DNA of 64,000 nt from Scatophagus argus (lineage: Eukaryota; Chordata; Actinopteri; Scatophagidae): the NCBI RefSeq assembly GCF_020382885.2, contig NC_058511.1, positions 2,635,501 through 2,699,500 on the forward strand. The letters run 5' to 3'. The notes under the pieces are model-generated. The model was given only the letters and a program-made list of their open reading frames with translations, made no database searches and had not been told where the DNA came from. The position numbers and the translations under genes were made by a program. Shown piece by piece: positions 1 through 64,000 of this stretch (within the stretch, counting starts at the first letter, position 1; every line of letters starts with the position of its first letter).

Positions 1-3000
1 TCTACAGAACGCCAAGCAGGAGGCAGAAGGTAGGACTGTTGTAGCATAAGGACGCACTTGTGACAAGAATTCAGTGTACGCGTCAGAGTTGGAAAAGATG
101 CCTTTTATCTTCAGTGAATCGTGTTGGTCTTTTGAGTAATTCGGCATATAAAAAACCATGAATCATGTTTTACGTTGTCGCTTTACGTGTGTACGTGTAC
201 GCCGGAAGATTGTATGGAAACCACGTGAGCCAATAAGGAAAGACAAAAATGTAATCCAGTTCGTGTTCCTAAATCGATCATGTGTGCGCCGAATTGAAAA
301 CAAGCTCAGGTTAATTCGGGTGTCGTGTTTATTGTTCTTTTATAACCTACGTGTTCTTCCTAGCAGGCGCAGCGTCATAAAAATGCAAGAAGTTTCATTC
401 GTATTTCAGTTTGGGTCCGTTGTTCACTTTTCCCCTCCACAAGTCCAGCGAAAACAGAGCGGATAAGCAACTTGCCGATGCAGCAGCGTTTGTTATTTAC
501 TCTCATATGTCAGAATTATAATTCACAAGTCTTCCTTTGAGTGTTTAATAACACACATCAGTGGGATCAACTCGCTGGATTAAAAAGACCCTCTGGCATG
601 AAGGTGGCGTAATATAATCCCTGTCATGCTGCCAATGCGGTGGCATTGCACAAACCAGCCTGACCGATGACTGTGCTCCTTTGTTCTCACACAGACTCGC
701 TGGAGACTTTTGTCCCTTACAAGATCACCACTTTACTCGGCCTGATCACAGCCGGGGCGCAGTTTTACAAAAGGTGAGTCGCTGTCCACACCTGCAGGGC
801 CACAGAGCCACTGGGCTGCACAGATGTTTTAATCCACAAGTTCCTTTTTGTTTATTTTGTGCCGTATGCCTGTGTTTTGTTACTGTTGAGTAGCCTTGGA
901 GTGAAAAACAGGAGCGAGGCGGAGGCCATTTGGCAGAAGTCTTATCAGTAAGTAAATAACTACAAGGACAAACTAAGGGAAAATCTAATCTATTCTAAAA
1001 TCACTCCCTCCAGACTTTGGATTAGCCTGTTTGTAATAAAACATTACAGAGATGAGATGAGTCACATATTGAGGAGATGAACAAAGCTTGTCTGTTGCCG
1101 TTTTGTCATATAGTGATGGAAATGTAAGCTCCATGTTTGTTCCCTCTCAGCCGAGCAGCAGTGCGAGAGCGGGTGGAGGAGCTCCTGCAGCTGGAGGTCT
1201 GCCTTCTGCATTTCTACATTCTGATGTTGCACAGTATGACTTAGACGCGGCTGTTGTGTTTTCACACAGTAAACTGCCAAATTCATGCACATCGAGACAC
1301 ATCTTTTGCTTAAGAAACAGAATAACATGACGTAGTAAAAGTCCTGCATTCAAAATGTTCTTTTTAGGAGCAGGAATGTACTTGTTAGTGATAAAACATT
1401 ACAATATACTTGAAGTACCAAAAGTGAAAGTACGTATTATGCAGTGTAGCCCCATTTCAGAATGATGTACAGCATATGATGTTGTTTATATTATTAATGT
1501 ATTAATATGTTTATCCTTGTACATTTTAATTACTTTACATGCTGTTGGGAAGCTTGTGAACTGAGCTCAGTAAAGCCTTAGCTAAATCTGTAATGATACA
1601 TCAAGTTATTTGTTGATTACACTTTGTATTCTTAATTTAAATCTGCAAAGTAACTAAAATTATCAAATAAACATGATAAAGTAAAAAGTACAGCATTTCC
1701 CTGTGGATTGTAGTTAATAAGCTGAAGTATAAAGTAGCAGAAAATGGAAATACTCCACCAAAAGTATGATTTAATAAATCAATGACTGTAATAAAAACTG
1801 ACATGACAGCATTAAAATGAGGCCGGCTGGCATCACGTGGTCCATTTGAAACGTTTGAGAAAGCTGACATAAAGCACCAGTTTCTAAGAGTGAAAGCCGT
1901 CCCAGATGTTTCAGTCTTGCTGTTGCATTATGTATTTATTGATGTTGCTTCACGATGATTTCTCGATGCTGCTTGGTGTTCGTTTGGTTTCTAATCTCGT
2001 GTGTCCGTGTGTGTAGAGCGAGTGGGACTCCTTCCTGGACAGTGTGGACAAACGTCTACAGACGACAGATGGACAGCAGTCAGGAGGAAAGATGGCCGAC
2101 AGCCTGAGCCCTGATACTCCTCTCACTGACGGACGGAGTGGAAAGTGAGTTCAGGGCCTGACGTTGAGCGTTGGTGTTCTGATGCTTTCTGAGGCCGTTT
2201 CTGTCTGTGTTGTGTGTGTGTGTGTTTTTAAAGGAGTGTGACTCTGGGTCAGTATCTGGATCAGGGTCAGAAGCTGCTGCTGGTTCTCATCAGACATTTC
2301 GGATGACTGCCGTGACGAGACCACGTGGCTGAACTGGAGGCCAGTCGGGTCAGTTTATGTGTAAAATGTTCCACAGTTCCCTTCGCTCTGCTGAACAGCC
2401 TTCTTCCCGCTGAACCTCCTCGCTTCTGGGGAGCTTTCACGTCGTCCGTCGTGTATACGGTCTTGTAGTACTCGAGTTGGACTTGAGCCTTATGTGAATG
2501 TCATCTGCAGCCATTCAACCGCAATTGAGTACAACAAGAAGCCAAAGAAAACTCACAGATTGGTTTGTACTCAGTGTCTTTGTTTGATTTTCGTTCTTTT
2601 TGTTTCTTGCAGGCTGTCCTCGAGGCTCGGTCACTGCGGGTCTTGGTCGTTTCTTTCGGCGGCGTGGAGGGAGCTCAGCTGTGGCTGGAGCAGACTGGAT
2701 GTACCTTCAACATGGTGTTGGATCCACCGAGGAAGGTCAGGATCGGTGTTTCGGCTTAATGAGGGAATGAAAGGATTTCTGGGAAGATTTGGCTTTTGCT
2801 TTGTAAAAATGAAAGGAATCAAGAGTCTTTGTCTGCATAGCAACACTGTTTATCACATTGTCTGCATGTTTACATTCAGTGCAGGGAGGTCAGGTGCGTC
2901 AGTATTAAAGAGGCATCAGTAATTCATGGAAACTGGAGATGGCTGTGACTCAGCACAAACAAACTGAAGGAGTCGGAGGGTTTAGCAGCTGTTTGATGAC

Positions 3001-3827
3001 GTGTCATTAAAGCCCAGCGAGCTGAGCCTCCAAATGTTTCGTTCTGCAAAGTCAGCCACCAGATGTTAGCAGATGTGAGAGGGGAAAAAGGGGCAGTGAA
3101 GCGAGTATGAAGACTTGGGTGGTTTTCCACATGCCACAGAGGCGCTCATAAATCTGTGTGTGTGTGTTTGCGTTGGCTTTTTACTTGTGATTTTGATGAT
3201 ATAAAACTACCAGGATGCGTTTCTGCAGACTAAAGCTTCTGTCCTGCGTGCCACAGATATACAGAAGTTTTGGCCTCGGCTCGTCCTACTCCAAGGTGAT
3301 GAAGTTCGGCTGCCTGCTGCGGTACTCGGAGTACGGGGCTGTGGACAGAGACTTCCCCGACGTGCCCTCTCGTCTGCTGGAAGACATCTACCAGGTACAA
3401 GCCTCAGGACCCTTCTTAAGTCCAATTATATGATGTAACACTGTGCTTCCATTACTTTACTGTAGTACAGTCACTGTTCTGTGCTCCTGTCATGATCCAC
3501 CTGCTGACTATTTGCACTGACTGTTTACTCACTTGCACATTTGTACTGCCTCACGGAACCCTATGTTATTTTATTATTATATGTTACTCGTTTTTTCAAA
3601 TTAAAAGAGTCTGATCTGACCAACAAGGGAATTCATTTTGAGAAGCTTTCTCAAGCCATTTTATGCTGTTGCTTCAGGCTTTAATGCGTGTTTGTGTTTT
3701 TCAGATGGGAGGTGACTTTGTGCTGGATGAAGCGGGGAAAGTCCTTTTTTGTCACCCGTGTGAAAACCCTCTGGACAGGCCGACCGCGAAAGACATCCTG
3801 CAGGCCGTGGAGCCATCCAAGCTGTGA
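1..3827 (+). CDS. selenol: Selenoprotein L, 3' part (peroxiredoxin-like 2 fold, UxxU)
   Basis: Exons read by eye: 1-29, 695-773, 894-947, 1151-1196, 2017-2144, 2234-2348, 2613-2735, 3257-3394 and 3705-3827 (stop TGA 3825-3827). Every junction is GT-AG and all phases close; the start lies left of the window. The product has an N-terminal helical part (FVPYKITTLLGLITAGAQFY), then a thioredoxin-like PRXL2/AhpC-TSA domain: LGQYLDQGQKLLLVLIRHFG, the redox motif, SLRVLVVSFGGVEGAQLWL, and the ending FVLDEAGKVLFCHPC. The motif has two in-frame TGA codons, read as Gly-Sec-Leu-Pro-Sec-Arg-Asp. Selenoprotein L of fish and some invertebrates is the known family with a U-x-x-U diselenide motif; a redox role is known only in general terms. 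PRXL2A/B/C paralogues lack two Sec. If Sec is not inserted, this would be a truncated protein, but the conserved coding downstream of both TGAs argues against that. Confidence 0.93.
2304..2315 (+). other. selenol: Two UGA selenocysteine codons (UxxU)
   Basis: TGA at 2304-2306 and TGA at 2313-2315 are separated by CTG CCG and lie in one exon whose frame is open before (VLIRHFG) and after (RDHVAELEAS). The two Sec sit where PRXL2 proteins have the peroxiredoxin-like C-x-x-C. Recoding needs a 3' UTR SECIS element. Confidence 0.92.
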
Positions 3828-4620
3828 GACTTTACGCAGGCTCAGAGTCTGAGGCTCTTCGGGGGGTTTTAAACGCATCGCTGACACCACAGAAGAAGAG
3901 CGGCTCTTTGACTCGCGTTCATGACGTCACGTCTTGCACTCATGACACCATGAAGAGACGTAACCGATGCCGAACCTTGATGCAAAGACAGCTGTTCTTC
4001 TTTGCTGTGTCAGCGATGTGTCAGTGGGAGCTTTTTTAAATGAGCGCTTGTGTGTGCAGACACGAAAGTAATTTAACTCTAAAAGTCACGATGATTTGCT
4101 GTTCAGACTTCACTGTGACGCAGTGAGGGGTAGCCTGTACAATTTAAACACTTCCTGCTTCATGAAGCTTGTTTGTTTCCATGTGGCCACGAAGCGAAGA
4201 GAAATCTTTGCTGTTGCAGTCCTCATTTGAAATGTCATCTTTTAATGTGTTGTAATGTAATTTTTAGATGAAACTGAGATTTTAGAGTAGAAGAAAAGAT
4301 AAAACTGCTGCTACAGATCAAATCTCTCATAGATAAAACGCTGTAGTTTGTCATGAACTGTGAGCTTTTTGATGTTTAAATCGCTCAGGATTTCTGATGA
4401 CTACAGACTGAAACGTGTCTGTATGTCATGTACCAAATGTACCAAATGCTGGTGCTGCTCAGATTTGGAATTTTGTTCTCTTGTTAGTGATCAGATTGTT
4501 CCTGATTAAATGTTTTTTGAAATGGCTGATTTTCAGACTGTTTTTATACAGTTCTATGTATTGAGGCTGGATTCAACATTTCAGGACTTTGGCCTCTTTT
4601 CTGTAATAAAAACAGATTTC
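3828..4620 (+). other. selenol: selenol 3' UTR with poly(A) signal
   Basis: About 0.8 kb of non-coding sequence follows the stop. AATAAA lies at 4605-4610, at the expected end. The UTR must hold the SECIS if the two UGA codons are recoded. No other gene is seen here. Confidence 0.75.
4385..4440 (+). promoter_or_regulatory. Candidate SECIS element
   Basis: ATGA at 4397-4400 is followed after ten bases by AAA (4411-4413), the spacing of the SECIS quartet and apical adenines. ACAGAC (4403-4408) pairs with GTCTGT (4417-4422) beneath the apical loop. The 3' side of the quartet reads TGTC rather than the usual NGAN, so the core is not canonical. A second, weaker hairpin is at 4338-4407, where CTGTAGT pairs with ACTACAG around another ATGA. 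The true SECIS may be either or neither. Confidence 0.35.
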
Positions 4621-4796
4621 TCAAAGTAAGCAATCAGATGGTATCATTTCGACACATAAAGCAAAAGAGATTTGCGCTGTGGAATAATAATAAGGTTCAC
4701 ATGTTAAAGCAAAACACGCAACAACTTGAAAGGAAACGACGTGACTCCAAACTCGCAGAATCTCGCTCAGTCTGGCAACACAGCCTTAGCCACAGT

Positions 4797-5058
4797 ATGA
4801 ACGAAATGCAGTGCGGACAGATGCTGCAGCTACTTCCTGTGGTCAGCGTGATGTCACTTCCTCATTGTGACTTTCAGTCTGTTTTAGGTCTAACTTTAAC
4901 AAAGTTCAAGCTGAACCTCAACTTCACACTTCGTCCAGTCCCACAGAGCATTTGTGATGATGAAGTGTTTCATAGCCTCAGAAGAAGAAGAAGAGGAAGT
5001 TGAACGTGTGAAGTTTGTTCGTTAAGATAAAAGTTTGCTTGACCGCATCTTGTTTTCT
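4797..5058 (-). pseudogene. Orphan receptor 5' flank (duplicated fragment)
   Basis: This stretch matches the upstream flanks of receptors B (13483-13735) and D (27695-27900). It includes the ACTTCCTGT (4832-4840) and CACTTCCTC (4855-4863) sites and the GAAGAAG run. No signal-peptide exon follows it. It is fused directly to the tail of receptor A near 5061, so it marks a lost gene or an unequal-crossover junction. 4621-4796 shows nothing recognisable. Confidence 0.7.
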
Positions 5059-8000
5059 TCAGTGTAAAACCTGCACAGACACAAACGGTGAGACGTTCAC
5101 AGTCCTGCATTACAGTAACATGAACAGTTAGCAGCAGCAGCTTCTCATCATCTACACTGACTCACAGTCCCTGATCATTGATACACATTTTGAATTTTAC
5201 ACACGGCTTCACTTCAGTGTTTCTGTTCAACTCACAGTGTTGTCATCAGGTGGTCTCTGCTTCCCTGGAAAATAAAGCACAGAGGAACATTTCAGCTCCA
5301 AACTTCCAGTTTGTGTTGGTCAGTCTGAACAAATGTTGGTCTGAATGTTCTCACCTGCAGCTCTGATGAGAAGAACAGCAATCAGAGTAATGAGGAGGAG
5401 TTCAGCCACACGCAGAACCAACATCATGTAGTCCAGAACAGAACGATCTGTACGAGCTGTGGAACAAGGACGAAAGTTTGATTTCATAGGTGGGGGTTGG
5501 GGGTGGGGGGCACACAAGTGTTTTATAATAAAACTCTAATCAACAAAACTAATACAATTTACAATGTTATTGAGAGCTTTGTAAATGATGAGGTGGATCT
5601 TGAAGTGGATATGCTGATTTATTGGAGCCAGTGAAGGTGTAGCAGGATGGGTGTAACGCATGACTCTGAGCAACTTACACTTTGACTTCTAAAGTCTCTT
5701 ATGTCCACTTTTCTGTTTTTAAGACATCCTGGCTGCGCCTAATTAACAAACACACACACACACACACACACTCACGCACATGGACACCGATTCAAACGTT
5801 AACGTAAATGAAACGTCTGATATTACAGTCCTTCTGGGTGACGTGACCCAGACCAGGCAGAACAAACGCCCAGTTTACAGGAGCAGATTAACACGGACTC
5901 CTGGCCGCAGACCAGCAGACCCACCGGTGTGCAAGCGGGGTGGAGTGACAGCAGGGGCGGCCAATCACACGAGAAACCGCGGAGCCAATCGGGGAGCTTG
6001 TGGGCGGTCTAAACTAAGGTAAACAGGCTTCAGCTTGAGCGACCGTTTTCCGCTCGGTCCTAGTGCTTGACGCGTGTCTGTTTACTATAGCGTAACATTG
6101 TTTTTGGACGGTAAAAGTGAAGGGGACATGTCCCCTTTGCCCCCCCTCATTACGTCCGTGTGTGGAACACAACAATAACGTCAGACGAGAAAGTTGGGCT
6201 CAGAAATCAGAAGCACAACACGTGTGTTTAGTCGTGTTAGCGACTGCAGGGATGACAAAGTCAGTCGGTCGTCCTCCACTTTGGTCCACACTGAAATATC
6301 TCAGCAGCCGTTGGACGGATTGTCATGAAAATGTGCTGAGTCAGTCATGATCCTGTGAGGATGAAGCCGACTGACTCTGGTGGTCCTCTGGAGCTGCCAG
6401 CACGAAGACATTTTGGACTTTTAGAGAAACGTCTCCACATGTTGGACATGAAAGTCTCCACAGACACCCATGTCCCCCTCAGGATGTCATCAACTTTGAT
6501 GATCTCCTGAAATCTGATGTGGCGCCATCTTCAGGTCAACATGTGAACTTTGTTTTATGAACAAACCTGCAAACGGATGAGATTCCCTTCAGCCTCAGCT
6601 GAACTTTGTGTTGTTAGCTAATTAGCAAATGTTAGCATGTTCACACACTAAACTGAAATAAAATATTGTGGATAGTTTTTCACATTTAAGACCACACGGA
6701 TGTGCAGTGAAACTCCAACAGACGTAAAGGTTGTTTACATGTTGGAAACAGCATTTTGTCCACAGCTTCCTGTTCTGACAGAAGTTACAACAGAGAAGAG
6801 AATTACATGGAACAGCAACGTTTTAAAATACTGATTTGTCTACAGCCGAAACATTCAACCATTTACTGATGAGACAACACAAAGCAGGAAACACAGACAC
6901 ACAAAGTGTCTGTCAGGATCTAAAAGTTCTTCTGCCTGCATGTCTTTGCTAACTGTGAGTTTAGTACAAACACAAAGAGAAAAATGCTGACTCACCGATG
7001 TTTAGTGGCCCCGGTGCTGGTGTAATATCATTGGTTGTTGTTGCTGTCGTTGTTGTTGTTGTTGTTGTGTCCTCACCTGAACAGATGAACACAACTCAAC
7101 AAACTGCTCAGTGCAAAACGTGTGTTGTGATGTGATATTAAAACTTCAAATCCATAAATGAAACAAATATTTGAGGTAAATCTTCACGTCACTTTGAAGT
7201 GACTTTAAACAGCTCAACATGTTCTCACCTGGTTTCTCACCTGAGGGCCGAGGACTGAAGAGAAACTGAACTTTGTCCCCATCAGTCACTTCACACTTCA
7301 ACAAGTCAAACCTCGACTCATAAATGAAATGTGAACTCAGACCCGTCAGAGAGGCAGAGCAGGAAGACTGTGATGTCTTCACTTGGTGGTTTTCTTTATC
7401 CACATCAATTCTATTAAACAGCCACTTCACTGTGTGTCCACATGGTCCATATGTCCACACAGAGCAGCTTAATGTCACCTCATCAGCGTCCTCACGTTCA
7501 GTCACTGGTGAAGATGGAGACATTGTGAGAGAAAGACAACAAGAGCAAAATGAACTTCATCACAGTAATCAGAATTATTGTAATGTTTCACAGTCTGAGC
7601 TGAAAACTTTATGATGTAAATACTCACTGGTGACCACAGACAGATGAACCTGAGAGTCTGGACCTTGTTGTTGTCCTGATTTGTACTGTCTGCAGGTGTA
7701 ACGACCAGCATCCTCAGCTGAGACCTTCTTTATAACCAGAGAACAGTTCTTTGTGACACTCAGTCTGTCTGAATTGGTTTTGGTCTGTTCACCAATCTGT
7801 CCAAGTTTAATCAGCTCTACTGCTGCTGTGTCTCGTCTTAAAGCATTGAAGAGCCATGTTGTGCTGTCACATTCCTGCTGACCGTCGATCATATTATTAC
7901 ACGGCAAACTGACTTGATCTCCATCTCTGACAGTGAAGTGGAGGACAAGCTGTCGGGTCGCTGCTGCTGTGAAGATGAGAGAGAAAGAAAGAATCAAGAG

Positions 8001-8272
8001 AAATAAAAAAGACTATTAATGTCAGCGTGAGGATGAAAGTTTGCTTATAAGCTTCATCTTTGGTTTGTCAGAGTTCACGAAACTCAACCTGCTGGAGAAC
8101 AAACAGAGTTGCTGTCTGTTGGGTTTCAAGTCATAAAATAACTTTAATGACATGAATAAAATAGTCTGTAAATGTCTGTGTTGGTCAAACACACGTTCTA
8201 TGTGTCCTTACCTGTAAACTGAAGCAGCAGCATCAGAAACAAAGACATTTTAATCCATCTGAATCCAGCCAT
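5059..8272 (-). CDS. Ig-superfamily receptor A, short-tailed
   Basis: Exons on the minus strand: signal peptide 8212-8272 (MAGFRWIKMSLFLMLLLQFT), V-type Ig 7628-7966, second Ig 7241-7504, Thr-rich stalk 6996-7076, transmembrane 5355-5456, tail 5236-5264, and last piece 5059-5070. The phases close to about 295 residues. The V domain shows LPC, CDSTTW and DAGRYTCRQ; the second Ig shows TLSCSVW and LLKCEV. The membrane segment LRVAELLLITLIAVLLIR carries an embedded Glu. The tail ends after GKQRPPDDNTVLH because the next tail exon is cut by the junction near 5061, so the Tyr-Glu-Asn motif of B and C is missing. A type I surface receptor is inferred. I recognise no named family; it is not clearly NITR, DICP or CD300. 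Expression is unknown. Confidence 0.8.
5466..6160. mobile_element. hAT-like non-autonomous insertion, receptor A
   Basis: A 695 bp block is flanked by the direct repeat TGTGGAAC (5458-5465 and 6161-6168). Receptors B and D have no block at the same place; B has a single TGTGGAAC and D TGTGGAGC. Its ends read AAGGACG and CGTCCGTG, a short imperfect inverted repeat. An 8 bp target duplication fits hAT, but no transposase is seen. It includes a short CA run and a G-rich/C-rich pair. The open frame at 5780-6022 looks accidental. Confidence 0.6.
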
Positions 8273-8347
8273 CGTGTCTCTTTTCTCTCTGCTTCCTCGA
8301 CTTGTGAGTCTCTACACTCAAGCTTCTTACAGAAAAATGTTGCGTCA

Positions 8348-8356
8348 ACTTCCTGT
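8348..8356 (-). promoter_or_regulatory. ETS/PU.1-like site upstream of receptor A
   Basis: ACAGGAAGT on the minus strand, about 75 bases upstream of the ATG at 8272. The same nonamer recurs upstream of B, C and D. A blood-cell ETS factor is an inference from the motif only. Confidence 0.4.
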
Positions 8357-8465
8357 AATAATAAAGAGTGACCTCCTCACAGTGACTGTCATCCTTCTTT
8401 TCACTCACAACTGTTGCTTTAATGAAGGCAGAGCACATCAGCTCTCAGCTTCCTCCTTCACTTGT

Positions 8466-9133
8466 TAACCTTCGTCATCCCCTTTTGGATAAAACAACTT
8501 TTTACAGCAATAAATCTTAAACAAAAGAGATAATTTGTTAAAGGAACAGTGACACATGTCATCACTGTGAAGTAAAATATTTCATTTGTATAAATTCAGT
8601 GGAATTTAAATTTCATTAGTAAGCATTCAGTGATGATTAAATATTACATATGCAGAAAGGTATGTATGTGTTTGTATGCATGTCAGTAACAGACATGATA
8701 GACATTTCACACATGTTAACTATAATGGAGAGTGGGATCAGCAACTGATGACTGCAAATTCAACTTTAATTGTTAAACAGGACACACTGACTTCACCACA
8801 ACACATCAGCTCAGCAGATCATATTATCAGTTCTAACCAACACACCACTGTTAATAATCAAAGTTCATTCAAAGCTCCTCTGAAACCTGAGCCGAAACAC
8901 TCCGGACCTCAAAGGAAACTAAACTGAGAACAGAGACGTCAGGCCGAGCTGCACAAAGGAAACAGTTTCATCAGCGACGCAGGAAAAGATAAAACTTTGT
9001 TAAACGGACAGCAAGCTTAAAATGAGGTACAAGCCAGACTTTGCGGCTCCTCGTGACAACCGTATGAACCGAGACCTCATCTAAAACATCAGAATGAAAT
9101 TGGATTAATAAGAAATGTGTGAGAGCAGTGGAC
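8466..9133. other. Spacer between receptors A and B
   Basis: Unique sequence not shared with the other units. It probably holds the 3' UTR of receptor B on its right side. I see no convincing gene. The open frame at 8676-8927 has no recognisable features. Confidence 0.6.
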
Positions 9134-12100
9134 TCATGTCTCTGGAGAGCTGCTGTTGGTGTGGAAGTGAACAGAAGCAGAGGCGTCTCCGGTGTTTTCA
9201 TATGTCACTGAGCTGTCGCGTCCGTCTTCTTCACAATGCACCTGTGAAAACAACACACCTGAGTTCAAATAGAACAAATAAATTCATCAACACTTCATAC
9301 GTTTAGTCAAAATTTCCCAGACTGCTGCATTTTCCTCCCAGCTGACTGTTAAGAAGCAGAACCCTGAACGCACCACCACCTCCTGTCTGAGCTGACGTTT
9401 ACCTGACCAGCTGCTGCACCTGAACGCCTCGCCGTCCGCCTTCTGACTGAGTGTGAAACCTGCACAGACACAAACGGTGAGACGTTCACAGTCCTGCACT
9501 ACAGTAACATGAACAGTTAGCAGCAGCAGCTTCTCATCATCTACACTGACTCACAGTCCCTGATCATTGATACACATTTTGAATTTTACACACGGCTTCA
9601 CTTCAGTGTTTCTGTTCAACTCACAGTGTTGTCATCAGGTGGTCTCTGCTTCCCTGGAAAATAAAGCACAGAGGAACATTTCAGCTCCAAACTTCCAGTT
9701 TGTGTTGGTCAGTCTGAACAAATGTTGGTCTGAATGTTCTCACCTGCAGCTCTGATGAGAAGAACAGCAATCAGAGTAATGAGGAGGAGTTCAGCCACAC
9801 GCAGAACCAACATCATGTAGTCCAGAACAGAACAATCTGTACGAGCTGTGGAACACAACAATAACGTCAGACGAGAAAGTTGGGCTCAGAAATCAGAAGC
9901 ACAACACGTGTGTTTAGTCGTGTTAGCGACTGCAGGGATGACAAAGTCAGTCGGTCGTCCTCCACTTTGGTCCACACTGAAATATCTCAGCAGCTGTTGG
10001 ACGGATTGTCATGAAAATGTGCTGAGTCAGTCATGATCCTGTGAGGATGAAGCCGACTGACTCTGGTGGTCCTCTGGAGCTGCCAGCACGAAGACGTTTT
10101 GGACTTTTAGAGAAACGTCTCCACATGTTGGACATGAAAGTCTCCACAGACACCCATGTCCCCCTCAGGATGTCATCAACTTTGATGATCTCCTGAAATC
10201 TGATGTGGCGCCATCTTCAGGTCAACATGTGAACTTTGTTTTATGAACACAAACCTGCAAACGGATGAGATTCCCTTCAGCCTCAGCTGAACTTTGTGTT
10301 GTTAGCTAATTAGCAAATGTTAGCATGTTCACACACTAAACTGAAATAAAATATTGTGGATAGTTTTTCACATTTAAGACCACACGGATGTGCAGTGAAA
10401 CTCCAACAGGAGTAAAGGTTGTTTACATGTTGGAAACAGCATTTTGTCCACAGCTTCCTGTTCTGACAGAAGTTACAACAGAGAAGAGAATTACATGGAA
10501 CAGGAACGTTTTAAAATACTGATTTGTCTACAGCCGAAACATTCAACCATTTACTGATGAGACAACACAAAGCAGGAAACACAGACACACAAAGTGTCTG
10601 TCAGGATCTAAAAGTTCTTCTGCCTGCATGTCTTTGCTAACTGTGAGTTTAGTACAAACACAAAGAGAAAAATGCTGACTCACTGCTGTTTGGTGGTCCT
10701 GGTGCTGGTGTAATATCATTGGTTGTTGTTGTTCTTGTTGATGACATTGTAGTTGTTGTTTTTGGCTTTGTTGTTGTAGTTGTTGGCTTTGTTGTTGTTG
10801 GCTTTGTTGTAGTTGTTGGCTTTGTTGTTGTTGGCTTTGTTGTAGTTGTTGGCTTTGTTGTTGTTGTTCTTGGCTTCATTGTTGTTGGCTTTGTTGTAGT
10901 TGTTGGCTTTGTTGTTGTTGTGTCCTCACCTGAACAGATGAACACAACTCAACAAACTGCTCAGTGCAAAACGTGTGTTGTGATGTGATATTAAAACTTC
11001 AAATCCATAAATGAAACAAATATTTGAGGTCAATCTTCACGTCACTTTGAAGTGACTTTAAACAGCTCAACATGTTCTCACCTGGTTTCTCACCTGAGGG
11101 CCGAGGACTGAAGAGAAACTGAACTTTGTCCCCATCAGTCACTTCACACTTCAACAAGTCAAACCTCGACTCATAAATGAAATGTGAAGTCGGAACCTTC
11201 AGAGAGGCAGAGCAGGAAGACTGTGATGTCTTCACTTGGTGGTTTTCTTTATCCACATCAATTCTATTAAACAGCCACTTCACTGTGTGTCCACATCGTC
11301 CACGTGTCCACACAGAGCAGCTTAATGTCACCTCATCAGCGTCCTCACGTTCAGTCACTGGTGAAGATGGAGACATTGTGAGAGAAAGACAACAAGAGCA
11401 AAATGAACTTCATCACAGTAATCAGAATTATTGTAATGTTTCACAGTCTGAGCTGAAAACTTTATGATGTAAATACTCACTGGTGACCACAGACAGATCA
11501 ACCTGAGAGTCTGGACCTTGTTGATGTCCTGATTTGTCAAACTGTCTGCAGGTGTAACGACCAGCATCCTCAGCTGAGACCTTCTTTATAACCAGAGAAC
11601 AGTTCTTTGTGACACTCAGTCTGTCTGATTTGGTTCTGGTCTGTTCACCAATCTGTCCGAGGTTAACCAGCTCTACTGTTCCTGTGTCTCGTCTTAAACC
11701 ACTGAACACCCATGTTGTGCTGTCACATTCCTGCTGACCGTCGATCATATTATTACACGGCAAACTGACTTGATCTCCATCTCTGACAGTGAAGTGGAGG
11801 ACAAGCTGTCGGGTCGCTGCTGCTGTGAAGATGAGAGAGAAAGAAAGAATCAAGAGAAATAAAAAAGAATATTAATGTCAGCGTGAGGATGAAAGTTTGC
11901 ATAACCCAAAGGGTTAGAGTTAACTCCTGTCACAAAGGAAGCGGCGTCGCTGACGCAGAGGATTGAACCCCGATGCAGAGTCAAAAAAGGGCAGGCAGGC
12001 CGAGATCCAAAACTATTTTCTTTATTTTCTAACAAAGAAACTCAAAAAAACAGGCACACGCTTACTGGGGCAAGGATCAACAAAAAGTACAACAAGACGA

Positions 12101-13397
12101 GTCAAGAGTTTTCTGGCATAAAAAGCATGGAGACGATACAAATCCTGGCATGGGACAAAAGACAATATAACGCACTGACACCAGCGACGGGGAAGACGAG
12201 GACTAAATAGACGAGATAACAAGACACATCAGGTGAGACACATCAACGGAGGAGAAAGAAATCAGGTTAAACAAAAGCAAAGCTACAGAAAACAGAGACA
12301 CACAGGGGAAGTGAGGCTTTCAAAATAAAACAGGACATGACAAAAACCTTGAACATAACACACGAAAACACACATGAAACATGACACATGGACCAAAAAT
12401 CAACAGGCAGAAAACCAGGACGTGACAACCCCATCTGAATCCAGCCATCGTGTCTCTTGTCTCTCTGCTTCCTCGACTTGTGAGTCTCTACACTCAAGCT
12501 TCTTACAGAAAAATGTTGCGTCAACTTCCTGTCATAATAAAGAGTGACCTCCTCACAGTGACTGTCATCCTTCTTTTCACTCACAACTGTTGCTTTAATG
12601 AAGGCAGAGCACATCAGCTCTCAGCTTCCTCCTTCACTTATGGCTGACATGAGCTGCTGTGAAGGTCGCACTGAGCTGAAGTATCAACAGCAGTGAAAAG
12701 TGAAGCCTTTGGGGTTTCCACAGGGTCCTCTCAATCAGCTGTTTAACTCTCACAAGTGACTCAGTCAGGATGAACACTGTCCCTCCTCCTCCTGGTTTAT
12801 TTTAATTACTCTCACAGCACAACATCAGAAACAAGCTGAACAGACGCACACATCTTAAAATGACGGCATATCAAACAACAACAGCTGAGACAGAAACGCC
12901 AGGAAAAACGAAAACGTCTTTAACTACAACCAACAGTGAAGGATTAAAGGATGATTTCTCCTCAATCTTCAGCTGAATAAACTGTGGAAAAAGCCTCCTG
13001 GTTGAGGTGGAAGCTGCATCTTCACAGAGCTGAAAACAGGCTGACTTTGTGAGGTGAGGAAACTGTTCAGAGGTCTGTGGTTCTCACAGGACAGTCAGGC
13101 TCCAAACACATGATGATCTGATTGAATCTGATGCACTGCTGGAGATTAAAGCTGCCAACAGCACAGAAAGCAGTTCAAAGCATGGTTGTTTTCTTTGTCT
13201 TTGTTCACTAAAGTCAACATGTTGGAGACAAACAACACATTTTGGTTGTCTTAGTGAAATGAAAAGTCGATCATAAAGTATCTTTAATAGTTTAGATGAA
13301 GTTATTGTTTTGTAGATGTGATGTGTGGAATCTTACCTGTAAACTGAAGCGTCAGGAGAACAAATGAAGACATTTGAATCCATTTGAACTCGTCCAT
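9134..13397 (-). CDS. Ig-superfamily receptor B, long stalk
   Basis: Exons: signal peptide 13337-13397 (MDEFKWIQMSSFVLLTLQFT), V Ig 11481-11822, second Ig 11094-11357, stalk 10684-10929, transmembrane 9744-9845, tail 9625-9653, 9403-9459 and 9134-9241; phases close to about 402 residues. The stalk has 82 codons of KPTTTT-type repeats, likely heavily O-glycosylated. The tail has a basic stretch (VSHSVRRRTARRS) and the motif VTYENTGDASAS, whose Tyr-x-Asn fits a GRB2-type SH2 ligand rather than an ITIM. The last exon differs from that of C and D. The first exon belongs to a different upstream unit from A's; a remnant of A's MAGFRW exon remains at 12433-12448. Intron 1 is about 1.5 kb and holds a solo LTR. 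The family is unnamed; a role as an immune surface receptor is inferred. Confidence 0.78.
10727..10920 (-). repeat. Thr-rich stalk minisatellite, receptor B
   Basis: An in-frame repeat encoding K-P-T-T-T(-T), with units of about 15-18 bases. The matching exon in A is 81 bases, in C 252 bases and in D only 39 bases, so the stalk length is a fast-changing module. Confidence 0.85.
11928..12427 (-). mobile_element. Solo LTR (Gypsy-like) in intron 1 of receptor B
   Basis: A 500 bp block with TGTCAC and GTGACA ends, an AATAAAG poly(A) signal on the minus strand and no internal genes. The 5 bp flank ACCCC is clear in copy C and slightly changed here. TG...CA ends with a 5 bp duplication mark an LTR, and its lone state marks a fossil left by recombination. 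The matching copy in receptor C shows that it predates the B/C duplication. Family placement is by overall look only. Confidence 0.7.
12433..12448 (-). pseudogene. Remnant of MAGFRW signal exon (receptor B)
   Basis: Only the first codons of A's signal exon (MAGFRW) and its upstream flank (to about 12640) remain. The rest of the exon and its splice donor are gone. B therefore has to start at the MDEFK exon further upstream. The same remnant is at 20746-20761 in receptor C. Confidence 0.75.
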
Positions 13398-13760
13398 CGT
13401 GATCCTCAGTCTGTCTTGTTCTGGTTACTGTCTGAGTCTCTAAAGTCTGAGTCTCTAAAGTCTGAGTCTCTAAGGTAGAAAGATGCTGCACCTACTTCCT
13501 GTGGTCAGCGTGATGTCACTTCCTCATTGTGGCTTTCAGTCTGTTTTAGGTCCAACTTTAACAAAGTTCAAACTGAACCTCAACTTCACACTTCGTCCAG
13601 TCCCACAGAGCATTTGTGACTTTGACGTGTTTCACAACCTGAGAAGAAGAAGAAAAAGAAGAGGATGAAGAGGAAGTTGAACGTGTGCAGTTTGATCCTT
13701 AAGATCAATGTTGGCTGTAATGCACCTTGTTTTCGTCAGCGTTGATTAGAACACAGACAG
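13398..13760 (-). promoter_or_regulatory. Receptor B promoter region
   Basis: Directly upstream of the ATG lie three tandem copies of the 15-mer TCTGAGTCTCTAAAG (13431-13475), then ACTTCCTGT (13493-13501) and CACTTCCTC (13516-13524). On the gene strand these read ACAGGAAGT and GAGGAAGTG, good ETS/PU.1 cores. I see no clear TATA box. The block is shared with C (four 15-mer copies) and D (two copies). Confidence 0.5.
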
Positions 13761-13806
13761 GATTCACGGTGATGTTTGACACGTGAACAGACAGTGAAGA
13801 GTCGCT

Positions 13807-14013
13807 TTGGGTGCATTTTGTTGTGCGTTCAGACATGTTTTAGTGTCCAGTGAGAACAGAGCTGTTCAAGCCAACAGAGAGAAGGTTTACTGCTGGAAGT
13901 GGACCAGAGGAGGGAGGTTGTACGGCTTTACACTGACCCAGACCAGCCACAGTAAAGACACCTTTAAAACAGCCAACTCCATGGGATTTATTAATGTTAC
14001 TGTGGAACATTAA
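13807..14013 (+). other. Small open frame shared by units B and C
   Basis: A 68-codon frame (REKVYCWKWTRGGRLY...) has a twin at 22119-22325 with two amino-acid changes. No domain is recognised. It lies upstream of the receptor promoter on the opposite strand and is most likely non-coding DNA carried in the duplicated unit. Confidence 0.25.
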
Positions 14014-14107
14014 TGTTTAGTAATGACACTAAATTAACACCAATGAAGACACTACATTCAAACACAACAACAGTAACAAATCCCAGGCTGAGAGGCTTCC
14101 ACACCAG

Positions 14108-15902
14108 GCTCCTGTTTCATGAAGCAGGTTATGTGGAAACCCTGCACATGTTGAGCCTGAAATCAGCGACACCCTGAGTTAACCCTTTCAATAAGCGAGG
14201 TAAGTTAACCCCGAGATCGGGGGAAGTTAAGGAGTAAGTTAAGCCCGTTTCATAAAGCGAGTTAACTCATACTCAGAGTCTGTTACCGCGATATCTTAGT
14301 CTGTGAACATAACCTGGTCGGGAGCGGGTTTTATTCCGGAAACCCCGAGTTTGTCTCTGACTCCTCCCCTTTACGGAACATAAACCTGAACCGTTTCCTT
14401 ATTCACTGAGTCTCCGTCCAGTCTGTAAACTTCACATGAAAATGGCAGGTCCGTTTCTGGAGGAGCCTGAGGACGAAGAAGCTACTGATTCACACAGAAA
14501 TGTGATTGCGTCGGGCGAGGATTTTCCGAGCACGTCTGGATAATCTTTCATCCTGTCCCGACTTTTTATATGAGCCTGATCGTTTTTCGTTACAGTCACT
14601 GCAATTCATTCACAGCCTCATCCGTCCTGTCATCACTCACATCACCCACCGTGGCCGTGAACTCACCACTGAACAGATACTTTGCGTTGCTCTACGTTTT
14701 TGCAAACGGGAGAGTTTTATACAACACTGGAGATGCAGAGCACATAAGTAAAGCACCTGTTTGGCTGCATTGATGGCACTCACATTCCTATCACTGCTCC
14801 TTCACAAAATGAATATTATGTGAACAGGAAGTCCTCCCACAGAATTAATGTGCAGGTACACACATTGACTACTCTTTTTAAATGTCAGAGCACAAACATT
14901 TCAACTAACCCGTCTCATTTTCTGTACTGTTAGATCATTTGTGATGCAGCTCACATCATCACACATGTGGAAGCCAAGTGGCCTGGGTCTGAGCAGGACT
15001 CCTGCATATATCGAGGGTCTACTCTGAGCAACAGACTGGACTGTGGTAAGTGGTCTGAAACATGGGACTGGTGGCTGTTTGTCACTGCGAAGATCTTTGT
15101 CTAATTATAATATTGCAACTATTAGAGGAGAGCAACACCCTGCCCTACAAACAGAAGACCACGAGGAGGACCCCATCCACCTCCCAGAAACCAGGATGGT
15201 TTTCATATTGCTTTGGAAATCCGTATTACTTTGTAAATTGTTAATTTATTTCACCTTTATATTTTTTTGTTACTTCTTTGTTTTTGCACTATTTTTCTGT
15301 TGAATTGAATTGAAGTGAAGTGAATTTCCCCACTGCGGGATCAATAAATAAAGTTCATGTAATCTTATCTTGTTCCAATGACAAATTAAATTTACCTGTG
15401 ACTGCACACCCACCTCTAACTTGTATTTAAGTATCTCAATTTCCAGCACCTACATGAGCAGAGGGTCAACACCATTTTTTACATACAATATTTTATGAGT
15501 GATTAAACACAAAACTTACACATTGACTCGACACATTGATTTTTCCCCTTGTGCACTTTCTCTTTCTTTTGCCGCTGCTGTCGTGTTACTTTTTTTCCGG
15601 AATAAATGCTCATATTCACCGTACGCCTCCATCAAGATTTCCAGCTCCAGAGGTGAAAAATATGTCCAGCGCTTTCTTTCCCCTCTGGCCTCCGTGGTGA
15701 ATCAGGGAATCGGGGCTCCATTGATGAGGGCTTTTTTATAGTCGTGGTGCACGCGCTTGAGTCAACATACTCAGAGTCGACAGAACTAATGCTAATCAGC
15801 TGTGTTGAAACAGGAAACTCACAGATTTTCATCCCAGGGTTTGTCAACTCAGAGTTAACATTCATACTCAGAGGTTGTTGAACCTGCTTCATGATGGACC
15901 CC
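14108..15902 (+). mobile_element. PIF/Harbinger transposon, copy 1 (internally deleted)
   Basis: Inverted ends share TCATGAAGCAGGTT (about 14117-14130, with its complement near 15881-15894). The plus strand keeps transposase pieces: RARLDNLSSCPDFLYEPDRF (about 14515-14590), ITHRGRELTTEQILC, and AAHIITHVEAKWPGSEQDS (about 14945-15000). The minus strand at about 15540-15660 encodes a SANT/Myb-like piece, LELEILMEAYGEYEHLFRKK, the usual second protein of this group. Compared with copy 2 (22419-24496) about 280 bases of the transposase C-terminal part are missing after about 15105. It is not intact and sits in the duplicated unit, so it inserted before the B/C duplication. Confidence 0.82.
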
Positions 15903-16145
15903 AGAAGCCTCTCCTTCAGACGCTGGCGAAGGTGCATTTATAAACACTTCCCTCCCAGGCCAGGTGGACCTCATTAAGTAATTACAACGTGGAACACCTG
16001 GTATAGAAGACAGGAGGACAGGAGGGACACACAGTCCAAAGGAGCACACACGGCTGTGACAACAAAACATTCATTTTCCTTTATGACACCGTGAGAACAT
16101 GAAGGCATCACAACACACAGTGTAGAATGAAGTGGTCAGCATTTC

Positions 16146-16294
16146 TTTATTTGCAGATTATATTGTGAGGATATGATGAAGAAGACTGTTACTGACTCCA
16201 TGAAGACTGAAAACACATTCAAGCCAAACACACACACATCACAACAAATATGTTAGCAACAACGCTGAGTCAAAGTGAATTCAAATGAGCTCAT

Positions 16295-16367
<73 letters not shown>

Positions 16368-16784
16368 AAACTGAGCTCAAGCTTCAGCAGCAACCAGGAA
16401 ATCCTAAAACAACAAGAGTTAAATGATCTTTTCTGTTCCAGGAAGCTGAAATCCACCTGCTGAGTTCTGAAGTGACTGCAGAAAATAAAGATTTTCACAG
16501 CTGATGGAGGAGAAGACGTTTTAGAAAACTCACAGTGGACTTCCAGATATGAGATGAAATCAGTGCTGTTGTCCAAAGTCACACTAAAATGTCTCAGCAC
16601 ACAAAACGCACAAACATTTCTCACATTGATGAATGAAATAAAAACAAGCAGTCGTCCCAAACTGAAAATGATCTCATCAGGTTTTTGTTGTCTAAAAGCT
16701 TCGACTGCTCGTGTAAATGTGATGTTATTTAACTGCAGTGGAGTCTTTTCTCTCATGACTTCATGTCGATGTGGAAGTTGTTGA
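16146..16784 (-). other. Receptor C 3' UTR
   Basis: Reads AATAAA on the minus strand at 16146-16151, downstream of the stop at 16785. A CA/GT microsatellite fills 16298-16363 (about 33 units). Receptor D has the same layout with a shorter run (24868-24919). Confidence 0.65.
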
Positions 16785-19700
16785 TCAGTGGAGGCTGACA
16801 GAGGCAGAAGTTTCTCCAAAGTTTTCATATTTCACCACACCTTCATCTTCTTCTTCATCATTATTCACCTGTGAAACACAACACAAACAAACTCTCACTC
16901 TGACACACTTTAACTGACCACTTTCACACCACTGAGCCACATTAAACACCAGGAAACAAGAAATAATCTGACAGCACCTGAACGCACCACCACCTCCTGT
17001 CTGAGCTGACCTTTACCTGACTGGCTGCTGCACCTGAACGCCTCGCCGTCCGCCTTCTGACTGAGTGTGAAACCTGCACAGACACAAACGGTGAGACGTT
17101 CACAGTCCTGCATTACAGTAACATGAACAGTTAGCAGCAGCAGCTTCTCATCATCTACACTGACTCACAGTCCCCGATCATTGATACACATTTTGAATTT
17201 TACACACGGCTTCACTTCAGTGTTTCTGTTCAACTCACAGTGTTGTCATCAGGTGGTCTCTGCTTCCCTGGAAAATAAAGCACAGAGGAACATTTCAGCT
17301 CCAAACTTCCAGTTTGTGTTGGTCAGTCTGAACAAATGTTGGTCTGAATGTTCTCACCTGCAGCTCTGATGAGAAGAACAGCAATCAGAGTAATGAGGAG
17401 GAGTTCAGCCACACGCAGAACCAACATCATGTAGTCCAGAACAGAACGATCTGTACAACCTGTGGAACAAGGACGAAAGTTTGATTTCAGAGGTGGGGGT
17501 CGGGGGTGGGGGGCACACAAGTATTTTTAATAAAACTCTAATCAACAAAACTAATACACTTTACAATATTATTGAGAGCTTTGTAAATGATGAGGCGGAT
17601 CTTGAAGTGGATATGCTGATTTATTGGAGCCAGTGAAGGTGTAGCAGGATGGGTGTAACGCATGTCTCTGAGCAACTTACACTTTGACTTCTAAAGTCTC
17701 TTACGTCCACTTTTCTTTTAAGACATCCTGGCTGCGCCTAATTAACAAACACACACACACACACACACTCACGCACATGGACATCGATTCAAACGTTAAC
17801 GTAAATGAAACGTCTGATATTACAGTCCTTCTGGATGACGTGACCCAGACCAGGCAGAACAAACGCCCAGTTTACAGGAGCAGATTAACACGGACTCCAG
17901 GCCGCAGACCAGCAGACCCACCGGTGTGCAAGCGGGGTGGAGTGACAGCAGGGGCGGCCAATCACACGAGAAACCGCGGAGCCAATCGGGGAGCTTGTGG
18001 GCGGTCTAAACTAAGGGAAACAGGCTTCAGCTTGAGCGACCGTTTTCCGCTTGGTCCTAGTGCTTGACGCGTGTCTGTTTACTGTAGCGTAACATTGTTT
18101 TTGGACGGTAAAAGTGAAGGGGACATGTCCCCTTTGCCCCCCCCCCCATTACGTCCGTGTGTGGAACACAACAATAACGTCAGACGAGAAAGTTGGGCTC
18201 AGAAATCAGAAGCACAACACGTGTGTTTAGTCGTGTTAGCGACTGCAGGGATGACAAAGTCAGTCGGTCGTCCTCCACTTTGGTCCACACTGAAATATCT
18301 CAGCAGCCGTTGGACGGATTGTCATGAAAATGTGCTGAGTCAGTCATGATCCTGTGAGGATGAAGCCGACTGACTCTGGTGGTCCTCTGGAGCTGCCAGC
18401 ACGAAGACGTTTTGGACTTTTAGAGAAACGTCTCAACATGTTGGACATGAAAGTCTCCACAGACACCCATGTCCCCCTCAGGATGTCATCAACTTTGATG
18501 ATCTCCTGAAATCTGATGTGGCGCCATCTTCAGGTCAACATGTGAACTTTGTTTAATGAACACAAACCTGCAAACGGATGAGATTCCCTTCAGCCTCAGC
18601 TGAACTTTGTGTTGTTAGCTAATTAGCAAATGTTAGCATGTTCACACACTAAACTGAAATAAAATATTGTGGATAGTTTTTCACATTTAAGACCACACGG
18701 ATGTGCAGTGAAACTCCAACAGAAGTAAAGGTTGTTTACATGTTGGAAACAGCATTTTGTCCACAGCTTCCTGTTCTGACAGAAGTTACAACAGAGGAGA
18801 GAATTACATGGAACAGGAACGTTTTAAAATACTGATTTGTCTACAGCCGAAACATTCAACCATTTACTGATGAGACAACACAAAGCAGGAAACACAGACA
18901 CACAAAGTGTCTGTCAGGATCTAAAAGTTCTTCTGCCTGCATGTCTTTGCTAACTGTGAGTTTAGTACAAACACAAAGAGAAAAATGCTGACTCACTGCT
19001 GTTTGGAGGTCCTGCTGTAATATCATTGGTTGTTGTCATTGTTGCTGTTGTTGTTGTTGATGATGACGTTGTAGTTGTTGTTGGCTTTGTTGTTGTTGTT
19101 GGCTTAGTTGTTGGCTTAGTTGTTGGCTTAGTTGTTGGCTTTGTTGTTGTTGTTGGCTTAGTTGTTGGCTTAGTTGTTGGCTTAGTTGTTGGCTTTGTTG
19201 TTGTTGTTGGCTTTGTTGTTGGCTTTGTTGTTCTTGTTGTGTCCTCACCTGAACAGATGAACACAACTCAACAAACTGCTCAGTGCAAAACGTGTGTTGT
19301 GATGTGATATTAAAACTTCAAATCCATAAATCAAACAAATATTTGAGGTAAATCTTCACGTCACTTTGAAGTGACTTTAAACAGCTCAACATGTTCTCAC
19401 CTGGTTTCTCACCTGAGGGCCGAGGACTGAAGAGAAACTGAACTTTGTCCCCATCAGTCACTTCACACTTCAACAAGTTAAACCTCGACTCATAAATGAA
19501 ATGTGAACTCAGACCCGTCAGAGAGGCAGAGCAGGAAGACTGTGATGTCTTCACTATTTGGTTTTCTTTATCCACATCAGTTCTATTAAACAGCCACTTC
19601 ACTGTGTGTCCACATCGTCCATATGTCCACACAGAGCAGCTTAATGTCACCTTATCAGCGTCCTCACGTTCAGTCACTGGTGAAGATGGAGACATTGTGA

Positions 19701-21710
19701 GAGAAAGACAACAAGAGCAAAATGAACTTCATCACAGTAATCAGAATTATTGTAATGTTTCACAGTCTGAGCTGAAATCTTTATGATGTAAATACTCACT
19801 GGTGACCACAGACAGATAAACATCAGAGTCTGGACCTTGTTGTTGTCCTGATTTGTACTGTCTGCAGGTGTAACGTCCAGCATCCTCAGCTGAGACCTTC
19901 TTTATAACCAGAGAACAGTTCTTTGTGACACTCAGTCTGTCTGATTTGGTTTTGGCCTGTTCAGCAATCTGTCCGAGTTTAATCAGCTCTACTGCTGCTG
20001 CGTTTCTTAAACCACTGAAGATCCATATTGTGCTGTCACATTCCTGCTGACCGTCGATCATATTATTACACGGCAAACTGACTTGATCTCCATCTCTGAC
20101 AGTGAAGTGGAGGACAAGCTGTCGGGTCGCTGCTGCTGTGAAGACGAGAGAGAAAGAAAGAATCAAGAGAAATAAAAAAGACTATTAATGTCAGCGTGAG
20201 GATGAAAGTTTGCATAACCCAAAGGGTTAGAGTTAACCCCTGTCACAAAGGAAGCGGCGTCGCTGACGCAGAGGATTGAACCCCGATGCAGAGTCAAAAA
20301 AGGGCAGGCAGGCCGAGATCCAAAACTATTTTCTTTATTTTCTAACAAAGAAACTCAAAAAAACAGGCACACGCTTACTGGGGCAAGAATCAACAAAAAG
20401 TACAACAAGACGAGTCAAGAGTTTTCTGGCATAAAAAGCATGGAGACGATACAAATCCTGGCATGGGACAAAAGACAATATAACGCACTGACACCAGCGA
20501 CGGGGAAGACGAGGACTAAATAGACGAGATAACAAGACACATCAGGTGAGACACATCGACGGAGGAGAAAGAAATCAGGTTAAACAAAAGCAAAGCTACA
20601 GAAAACAGAGACACACAGGGGAAGTGATGCTTTCAAAATAAAACAGGACATGACAAAAACCTTGAACATAACACACGAAAACACACATGAAACATGACAC
20701 ATGGACCAAAAATCAACAGGCAGAAAACCAGGACGTGACAACCCCATCTGAATCCAGCCATCGTGTCTCTTTTCTCTCTGCTTCCTCGACTTGTGAGTCT
20801 CTACACTCAAGCTTCTTACAGAAAAATGTTGTGTCAACTTCCTGTAATAATAAAGAGTGACCTCCTCACAGTGACTGTCATCCTTCTTTTCACTCACAAC
20901 TGTTGCTTTAATGAAGGCAGAGCACATCAGCTCTCAGCTTCCTCCTTCACTTATGGCTGACATGAGCTGCTGTGAAGGTCGCACTGAGCTGAAGTATCAA
21001 CAGCAGTGAAAAGTGAAGCCTTTGGGGTTTCCACAGGGTCCTCTCAATCAGCTGTTTAACTCTCACAAGTGACTCAGTCAGGATGAACACTGTCCCTCCT
21101 CCTCCTGGTTTATTTTAATTACTCTCACAGCACAACATCAGAAACAAGCTGAACAGACGCACACATCTTAAAATGACGGCATATCAAACAACAACAGCTG
21201 AGACAGAAACGCCAGGAGAAACGAAAACGTCTTTAACTACAACCAACAGTGAAGGATTAAAGGATGATTTCTCCTCCATCTTCAGCTGAATAAACTGTGG
21301 AAAAAGCCTCCTGGTTGAGGTGGAAGCTGCATCTTCACAGAGCTGAAAACAGGCTGACTTTGTGAGGTGAGGAAACTGTTCAGAGGTCTGTGGTTCTCAC
21401 AGGACAGTCAGGCTCCAAACACATGATGATCTGATTGAATCTGATGCACTGCTGGAGATTAAAGCTGCCAACAGCACAGGAAGCAGTTCAAAGCATGGTT
21501 GTTTTCTTTGTCCTTGTTGACTAAAGTCAACATGTTGGAGACAAACAACACATTTTGGTTGTCTTAGTGAAATGAAAAGTCGATCATAAAGTATCTTTAA
21601 TAGTTTAGATGAAGTTATTGTTTTGTAGATGTGATGTGTGGAATCTTACCTGTAAACTGAAGCATCAGGAGAACAAATGAAGACATTTGAATCCATTTGA
21701 ACTCGTCCAT
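16785..21710 (-). CDS. Ig-superfamily receptor C, long stalk
   Basis: Exons: signal 21650-21710 (MDEFKWIQMSSFVLLMLQFT), V Ig 19800-20135, second Ig 19413-19676, stalk 18997-19248, transmembrane 17358-17459, tail 17239-17267, 17017-17073 and 16785-16868; the phases close to about 394 residues. The V domain carries LPC, CDSTIW and DAGRYTCRQ. The second Ig has CSVW and LLKCEV with an extra Cys pair. The tail includes VSHSVRRRTARRS, then an acidic patch and VVKYENFGETSASVSL. Tyr-Glu-Asn suggests an SH2 ligand of GRB2 type; the +3 residue is Phe, so it is not a classical ITIM. The membrane segment carries Arg and Glu, so pairing with an adaptor is possible. The gene is near-identical to B outside the V loops, stalk and last exon. 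No named family is recognised. Confidence 0.8.
17469..18159. mobile_element. hAT-like non-autonomous insertion, receptor C
   Basis: The 691 bp counterpart of 5466-6160, with the same TGTGGAAC flanks (17461-17468, 18160-18167). It lies two bases upstream of the transmembrane exon on the gene strand, so its sequence supplies the pyrimidine tract of that splice site. B and D lack it. Confidence 0.6.
19080..19235 (-). repeat. Thr-rich stalk minisatellite, receptor C
   Basis: An in-frame repeat encoding K-P-T-T and K-P-T-T-T-T units in a higher-order pattern (three short units, then one long). This differs from the unit order in B, so the repeat has been rearranged since the B/C duplication. Confidence 0.85.
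20241..20740 (-). mobile_element. Solo LTR (Gypsy-like) in intron 1 of receptor C
   Basis: 500 bp with TGTCAC...GTGACA ends and a 5 bp ACCCC direct repeat on both sides. It is the twin of 11928-12427, in the same orientation as the receptor gene and about 105 bases upstream of the V exon. It is a lone LTR without internal genes. Confidence 0.75.
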
Positions 21711-22030
21711 CGTGATTCTCAGTCTGTCTTGTTCTGGTTACTGTCTGAGTCTCTAAAGTCTGAGTCTCTAAAGTCTGAGTCTCTAAAGTCTGAGTCTCTA
21801 AGGTAGAAAGATGCTGCACCTACTTCCTGTGGACAGCGAGGTGTCACTATCTCATTGTGGCTTTCAGCTTTATCAATGTTCAAGCTGAACCTCAACTTCA
21901 CATTTCGTCGAGTCCCACAGAGCATTTGTGACGTTGACGTGTTTCACAACCTGAGAAGAAGAAGAAAAAGAAGAGGATGAAGAGGAAGTTGAACGTGTGA
22001 AGTTTGTTCGTTAAGATCAATGTTGGCTGT
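21711..22030 (-). promoter_or_regulatory. Receptor C promoter region
   Basis: Four 15-mers (TCTGAGTCTCTAAAG, 21744-21803; the last base of the last copy is changed) and ACTTCCTGT (21822-21830). The second ETS-like site of B and D (CACTTCCTC) is changed here to CACTATCTC, so C may differ in expression. Confidence 0.45.
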
Positions 22031-22118
22031 AATGCACCTTGTTTTCTTCAGCGTTGATTAGAACACAGACAGGATTCACGGTGATGTTTGACACGTGAAC
22101 AGACAGTGAAGAGTCGCT

Positions 22119-22325
22119 TTGGGTGCATTTTGTTGTGCGTTCAGACATGTTTTAGTGTCCAGTGAGAACAGAGCTGTTCAAGCCAACAGAGAGAAGGTTT
22201 ACTGCTGGAAGTGGACCAGAGGAGGGAGGTTGTACAGCTTTACACTGACCCAGACCAGCCACAGTAAAGACAGCTTTAAAACAGCCAACTCCATGGGATT
22301 TATTAATGTTACTGTGGAACATTAA
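22119..22325 (+). other. Twin of small open frame 13807-14013
   Basis: Same 68-codon frame with Gly-to-Ser and Thr-to-Ser changes. It is probably unit filler, not a gene. Confidence 0.25.
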
Positions 22326-22418
22326 TGTTTAGTAATGACACTAAATTAACACCAATGAAGACACTACATTCAAACACCACAACAGTAACAAATCCCAGGC
22401 TGAGAGGCTTCCACACCA

Positions 22419-24496
22419 GGCTCCTGTTTCATGAAGCAGGTTATGTGGAAACCCTGCACATGTTGAGCCTGAAATCAGAGACACCCTGAGTTAACCCTTT
22501 CAATAAGGGAGGTAAGTTAACCCCGAGATCGGGGGAAGTTAAGGAGTAAGTTAAGCCCGTTTCATAAAGCGAGTTAACTCATACTCAGAGTCTGTTACCG
22601 CGATATCTTAGTCTGTGAACATAACCTGGTCGGGAGCGGGTTTTATTCCGGAAACCCCGAGTTTGTCTCTGACTCCTCCCCTTTACGGAACATAAGCCTG
22701 AACCGTTTCCTTATTCACTGAGTCTCCGTCCAGTCTGTAAACTTCACATGAAAATGGCAGGTCCGTTTCTGGAGGAGCCTGTGGACGAAGAAGCTACTGA
22801 TTCACACAGAAATGTGATTGCGTCGGGCGAGGATTTTCCGAGCACGTCTGGATAATCTTTCATCCTGTCCCGACTTTTTATATGAGCCTGATCGTTTTTC
22901 GTTACAGTCACTGCAATTCATTCACAACCTCATCCGTCCTGTCATCACTCACATCACCCACCGCGGCCGTGAACTCACCACTGAGCAGATACTTTGCGTT
23001 TCTCTACGTTTTTGCAAACGGGAGAGTTTTATACAACACTGGAGATGCAGAGCACATAAGTAAAGCACCTGTTTGGCTGCATTGATGGCACTCACATTCC
23101 TATCACTGCTCCTTCACAAAATTAATATTATGTGAACAGGAAGTCCTCCCACAGAATTAATGTGCAGGTACACACATTGACTATTACTTTTAAATGTCAG
23201 AGCACAAACATTTCAACTAACCCGTCTCATTTTCTGTACTGTTAGATCATTTGTGATGCAGCTCACATCATCACAAATGTGGAAGCCAAGTGGCCTGGGT
23301 CTGAGCAGGACTCCTGCATATATCGAGGGTCTACTCTGAGCAACAGACTGGACTGTGGTAAGTGGTCTGAAACATTGCACTGGTGGCTGTTTGTCACTGC
23401 GAAGATCTTTGTCTAGTTAGTCTGTGAAAAATATCTGTACTAAATAAATGTGACTTTACTTGCAGGAGAGATTGAAGGCTTCCTTCTGGGTGACAGGAGT
23501 TACCCCTGCCAACCCACACTCATAACCCCTTACCCAGACCCTCAACCAGGCCCCCAGCAGCACTTCAATGTGGCACACTGCTGGACCAGAGCCAGGCTAG
23601 AGATGACTGTAGGCCTGCTGAAAGCCTGTTCCCAGTGCTTACATCATCTCAGTAACTCCTGAGGGAGCCTGTGACATAATTGTGGCTTGTGTTGTTCTCC
23701 ATAATATTGCAATTATTAGAGGAGAGCAGCACCCTGCCCTACAAACAGAAGACCACGAGGAGGACCCCATCCACCTCCCAGAAACCAGGATGGTTTTCAT
23801 ATTGCCTTGGAAATCCGTATTACTTTGTAAATTGTTAATTTATTTTACCTTTATATTTTTTTGTTACTTCTTTGTTTTTGCACTATTTTTCTGTTGAATT
23901 GAATTGAAGTGAAGTGAATTTCCCCACTGCGGGATCAATAAATAAAGTTCATGTAATCTTATCTTGTTCCAATGACAAATTAAATTTACCTGTGACTGCA
24001 CACCCACCTCTAACTTGTATTTAAGTATCTCAATTTCCAGCACCTACATGAGCAGAGGGTCAACACCACTTTTTACATACAATATTTTATGAGTGATTAA
24101 ACACAGAACTTACACATTGACTCGAGCAGTGATTTTTCCCCTCGTGCACTTTCTCTTTCTTTTGCCGCTGCTGTCGTGTTACTTTTTTTCTGGAATAAAT
24201 GCTCATATTCACCGTACGCCTCCATCAAGATTTCCAGCTCCCGAGGTGAAAAATATGTTGAGGGCTTTCTTTCCCCTCTGGCCTCCGTGGTGAATCAGGG
24301 AATCGGGGCTCCATTGATGAGGGCTTTTTTATAGTCGTGGTGCACGCGCTTGAGTCAACATACTCAGAGTCGACAGAACTAATGCTAATCAGCTGTGCTG
24401 AAACAGGAAACTCACAGATTTTCATCCCAGGGTTTGTCAACTCAGAGTTAACATTCATACTCAGAGGTTGTTGAACCTGCTTCATGATGGACCCCA
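22419..24496 (+). mobile_element. PIF/Harbinger transposon, copy 2 (fuller)
   Basis: Same ends and gene pieces as 14108-15902, but it keeps the C-terminal transposase exon (about 23466-23660): GFLLGDRSYPCQPTLITPYP, then TRARLEMTVGLLKAC, typical of HARBI1-like proteins. The SANT/Myb-like piece is on the minus strand at about 24140-24260. An AATAAA-containing stretch near 23930-23960 resembles a LINE tail. No continuous full-length transposase is seen. Confidence 0.85.
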
Positions 24497-24738
24497 GAAG
24501 TCTCTCCTTCAGACGCTGGCGAAGGTGCATTTATAAACACTTCCCTCCCAGGCCAGGTGGACCTCATTAAGTAATTACAACATGGAACACCTGGTATAGA
24601 AGACAGGAGGACAGGAGGGACACACAGTCCAAAGGAGCACACACGGCTGTGACAACAAAACATTCATTTTCCTTTATGACACCGTGAGAACATGAAGGCA
24701 TCACAACACACAGTGTAGAATGAAGTGGTCAGCATTTC

Positions 24739-24864
24739 TTTATTTGCAGATTATATTGTGAGGATATGATGAAGAAGACTGTTCACATTCAAGCCAAACA
24801 CACACACATCACAACAAATATGTTAGCAACAACGCTGAGTCAAAGTGAATTCAAATGAGCTCAT

Positions 24865-24921
<57 letters not shown>

Positions 24922-25332
24922 AAACTGAGCTCAAGCTTCAACAGCAACCAGGAAATCCTAAAACAACAAGAGTTAAATGATCTTTTCTGTTCCAGGAAGC
25001 TGAAATCCACCTGCTGAGTTCTGAAGTGACTGCAGAAAATAAAGATTTTCACAGCTGATGGAGGAGAAGACGTTTTAGAAAACTCACAGTGGACTTCCAG
25101 ATATGAGATGAAATCAGTGCTGTTGTCCAAAGTCACACTAAAATGTCTCAGCACACAAAACGCACAAACATTTCTCACATTGATGAATGAAATAAAAACA
25201 AGCAGTCGTCCCAAACTGAAAATGATCTCATCAGGTTTTTGTTATCTAAAAGCTTCGACTGTAAATGTGATGTTATTTAACTGCAGTGGAGTCTTTTCTC
25301 TCATGACTTCATGTCGATGTGGAAGTTGTTGA
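24739..25332 (-). other. Receptor D 3' UTR
   Basis: AATAAA on the minus strand at 24739-24744 and a CA/GT run at 24868-24919. It is closely matched to the receptor C 3' UTR, which shows that D's 3' end belongs to the recent duplication even though its Ig exons are old and divergent. Confidence 0.6.
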
Positions 25333-27616
25333 TCAGTGGAGGCTGACAGAGGCAGAAGTTTCTCCAAAGTTTTCATATTTCACCACACCTTCATCTTCAT
25401 CTTCATCATTATTCACCTGTGAAACACAACACAAACAAACTCTCACTCTGACACACTTTAACTGACCACTTTCACACCACTGAGCCACATTAAACACCAG
25501 GAAACAAGAAATAATCTGACGGCACCTGAACGCACCACCACCTCCTGTCTGAGTGTGAAACCTGCACAGACACAAACGGTGAGACGTTCACAGTCCTGCA
25601 TTACAGTAACATGAACAGTTAGCAGCAGCAGCTTCTCATCATCTACACTGACTCACAGTCCCTGATCATTGATACACATTTTGAATTTTACACACGGCTT
25701 CACTTCAGTGTTTCTGTTCAACTCACAGTGTTGTCATCAGGTGGTCTCTGCTTCCCTGGAAAATAAAGCACAGAGGAACATTTCAGCTCCAAACTTCCAG
25801 CTTGTGTTGGTCAGTCTGAACAAATGTTGGTCTGAATGTTCTCACCTGCAGCTCTGATGAGAAGAACAGCAATCAGAGTAATGAGGAGGAGTTCAGCCAC
25901 ACGCAGAACCAACATCATGTAGTCCAGAACAGAACGATCTGTACGAGCTGTGGAGCACAACAATAACGTCAGAGTTTAAAAGTTTTGGCTTTAGAAGAAA
26001 TGAGCTCAAACACATTTTTTTTTCTCTTCAAAATCCATATGAAAGAAAAATATTTTGGATGCTCACACATAAAGGTGGTGTTTTTTTTCCTCTAACTGTC
26101 TAATCACGCATCCACATTTTCTACACCTTGTTGGTCAGGTGCATAAATCCCTCTCACTACACAAATGAGTCAGTGATTATCACATATGACAAAGCACTGC
26201 TTTGTGCCACCATGTGTACAATATTTTATGTGAATTTTGGGGGATGAATCAGCGAGCAACAAGGCTTTAGACTCAGCTGTGTGGATATGAGCAGATCTCC
26301 ACCCATAGCCGAGTGTCAGTCTGATATGTTTAGACCTCATAAACAGAGAAAGAGTCAGTACCTGCAGTTGAATCCCCTGCAGACGGTGTTTTCTGTCCTC
26401 CTGTTGGTTTGATTCCTTTTGATTTTGTTGAATATGAAATGTGATGATATGAAATGAGAAAACAGCTCACAGTCTGAAGGGACAAATAATGAGAAATAAA
26501 GTAATCTTTAAAAAGCATCAGATGATATCAAATGTACCTGATGAGGACTCGGGGCCAACTTTGTACAGGAACGTTCGTCCACTCGTTTGATCTGTCACGC
26601 TACACTTTAGTGAGTCATAAACATTTGATTTGTGTTTGTGATGAGCAGTTTTAAACTCCACGGCAGCTCCACAGGCATGAGGTGTCAGCGTCACGTTACT
26701 CTTATCATCATCATCATGCAGCCACTTCACTGAGTATCCACAGCCTGCATATGTCAACACGGAGCAGACCAACTTGACCCAATCATTCGTCTGATGTTCC
26801 TCCACTGGAGAAGATGGAGACATTGTGAGAGAAAGAATGAAATTTACTTCATCACTGTAATCATAATTACTGCAGTGTTTCAATATGTTGTTCTAACAAG
26901 ACGGTTTAAAGTGAAGACATTATGATGTAAATACTCACAGTTAATAACAGACAGATAAACCTGAGCATCTGGACCTTGTTGTTTTCCTGTCTTGTCAAAC
27001 TGTCTGCAGATGTAACGGCCGACGTCCTCAACTGTGATGTTTGTTATAACCAGAGAACAACCTGCTGTCACACTCAGTCTGTCTGATTTGTCTTTGGAAA
27101 TCTCATTTTTCCTAATCTGCCCTTCACTAACCAGGGTTTTTGTTGTTACTCCCTCATGAGGACTGGTGAGCCATGTAGTGCTGTCACATCTGTGATGATC
27201 TTTTAACACATTTTCACAAGGCAAAGTGACTTCCTCTCCAATTCTGGCCACAGAGAAGGTTTGATGTTCTCCGATTACAGCTGCTGGAGATAAGAAATAA
27301 ATACAAAAAAATAAGAACAGGGCAGTTATGTTTAGAGGTATGTGTGACAGTAATCTAAAATTCATGATGAGAATGATGAGGAAGAGGAAGCGGAGGCCTT
27401 TAAGTTGTGCCGGAACTGTGCGACTATGGCTTTAAAATAGAGCTGAGAAAAAATTCACTGTGACGTTCAACACCAAGTCAACGCCTCATTTGTCAAGTAT
27501 CTTTAATAGTTTAGATGAAGTTATTATTTTGTAGATGTGATGTGTGGAATCTTACCTGTAAACTGAAGCATCAGGAGAACAAATGAAGACATTTGAATCC
27601 ATTTGAACTCGTCCAT
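25333..27616 (-). CDS. Ig-superfamily receptor D, divergent, short stalk
   Basis: Exons: signal 27556-27616 (MDEFKWIQ...), V Ig 26939-27283, second Ig 26538-26804, short stalk 26362-26400 (GQKTPSAGDSTA), transmembrane 25846-25947, tail 25727-25755, then 25490-25561 or a spliced form of it. The V domain reads EEVTLPC, CDSTTW and DVGRYICRQFDKTG. The second Ig has LVCSVLTYAGCGYSVKWL. The second tail exon has lost its middle and its splice donor compared with B and C. Read straight through, it stops at 25490-25492 after about 304 residues. If the weak donor after 25526 is used, the last exon 25333-25416 (VVKYENFGETSASVSL) would be joined. Ig exons are clearly diverged from A-C, while the 3' half is nearly identical to C. 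Confidence 0.75.
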
Positions 27617-27979
27617 CGTGATTCTCAGTCTCTCTTGTCTCTTGTTCGTTACTGTCTGAGTCTCTAAAGTCTGAGTCTCTAAAGTAGAAAGATGATGCAC
27701 CTACTTCCTGTGGTCAGCGTGATGTCACTTCCTCATTGTGGCTTTCAGCTTTAATGACGCTCAAACTGAACCTCAACTTCACACTTTGTCCAGTCCCACA
27801 GTGTAATTGTGATGATGAAATGTTTCACAACCTGAGAAGAAGAAGAAGAGGAAGTTGAATGTGTGAAGTTTGATCCTTAAGATCAATGTTGGCTGTAATT
27901 GTTTTCTTAAGTCAGTGTTGATCAGAACACAGACAGGATTCACGGTGATGTTTGACACGTGAACAGACAGTGAAGAGTC
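27617..27979 (-). promoter_or_regulatory. Receptor D promoter region
   Basis: Two 15-mers (27655-27684; the last base of the second copy is changed), ACTTCCTGT (27703-27711) and CACTTCCTC (27726-27734), as in B. Similarity to the B and C flanks ends near 27979, which marks the edge of the duplicated block. Confidence 0.5.
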
Positions 27980-28679
27980 AAAGTTGTCGTCTTGATTTGC
28001 TGCAGTTTGGTGATCCTGTAGCAGCTGGGAAACAGCACAGAGAAGATGAGGTTAAAGCAGGTGAGGAACTTTGCTTCCTCGTTGTGACTTTGTCTTCCTG
28101 AGAACTGAAGGGAGGTGTTTCCATGAGAATGTGGGCACAGCAGCAGAAGACGTCTGGTGCTTTGACCCTCTAATGATGACCAGATGAACATGAGAACCAC
28201 GCGAGGCTCACAGGAACAGACAGTCCACACTTTATTAGGACATCAGATGGTAACACGTGACAGTATGGTACACCAGTGAACAGGAGGTTAATGTGGTAAT
28301 GAGCATTTACTAACTGCTCCTTATGACTCATTTCTGTTAAAGGTTGACATCACTGACACAGCTATAAAGATGGCCGACCCATACGAGCGCTGCTATCTTG
28401 TTCTGGTGACATCATCTGGAGCCAGAGTCTGTGCAGCAGTGATCAGGGGGCGGAGCTGTGGTATTGAGTTCCTGCTCATACACCTGTCTGAGCCAATCAG
28501 GAGCAGCTCTCTGCTGTCAATCATTACATTCCAGCCCCTTTTCGCAGCATCACATCAGAAGAATGGACTTCAACAGTGAGATACAAACTACTTAAAATGA
28601 CAGAAACCATCTTTGAGAAAAATCTGTTTGACTTACCTTGAGTTTGAGATACCCCTTTCGACCGATGGGCTTTTTGTCT
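27980..28679. other. Intergenic, no gene seen
   Basis: Unique spacer at the end of the receptor array. A short frame at 28370-28579 has no recognisable domain. From about 28590 a repeat begins (see 28590-29060). Confidence 0.5.
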
Positions 28680-28960
28680 GTGGAGCAGTTGTGGATCAGC
28701 GGTTAGGGTGTCGGACCAGTAACCGGTGGATCGCTGGTTCGATTCCCCGTCCCGGTGTCCGTGGCTGAGGTACCCTTGAGCAAGGTACCTAACCCCCACT
28801 GCTCCCCGGGCGCTGCACGCGGTCGCCCACTGCCCCGGGTTTGCTGTGTGTGTGTGCACGTCACTTGGGTGGGTTAAATGCAGAGAACAAATTTCGTTGG
28901 AGTGAGTTCCCTCCAATGACAAAATATGTCACTTTAACTTAACTTAACTTTAACTTTAAC
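28680..28960 (+). repeat. tRNA-derived fish SINE, copy 1
   Basis: Box A-like TGGATCAGCGG (28692-28702) and box B GGTTCGATTCC (28736-28746), then a conserved body and an A/T-rich TTAACTTAAC tail. It matches 52252-52474. Pol III type; not a tRNA gene. Confidence 0.85.
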
Positions 28961-29001
28961 TTACATGGAGGGGGAGGGATTTTTGAGCTGTACTGCAGAC
29001 A

Positions 29002-29016
29002 GCCACCAGGGGGCCA
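29002..29016 (+). promoter_or_regulatory. CTCF-like motif
   Basis: GCCACCAGGGGGCCA fits the CTCF core. It lies in a repeat, so binding is uncertain. Confidence 0.3.
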
Positions 29017-29363
29017 TCCAGATGTTTAGGCTTCACTTTTGCAAGCTCTTGTGTCACCCATCTTAATATGCAGCTGAAGTGTTGGCCTCATATTTACATT
29101 GAGTGATTGTGTGGGTTTGAAGGTGGATTCAGATGTTGAAGACTGATGGTTTAACAGCACAGCAACACCCAGTGGCAGACTTCACACACTCATTTGTAAC
29201 TTCAGGGTCAGTATGTGCTGCAGGATGAAAAAGTGCCTCCAGCTTTTCATGTTCTTCTTTTTTATTTTTTGGAAACTTCAGAATTTCAGGTGTGAAATCA
29301 CAGCAGAGTTTTGACTGGTTTACATTCATATCACTGTGGCTGCATGAATACAGTAGCATAATA

Positions 29364-29683
29364 TTTATTCTGTTAATCTGATGAAGTCTGATTTGTTACA
29401 TTCAGAACTTAAATACCAATACAAGAATTTGTGCGCATTTGAAATGTGTTTCACTTGAAAAGTCTAAAATACTGTGTAATCTTTTCATATTTTTAAACAC
29501 TGCTACACTAACTGCGTATGGAAATGATGCTAGATAATTCAAGACTTCCTCACCTTTGGATGCAACCAATCCTGATATGTTTAAAATGACTTTAAAGGGA
29601 AATAAGTTATCTGAAAACGTGGTGGACCTGGAGGTCAAGGCTTAAGGTCTGAGACAGTAAAAGAGTCTCGTAAAGAGTTCGTT
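29364..29683 (-). other. clec11a: clec11a 3' UTR
   Basis: From the stop to the nearest AATAAA on the minus strand (29364-29369). A second signal is at 29261-29266. Confidence 0.5.
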
Positions 29684-32537
29684 TTAAAGTGCCACCCTGT
29701 CGTCAAACTCGCACAGATAGTTCATGGTCCGATCGCAGTAGTGGTCCCACCAGTCGCCATCGTCTGACGACATTGCCACACAGTTCTCCCGCCTGCCTCC
29801 GTCCGGCTGGCTGGACAGGAAGTGTTTGCGCCACTGAAAGTACGACACCCGCGTCCCATCATCGAACAGGTACATGCCTTCAGACCGCAGGTCGTTGATG
29901 CCCAGCCAGACGGGCCAGTTCCCGGGGTGGAAGAACGACTTGACGTAGTCGGCGAGGGCCTCCTGCTCCTTGCGGTCTCGGGGCATCGCCATGCGGCCGC
30001 CACGTTCCAAGCACTTCCTGGACGCTCCGGCGTAGTCTTCATAGCTGTTGTACACAAGATAACATTTGTATCCTATCCTGCGTCCCTTCTGGCAACCTGA
30101 GAAGCAGAGAAAAACAAGACAGGTTCTTCGCCACACGTTTAGAAAATTCATTTTATCAGTTCGCTGTCATTGTATCAAAAAACCACAAATGGATTTAAAA
30201 CTGTGCGCAACATATTTTTGGCCACTTTATCACACACATTATCCCTTTATGCAGCAAAAGGAAAAAAAAAATATAATAGTGAAAAGATTGAAACAAAATT
30301 TTCAAGTTATGAACCATAAAACCAAAACAATGAGCTGAAAGATGCTAAAACAGAGAAGAAGAACTCTTCTCTGAGAATTTGTCACTATTTGGAACAACAA
30401 CAACTTTTCTTCTTCATGTCATTTTGCAGAAATACTGTCCGGGTCTGTTCCTGGGAACTTTTTCAAGAAGCTATCCTTCCAATAAGGAGCTCTGCCAGCT
30501 GCCACAGGTTGGATAATAACTAGACAGAAACGGTTGCAGAAATGATTTCTTCACGCAGCAACATTACACACCGAGACAACCAGCAGCTGTCGGTAATTTC
30601 TGGATGCTGTATTGTTTAATTCACACAACAGTATTGTTTACTTCACACAACAGTGTGTCACATGGACTGAGGTAATACTGAACCTGTTGTTCTGTGTACA
30701 AACGTAAGAGAGAAGAAGTTATTGGACCTAAAAGTGTTATTGATCTTTAATGTCACCCTGACTGGAGCACTTAGGTCCGTCAGTGCTCTTCATCTCAAAG
30801 GCTTCACATGTCTTCAGTCTGACAGACTGCAAAACAGAAAGACCATCTCTCTTTTCAACCACTTGTCTCTGTTGTCTTTTCAAACACAACCGACACAGCA
30901 GAGATCCAACTCTGATACCTTCCAGTCTTCCTGTCTCCTTGCGGTTGTCCTTGCTGTGCTGGTAGACCTCCCGGATGCTGTCCTCCAGCTCCCCGACTTT
31001 AGCTGCCATGTTAGCAAACAACAAAGACAAGGAGCCATGACAGTCAGCACAAGGCGTCGTTCTCTTGACTGTTCAAGTTAAAGGACCACAGCAAGGAGCG
31101 AAACCCTGCCTGTCTCAAGACTTGTGGAAAGAAACATTGATCAGAAGACTATGTGTAACTGGTCAACTCAGATGATGTGTGGGACAAAGTGCTCGTCTTA
31201 CCGTCCATTCTGGACAGACGGTCTATCAGCTGGCTGACTTTAACATCCAGAGTGTAGTGACCGACATTCAGCTTGTGGATCGCCTGGTCCATGCCAGCTA
31301 GTCTGGACACTGAGGAACACAAAGGGATAAGAAGAAGAACAGGAAAGAGAATGCAGATGTGGTGAAATATGAAATATTACTGCGCCTCATCTGTGTTTCA
31401 CAGTTATTAGGTCAGACTAATATATGATGCAGATACTTTCCACAGGGATGTCATGGTGGCTGTCTATTTGAACCTGAACTGGACATGAAGAGACTCACAG
31501 ACGTAGTTGTATGAGTTTTCAAAGTCTGACACTGGGCTGGTTGGCTCCGGTTCAGGCTCTGGAAGGATATCAGGAACGTCCCCTCTCGCCTTCTTCACCT
31601 CTGGCAGGGATGCCTGATACAAAGAGAGAGTGAGACAAATCATCACGTCAACCTTTCCCAGATGCTGCGTCTACCACATTTAGCTTCTGTTAGCTTCTTT
31701 GCTCCTTTGCTTCTTTGGTCGATGAGGTGAAACACAAACCAGCTTCCTCACAACCAAATCAAAAACGAGCTCATTAGGGTTGTATCCAAAATCTGAATCA
31801 CCTCCCTGTGCACATCTGGACACGTTCAAATCAAACTTGGTCAACTTTGCCAACAATTTCAGTTTTATCAACATTATTAAACAAGTTGGACTCAGCTCAG
31901 TTTATTCCTTTTAGATTTAGAAGCTTTATGGGTAAAATCTGTTCTCATACTGCTCTGAAAAAGCCTTTCAGGATCACTGAAGCACCAGCAAACAAAATGG
32001 TTGTGGAATATTCAGCCTCATGAGTTGAAGAGTTCTTCACAGTGGAAATAAATGTTTAACATACTATGTTTGCCGTCAAAGAAATCTGTTCATATGGATC
32101 AACTCTTTAAAGGTGTTTTATCTTAAAGTATCAGCAGATGAAAACCTGGCAGCTGGACCTGCTCCTTATCAGTCTTACCACCGCACTATGTGTTATCTTT
32201 AACGTGAATAAAGTGGCGTAATGACTGGCAGTTCAATTCAGCTCAATTCGGTATCTTTTTCAAGCTGATTTATTTGCACTTGATGTTGACGATCTTCTGC
32301 TTGCTTCAGCTCCACCTGAGTCGCTCCTACACCAACACTGTTGTTTACAGCCAAACGGGCTTACAACACTAACTGCCGCATGTCCAGTGACACAGATGTT
32401 GTTTAACTGAGTCCACGCTTCAGTAATAAAAAGACAGGGCTGACCTGTGTTGGTGTGGAGGCGGCCATTCCTGCGGGGACGCACAGACCCAGAGCGCACC
32501 AGCACATGAGAGCGAGCGGAGGGGCAGCCGGTCCCAT
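29684..32537 (-). CDS. clec11a: C-type lectin 11A (osteolectin / stem cell growth factor)
   Basis: Exons: 32445-32537 (signal peptide, MGPAAPPLALMCWCALGLCV), 31499-31613, 31202-31309, 30919-31002 and 29684-30096; 813 bases, 270 residues, all phases closing. Secreted growth factor for bone and blood progenitors in mammals. Order: signal; a linker with ARGDVPDILPEPEPEP; a coiled-coil-like part (SRLAGMDQAIHKLN, YTLDVKVSQLIDRL, DSIREVYQHSK); then the C-type lectin domain from GCQKGRRIGYKC to LCEF. The domain shows WPVWLGINDLRSEG, YLFDDGTRVSYFQW, QPDGG, ENC and DDGDWWDHYC, matching CLEC11A more closely than tetranectin (CLEC3B) or CLEC3A. RGD and LDV sit where human CLEC11A has RGD and LDT, the known integrin motifs. 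Confidence 0.9.
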
Positions 32538-33461
32538 GTCCCGATCCCTCAACACTGCTGTTACTGCAGCTACAAACTCGGAGTCTCTCGGTCTCTCCCT
32601 TCTTTCACTCCTCTCGGTCCTCGTCCTTCCCTCACAGACGTAATCCAGGACTCGGGAACATCAGCAGGAATGAGAAACTTGAATGAGAGCTGGTGAGCAC
32701 ACCCCCTCCTCCTGTAAAAGAAACACACACCGCGTATCGAAAGAAGAAACCCTAAAAGTCCGGATCACATCCCAGTCGTCCGCCTGCTGCTGTCTCTCCT
32801 GTCTCTGCGCTGTGCACGACGTGTCGGCTTTCCTGCCAAACAACAGGAAAGCTCTTTGTTTGTGCTCCCACCTCCCATTTCCACTCTTTGTGTGAACCCT
32901 GCAGTTTCACACAAACATCACAGGTCTGCGTCCCGTGGAAACCACGCAGCTTCAGACTGCTAATTCAGAAAAACAGGATCGTCCCCAGCTGTGTGATGAT
33001 GCATGTTACAGCTCATTCACTGGGGTGTTTTTTAATGATTAGCCTGAATTAGCTTGAGGGGTGGGAGAGTTTACATGCTTTTCGTTTTCACATTCACAAT
33101 TTCCACACCGTGTGACCTAATAAAGGATCATCTTATCTTATCTTATCTTATCTTATCTTATCTTATCTTATCTTATCTTAGCCTATGGAGTTCCTCAGTT
33201 GTCATGGAGACCTGTCATCTGCTGACATCTGTCACTGTTATAAGTTAATCTATGGTACAAGAGAATTTAGCTTGTGAGTTCATGCTTGACCTTGGAAATA
33301 ATAGTTTGACAGGCTACATTTTCTAAGGTCAAAGAGCTGAGTGGCTGATGTACAGTTTGTATGTTGTTTTAACCGCTTTAATGTTTGTGTCAGGCTTCAA
33401 TGTTGGCTGCTGCAGCGAGAAACACTGCATGCCTGTGCACATGAGTAAACTGTGGTCATAA

Positions 33462-33492
<31 letters not shown>

Positions 33493-35926
33493 GTCACACA
33501 TAGACACACATCCTTTTTTATTAATTTGGCTAAATGCCAGCTCTGCTCGCCAAGCTTTTTGAGTGTAATCAAATTAATCAGTGGTCAGAGAAATATGGAG
33601 TTATGAATCTGTTCTGGGGAAATGATGGCATAAAAAGAAAAGAGAAAGACCTTGAGTGTGTGTGTGTGTGAGTGTGTGAGTGTGAGCGTGTGTGAGTGTA
33701 TGTGTGAGTGTGTGTGTGTGTGTGGGTGGGTGGGTGTGTGTGTGTGTGTGGGTGGGTGCTGCAGGAGGTATGCCAGTTAAAATGCCACAAGAATCCGGCA
33801 GAGTTTCCAGGGAAGGAGACTGAGGCAGGGTTCTGGGGTCTGGAGACTGGGAGGAGGAGCTCCGGCAGCGACTGGGACTGTGAGCCTTTAGCAAAGAGGG
33901 ACACATGTGTTTGAGTGTGTGTGTGTGTGTGTGTGCAGGACGGCTGCACTTGTGCAGCTGTTCCAGTGCATGACGGGGTCCAAAGCTTCAGACTTCTTCC
34001 AGACTTGGGTTTGGATTCAAGCAAGTAGTTGGAAGAAAAGGGAGCCCTGATAAAAGTGTTTATCCTTGTTTTGACCTCAGTGATTCTGACTGACTTCCCC
34101 ATAAAATTACCAAGTTTTACCATCTGTTTTCTTTGTCTTATGGGACAGTAAATTTGGTATTTATGGGGGGAAATGCAATGTGAATTTATCACTTTTGTCA
34201 CGTTTAATAAACCATATAATTAATCATAAAAATAATTGCAGGTTGTAGACTTTTCCCATTCTTTGCTTGCTCGCCTTGGGATATCCCATCAGCCTGAAGA
34301 CTTGCAGATGACCCAGTCAACCTTCTCAGGCCTGCACTCAGCATCTGCCGCTATCAGACCAGTTCTGTTTGCTTTGAAAAGGGAGCCAATGGTTTTATTT
34401 CAGTTTATATTTATCTTCTTCTACAGGCTGCCTTATTAGACTGCCAGAGGTAAGGTTATACAATAACGGTCCTGTTCCTGCTGTAAGTTCAAAGTCGTGC
34501 GATGATTTTCATTCAGCTAAGGATTTGTTGTAAAAACTTGATGAGAGGGAACACAAAGCAGCCATTCAGAAAGTGATGGTGCTGGGTGGTGCTGCAGGAA
34601 GGTGGCTGGACCCGACAGAAGTGCCTTAGTCCAATGAGGGATGATGAACACAAACATACAGTACCTTTAAAACCAACACTGACAGATGATGGTTTTAGGT
34701 TTAATCTGTTAAGGCTATTTTGCTCTGATGTGAAATATCTTCTCTGTTTTAAGGTGTCAAATTCTTAATATTTGATGCTAAAGCCACACTGTAAATCACT
34801 GTTCAGCTGAAAGGGGCTTAAAATCATGATAGGAGGCCAAATGGTGAGAGTGAATGTTTGTCTGCTTCCATAACAATGTGAGGCTTAAGGCCATATTAAA
34901 CAAAAAAATGTTTTCACCACTTTTACTTTAAATTAAAGCAAAAACGAAAAATTAAATTTGCACAGATGTTAAAACCAATGTGGAGGAGTCTCCATGGTAA
35001 ATACGTAGCTTCTTTCTGAATGCAGTTAGCTTAGCATAAGGACTGGAAACAGGGGTAAACCAAAGGCCTGGTAAAGGCCCAGTAAAATCACAACAGTTCT
35101 AGATGTCACACGTCGGATGTTTGCTTTGCCATCTAAACTGGAATTTAAGACAATAACAGGACGTCGACACCATGGAATTCTTGTTCTCACAGGAAAAATA
35201 AAACATCACAGTGAGAGCGGTGGATTGGACCAAATCAGTTTGTCAATAAAACATTTGACTCACATCTCGGCCTGCAGCAACATACATGATGCATGAAACT
35301 GTAATGCTCTTCCTTCCTTAAATACACACTGCAGACTGGCTGCCTTGCACCCGAGGGAGACGGCGGAACGAGGTCTGGTGATTCTAAACTGGGCCTATTT
35401 GTCTGACTGAACAGCACAAAGTTTCCGCTGAGCACCGGACAACCTTCCCTCCTCCTTTCCTAAATGGTATTTTGGATCTGGTAGAAATTACAGTTGGAGG
35501 AACTGATGTCATGGAGCCGAAAGGCAGGTCAACAGGAATGCAAACAGGCAAGCAAACAATCTCAGCGTCAAACATGGAAATAAAAACCTCAATCACTCTG
35601 AAGCGAAAGCATAACCGCCTTAACTTCAGTTGTTCTTATAAAGTGAATTCAAATCCACTACGGACTGAGGCTGCATCTGTAACCACAACAGACACTCCTG
35701 TAGTGACTTCCTCTTTCCCTCTGAGGAGAAATTTAGCAGGCTGTATGAATGTGGCTTTCATTAAAATTGAAAAATATAATTTGTGGGTGTACTTTAAAAG
35801 AAAAAAGCAAGGGAAAAAAAGCTGTAAAACAGTACTTTGAGTTACACAGGAATGTTGTTTGTGTCCAAAAACTTTTTTAAAAACCCCTCTGTTTTGTACA
35901 AAACAGAAAAGTACAAGAAACAGGTT
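32538..35926. other. Intergenic with microsatellites and repeats
   Basis: The clec11a promoter side is at 32538-32700. Simple repeats: ten TCTTA units at 33131-33180, CA at 33463-33492, mixed GT/GTGA/GGTG at 33654-33765 and GT at 33913-33936. A common fish repeat (GTTAGCTTAGCATAAGGACT) is near 35020-35110. Open frames here are repeat-derived or featureless; I see no gene. Confidence 0.6.
33131..33180 (+). repeat. (TCTTA)n microsatellite
   Basis: Ten perfect pentamers after AATAAAGGATCA, which looks like a retroposon 3' end that seeded the repeat. Confidence 0.9.
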
Positions 35927-37731
35927 TGACTTATTTATTTACTTCCTTCAAATCTGTGATCCCAAAATGCATGAATGCAATGTACATGTATAACATAAAA
36001 TACAAGCAGATAAATATAAAATTCAGTAAAATAGTACTCTAGTCATGTAAACTGGATTTTGAGTCTATGACACAAGTGGTACAAATCACTACATGCCCGA
36101 CTATTTGCCAGAAACTCGTCTCATTTTGCTTATAAATGCACACTAGCCTTACTCAGCACTAGTTCGAGGTCACAGGTGACAGGTGGGAGGGGTGAGGTGT
36201 CAAGGAAGGGTTGGCAGGAAGCTGAACCCATACGGAACACCTGTAACAAGTTCAGCGGCGCTCCAGACATACCGACGAGGAGTTTTCCATGACACAGTTT
36301 GAGCTTTCCACTCTGTTCCTTTTTGTTTTGAATGCCAGGGAGGACAACAGTCTGGATTCCACTTTTTGAAAGCCACCATCTAAGTCAGTGAATGCGTGAA
36401 AGTTGGAAACACATTCTGTTAAATTCCTGTGAAGTGATGCAATGGTAAAACTCCATGATGTTCCAGGTATTCCGTAAGCAAAAGGAACGTCGCCTGTAAT
36501 AATTGCACTACGTGGGAAAGGACTCCAGTACTGAGCACTACTTTAGCTCCAACACCCTTAGATTTATAGGAATATATAGCGTAAATATAAATAAAAGCAC
36601 ATTAGAGAGCAAAATCTTCATAACAAAAAAGGGTCATTTGACATGGTACAATACATGTTGCTAGATTAGTGTTCAAAACCTGCATGTGAAGGCAGCAAAG
36701 TCACGCGATTACTGTGCATTCACACCACAAGCAACGTGATCAATAGGGCAGCTAATAAAATTGTTGTATGAGAAATGGAACAGTGATTGGCCAATAGATG
36801 GCTTCCACATTACTTTATTCACCTGCCAGTTAGAATGTGTTTTCATATACCTTTGCACTTCTTTTCATGGTAAAAGTGATGACAGAACTATCTTTAGGGA
36901 GCAGCTGTAGCTAAGACCAACAGTTGCCTCTTAATTAATTTTACTTAGTGTTTCCTGCTTTATTCAGTTCCACATTATCGTGGCTAGCTGGCCATGGTGA
37001 CTAAACGCTTTACCATTACGAAAGGAAGCAACAAAGCAGGTGACTGACTACATGATGTGGTAAAACCGGTAGAAGTCAGCTAGCAACACATGCCCCACTT
37101 ACTCCACTCACTTCAAGTGTCTCAGGTCCACAACATCTACACTCACTCACACCATTTGCCTTGGTTTATCACAGCTGCATCATGCCCATCAAAGTCCCAC
37201 TCCAGCTAAGAATGTTAATGCAGCTGGGAGCAGTTTGTAAACTCACACAGTTCAGGACTTTAATTACAGCAATAACCGCTTGGCTAACAATTGGATAAAT
37301 GCATCTCATGCCACAATCAAATTCCAGCAGGGCATTGATCCTTTCTTTCCTCTGTGATATTTCTTATCTGTTGCACATGAACTGTGTGTGTGATCTGACT
37401 TGTGTAACCTTTAAACCAAGCTGATTGCAGTGTGAATGCACAGTCGGAGAGTACATGCAGTCTTGTGAGGTTCCTGCTCACGCTGCACTTAGCTTAGCAA
37501 GAAATTCAACCCAGTGAGGAGAAGGGAGTTTGTGTAGTGGGGCAAAACCAAGCAGTGAGATAATGTCTTAAGAAGCTGCTGAAGGTAATTACAAGAACAT
37601 AATGTGGTCATTTGAAAGCCTGGTGTTTGTTAAATCTAGACGTGGATGTCTGTAGTCATGGCAGTGTGGTTCTTCTTTAGAGTGATGATGAGAATGATCC
37701 ATTCAGAGCGGTGACTGGTCTCAGCTGTGGT
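35927..37731 (-). other. C1orf198 homologue 3' UTR
   Basis: Long A/T-rich stretch after the stop at 37732. AATAAATAAG on the minus strand near 35927-35940 is a likely end. No other gene is seen. Confidence 0.45.
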
Positions 37732-40700
37732 TTACCAGTTGTCTAGGAAGTCGAATCCAGTCTTCAGGATACTGCTGCTTGTGTTGAACTGAGGGTGGGA
37801 GAGATTGTGTTGCACACTGTTAAAGCCTGGAGACACAGTCCAGCACATTATGACAACATATTTTGATTTTTTTTGGACTCTTGTACTTCATATGATATGA
37901 AGTACTGATATTGGACTAATTAGGTTTTACTTATTTTAATGTATTTATCTAATGGAGTTCTTACAGTGGATTTACTGTATCAGTATTGTCTGAATTTCTG
38001 CCTTGAATAGTGTCCATTAAGTCAACATAAACAAGAAAATGGACCAAAATTAAGCAACAATGCATGTTGTTTTTCCTTCATGTGGACCAAGTGAGTCGAA
38101 CTACAGAGCTGAAAGTGGCTTTTTAAAGCTCAGAACGATTGTTACTGTGGGCCCATACATACTGAGCAAAACAAGTTGATCTCAAAGCATGTCGCATGTA
38201 TGGCCACATCCTGTCACAGCAGGTGTCCAACCTTTATTTTCTCTGTAGTCATACGGAATGCGATTTAACCAAAGCAAACGTTGTACTTAGAAAATGTGCT
38301 CATGCCACAACTGATTTCTCACCTGGGCAAAAGTGGGGCTAGTGGATGAACCTTCCTCCCCTTTGTCTTTCTCCACACTGGTGGAGCTGCTGGAGGGCTT
38401 GGAGATAATGCTGGAGGAGAACATTTCATCCATGGTGTTGCTGACTGATGGCAGGGTGCTCTGAGATCGCTCCCAGCCTGCAACTGTCGAGGACACACTG
38501 ACTGGGGGGGCTGGGTTTGACGAGATGGAGATGGACGCTGGTGTTGCACTAACAGCGGTGGGGACGGGGGGGTGGGGAGCAGGAGGTTTGGGTGCTCGCT
38601 GCTTCGTGGACTTGGTAGGAGCTGGAGGGTGGGGGTCTGCGGTCTCAGGCTCCTTGGAGGGGACAGAGGTCTCCTGTAGAAAAATGATCACATTTACTGT
38701 TGGCATTTTCACCATAACTGTGAATTAAGATCGGATTTTTACAACATATTTTAAAGGTAACTTAGTACAGTAAATATTACAAGAGGTGTTTCCTTTGGGT
38801 TCCTTGTATCAGCCCAGCAACTGCATAGAGTTGAAGCTGTACAATGGAAAATTATAGCAACGACAAATGTGCAGGAAAGCAGAAAAGGAGAACAACAAAA
38901 TACAGAAAAACAGTTTAGCCATCAATGTTTTCTCATTGCAAGTTGGCTGCATTCACCGCCTGCTTCTCTGACAGGCTTCACAAATCTCAGCTTCTGGCGA
39001 GACTCTATTTAGGGATGCACAGCTCCATAAGCCAAGTGACAAGTGTTGGGGTGGGAACTTGCTTTCAAGCTGTTGTTTGTTAGAAACTGCACAGATCAGA
39101 AATGTGATGCTTGTGCCAAAATAAACGTACAAAAACATCTGGCAGCCATTTTGAACTGATAACGCGACGAGACGGTGAGAAACGCTGATAGATTTCAGAG
39201 CTTACTTGTCGGAGGTAGGAGGGGAGGGATTTCTCTCCTTTCTCGAGGGATTTGATCTGGCTGGGGGTCAGAGATTGGAAGTCAGCTTGCTCTCCCTCCA
39301 GCCTGGACCTCTCTGCGCTGATCTTCCAGAAAGATGACTCTTCCTCAGGCCGCCGTCCCTCGCTGACAGACACCTTCACAATCACACAACAATAAGTTTC
39401 ATTTAATCTCAAGCTTAGTCTCCATCCCAAAGGCTTGAAGGCTGCTTTGACACATTTCACATTTCAGACCAAAGCTTAATTACTTAGGCATGACTGACAT
39501 TCATTCTTATGTTTGGACACAAAGGTTTAACCTCACTTGTCTCCAACCAAGATACACAAACTACAACAACCACAGTGCACTCCGAACATACCTTGGTTCC
39601 TGGTGCACTCTTGCCAGTCTGACTTGAATGAGGGACCTTTACAGCCTTTGCGTCTGCCTGCGAGCTGGAGATCCCCTGGTCTGCAGAGCCTGATGTCAAA
39701 CTGAATTCCAACTGGCTCTGAAAGACGGGAGCAAAGTTTACAGTGATGTCTCACCATGATGTGAGTACGTCAGAGGTAAACATCGGGTCTTAATATCATG
39801 TGACTGTGTTTAAAGACAAGATAAAAATAAGCTCATCAGCTAACTTATATCTAAAATTTATAGGTCTTAAAATGATAAGCGAATGGCCAGTTGTAAGCTA
39901 TCATTTAAGTTAATAGCCAAATAAACACTGATACTAAAATTCAGTGTATTTGCTCATTTTGTGATTATTGCAGCTGAAAGTGGATTTGAAGGTCTGTATA
40001 AATAATATAAATATAAATAAAATAGGCCATCTGAAGATGTCACAGTGGGCTCTGGGACACGATGACAGACATTTCTCACTTGTTTTTGGACTCTTTAAAG
40101 ACAAATCAATAACTGCAATACCATAACATTGTGCCAAATTTCCTTCCAGAGTGACTTGAGTCAATATGAATGGTTTTACCTTTGTTTCCCATGAAAAGGG
40201 GGCAGAGTGCTCGTCCTGCCAGGTGATATCCTAAGCGGGAACACACAGTGTAGTTACAATTTCAACAAACACACTCTCCTTCAAAGACAGCTCGTAACGT
40301 TGCTATATATAATACAACGCATACATTATTTAAGGTTTCTGCTTTTTACAGCATAACGAGAGAAGCCAACCTCATGTGTTCACGGAGACTTTGTTTTCAA
40401 TAAATTATTAAGGCTACTTAGCTCATCTGTTCCTGACGGTTGGATGCTAGCTTACGTATCAGGCAGACGGTGACGTTTACCAACATATTTCAACGGCTAC
40501 GTGGCTAGTTAGCAACAATAGCAGCTGGAGCTTTTCTGGCCTCCAGAAACACTCACAAAGCCATCCAACATCAATTAAAATGTGGTTTAGGTACCTCTTC
40601 CCCGAAGTGAACTATTTTCTGACCCGTCTGAATGAGCAGTTTAGGATAACAGACCACTTCTTCACGGTCGACTCTGTGCATAGCGTATCGGGCTCGGATG

Positions 40701-40900
40701 TGGGGATCCATCATCCCGTTGTCGATAGCGTTGTCTTGCTCTTCCGGCGTCATTTTCTCCCATGACGAGCCGTGCTTGGCTTTGATTTTCTCCCGCTCCT
40801 GCATTATCTTCTTAGCCATGGAGTTGATGGAGGAGAAGTAATCGAACTTCTTCTGCTCCATCCTGTGGGCGTCGAGCCCCGCCATAGTTGCGGCGGCCAT
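37732..40900 (-). CDS. c1orf198: C1orf198 homologue (unknown function)
   Basis: Exons: 40595-40900 (ATG at 40898-40900), 40180-40230, 39592-39717, 39206-39373, 38323-38673 and 37732-37788; 1059 bases, 352 residues, close to the human protein (about 327). Diagnostic blocks: [30 protein letters not shown] then [46 protein letters not shown], and the C-terminus [12 protein letters not shown]. The middle exon is Pro/Ser-rich and likely disordered. No catalytic domain is known for this family. The ATG sits close to a CpG-rich start. Confidence 0.93.
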
Positions 40901-41693
40901 CTTTAGCTGCTACCAGCTGTTGTTGTCATTGTCAGGAAGAGGAAACTGTGTGGGCGGTGGGCGGGGCGTCACTCCCGCTCCGTGTGAGTTAATGCCGCCA
41001 TCTTGTGGTGTCCCTCAGCGGTTCAGTCGGGCGAGATTGTGGCTACTGCACCACAAGATTTTAGCACAGGGAGGTAGTACATGTTTTAATTCGATAGAGC
41101 AACATTCATGTTGTGTTAGTTCTGTTTGCGGAAAATATCTGCCTCTGTAGTTATGATTCAATGTTCATCAGAAACATTTATGCTTCTTCTTTGAAAAGAG
41201 TTGCCCACTGCGGCCGGAAAAGTTGTGGATAAACAATGTGAAACTCCCTGGCTGAGAAGGCTGGCAAAGTAAGCACAGAGTTGCCTATCAGCTGACATGG
41301 AAAAATCTAACATTCATTTGTAGTCAACTGACTCCTTTTAGTGTGTCATTAACTTATGAAAAAATATCTGGCCTTCATCTTTCTTTCGTCATCAGTTTTA
41401 GCTTAAAACATCCTGCTGCTGAACACAGGGATGATGGAGGTGGTGAGATTAAACCATAACGTAAATTTCCAACATGTAACATTGGTCCTCTGATGTTACA
41501 TGTTTTAAAAGAAATTGTTGTTGATCCATGTTTTTCTGCATCTAAATTAGAGATTTACAGCAGGCTATATGTAATTATAGTGATACCCAGAAGCAGAAAT
41601 CACAAATTATGCATGAGTCTAATGATAATAGAAAGAACAGAGATGCAGTTTAATGTTTTCAAACCCATTTTAATAAATAAATGTGCCTCATGA
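40901..41693. other. Intergenic between C1orf198 and connexin 1
   Basis: Promoter side of the C1orf198 homologue (GC-rich to about 41060), then A/T-rich sequence. No gene is seen; the frame at 40920-41150 is featureless. Confidence 0.5.
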
Positions 41694-42308
41694 TTTATTT
41701 TTAACAACCAATTACAAACACAAGGTAGACCAACATCCAGTCATAGATACAAAATAGGAAAAAACAAATTATTTATAATTTAAATATCTACGGTTAGATA
41801 ATCCATGCCCCCAAAATTTAGCAATATTGGAGAAGCTTAAAAATAAAAATCACATTTATGAGGCAAAGTAGCGTAAACAGCCCTTACACATTGCTTTAGA
41901 GCAAAAAAGAGCTTTCAAAATGGCTTTCAGCCAACGCGACAGAGTCCCCGAGGCATCTGCAGCCAAGTCCAGCTGCAGAGTCAGGTCCCTCTGACGTTCA
42001 GCCCATGCAGTCACAGACCATGTCAGAATGACTGCAAAAACCAGCAATCACAATTACCAGTGTGACTGTGCTCAATACGACAAGACAACAAGACAGAAAG
42101 AAACAACCCCCCCACAAAACTCAGCTACTTTTGTCCTGCTCTTTGTAAAAGTTTTTGAACTTCATTTTCAGGATTTTTTTAAGCATCGCATAAATAAATA
42201 ACTCTTAGTGTGAAACATGTGGGCCATGATATTCTGGAGATTTAGCCCCATTTGTCACATCTGCCAACCTGTGTTCTCGGTTACTAAACTGGATCTAAAT
42301 GTCATTCT

Positions 42309-43472
42309 TCAGGCTGTGCTCTGACCGGCATCAGGGAGGCCGAAATTCTCATTTTTCATTGAACTGTCACCATTTACATGTGGGTGAATGGCAAAAGCAG
42401 TGGACGGCACTGTTTTTGAGCGCCGTTTGCGTGAGCGATAACACAGCAGGTAGAAGATCTCGGCCACGTTGAGAAGAAGAGAGACGCAGGACACCACAAG
42501 CATGAAGATGATGAAGATGGTCTTCTCCGTGGGTCGAGACATGTAGCACTCTACAGTGAAGGGACAAGGGGCTCGGGAGCAGACCACCTGCGGGTTCATG
42601 ACGAACCCATAGAGGTAATACTGACCCACAATGAACGCTACCTCCAGAACGATTCTGGAAATGATGGAGGTCATGTAGGTTCCCAGCAGGTTGCCTTTAA
42701 TCTCAATGTGGCCTTTCTCGTCAGTGTACTTGGGAACTTTGACGATTTCACTTTTGGAGTGGGACTGCATGTATTGTCTCATCTTATTTTCTTTGTGGAT
42801 AACATGGAAGACGTGACCGAGGTAGATGAGAGTCGGTGTCGAGACGAAGATGATCTGGAGGACCCAGAAGCGAATGTGTGAGATTGGGAAGGCGTGGTCA
42901 TAGCAGACGTTCTTGCAACCAGGCTGTTTGGTGTTACAGACCATATTGGACTGTTCATCTCCCCACACCTGTAATGTTCAGAGGAGGAATTAATATCATT
43001 GCATAGGTACAGAAAATGGACTGAGTGCTAATGCTGATAATGTAAATCCATTATGTCTGTAAGTGTGACTCTTTAAAGGATAAGCAGTCATAACAGAACA
43101 TGAAGAATGAACAATTTTAAACAAGATAAATAAGTTATACATGTTTCAGTATAACTTGAAAATCTTAATACAATCAGAAAATCTCATAATTTGTTGTCAA
43201 GCAGAATCCTGTTCTCACAGCTGTGTGGAGCTCCACTGTGGCCACTAGGGGGCGTTATTTCACATGAAAGCTTTCAACATGTCAGAGTCAAAAGTCAGGT
43301 AAAAAGCTACAAAAACCTAAAGTATGAAGAAACAGCAGGAGACCTTATCTGCTCCAGCCCCGAGGATCATGATCCTGAAGATGAAAAGCACACTGAGCCA
43401 GACCTTCCCGATGACGGAGGAGTGGGACTGGACCTTATCCAGCAGAGAGGACAGAAAACCCCACTCGCCCAT
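42309..43472 (-). CDS. Connexin 1 (Cx32.2/32.3-like gap junction protein)
   Basis: Coding exons 43344-43472 and 42309-42968, 262 residues. Four membrane segments. Extracellular loops carry [12 protein letters not shown] (C-x6-C-x3-C) and [12 protein letters not shown] (C-x4-C-x5-C). The start is MGEWGFL at 43470-43472: an upstream in-frame ATG at 43497-43499 is removed because a splice acceptor (CATCAG before 43482) lies between them. A non-coding first exon begins at 44397. The intron falls after residue 43. Forms hexameric hemichannels in the plasma membrane. A poly(A) signal on the minus strand is at 41694-41699. It resembles connexin 2 throughout; exact orthology is unsure. Confidence 0.9.
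43241..43255 (+). promoter_or_regulatory. CTCF-like motif in connexin 1 intron
   Basis: GCCACTAGGGGGCGT matches the CTCF core very well and sits in the intron after codon 43. Similar to 49619-49633 in connexin 3. Confidence 0.45.
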
Positions 43473-43687
43473 GGTGTCAGATCTGATGAGGAAAACCAAA
43501 AGGAATTAATAATCTAGACATTCATTTGTTAATTGTGAAACCTCCCATTTATCATTACACAAGTGAGTTATAATATTTCAGGCATCTACAAGCTGAAGAC
43601 TCTGGTCAGAAGTATGTTTCCTCCAGTATTGTACATAAGTGCAGTTTTGTAGCATGTAGTAGGTGCTGTAGTTGACACGATGACTTA

Positions 43688-43735
43688 TTATTCAGAATCA
43701 GAAATACTTTATTGATCCCTGGGGGAAATTGGGCA
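43688..43735 (-). repeat. LINE/SINE-type 3' tail
   Basis: AATACTTTATTGATCCCTGG is a common fish retroposon tail. The related GGGATCAATAAATAAAG is at 15337-15353 and 23931-23947. Confidence 0.45.
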
Positions 43736-44396
43736 GCAAAGATGTTTGAACCTCATCAGCAATGGCAGAAAGTCTGTGTTGGAGACAATCACATGCAGTA
43801 AAATCCTAATCTAATGTGTGGAGTGTTCAGAACATAAAGAGCGTTCAGGAGCAGAAAAATCCGTTACATAAGGAACACTTAACTGAAGCTGTCTTACTGC
43901 ACGTCATTGGATGTATTGATAGGAGAGGAATTTACATTCCACAGATGTGTCTGTGAGCCATAACTGCTTTATGCATAAATATAAATTTTCCACGAGAAGA
44001 AAATGTAGTGCGTTTACAGTCAATACTAACTTAATTTAGAAAAGCTTAAAATAAAATCTGATGCATGTAGGCATTGCTAAGAGTCCTGAATGTGTAGAAA
44101 TATACAGATAATACAGATTTTTATCCTTGGATGGATGATGAACAGCACATCGGTCTGAATGGTCAGACGGTCTGTACTTTTTTTTTAGCTGACACAAACT
44201 AATACTAACGTGTGCACAGTCAGGGTAAGAATGTACTCATCCTACATCCATCTTTTATATTTACCTTTATGAATACCTGGTTGAGTTTGCTTTTTTTCTT
44301 ATTCCAAAGTTAAATTTAACTTTGAACGACAAGGTCTTTTTTTTCTTTATTTTTTTTCCCCAGTGTTTTTAAAAATGTAAAAGGTGTAATCCTTAC

Positions 44397-44480
44397 CTTT
44401 GAATTTGAAGGGCCTCCGCTCAGCGAAACACTCCAGTCACTAACGGTGCAGCTTGAATAACAGAGAGAGCGAGAGAGCTG
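44397..44480 (-). other. Connexin 1 non-coding first exon
   Basis: CTTCAAATTCAAAG then GTAAGG on the gene strand is a good donor before the coding exons. The 5' limit is not known. Confidence 0.45.
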
Positions 44481-45988
44481 GGCACCAATTCAAACCCGTC
44501 TGCAATGCCTTGAACTTTAGATCAAGTGAAATTGTGCAACAGTGTGAGCTGTCACGTTGTCATGACTTCTGGAAATGATAAAATCCCAAGTGGACAATTT
44601 TGGGCTGAGCACTGGCCAGACAGTACAAACTTGTAAATGATTGTCAGGGCTATAAATCAAATTCTTCTGATTGAGTGTGTTTTTTTTTCCTACAGCTGAT
44701 TTCTGTGATTATTATCACTGTGTGGCTTTTGTACTGATGTTATTTTAGATTAAAATTATATATGGCAACACAAATAAATGAATGAAATCCCCTCGATCTG
44801 CTTCTCTTTAACTTTATGTATTCTCTAGGGTTCATCAGGTATGTCTCTACAAAGTGAGAGGAGGCACAATAACATGAACACCTGTACAGACTAATGCAAT
44901 CAGGTGCAATAACCCTGAATGGACCCTACGTGAGGACTGAACAGTCGTGTTCATGTTTTGTTGAGACTGTGTCAACAGAAAGTTTTTTTCTTTTGTTCAT
45001 GCTGTGTGATTTGAACAAATGGAGCAAATCTAATATTCTAAGCTTCACAAAGATGCTTTTGTTGTAGGGATTTTGCATTGAATTGAAATATGTTAAGCGG
45101 GTCCTCGTGATTTTTTTTGTGTAGCCCCTGTGGTTTTTATGGATATATTTGATCCCCTCAGTAAGTCACACTTTGTTTTTTGGTCTTTATGTTGTTCATT
45201 TCATACACACTTTTTAAAACTCATTCAAACCCTTCTTTAATCAGTGGTGGTAGCTAATATCTGTCACCGCTCCCTACTATGAAGATATAACACGCATACA
45301 CTATAGAGTTTCAGTGATTAATCGGTGAGTCCCTCATCGGACACATGCGTCTTCATTGTCCAAAACCTTTTAGTGACGATAAACTGAATGTCTTTGCATT
45401 GTGGACTGCTGGTTGGATTTGAAAATGTCACCTCATTAATAAAGTCACGAAAGTATTTTTTTTTAAATCCAACTTTAATCATTCATTCAAAACAACACAC
45501 CATACAAAAACATCTCTACTATGTAATAGTAGAAACAACAGTAGTCTTCGCCACAATCATCATCAGCATCATCTTCACAAAATTATTTCAAGTCCAAGAT
45601 AACATGGCAATAAGTTAATGGACACATTCAATAACCGGGCAAATTCAAAATTCAGGGGCGTAGCACAAGACTCTGGACACTGTTCATGCATGTTCTCAGT
45701 CCCCTTTCCCCCCCTTGTCCTACGCCCCTGCTCATAGATTAACAAGTGAGCATCGAAGAACATAAATACATTATCAATATTGCACACTTTTCATTATTAG
45801 ATTTCCCATGAAAGAATACAAAATAAATGTAAAACTCCAGAGATGTGGCACTATGATATATTTTCTCACGATACAACGATACAGCTTTTTCTTGATGTTC
45901 TGTCATGGTTTTTACACCACATTGTATGAACTCTTCATTACAGTCTCTCAGACGTATCTGAAAGAGGAACTGTGGGAGGAGGAATGCT
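44481..45988. other. Intergenic between connexins 1 and 2
   Basis: A/T-rich. It holds the connexin 1 promoter side, the connexin 2 3' UTR and a small TIR element (45653-45730). No gene is seen. Confidence 0.5.
45653..45730. mobile_element. Tiny hAT-like inverted-repeat element
   Basis: CAGGGGCGTAG at 45653-45663 and its exact complement CTACGCCCCTG at 45720-45730; 78 bp in all. No matching 8 bp flanks, so old or trimmed. Confidence 0.55.
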
Positions 45989-46849
45989 TTAATGACCACT
46001 CAGCAGTCGTTTCTCCTCTTTGGCTCCATCCAGACTTCCACCGATGCTCCGGCTGTTGTCCAGCTCCATGTTCATCTTGTTCTGCTTGAGTGCGTCCTCC
46101 ACAGTCGGCCAACTGGGAACCAGCAGAGTGGCAGGGTTTTCCGCTGAATTGATCTTGTGAGGGCGAGGCCTGGACCCACATTTGACTCTGGTACAAAGCA
46201 GGTAGAAGACCTCGATGACGTTGAGAAACAGGGAGACGCAGGCCACCACCAGCATAAAGATGATGAAGATGGTCTTCTCTGTGGGCCGGGACATGTAGCA
46301 CTCCACAGTGAAGGGACAGGGCTTCTTAGAGCAGGGGAACATGGGGACCATGATGAAGCCGTACAGGTAGTACTGGCCCAAGATGAAGGCACCCTCAATG
46401 ACGATCTTGAACACCAGCTGGGTCAGGTAGCTCCCCAGCAGGTTCCCCTTGATCTTCACCTTTCCCTTATCATCCGTGTATTTGGGCATTTTGAGCAGCT
46501 GGTTCCCCCCGGGGCTCGAGAGCTGCTCCCTCAGCTTGTTCTCCTTGTGGATGACGTGCATGGCGTGGCCCAGATAGACGAGCGTTGGCGTGGAGACAAA
46601 GATGATCTGGAGGACCCAGAAGCGGATGTGCGAAATGGGGAAGGTCCAGTCGTAGCAGACGTTCTCACAACCAGGTTGTTGAGTGTTACAGACGAAACCT
46701 GACTGCTCATCACCCCAGACGCTCTCAGCACCCGCACCCAAAACCATGATCCTGAACAGGAACAAGACGCTCATCCAGATCTTCCCAATGACCGTGGAGT
46801 GGGACTGGACCTTGTCCAGCAATGATGACAGGAATCCCCAGTCGCCCAT
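45989..46849 (-). CDS. cx32.2: Connexin 2, gap junction Cx32.2-like
   Basis: A single coding exon, 286 residues from [20 protein letters not shown]. Loops [12 protein letters not shown] and [12 protein letters not shown]. It closely matches the teleost ovarian connexin Cx32.2 described from Atlantic croaker. A non-coding exon with a good donor begins at 47393, and an acceptor (TATCACAG) lies just upstream of the ATG. Unlike connexins 1 and 3, there is no intron after codon 43. The variable C-terminal tail ends in [11 protein letters not shown] role in ovarian gap junctions is known for the croaker protein and inferred here. Confidence 0.92.
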
Positions 46850-47009
46850 CTTTGTAGGTGATGTATTCCGTTAGTGATCTGTGATACAAAGATGATAGGA
46901 GATACTATGAAAAAACTAACTTCTGACCTTGCTTTTAGAGACTGTACACCACACCTGAAATATTAACTGAAACACTAACCGCAACTTCAACAATCAATAT
47001 GCTGCCGTC

Positions 47010-47043
<34 letters not shown>

Positions 47044-48460
47044 TTATTTCAGGTATCTCATGAACCCTGTGATCGTTGCTCAGTATTGTCCTAAAATCAT
47101 AACTGATCAGTGTTTCGAAGGGATGAATCAGTATAAAGCACGAGGCAAAAGTGGGCTGAGACAGCTATAAACTATGAAAGAAAAGAAAAGAAAAGAAGGA
47201 AGGAATGACATTAATATTCAAAAGTAGAGAAAAATCCACCACTTTCTTACAAAGATATGAATAGAAATAAAGAAATTCAGTTTCTTTTTCAATTCTTTTT
47301 CAATTTCTATTATTTGTTTTTATCTTTACGAATATGAACAGTAACTCATGATCAGTTACTTGTAGCAGAGAAGAATAACGGATGCATCTTACCTGCTGAC
47401 CTGGTCAGGAAAGACTGTCTGTGACTCGCAGAGATCGTTAACTTAGAGGTTGGACCTTGGAGTTCTGGGCTGGCTGAGGACGGCACGGCTGATGAAGGAC
47501 AACATTACGCAAGCCACATCTGGCTTTAATGTCACGTTGTACCCGTCAGCAGAAGAGAGCAGCTTGTGAAAAGTTGTAGAAAGACGAGAGACCTCAAGGG
47601 TGTAATAATTGACAGATTCAGTATCACAGTCTCTCTCTTTCTTTCAAATGACCTTGGATGTTTGAAAATAAACTTTCAAATAATCATAAAATTGTGTAAC
47701 CAGAAAGCGAGTGAAGCTGCTGCTCAAATAGTCTGCACGTATTTGGGGTTATGAATGATAAAAAGCTGCATGTTGTAAGCTGCGAAAAAGTTGCATGTAA
47801 AAAGTTCTCCCATCTGGGGCCAATTAATGCAGAGTCAAACTGAGGTATTTTGGTGGTGCTTTTAAAGGGACAGTTCACCCAAAATCAAAAATACCTTGTT
47901 CTTCCTCTTATCCGTAGTGTGGCGTGAGTTGCAGTTTTGGAGATATCACCTGTAGAAATGTCTGCCTTCTCTTGAGTATAAAGGAACTGGATGGCACTTC
48001 AGTTGTGGTGCTCAAAGGACCAAAAAATCCAATCCAAATCTTTCCAGAAATCAGAATCAACCCAGTTACTTGAGATAACCCGCAGACCTTGTGTGAGCAG
48101 GTTCCTGTAATTTTGAAGAGTAATCCTAAAACTAAACTAAACAAAATATTTAGAAATATAAACACTGCTGGTTTGTACATTCTCAGTGGCCTATGAATGA
48201 TTGCAAAGCTTAAAACTGCTAATCTAACTTACTTAACTAACTTAACTAACTGTAGTATAGCAATTGTAGATCTTTTGTACAGTATGGTAGATTAATAAAC
48301 AGATGCAGAGGTTCAGATGGATGAGGTTGTTCCCAGTACGAAGTTCATTAGGAGGTCGCTTCCTTTTACTGCATCTCAAAAAATGGTGATTTACTGCTCC
48401 AACACGACAAAACGGTAAGAAAAGGTCAGACTGTAAAAGATCTAATTTTAACATTAGATG
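46850..48460. other. Intergenic between connexins 2 and 3
   Basis: Connexin 2 promoter side with the non-coding exon at 47393-47450, a TAA microsatellite at 47011-47043 and an interspersed fish repeat at 47864-48125. No gene is seen. Confidence 0.5.
47864..48125. repeat. Interspersed fish repeat
   Basis: Starts AAAGGGACAGTTCACCCAAA and runs through GGAGATATCACCTGTAGAAA and CCAGTTACTTGAGATAA, a pattern I know as a common percomorph interspersed repeat. Class uncertain. Confidence 0.5.
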
Positions 48461-48641
48461 TTTATTGAGCCAAAATTAAAACAACAATCCAAGAAAGTAT
48501 CAAAATATATCAGAAAATAATATCTAAAATGATGGGTTTGTCAAGTACAATAAAACGCTTGTTATTTTAGTCATTTTTTACGCAACACCTTGCATGTTAC
48601 TGAGTCATGTTTGCAGAAGCTGGTTACTTCCCATCTTTATT

Positions 48642-48681
<40 letters not shown>

Positions 48682-48772
48682 ACACACACATCTTGCCCCT
48701 CTGAAGCCATAGCACACAAATATGAGAACTCAGGTGATTTGGACACATACAGCCCATTACCGCCTCCATGCT

Positions 48773-50474
48773 TCAGATGTGGATCTCCCCCATGTTGTTG
48801 TTCTCAGACAATACAACTTTAGCAGCCTCGTCGACACCATTCACCCCTAACTTTCGCTCAAGTTCCAAGTTGACACAATTTTGGATCATCTCGTTGTGGC
48901 TTTTGAAAGCTTTCCTTCCCGAAAGCGGAGGTGTCACCGGGGTCACGGTGTAGTCCTGCCTCCTGGCCATGCACTCCTTCACAGCTTTCACACACAGGTA
49001 GAACAGCTCAACCACGCTGAGGAGGAGGGAGACCAGCGCCGCCACCAGCATGAACCAGATGATGACTGACTTCTCGGTAGGCCTGGACAAGAAGCAGTCC
49101 ACCTGGTGAGGGCAAGGGAAGCGTGTGCAGACGTAGCGAGCCTCGAGGGTGAGGCCATAAAGAAAGTACTGGCCCACTATGAACAAGACTTCTAAGATAA
49201 TCTTGGCCACAAGATGGAGGACATAACTGCGAAGGAGACAGCCACGGATACTGATTTTGCCAGTGGTCTTGATGTACTTGGGAACTTTATAGGCCCTAAG
49301 GAACAGACAGGTCTGGTCATCCAACTCGGCCTGCTTCTTCATCCTCTCCTTCTCCTTGGGTTGGAAGACCAAAGAAACAGAGTTAGATATTTTACAACAA
49401 TCTGAAAAGACTTGAGACTGAAAAGTTAAAAGTTATTAGGCAAGACAAGGAAGATGGTCAGAATGTGGCTAAGCACTTGTAGCGTGTAGTGCTAACCTCA
49501 AGCTAGCTACACCTGCTGTTTTTGATAACAAAACTACCTTTAAGTTCACAAGAATGTAGGAGACGGTGCTGAAGAGATAGACTTGGAATGAATGCTTTAA
49601 CGCTGCATTCAACTTTTGGCCACTAGGGGGCAAACTGACAGAGCAAACCTTTGTGCACTTTTAGCATTAATCTCTGATTCTAGTCATGTAATGAATGCAA
49701 GTCCAATATTCAGTTGTTATTGTTGTTAAACATGTGAGCTAGAATTAGCAAAAATCTAATTCTAAAAATTCTAAAAATCTAATTTGAGCAGCAGAAATTG
49801 TAATAATTTTCCGTACTTAACATCGTAACAGGCTACTCCAGGTATGACATGCCTGACAATCAAGCATTCACCAGTCACTCTATCAAACTACACCCACGGC
49901 ACTGACACACCTTCTTCTCAATGTGGATCACATGAAGGACGTGACCAAGGTAAAGCAGCTTCGGAGTCGCTACAGCAATAATCTGAAGGAACCAAAAGCG
50001 GACGTGAGAGATGGGGAAGGCAATGTCGTAGCAGACGTTCTCACATCCAGGCTGCCGAGTGTTGCAGATAAAGTCTGATTGCTCATCACCCCACACCTAG
50101 AAAGAAATGATAGAAAACACAAAACCCAAACTTCAGAGAGTTTAAAGTGTAGCAATACTCATAGAAGTGCTCATTTGATGGCACTTCTCATCAGTCATTT
50201 GGCTTTTGAGACATTCCACAGACCCATTGATATTGTTTCAGCTATTAAAAGTTTGCCCCTTTGATACTAACACTACACCCCCCTCCAACCATGTGCCCTG
50301 GGCTCCCCATGCAGTGCGTTTTAAATAGTGAACATATGACCAGACCTTCTCAGCACCAGTGCGCAGGACCAGGATGCGGAACACAAACAGCACGGTGAGC
50401 CAGACCTTTCCGATCACTGTGGAGTGACTCTGCACTTTATCCAGCAGGCGGCCCAGCACATCCCATTCGCCCAT
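48773..50474 (-). CDS. Connexin 3, alpha-type features
   Basis: Exons 50346-50474, 49911-50096 and 48773-49354; 298 residues. Start [20 protein letters not shown]. Loops [12 protein letters not shown] and [27 protein letters not shown] precedes the fourth membrane segment. [14 protein letters not shown] is alpha-connexin style (as in Cx43). The first intron lies after residue 43, as in connexin 1; a second intron cuts the cytoplasmic loop after residue 105 (HIEKK), which is unusual for connexins. A CA microsatellite (48647-48687) lies in the 3' UTR and AATAAA on the minus strand is at 48461-48466. A likely non-coding first exon starts at 51364. Orthology (Cx34.4/35.4-like or GJA1-derived) is not settled. 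Confidence 0.88.
49619..49633 (+). promoter_or_regulatory. CTCF-like motif in connexin 3 intron
   Basis: GCCACTAGGGGGCAA matches the CTCF core; it has the same orientation as 43241-43255. Confidence 0.45.
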
Positions 50475-50489
50475 TTCAGTTGCCAGTTC

Positions 50490-52251
50490 CTGCTTTACAA
50501 ATCCATTATGACCCACACATAGTCGAATACAAAGATCTCTCGAGGTATACTATACTGTTAATTAAGAAGTACGCTATATATTGGTTAACCAAAAGAGAAT
50601 ATTTTGTTGATGTACAAAGGTGATACAGAAGTTGTTGTAGGTGTAAAGTCAGAACAGACAGACTCTCTAACAAGGCCAAACTTTTGTGAGTTTGCTGATA
50701 GAAGCAACAGCTGCTGAGTCCAAGTCTCCAAAACACAGTTATCTGTTGGAAACCAAAACCTTAACCTCGGTTAATACCAACCACTGCAGTGAACTCAGCC
50801 ACTCAGCTACAAACGTGGCTCAGCCTTGAGAAGATGAGACTTTAAGGTTTATTGCATAAACATTCACATATGTTTCTAATGTTTCTTTTACAGCATTGAT
50901 TGTTTATTCTCAATTTATTGATCTTGTATGGTTTTTTAGTAACAAATTTTGCCTTGTTGTATTGTTTTTGCCCCTCTTGATTTAATCAGAATAGCAAGTC
51001 GTAGAGCTTTAAAAGTCTCAAATGTTTGACTGCTTTTAAGCTGTTCAGGAAGTCCACATCATATGGATGCGGTCACATTTTTATTTCTTACTACAGTAAA
51101 GTACTGCCATAACCATAACAACCATAACTACTGCCATGCAATAACTACTCAGTTCCACTTTTTCAGTCTTCCTTTAAGGTGTGCATCCACCTCATGCCTG
51201 TGCACAAATGACATGCATGTGGTACAAATACTGCACAGTAGATTATTATATAACCAACAAATTCAACAAACATGAAATGTTAATTTTTTAAAAGTTCATG
51301 TTCAGACTGATATCAGTTAACATTTCTGACAAGGGAGATCTGACTTTTTAAAAGTGAACTTACCAGTCGAACAAACCCGTAGAGAAAACAGGTGGATGAA
51401 AAGAGCGATGAATCAGGAAGACGGCGAGAGGGAAAGTGAAGGACAAGCAGAAGAAGAAGAAGTCTTTCATTGTTCCTGTGGCATCTTATCTGGAAGGACA
51501 CCATCCTTTTCCTCCCACAACAGACCTGCAGCCCTGAACACTGAATGTGATAGGCTGGAAAAGCTTTGTTATTTGTATTTTACTTCTGTGGACAGAAAGA
51601 CAGGGGTGACAGGTCACATTCAAACTAAACTAAGTCATTTATGTTGCATATTTTATGTGCATAAGGTTGACAGATTTAAAGGGAAAGGCTGAATAACTGA
51701 GTGGAGAAACAAACGCAGGTGCTTCCATACTTGAAGTGAGGGCTCTCTAAAAGGTTTGAGGAGTACAAACGTGATGTGAACCAAATGCTGTGACCTGATC
51801 AGATCTCAACACAAAATGTTCAGCACATGGACTGCCGTAGATGTTCAAATTGTTCCATGATGGCTTGAGAGTTGACCCTGACCTTGAACACTACTGTACT
51901 AATTTTGTACTGTACTGGCATCTCTGGAGTCATTCTGCAAGGGGACAAGCAAGCAGTGTGTTTTGTTTAATGTTTTACTTCTACCCGTTTCTAGAATATG
52001 ATTTCATTGCTATTACTCATGTTTTTTAGTTTTTGCTTATTCCGTTCTGTTTCTTTTATTACAGCTGCATTATTGGTCTCCATTCCCAGTGCTTTTATGG
52101 CACTTTCAGCTGCATTATTTGCATGAAAGGGAGTTGAGGAGGAGAAAATCGTTATGATCAAGCATGTCAGCATATTTCCTTCATTTCTCATGAAGTTTCT
52201 GAAAGAGAAGCAAAACACCTTCACAACCTTACCTGTTTCATGTTCCAGATA
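50490..52251. other. Intergenic between connexin 3 and the SINE
   Basis: Contains the likely connexin 3 non-coding exon (from 51364, CTG then GTAAGT on the minus strand). Otherwise A/T-rich with no gene seen; the frames at 51354-51692 and 51841-52029 are featureless. Confidence 0.45.
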
Positions 52252-52474
52252 ATGATTAAAGATTAAAGATTAAAGTGACATATTTTGTCATTGGAGGGAA
52301 CTCACTCCAACGAAATTTGTTCTCTGCATTTAACCCACCCAAGTGACGTGCACACACACACAGCAAACCCGGGGCAGTGGGCGACCGCGTGCAGCGCCCG
52401 GGGAGCAGTGGGGGTTAGGTACCTTGCTCAAGGGTACCTCAGCCATGGACACCGGGACGGGGAATCGAACGGGG
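52252..52474 (-). repeat. tRNA-derived fish SINE, copy 2 (head truncated)
   Basis: Reverse orientation copy of 28680-28960. The ATTAAAG tail is at 52252-52275; the body is nearly identical; the copy ends inside box B (complement GGAATCGAAC, 52461-52470). Confidence 0.85.
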
Positions 52475-52881
52475 AATGAATACTGGGACTTAACCTTGTT
52501 GTTAACCTGCAGTAAATTCACAGATTCTGGTTTTGTGTTTGGACCCTCTCAGAGCAGCCCAGTTTTGCTCTGCACCACATGCATTCACAGCAGACTTCAT
52601 CCCTGGTGTGTTTGTCAGGTTTACGGTCTCTGCTGATCTGAGGGGGGTCACAGTGTCGGTTGGTGTCAGTTCATGGACGTAAATGATTTACACCAACCTG
52701 ACTTTTTAAGAGAAAAACAGAAGGTCTGTGGCCTTCAGAACACAGATTAGTCAACATGTCGCATACACAGAAGCTGGAACGCAAACGCTGACCAGTCTGA
52801 TGATCCTCACATTCCTCATATCACACACATTTATAGAAAATAAAAATAAAAGACAGGACAGTATATGAATGGAGAGAGAGT

Positions 52882-53993
52882 TTTATTGGTTTATTTTTTA
52901 TATACTGTACTGTTTAATCACTCAATAAATCCAAATCTGTTCACATTTTTAATATAAACATGTCCACGTATGCTAAATGGAGTTTCAAATAGTTTCCTGA
53001 TGAAACAAAACATCACAGTCTCACCCTTCAGCACATTTCACATTCACCCCTGGAGATGCTTGAATCTCGAACTCTTGAGTAAGGAGACCACGTCTGCCAA
53101 GCTAGCCGAGCTATCATCCCCCATTCACCACCACACGAACACACTTCTTCAGAATATATAACAGTGCACTGATAAGCTAAAGGCACATTCACACAGCAAG
53201 AATATATTCATATCTGAATTTACTTTGGTCACAATGAAGAATTAGCAATAAAACGAGTCCTTCTCACCTTCAGTTACTGTGTTTCTTACATGAAATCATT
53301 TAAATCAGCTTTTCACTAAAACACCAATACCTTTAGGGGAGTTGTTTTACACAAGATATCAGCCAGTGTCTTTAAATTTAAATGATGCTGGGTTTGGTTC
53401 TTACTGTAAAATTTGTTCCTTGTACATGTGCCATATAGGTGTGGTCTGCTAGTGAAAAGTACAACAGGTAAGAACTAGAACCAGTCAAACAAAAAACAAC
53501 TGATGTGTTTGTTTACTGAATTATTATTTCTAATCACTGATGGCAGCAGACTGCTTTATTCTTACGTTTAACATTTGCTTTTGAATCCAGTATCTTAGCA
53601 TTTAGCAGTACTTTAATATGGAATAAATTAATTGTACACTCAGTTTTATCTTTCATGAGCCAGGCCTTTATGGTCCACGTTGGCAGCAGACTGATTTGAA
53701 ATAATTTCTTATCCAATAGTTCAAAAGGTACATATGAAGAGTTGCATAACTATCATATGGTTAAGGTTGTCTCAGAGTTGTCAGATCATAGTCCGGCAAC
53801 AGAGGAGTAATAAACGTATATTCATTCATTATTTCATGCAAATTCCACTGCACCTTTCTTTGTAGTTAATATCAAACAAACAGAGGAAAATCTCTACACG
53901 ACCAACCTTCACAGAGAATACGAGTGTGACAATTTTAAACTAATGGCAGAAATAATTCAACTCTACATGACACCAGCAAGATCCAGTAAGTTC
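52882..53993 (-). other. hsdl1: hsdl1 3' UTR
   Basis: About 1.1 kb after the stop; AATAAA on the minus strand at 52882-52887 with another just beyond it. No other gene. Confidence 0.5.
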
Positions 53994-56427
53994 TTAGCTT
54001 GAAGTGGTGATCATACGTGATCCAAGAACCCAAATCCACTCTGGAATGCACCTCATCAGTCCATACTGAAAGACAAACAACAGAGACACACGTCATCACA
54101 GAGTATTACATCCTGTCTGCATAAAGGATTAAAAGATATGAGCGATATACTCTTGACTCTGCTTCTCACAAATGTGGCTTATTTTGTGCTGACCTGGAGT
54201 GTATGAGGCCAGTAGCCGGTGGTCCTATTAGAGACACCCAGGGTGGAGATGGCGTGGTGAGCGTAAACCTCTGGCTTTGGTGTAAACCAGCCCTCTCTTG
54301 AGGAAGGTGTTGATGATGATGATGATGGTTGTTGCCCATTTGAGGCTATCTGGTTACACATACACACAAACTGAATATTAAGTACTGACCACTGACTGTA
54401 TATAAAGAAGGACAACATGAGAGCTCCCAAAAAGTGCTCCCAAAAGCCCCCTGGTGGCTGGCTGCAGTACAGCTCATAAGCCCCTCCCCCTCCATGTTAG
54501 CAGATGGGACATGAGCCAAACTAAAAACTCACATAAATTTTTCCCAAAGATGGTTTCTGTCATTTTAGGTCGTTCTTATCACACTGATGGATGTATAAGT
54601 GTTCATTTTCAAATAACTTTGGTCTTAACTAGTCATTTGATGCTATGAAAACCAGTTGAAACATCATGACTGACAGCTGAGGCCTGCTTGTGACTGAACT
54701 GAGCGATAAAGAGATGTGATTATATTATTTTCTCCCCTCTGTTATTCACTGTAGCCTAAATAACAGCAACACTCTTTGTGAACTTAATCAAAGAAGGATT
54801 TACTGCAAGACTGCTGTATTACACTGCATTATCTTCAGCTATTTGTGCTTAATAAACTGGCAAATGAGCAAATCAGAGTCCAGCCCTTCATGTTAACAGT
54901 GACATCAGGAAATCTACCTGGAAAGGAATCAGACTTTGCACAAAGATCCCTCTGCCGCTGTACTCGAGGTGAAGGGCTCTTGAGAAATGATCCAGGTAGC
55001 CCTGAAATGTCAGGAAAAGAAAGGAAAGCTTAATGTTCTTCCATCACATGTACAGATAATTTTTCAGCAAGCCATCAAACAGAAATTCAGAAAAATCAGA
55101 ATTATGCTGGCTTATGATGTGGTAAAAGCTTTGTTTCTATTTTACTTGTTTCTATTAATTGTATTTGCACTATCCTCCTAAACTTCCAGAAATTCCTGTT
55201 AATTCCCATTGAAAGTTTCCACACTGGATTTTTACAGAATTTTTTTTAACTCTAGCCCTGACTCATTGTCCTCAAATGGGTTTTTTGGATTATACCTTTA
55301 AAAAGTGGTTTACCCTGCCTGGGGATACTAGCTTTTACAGACCTTCTTCATAACGTTCATCTAAAAGTGGGCTTTTCATGCAGATCAAAATGTCTGCTGT
55401 GAAAAAGATCTGTATGTGTCCTCAGTGTTGTGTCTCACAGTGCAAGCAGTGAGGGTCACTCTTCCAGGCAGAGGTCTGCAGCAGGCACCCGATGATATAT
55501 TGATCACCGCTCCTCTGCTGCGCTCCACCATCCCCGGCAGCACCAACCGGGTCATCAGAGTAGCGACCGCAACGTTCTTCTTCACCAAATCCAACAGGCC
55601 CAGCTCAGGCACTTCAGTCAGGCTGTGAGGGGAAGCCAAAGACTCATCCACACAGTTCACCAGGAAGCCAATATCTTTACCCCTCATGGCTTCTTTGATA
55701 GGCTTGCTTGCAGCCTGGTCCAAAGAGAAGTCAGCTAGGACGACAACAGTTTCCACTCCGTAGCTTTGGGAGAGTGATGCAGCTGTGTCTCTAACAGAGG
55801 TCTGGTCCTGACTGATAAAGATAATGTTGATACCATGCCTGGCCAGTTCCTCTGCATATGCTTTGGCCACAGGCTCTGATGCACCTGACAGCGAAGAGGA
55901 CGTTATTAATATATAATTAGATGATTAGAAATTAAGATGCCACATTTTTTTAACCATAGTTTAACAGGAACAAATGCAAAAAATTTCCTGCTTTTCAAAT
56001 GAAAAAGAAAGTTCTTCATTTTCAGTCATTTTATTTATACCCCAAGATATTCAACTTAAAATGACATCAAACAGAGAAAAACAGCAAATTGTCAAATTTG
56101 AGCCAAATCTCAAAGAAAAGTTAGTGAACTAAAATATGAAACTGACTCACGGATCCACAGAAAGGTGCACTCTCACTGTCTTTAATGATCATCTACTGCA
56201 TCCTTACCATAAATGACAGCCCAATCGCCATATCTTTGGGTCAGCCTCTTGCTCGGGACCATTCTTGGCAGAAAATGCACCCTGACCAACGTGCAGCAGT
56301 CTCTGAGGAGGATAACTGCCCTGCTGGCCGTGTAGAGAGCACCGACCAGGGCCAGGGGTTCAAAGTAATAGCTGCATGACCTAGAAATTTCTCTGTACAA
56401 AAACTGAAAGCTGTCAACAGCCGCCAT
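53994..56427 (-). CDS. hsdl1: Hydroxysteroid dehydrogenase-like 1 (inactive SDR)
   Basis: Exons: 56208-56427, 55439-55884, 54918-55001, 54194-54349 and 53994-54065; 978 bases, 325 residues (human 330). Blocks: [103 protein letters not shown]. Human HSDL1 is held to be a mitochondrial, catalytically inactive SDR. Here the nucleotide-binding turn reads [14 protein letters not shown], without the human GATDGIG glycines, and the active-site stretch reads LTACT where the human protein has FSASK, so both Tyr and Lys are gone. It lies head to head with tbc1d32. Confidence 0.93.
54430..54570 (-). repeat. Interspersed repeat, second copy
   Basis: Matches the two halves of 28590-29060 in reverse, without a SINE inside. 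Includes a CTCF-like core (complement of GCCACCAGGGGGC at 54446-54458). Lies in an hsdl1 intron. Confidence 0.6.
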
Positions 56428-57028
56428 GGTCGATGCTATTGATGCTAGCGTGCTAGCTAAGGGTTATTCAAGAGATTTAACGTTGTGATGTCTACACGTA
56501 ACGACAGTTGGTAAGTCAGGCGTGTGAACAAAGCACGTCGCTGTTTCTACATGGTAAATTTCCCATGAATGATGATGCTAACAGGTTTGACAGACGTTTC
56601 AGCAGGCTGACATGTCTAAGTACAGCACCCGGTCGTAGGAACAAAACATTGAGTCACGTGACAGAGTACTTCACTGGTGCTGCGTTAAGGACCATCGAGA
56701 AAAACAGTATGAAAAATTCCAACCTTAAGAGTGATAGTACATAAAGGTATTTCCACTACTCATGGTGGGATTTTGTTACATTGATTGGTTTAAAGATCTC
56801 ATGCCTCCAATTTTGTTGTCCTTGTCAAATTAATCTTCAGTTACTCTCATCACATCCTAAGCCCGAATTTCATATTTCCGATGCTTGGGAAAGCAGGGTT
56901 TAGATTGGACATCCCACAATGCACCGCGGTTCACGTTAGCTAGACGTTTCCATGGAGACGCAGCAGTCGCTGACAAGTGCTCCAAATCTGCCTCTTGGAT
57001 GAAAAGGTTTTACAAATCCAGAAACGAG
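56428..57028. promoter_or_regulatory. Head-to-head hsdl1/tbc1d32 promoter
   Basis: About 0.5 kb separates the hsdl1 ATG from the tbc1d32 non-coding first exon, which ends at 57028 before GTGAGTGG. The region holds CCCACAATGCACCGCGG (56913-56929, a ZNF143-like piece) and an X-box. Confidence 0.6.
56946..56959 (+). promoter_or_regulatory. RFX X-box of tbc1d32
   Basis: GTTTCCATGGAGAC is a near-perfect RFX X-box (GTTNCCATGGNAAC type). It lies in or beside the first exon of a ciliary gene, as expected for RFX2/RFX3 targets. Confidence 0.6.
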
Positions 57029-57550
57029 GTGAGTGGTTTAAAATGTGCTGCGGACGATGCTTTTCTTTTTGTGTTGTCGGTTTGTTCAGCGGGCAGAGTT
57101 TTGGTTTCGCGCTCAGAGGTGAAGATTAGACAGTTTTCCCTTCAGCTAGCTGTGTTACATTGCTACATTTAGCAGCGTCAAGCTAGTCGGAGACTCCGTT
57201 ATCTCCGAGTCGTTATCTCCGTTTAGCTTCACAGTGAAAACATAAATATCACGTAGTCCGTGATGGTGATTAACACCTAAGTGACTGATGCTGGAAAAGG
57301 TCTTCTGTGCATCTTACGTCCCTGTGCTGAACACAGAAACTGATATCAAATTAATGCAGCATCCTGATAGATTAGGATATGTAAACATTCTATACTTTTG
57401 CTACCCAGTTCTCTCTTTGTTATCTTTAACACATGTCCTTCTTTCTGAATAAAGCTGTGTGTCAAGCCCTGGGTAGCACTACATGGGGAATTCTGAAGCC
57501 CAGAAAACCAGTCACTCAGTTCCTTTCTGTCTTGAGGACCAGCTGGAGAG

Positions 57551-60500
57551 ATGTCTCAGTTGCCAGCTGAAGACCAGGCGGAGTTGCAGTCCCTGCTAAA
57601 GCAGCTTCTGAGAACCATCAACGACAGGATCTCTGGTGCCCCATCGACCGAATGTGCTGAGGAAATCCTCCTTCACCTGGAGGAGACTGACAAGAACTTC
57701 CACAAGTACGCCTGTGAGACTTAAATACTGTAGCAGTTGGCCCCATTTAATTTACTTACTGACTGCATGTTTTAGCAAAGAAAAAGCAATAATGTTTTCA
57801 CTTTTTATAAGCTTATTATTGATTGTCATGTTGTTGGTACATAGCAGGTGTCTACATACATTAAACAATAGGTTTTATTCAAGTGGGTTCATATAATGCT
57901 CTCTTTGCAGTTATGAGTTTGTCAAGTACCTCCGTCAGTATGTGGAGAGTTCACTGGGAAGTGTGGTGGAAGAAGAGACCAAGGACTTGACCAGAGGAGA
58001 TGGGCAACATGCAGTAGGCTCAGGTCATGACACCTTGATCCACGCTGTCACCCGGAGGACCAGAGACTCAGCTGAGTGAGTTTTAGCTCAGACTTATTTG
58101 TGTTTTTTAGTTTGGGTTATGGTCATGAAATCTTCCTTGTGGAGCAAATTTCAAAGCTAATAGTTACTGTTGTATGGATGTCAAAAGGGATTTTTTTATT
58201 GATAAGTTTGATTGTATTCTATGCTCACTTCCTTGCTTTCAGAGATGTCAGAAAGTTGGAAAAATACACCAGAGCCACTGTTCAAGTCCGAGTATAAAAC
58301 CATGCAGTATTTCTAACTCCAGTTTTTCTAAGATGGTTTCCGATAACATTGCTTATCACATATTCTGTGATAATGTCGTCTGATGACAGCGATGTAACTT
58401 CAGCTGTTGGGCAGCAGTTGTTTATTTTGGGAGAAAGAAAGTCTCTCAGCATGGTGACACAACACAGATGTACAGTACTTCTGTCTGTGACAGGTACCAG
58501 CAGATGATGCTGACACTGAAGAACACCATGATCACTGTGGTGGAGTCTTTAATCAGCAAATTTGAGGAGGACCAGATGAGGAAGGAGGAGATGCAGCACA
58601 GTCAGTCCAACAGCCAGTACACTGACAACTGCTCTGACAGCGACTCCTCCTTCAACCAGGTCAGAGATACTGTAGTTACACTCTGATGGCAGCCAAGGGT
58701 TTCACTTTATTCATGTGTTGTGGTTTTTAGACTGTTTTTGATGACTTGTATAAGATGTCTTAGCCCAAATCTCTGGATGTCATTGGTCACAGCTGCTGCT
58801 CCCTTCCATGGTAGACCCGATGTAGGTCCACTCAGTGTCATTTGAAACATCTTTCATGGTGCTATCAGGCTGTGAGAGCTATTGTTTTAAATTTTAATAT
58901 AAATTATAATATTGTTCGTTTAATCTCACGTTTCTTTTCCAGAGTTATGCATTCATCAGACAAGAGCAGCTGCAAGTGTTGGCAGAAAAACTTGACTCCA
59001 GTAGACCCAAAGAGGTAGAAAGGCTCCTTCTCCTTCCTTTGCATAGTTTAGCACACTGGAGAGTCACTGTGCCATAGTCAGTGGTTTTCAACCTGTAGTC
59101 GTAGCTTAGTGGTGAAATTACTACCTGACAAGTGAGGTAGTTGGTCTTATATCACTCAGATTTGCTTAATTATATTTATTAACACAGCAGGCTAAAGTCG
59201 TAGGGCAGGAAATCTGGTCTTTTAGGCTAATCTTGTGAATTCTAGTAGCCTATTAATAACTATCACCCAAGCTAACTGTGTTAAGTCATTAAAAGTGTGG
59301 CTTATAGCCTTGACAATAATAAAATATGAAGTCACATTTTTCTTTTGTTATCCAAACTGGCATTGGGAAAATTCCCCTCAACATTTTAACGTATACCAGT
59401 AGGACCTTTGATGAACTGATTGTGATATTCAAACCAATGAAATCGACTTTTAAGCCCAGCCAAAGATGACAGTTAAAACAATAAAATCACAGCAGTTTGG
59501 GATTAAACATTCAGTGTTGAAGTCCATGCTACCCTGTAGGCTGCAGCCATGTACATGTGCCTCAATGTGGTCGACAAATGGTATATGAACTGATGAAAAG
59601 TATTCAAATTCAGAAGTCTGGAGAAGAAGAAGACACATGCACACAGGTGATGAGGAGTAAACATCAGCTTGTTTAAAGGTGTCAGATTGACGCAAATGCT
59701 GCCACAGATATTAATGTGATGAACGTTGTTGCCCAGGTGATGTGATGTGATGTGTGTGCAGGTGCGCTGGGAGGCTCTTCAGGTCCTGTGCTGTGCTCCT
59801 CCTTCTGATGTGCTGAGTTGCGAGAGCTGGAGTGGCCTGCACAGGAACCTCTGTGCAGCTCTGACCGACCCCGAACTCGGCGTGAGTCCTTACATTAAGA
59901 TCTTTATGTATCACTGATAGATTTTGATGTATTTGATTGTTTATTTGTGCATGCTGATAATCTTTGCTTCTCCTGCTCGACTCCATCAGGATCACGTACT
60001 GCAGTTTTATGCTAAAAGTTTCTCTTCTTCTCCACTGAATGTGACCCGAGAGATCTACACCAGCTTGGGTAGGCCATGAAAGGACTGAGTGCATGTGCAG
60101 AACCTTATTTTTATCAATAAAAAACATTTTAAAGGATCAGCTTCTCTTTATTTACATTCCCAAATGAAGAAAAAGATGTTTCCCACTTACTGCTTGTATT
60201 CTCAGGCCCTGCTGACACTGTTGGTTTTATTTAAAAAACTTTCAGATATCCTCCCTGTCTGCCTTCTGCTTCCACTCCAGTAAAACAGGAGCCAGTCCAC
60301 AGACATTATTGAAATTATTTCATAATAAATAAATAAATAATTAATTGTGGACAGTTTTCATTGGGATTATCTGGTTGTACAATTGAGGTTTTAGATTTTG
60401 TTTTAATAATGACTTTAGATTGTTAAATTAAAACTATGTACACTGTAAATTTATTATATATGAGCTCTGCCTCATCTTGCATGTTATGTATGGTTTGTAA

Positions 60501-63500
60501 TATGTGTATTTTGATGTGCAGCTAAAAGTGTGGAGTCAAGCTTTCTGTCTCACAAGCTAAGCTTTCCAACTGGCTCAGCTGCCATCGACATCAACAGACC
60601 TGAGATCAGTCGTCTTCTCAAACAGGTACGGAAGCTTTCATCTCACAGTATTTAAAGTGTGTCACCACACAAACCCGTTAAAGCTTTCACTCTGTCTGTC
60701 TGTCTCTCTGTCTGTCCCGCTTCAGATTCGACTGATGAACGACTTTCAAAAGGAGGTGACAACCTTTTGGATCCGCCATCCTGAGAAGTGAGTTTTTACC
60801 TCATTATGATGTCAGGGCCGGCACATCTCTCTTCACTCACTCTCACAAATGCTCTACAAATGTGCTGAGAAAATTGCTGAAATGGTTTCCTATGTGGTCT
60901 GTTGGAGTCCAGATTTATTATTGCATTTGTGGTCTTTCTTCTGCCCTGTTTTAGGTATATGGAGGAAGTGATAGAGAGCACCTTCTCCATGCTGACCTTC
61001 CACCATGAGCAGGGCTCAGCCTCACCAGGGACAGAGAAAACCCTTGAACCCATTCACCTACTGGCCTTACTGGACGTTAAAGCCACCTGGTTTAAAAAGT
61101 GGATGGTGTGTATTGTGCTGTGTGCATTTCTGTGTAGCATAACAGTATCTTTGTCTCTTTCTCCTTTGTTCATATTGGACTCTGTCTCACACATTATGTC
61201 CTATCTTTTCTCTACCCTGATCTGTCTCTTTCTCTCAGCATGGATACTACAGCAGGACTGTGGTTCTCAGACTCCTGGAGAGAAAATACAAATCTCTGGT
61301 GAGCGAGTCACTCGGTAATCAATATATCTCTCTAGCTCCTTTGTGCTTCTGAGAGGTCTGGCAACCAACTAAACAAGCATGAAAAGTCTCTCCAGAATGC
61401 ATTCAGGCCCAGAAAGAAGCTGGATTTGCTCCTTTAGTTCCTGTTTAATTATATTCTCCAAAGGATTTGGCACAGCCGAGGTGTGCAGGCCAATGTATGA
61501 GTCTCTGAGACAAAGGCGCACAATATTTGAGTGTCGCTTTGACATTCAAAAATCGACTCGCAACTCCCTCCCTCGCAACTCTTACTCGAACTTTAGAGAG
61601 GATTACTGTGGAATCAGCCCTGAAGTAAATGTCAATAGCTCTCCCAAAACACCGTAAGCCTAAACTGCTCTTGCACTGCAGTGAAATTCCCCAAAGTGCT
61701 CGGGTTTAGATTAAAACGAGGAGGTCCGACAAGAGGCGGCTGCATTGACATTCTGAATGAATTCTTCAATCAGCTTGCTCATTTTGGCCTGTTCATAGCA
61801 GCGTTCAGATTTGTCACAGGAGCTTAGTAGTTTTCATTTCACTCGGCGAATCAGGTGTTTGCAGCAACTACAGTAACGTGCATCGTTTTAATCTTCTCTT
61901 TTGTTTTCAGATTGTTGCAGCCCTCCAGCAGTGTATCCATTACAGTGATTCCTGTGAACGTTTCATGAATGAGACAGCTGATCCAGGGTCAGCAGAGCAG
62001 CACAATACTGGTAAGTAAGATGGGTCGTGATGTTGTGATTTTCTCAGCAGTAGTATGTATTCTCTCAGGCGTATCCCAATGCCAATCTTCCCACTCAGTC
62101 TCGGTCTTTGTGGGGAACATCAGCACATTTGTGGTAAGGCTGATTTAGTGTGTCCTGCGAAACACCACTCACACTCTCGGGCTAAACTACTCTGTGGGTG
62201 CTAAATGTATTTGCACCTAGACTTTGCAGTCATAATTTATTCAGTTTCCTTAATGTCTTAATTTCCTTAATGTAATTTTTTCTCCTGCTGTCATTAAAAC
62301 AGAGGAGAAAAAAAAGATAAATGTCCTCCTAGCTGGTGTAAATGAGACAATGTAGACATTGTTGTTAAAAAAAAAAAAGCTCTACGAGACGCCTTTAAAA
62401 GATTTCAAAGAATTTGGATTTGCTAAGATGATTCGATACTGAATTTAGATCTGATGGAATACTGTGGATGTCCTACACAAGGAATCCGATCCGTTGAAGA
62501 AGAGCCTGAGATTTCGTTGAAAGTCATGGAAAAAAACAGGAAGTGGACCTTGCTTGTCATGCTTCTGTGCCCAAGGTCAAGAATGAACGTGCGTGCTTGA
62601 GGAAGTGAGCTGCCTCGGCCCACTCATCACGGGGATGGAAGAGATAAATCATAAGCTAACAAAGACCGATGATGTGTTCCTTATGTTTAGTTGAAGTTAC
62701 TTCTCAGGAGCACAGTTAACCTTCAAGGTCATTACTAAATTCACTTTAACACCTTCGAACGGATGTCAGGAGTTTGGTTTAGACCTGCTCTAGTTGGAAA
62801 GTGTCATGAGACAGCTGTTGTTGAGATTTGGCCCCATGTAAATAAATTGAATTGAATTGAATTGAAACACGTGACGTTTGTTATTATTAGTCATCCGATT
62901 GCACTTTTGTGGTGAAAATTCAGTAAACAGGAGTGAATACAGTAGGAGATGGGATGTTATCTGAGGACCGTTGAGACTGAACACTTTGACCTTGTCTTGG
63001 ACGGGTGGAGATACGGTCAACCGACTCCCCCGTCGCTTCTCCTCATAAGAGAAGAAGAGTGTTTTCTGAGCTGTGCTTCCTTGTGATTTTCTGCACCCAA
63101 CCAGCACTGCAAGGTTTCAGCAGACTTTGTCAGTCACATTCTAGATTATGAATTTATGAATACTAGTTAGCGTATTAGAATATTGCAGAGTTCATTTTTT
63201 GCTTTCCTGTTCAACTGAAATCACAGCACAAATGATGAATCCCAATCAGCTCTTCGTCCTTCTGCTTGTGGATGTTCCCTTTGGCCGTATGAGCTGTTTC
63301 TACTACTTCACTCCCTCTTAATCTCTTTTCTTAGCTTTTGCTCCTTCCAGGGTTCTCTTATTAAAGTTGGCAATATTTGAACCTCACGGAAACTGGAAAT
63401 ATGATTACAGCAAAAGTTTTCAGCTTTTATTTTCTCTTGATGTTTCAGGTTCAGCCCAGAGGAGTGTTTATACGGCAGAGGAGCTTGAATATGCCTTCTT

Positions 63501-63586
63501 TGTGCACTCGCTGTGTGTCCTGGGCAAAGTGCTCATCTACACCAACGGGAGAAAACTCTTTCCCATCAAAGTGAGGAAGCGCAAAG
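57551..63586 (+). CDS. tbc1d32: TBC1 domain family member 32 (broad-minded), 5' half
   Basis: Coding exons: 57551-57705, 57911-58075, 58494-58659, 58943-59014, 59762-59881, 59990-60068, 60522-60625, 60726-60787, 60955-61105, 61239-61298, 61911-62010 and 63449-63586, all GT-AG and in phase; the gene runs past the window. Start ATG at 57551 ([20 protein letters not shown]). Matches human TBC1D32: [93 protein letters not shown]. The protein acts in cilia and Hedgehog signalling (with CDK20). The C-terminal TBC-like part lies outside the window. Introns are 66-1440 bases and carry no other gene. Confidence 0.95.
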
Positions 63587-64000
63587 GTACAATACCAGAC
63601 TGCTCTCTAGACTGTTTTAAACACCAAAGCATCCAGGGTATAATTAATTTCTTGTGTAGTTGTTTCTCTAACAACAGCATGAGGTTTGACAGTCGTCAAA
63701 GGAATAGTTTGGGTTTTTGGGAAATACGTTTAATCGCTTTTGTAGCAGAGTCGAATACAACCATCATACTGGTCTGGTAAATGTGAAGCTACATTTGTAA
63801 AAACAGCAATTTGTTATTTTATGTCATTTATGTGCAGGTTCATTATTTTACACTCGTGCTTTGTTGAGATTAAACATGTCAGACATAAAAATGTAAGTGT
63901 TAGTGGACTTTATTTCCCCTTGCTTCCAGTCTTTGCACTAAGCTGAACTAACAGGCTGCAGGTTGTATGTGCATGTTCATATTTACTATAACTTTACGCC
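63587..64000 (+). other. tbc1d32: tbc1d32 intron with interspersed repeat
   Basis: After the donor at 63587. 63695-63795 (GGAATAGTTTGGGTTTTTGG, then GGTAAATGTGAAGCTAC) looks like a common fish repeat. No exon is seen to the end of the window. Confidence 0.45.

Follow-up and report, generated by a model that had tools for sequence, protein, structure and literature searches.

A probable selenoprotein L gene of Scatophagus argus with two in-frame UGA codons and a SECIS-like element of unusual apex and stem

Introduction

When two TGA codons stand three codons apart inside a frame that is otherwise open, are they stops, or are they read as selenocysteine (Sec), and what signal would then serve them both? 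The question is raised by a gene at the left end of the window, by which we mean the whole stretch of 64,000 nucleotides analysed here (C19:2635501-2699500 of the 570.7-Mb Scatophagus argus genome in 48 contigs). In selenoprotein L (SelL, SELENOL), as outlined in PMC3316567, two Sec lie two residues apart and are served by one SECIS, and PMC2397514 ascribes a diselenide bond to SelL. The initial annotation of this DNA expected a gene finder to split or truncate the gene at the TGAs. This agrees with what the accessible text of PMC12822975 says of Ensembl, where SELENOE, SELENOL and SELENOJ together have less than 1% well annotated genes and SelL ranks with the most poorly annotated selenoprotein families. 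For RefSeq, the same text has the fish-specific selenoprotein families annotated no worse than the mammalian ones.

We suggest that the gene is very probably a ray-finned fish SELENOL in which the UGAs at 2304 and 2313 are read as Sec, with one form-II SECIS-like element at 3911-3980 as the signal. The family is a known one. The unusual points are the apex and the stem of the SECIS-like element.

Results

Gene structure and the two UGA codons

The two TGAs lie in one frame with CTG CCG between them, in an exon that begins after the acceptor AAAG/GAG and ends at the donor CGG/GTCAGT (Table 1). Joining nine exons across introns that are all GT/AG gives a single open frame of 303 codons plus a stop, interrupted by nothing but these two TGAs and closed by the terminal one; the remaining two frames have 9 and 7 stops. 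The gene model is complete, and it is intact over the 303 codons, without a frameshift, a further in-frame stop or a broken splice site, and its predicted protein of 303 residues runs from MAADV to EPSKL with Sec162 and Sec165 as predicted residues. With exon 6 as the query, the genome returned one match, exon 6 itself. Pfam places AhpC-TSA_2 (E=1.8e-13) and AhpC-TSA (4e-11) on the protein, and weak sequence matches in the PDB are to a thioredoxin-family chain (3e-5) and to prostamide/prostaglandin F synthase (0.00039). The earlier observation of in-frame TGAs within an open exon is thus confirmed, by the nine-exon frame and by the AhpC-TSA_2 domain. The product of exons 2-5 (695-2144) also has a weak Smac_DIABLO match, which at 18 bits (E 0.002) stays under the cut-off of 25.

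Table 1. Positions in the window of the gene and of its SECIS-like element
Feature	Position	Strand	Remark
Exon 1, 3' end (LQNAKQEAE)	1..29	+	start ATG (L011:4924) upstream of the window, 77 bases ahead of its first position
Exon 2	695..773	+	GT/AG sites, joined frame open
Exon 3	894..947	+	joined open frame
Exon 4	1151..1196	+	joined open frame
Exon 5	2017..2144	+	joined open frame
Exon 6, redox motif HFG-U-LP-U-RDH	2234..2348	+	paralogous exon also 115 nt
UGA, predicted Sec162	2304..2306	+	aligned with Cys of the C15 paralogue
UGA, predicted Sec165	2313..2315	+	aligned with Cys of the C15 paralogue
Exon 7	2613..2735	+	paralogous exon 123 nt
Exon 8	3257..3394	+	paralogous exon 138 nt
Exon 9, coding part	3705..3827	+	terminal TGA 3825-3827; joined open frame
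3'UTR	3828..4625	+	poly(A)-signal-like sites 4505 and 4605 (AATAAA at 4605); end is an estimate
Long hairpin with the SECIS-like element at its tip	3873..4021	+	149 nt; arms match
SECIS-like element	3911..3980	+	core AUGA 3921-3924 / CGAU 3965-3968; helix II 3926-3935 with 3955-3964
Apex parts of the element	loop start GCACU at 3936; ministem 3940-3944 with 3949-3953	+	form II
CAC replacing the apical AAA	3937..3939	+	anchored comparison with nine genome SECIS

A paralogue with cysteine at both places

A SelL-like paralogue with open exons lies on the minus strand of contig C15 (C15:4873001-4883000, L055). Exons 6-8 measure 115, 123 and 138 nt in both genes and their splice phases agree. In the motif exon the paralogue reads FSCLLCRLH where the window gene reads FGULPURDH, so that its two Cys are aligned with the two UGAs. 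Over exons 6-9 the genes are identical at 79 of 162 aligned residues, and their differences fall on the three codon positions as 59/45/98. The paralogue is therefore like the window gene in exon lengths and phases and unlike it in having Cys at both places; no match to our SECIS model above 9.1 bits is found in the 10 kb around it.

Cys residues facing both UGAs are a classic indication that these encode Sec, though a Cys-x-x-Cys homologue gives general support for Sec and is not a published criterion for SelL. Since the downstream frame, the splice phases and the homology to this paralogue are all kept, the pattern of two TGAs goes beyond chance.

Family identity

Two features of SELENOL are present, namely U-x-x-U from two in-frame UGAs and a peroxiredoxin-like, thioredoxin-fold domain around the motif, and we take the window gene to resemble teleost SelL. 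The SelL of fishes and aquatic invertebrates, as these sources describe it, shares with the window gene the two Sec codons two residues apart and the peroxiredoxin/thioredoxin-like fold, and it has one SECIS, where the window gene has one SECIS-like element (PMC3316567, PMC3473315, PMC2397514, PMC12822975). By these descriptions, through which alone the family is compared here, the window gene differs from it in the CAC apex and in carrying its SECIS-like element on a 149-nt hairpin.

The SelU/PRXL2 genes have AhpC-TSA_2 in common with the window gene. The profile PF13911 finds nine exon matches in the genome, among which are several in U-x-x-C genes and one in the SelL-like gene on C15; the window's own gene is absent from the nine. 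The U-x-x-C genes (RRPGUFLCRE, RRPGULLCRE), presumably SelU, differ from the window gene with its U-x-x-U. Three such genes have a SECIS nearby, two found by Rfam RF00031 (L002, L004) and the third by our own model (L016). Protein scans for relatives gave 211 pattern matches in contigs of prokaryote genomes and 17 in viral contigs, with none confirmed in either.

Selenocysteine machinery in the genome

The tRNA-Sec model has 26 matches in the genome. The match on C5 scores 78.1 bits, well over the cut-off of 47; two others are just at the cut-off (47.6 and 47), and these and the remaining matches are presumably tRNA-Ser. Searching the genome with RF00031, for which 150 of 13487 first-look candidates were scored, gave at least nine SECIS, three above the family cut-off and six of the nine below it. 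One in-frame TGA is seen in 8 of 18 exon matches to GPX, and at least one TGA in 4 of 7 deiodinase matches.

From the nine SECIS we built a covariance model (R1), anchored by hand on the core because RNAalifold gave no structure from the unanchored alignment. R1 has 31 matches in the genome, which reduce to 16 distinct SECIS (nine being the model's own sequences) and three weak places. The seven SECIS outside the model score 13.6 to 33.7 bits. Three of the 16 (L003, L009, L010) are not tied to a gene. Left out of the 16 are the weak places at 11.5 bits or less (L028/L030; L004/L015/L017; L025:3204) and the AA-bearing SECIS-like sites in L049, L054 and L035, which were picked by requiring AA. 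For the deiodinase gene L026/L029, R1 has no SECIS match within its 3-kb loci. The deiodinase gene L027 (C6, minus strand) apparently has two SECIS in its 3'UTR, at 710-772 and 430-492, separated by about 280 nt; each shows the core, the helix and AAA.

TGA is a stop by default, and the gene could be a pseudogene or could end in a truncated isoform made without Sec. We consider this very improbable. Homology, frame and codon-position pattern all mark the exons downstream of the TGAs as coding, both TGAs fall exactly at the paired Cys positions of the paralogue, and the genome holds a tRNA-Sec match and other SECIS. Thus the claim of the initial annotation that this is a selenoprotein L with U-x-x-U and Sec reading is supported, by the UGAs on the Cys codons of the paralogue, by the tRNA-Sec match and by the SECIS-like element in the 3'UTR.

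A SECIS-like element in the 3'UTR

The element at 3911-3980 was first picked by eye and then compared with the nine genome SECIS. At the foot of helix II the letters UGAC (3922-3925) stand opposite CGAU (3965-3968), which places GA against GA, and 9 of the 10 positions of the helix are paired. Measured along the mRNA, the core lies 522 and 513 nt downstream of the two UGAs, which exceeds the minimum distance of 51-111 nt given in PMC3316567. The AUGA/CGAU core letters, helix II and the ministem are those of eukaryotic form-II SECIS, whereas CAC in place of AAA and a much longer lower stem set the element apart.

With filters off, R1 ranks 3911-3980 (+) first on both strands of the 64-kb window, at 15.1 bits (E 0.16) and with a lead of 1.6 over the next match at 13.5; with default filters it is not returned. 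Since 15.1 bits is in the low part of the range of the genome SECIS outside the model, the score alone is not decisive, and the weight rests on the place of the element, in the right UTR and on the right strand. A simple grammar (RTGA, a helix of 10, NGAT) with at least 9 pairs has one match on both strands of the 64 kb, which is the element, and a site with at least 9 pairs, at least 8 of them Watson-Crick, arises in 2 of 3000 shuffled UTRs; both pair thresholds were chosen after the site was seen, and the strict one used for the shuffles would be met by only 2 of the 9 model SECIS (L003, L008). At a minimum of 6 pairs the grammar sees 7 of these 9 and misses L002 and L010.

Other scans are less favorable. 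Rfam SECIS_1 (RF00031) has no match to the 3'UTR at E up to 5 or up to 10, and Rfam as a whole has only matches below the curators' cut-offs on 1-12000 and on the UTR. A loose scoring scan fails to separate the element from shuffles: it scores 27, an AA site at 4395/4494 scores 29, and 100 shuffles reach a maximum of 34 with a median of 24. We rejected that AA site, since its 5' arm folds into a plain Watson-Crick hairpin with, as we read the letters, no GA opposite the TGA. A CC site at 4163, from a strict scan demanding AA or CC, was likewise rejected for its poor fold (-2.5 kcal/mol); some site was present in 33 of 60 shuffles. The SECIS that the initial annotation looked for in 3828-4620 is therefore there in part: a SECIS-like element lies in this interval, but it lacks the apical AA and Rfam SECIS_1 is blind to it.

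As the candidate is non-canonical, the real SECIS could be another, canonical one, reached through a longer or alternatively spliced 3' end; a canonical SECIS could also escape our grammar, which misses L002 and L010. However, no site that combines the core and AA with a helix of at least 8 of 10 pairs is found on either strand of the 64-kb window. The next R1 matches near the gene, at 10.6, 9.3 and 7.7 bits, are two short loops and one that is almost helix-less, and those of the whole window start at least 2.4 kb beyond the UTR. SelL is moreover described with a single SECIS (PMC3316567, in the part cited here). We regard a second, canonical SECIS as improbable, and continue with the element at 3911-3980 as the candidate signal.

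The CAC apex

In a canonical SECIS the apical loop or bulge carries an unpaired AA (or CC) on its 5' side. The element lacks this and has G-CAC-U where all 16 of the other genome SECIS counted have AAA, a count that is biased because RF00031 and R1 both favor AAA. In the cited part of PMC3316567, nearly every vertebrate SECIS has AA, CC being given for SelM in placental mammals and for SelO in mammals, and PMC2874816 mentions a CC apex in DsbA of Ciona savignyi. According to PMC3328465, as excerpted, a SECIS needs three unpaired adenosines or cytidines, and an apical-loop mutant still allowed the SBP2 domains to interact; from PMC3706390 we take that the AAR motif is essential, yet dispensable for L30 binding. 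The two accepted letters are combined in CAC, which makes a function of the candidate apex plausible but unproven. No SECIS of this kind was found in the literature searched, which consisted mostly of open papers, seen in part, and in which CAC was not sought by name.

Alternatively, CAC may stem from an error in sequencing or assembly, or may be a rare allele, in which case the SECIS of the species has ordinary adenosines and the Sec reading is untouched. Two base differences would be enough, there is a single assembly, and vertebrate SECIS nearly all have AA (PMC3316567, same part). On the other side, the window is without N, the frame is intact and the arms of the hairpin match, though none of these probes the three bases themselves. 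We think such an error or allele unlikely.

The long hairpin

The element sits at the tip of a long hairpin. A 161-nt stretch around it has a minimum free energy (MFE) of -70.2 kcal/mol (z -7.42, with 0 of 200 shuffles as stable), and equal stretches around the nine other genome SECIS have z of -0.38 to -3.12. The predicted fold has 41 pairs in the extended lower stem. The ministem is retained in the MFE fold, as are the upper seven helix II pairs. In both the MFE and the centroid fold 3925-3928 are paired with 3966-3969 and the core is not formed; the MFE fold pairs the core otherwise because GA core pairs do not exist in the energy model. We suggest that the core would form in the RNA.

A search of the genome for a second copy of the hairpin, in which very common words were skipped, returned nothing beyond the locus itself and its two arms. 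Thus we rejected the idea that the hairpin is a transposon copy.

The gene may instead be a SelL in early decay, whose SECIS has lost its apex. Sec insertion would then have failed or become weak, a product of 161 residues would be made or the mRNA degraded, and the paralogue on C15 would cover for it. The CAC points this way, since the 16 other SECIS counted have AAA, as does the existence of a Cys paralogue with open exons. However, a gene of 303 codons without a frameshift, further in-frame stop or broken splice site argues against decay, and so do the kept letters of the core, helix II and ministem and the very stable hairpin. Decay thus appears rather unlikely, if a little less so than an error or allele at CAC. 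Each explanation considered in this work was given its odds independently of the others, and the odds do not add up to one.

Other features of the window

Downstream of the gene, the minus strand of 5067-27431 carries a cluster of duplicated frames that have Ig V-set domains and weaker C1-set matches (four Ig-like frames were scanned), along with TTKPTT mucin-like stretches and repeat offsets of about 3.85, 8.3 and 12.2 kb. Its duplicated unit contains two minus-strand matches to the CPEB3 ribozyme model (6883-6947 and 10571-10635), with equal score and alignment, at 20.4 bits against a cut-off of 35. A C-type lectin frame (Lectin_C, 6.5e-15) lies at 29687-30166 on the minus strand. Two successive connexin reading frames occupy 42312-42977 and 45992-46870, also on the minus strand, and a further connexin-like frame was seen by eye at 50241-50549.

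Discussion

The SBP2, eEFSec and diselenide steps of Sec biology are known for eukaryotic selenoproteins and for the SelL family. We hypothesize that the kink-turn core of the SECIS-like element would be bound by SBP2, and that eEFSec would deliver Sec-tRNA at UGA 162 and then again at UGA 165. Sec is thus predicted at both UGAs. By analogy with the described family, the U-x-x-U in the peroxiredoxin-like, thioredoxin-fold domain may form a diselenide between the two Sec for redox chemistry.

The step about which we are more reserved is the apex. That the candidate CAC SECIS on its extended lower stem works, and drives the insertion of two Sec three codons apart, is to us a real possibility to which we give somewhat less than an even chance; the CAC tip may be functional. 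Should the apex be too weak, the gene would instead be decaying, with the Cys paralogue covering for it.

The paralogue on C15 and the window gene form a matched pair within one genome, in which the use of Sec and of Cys can be compared. If the CAC SECIS works, the apical requirement is wider than AA or CC, and a long stem might make up for a weak apex. Provided that it is real and functional, the CAC apex would serve as a natural experiment on what a SECIS needs in its apical motif.
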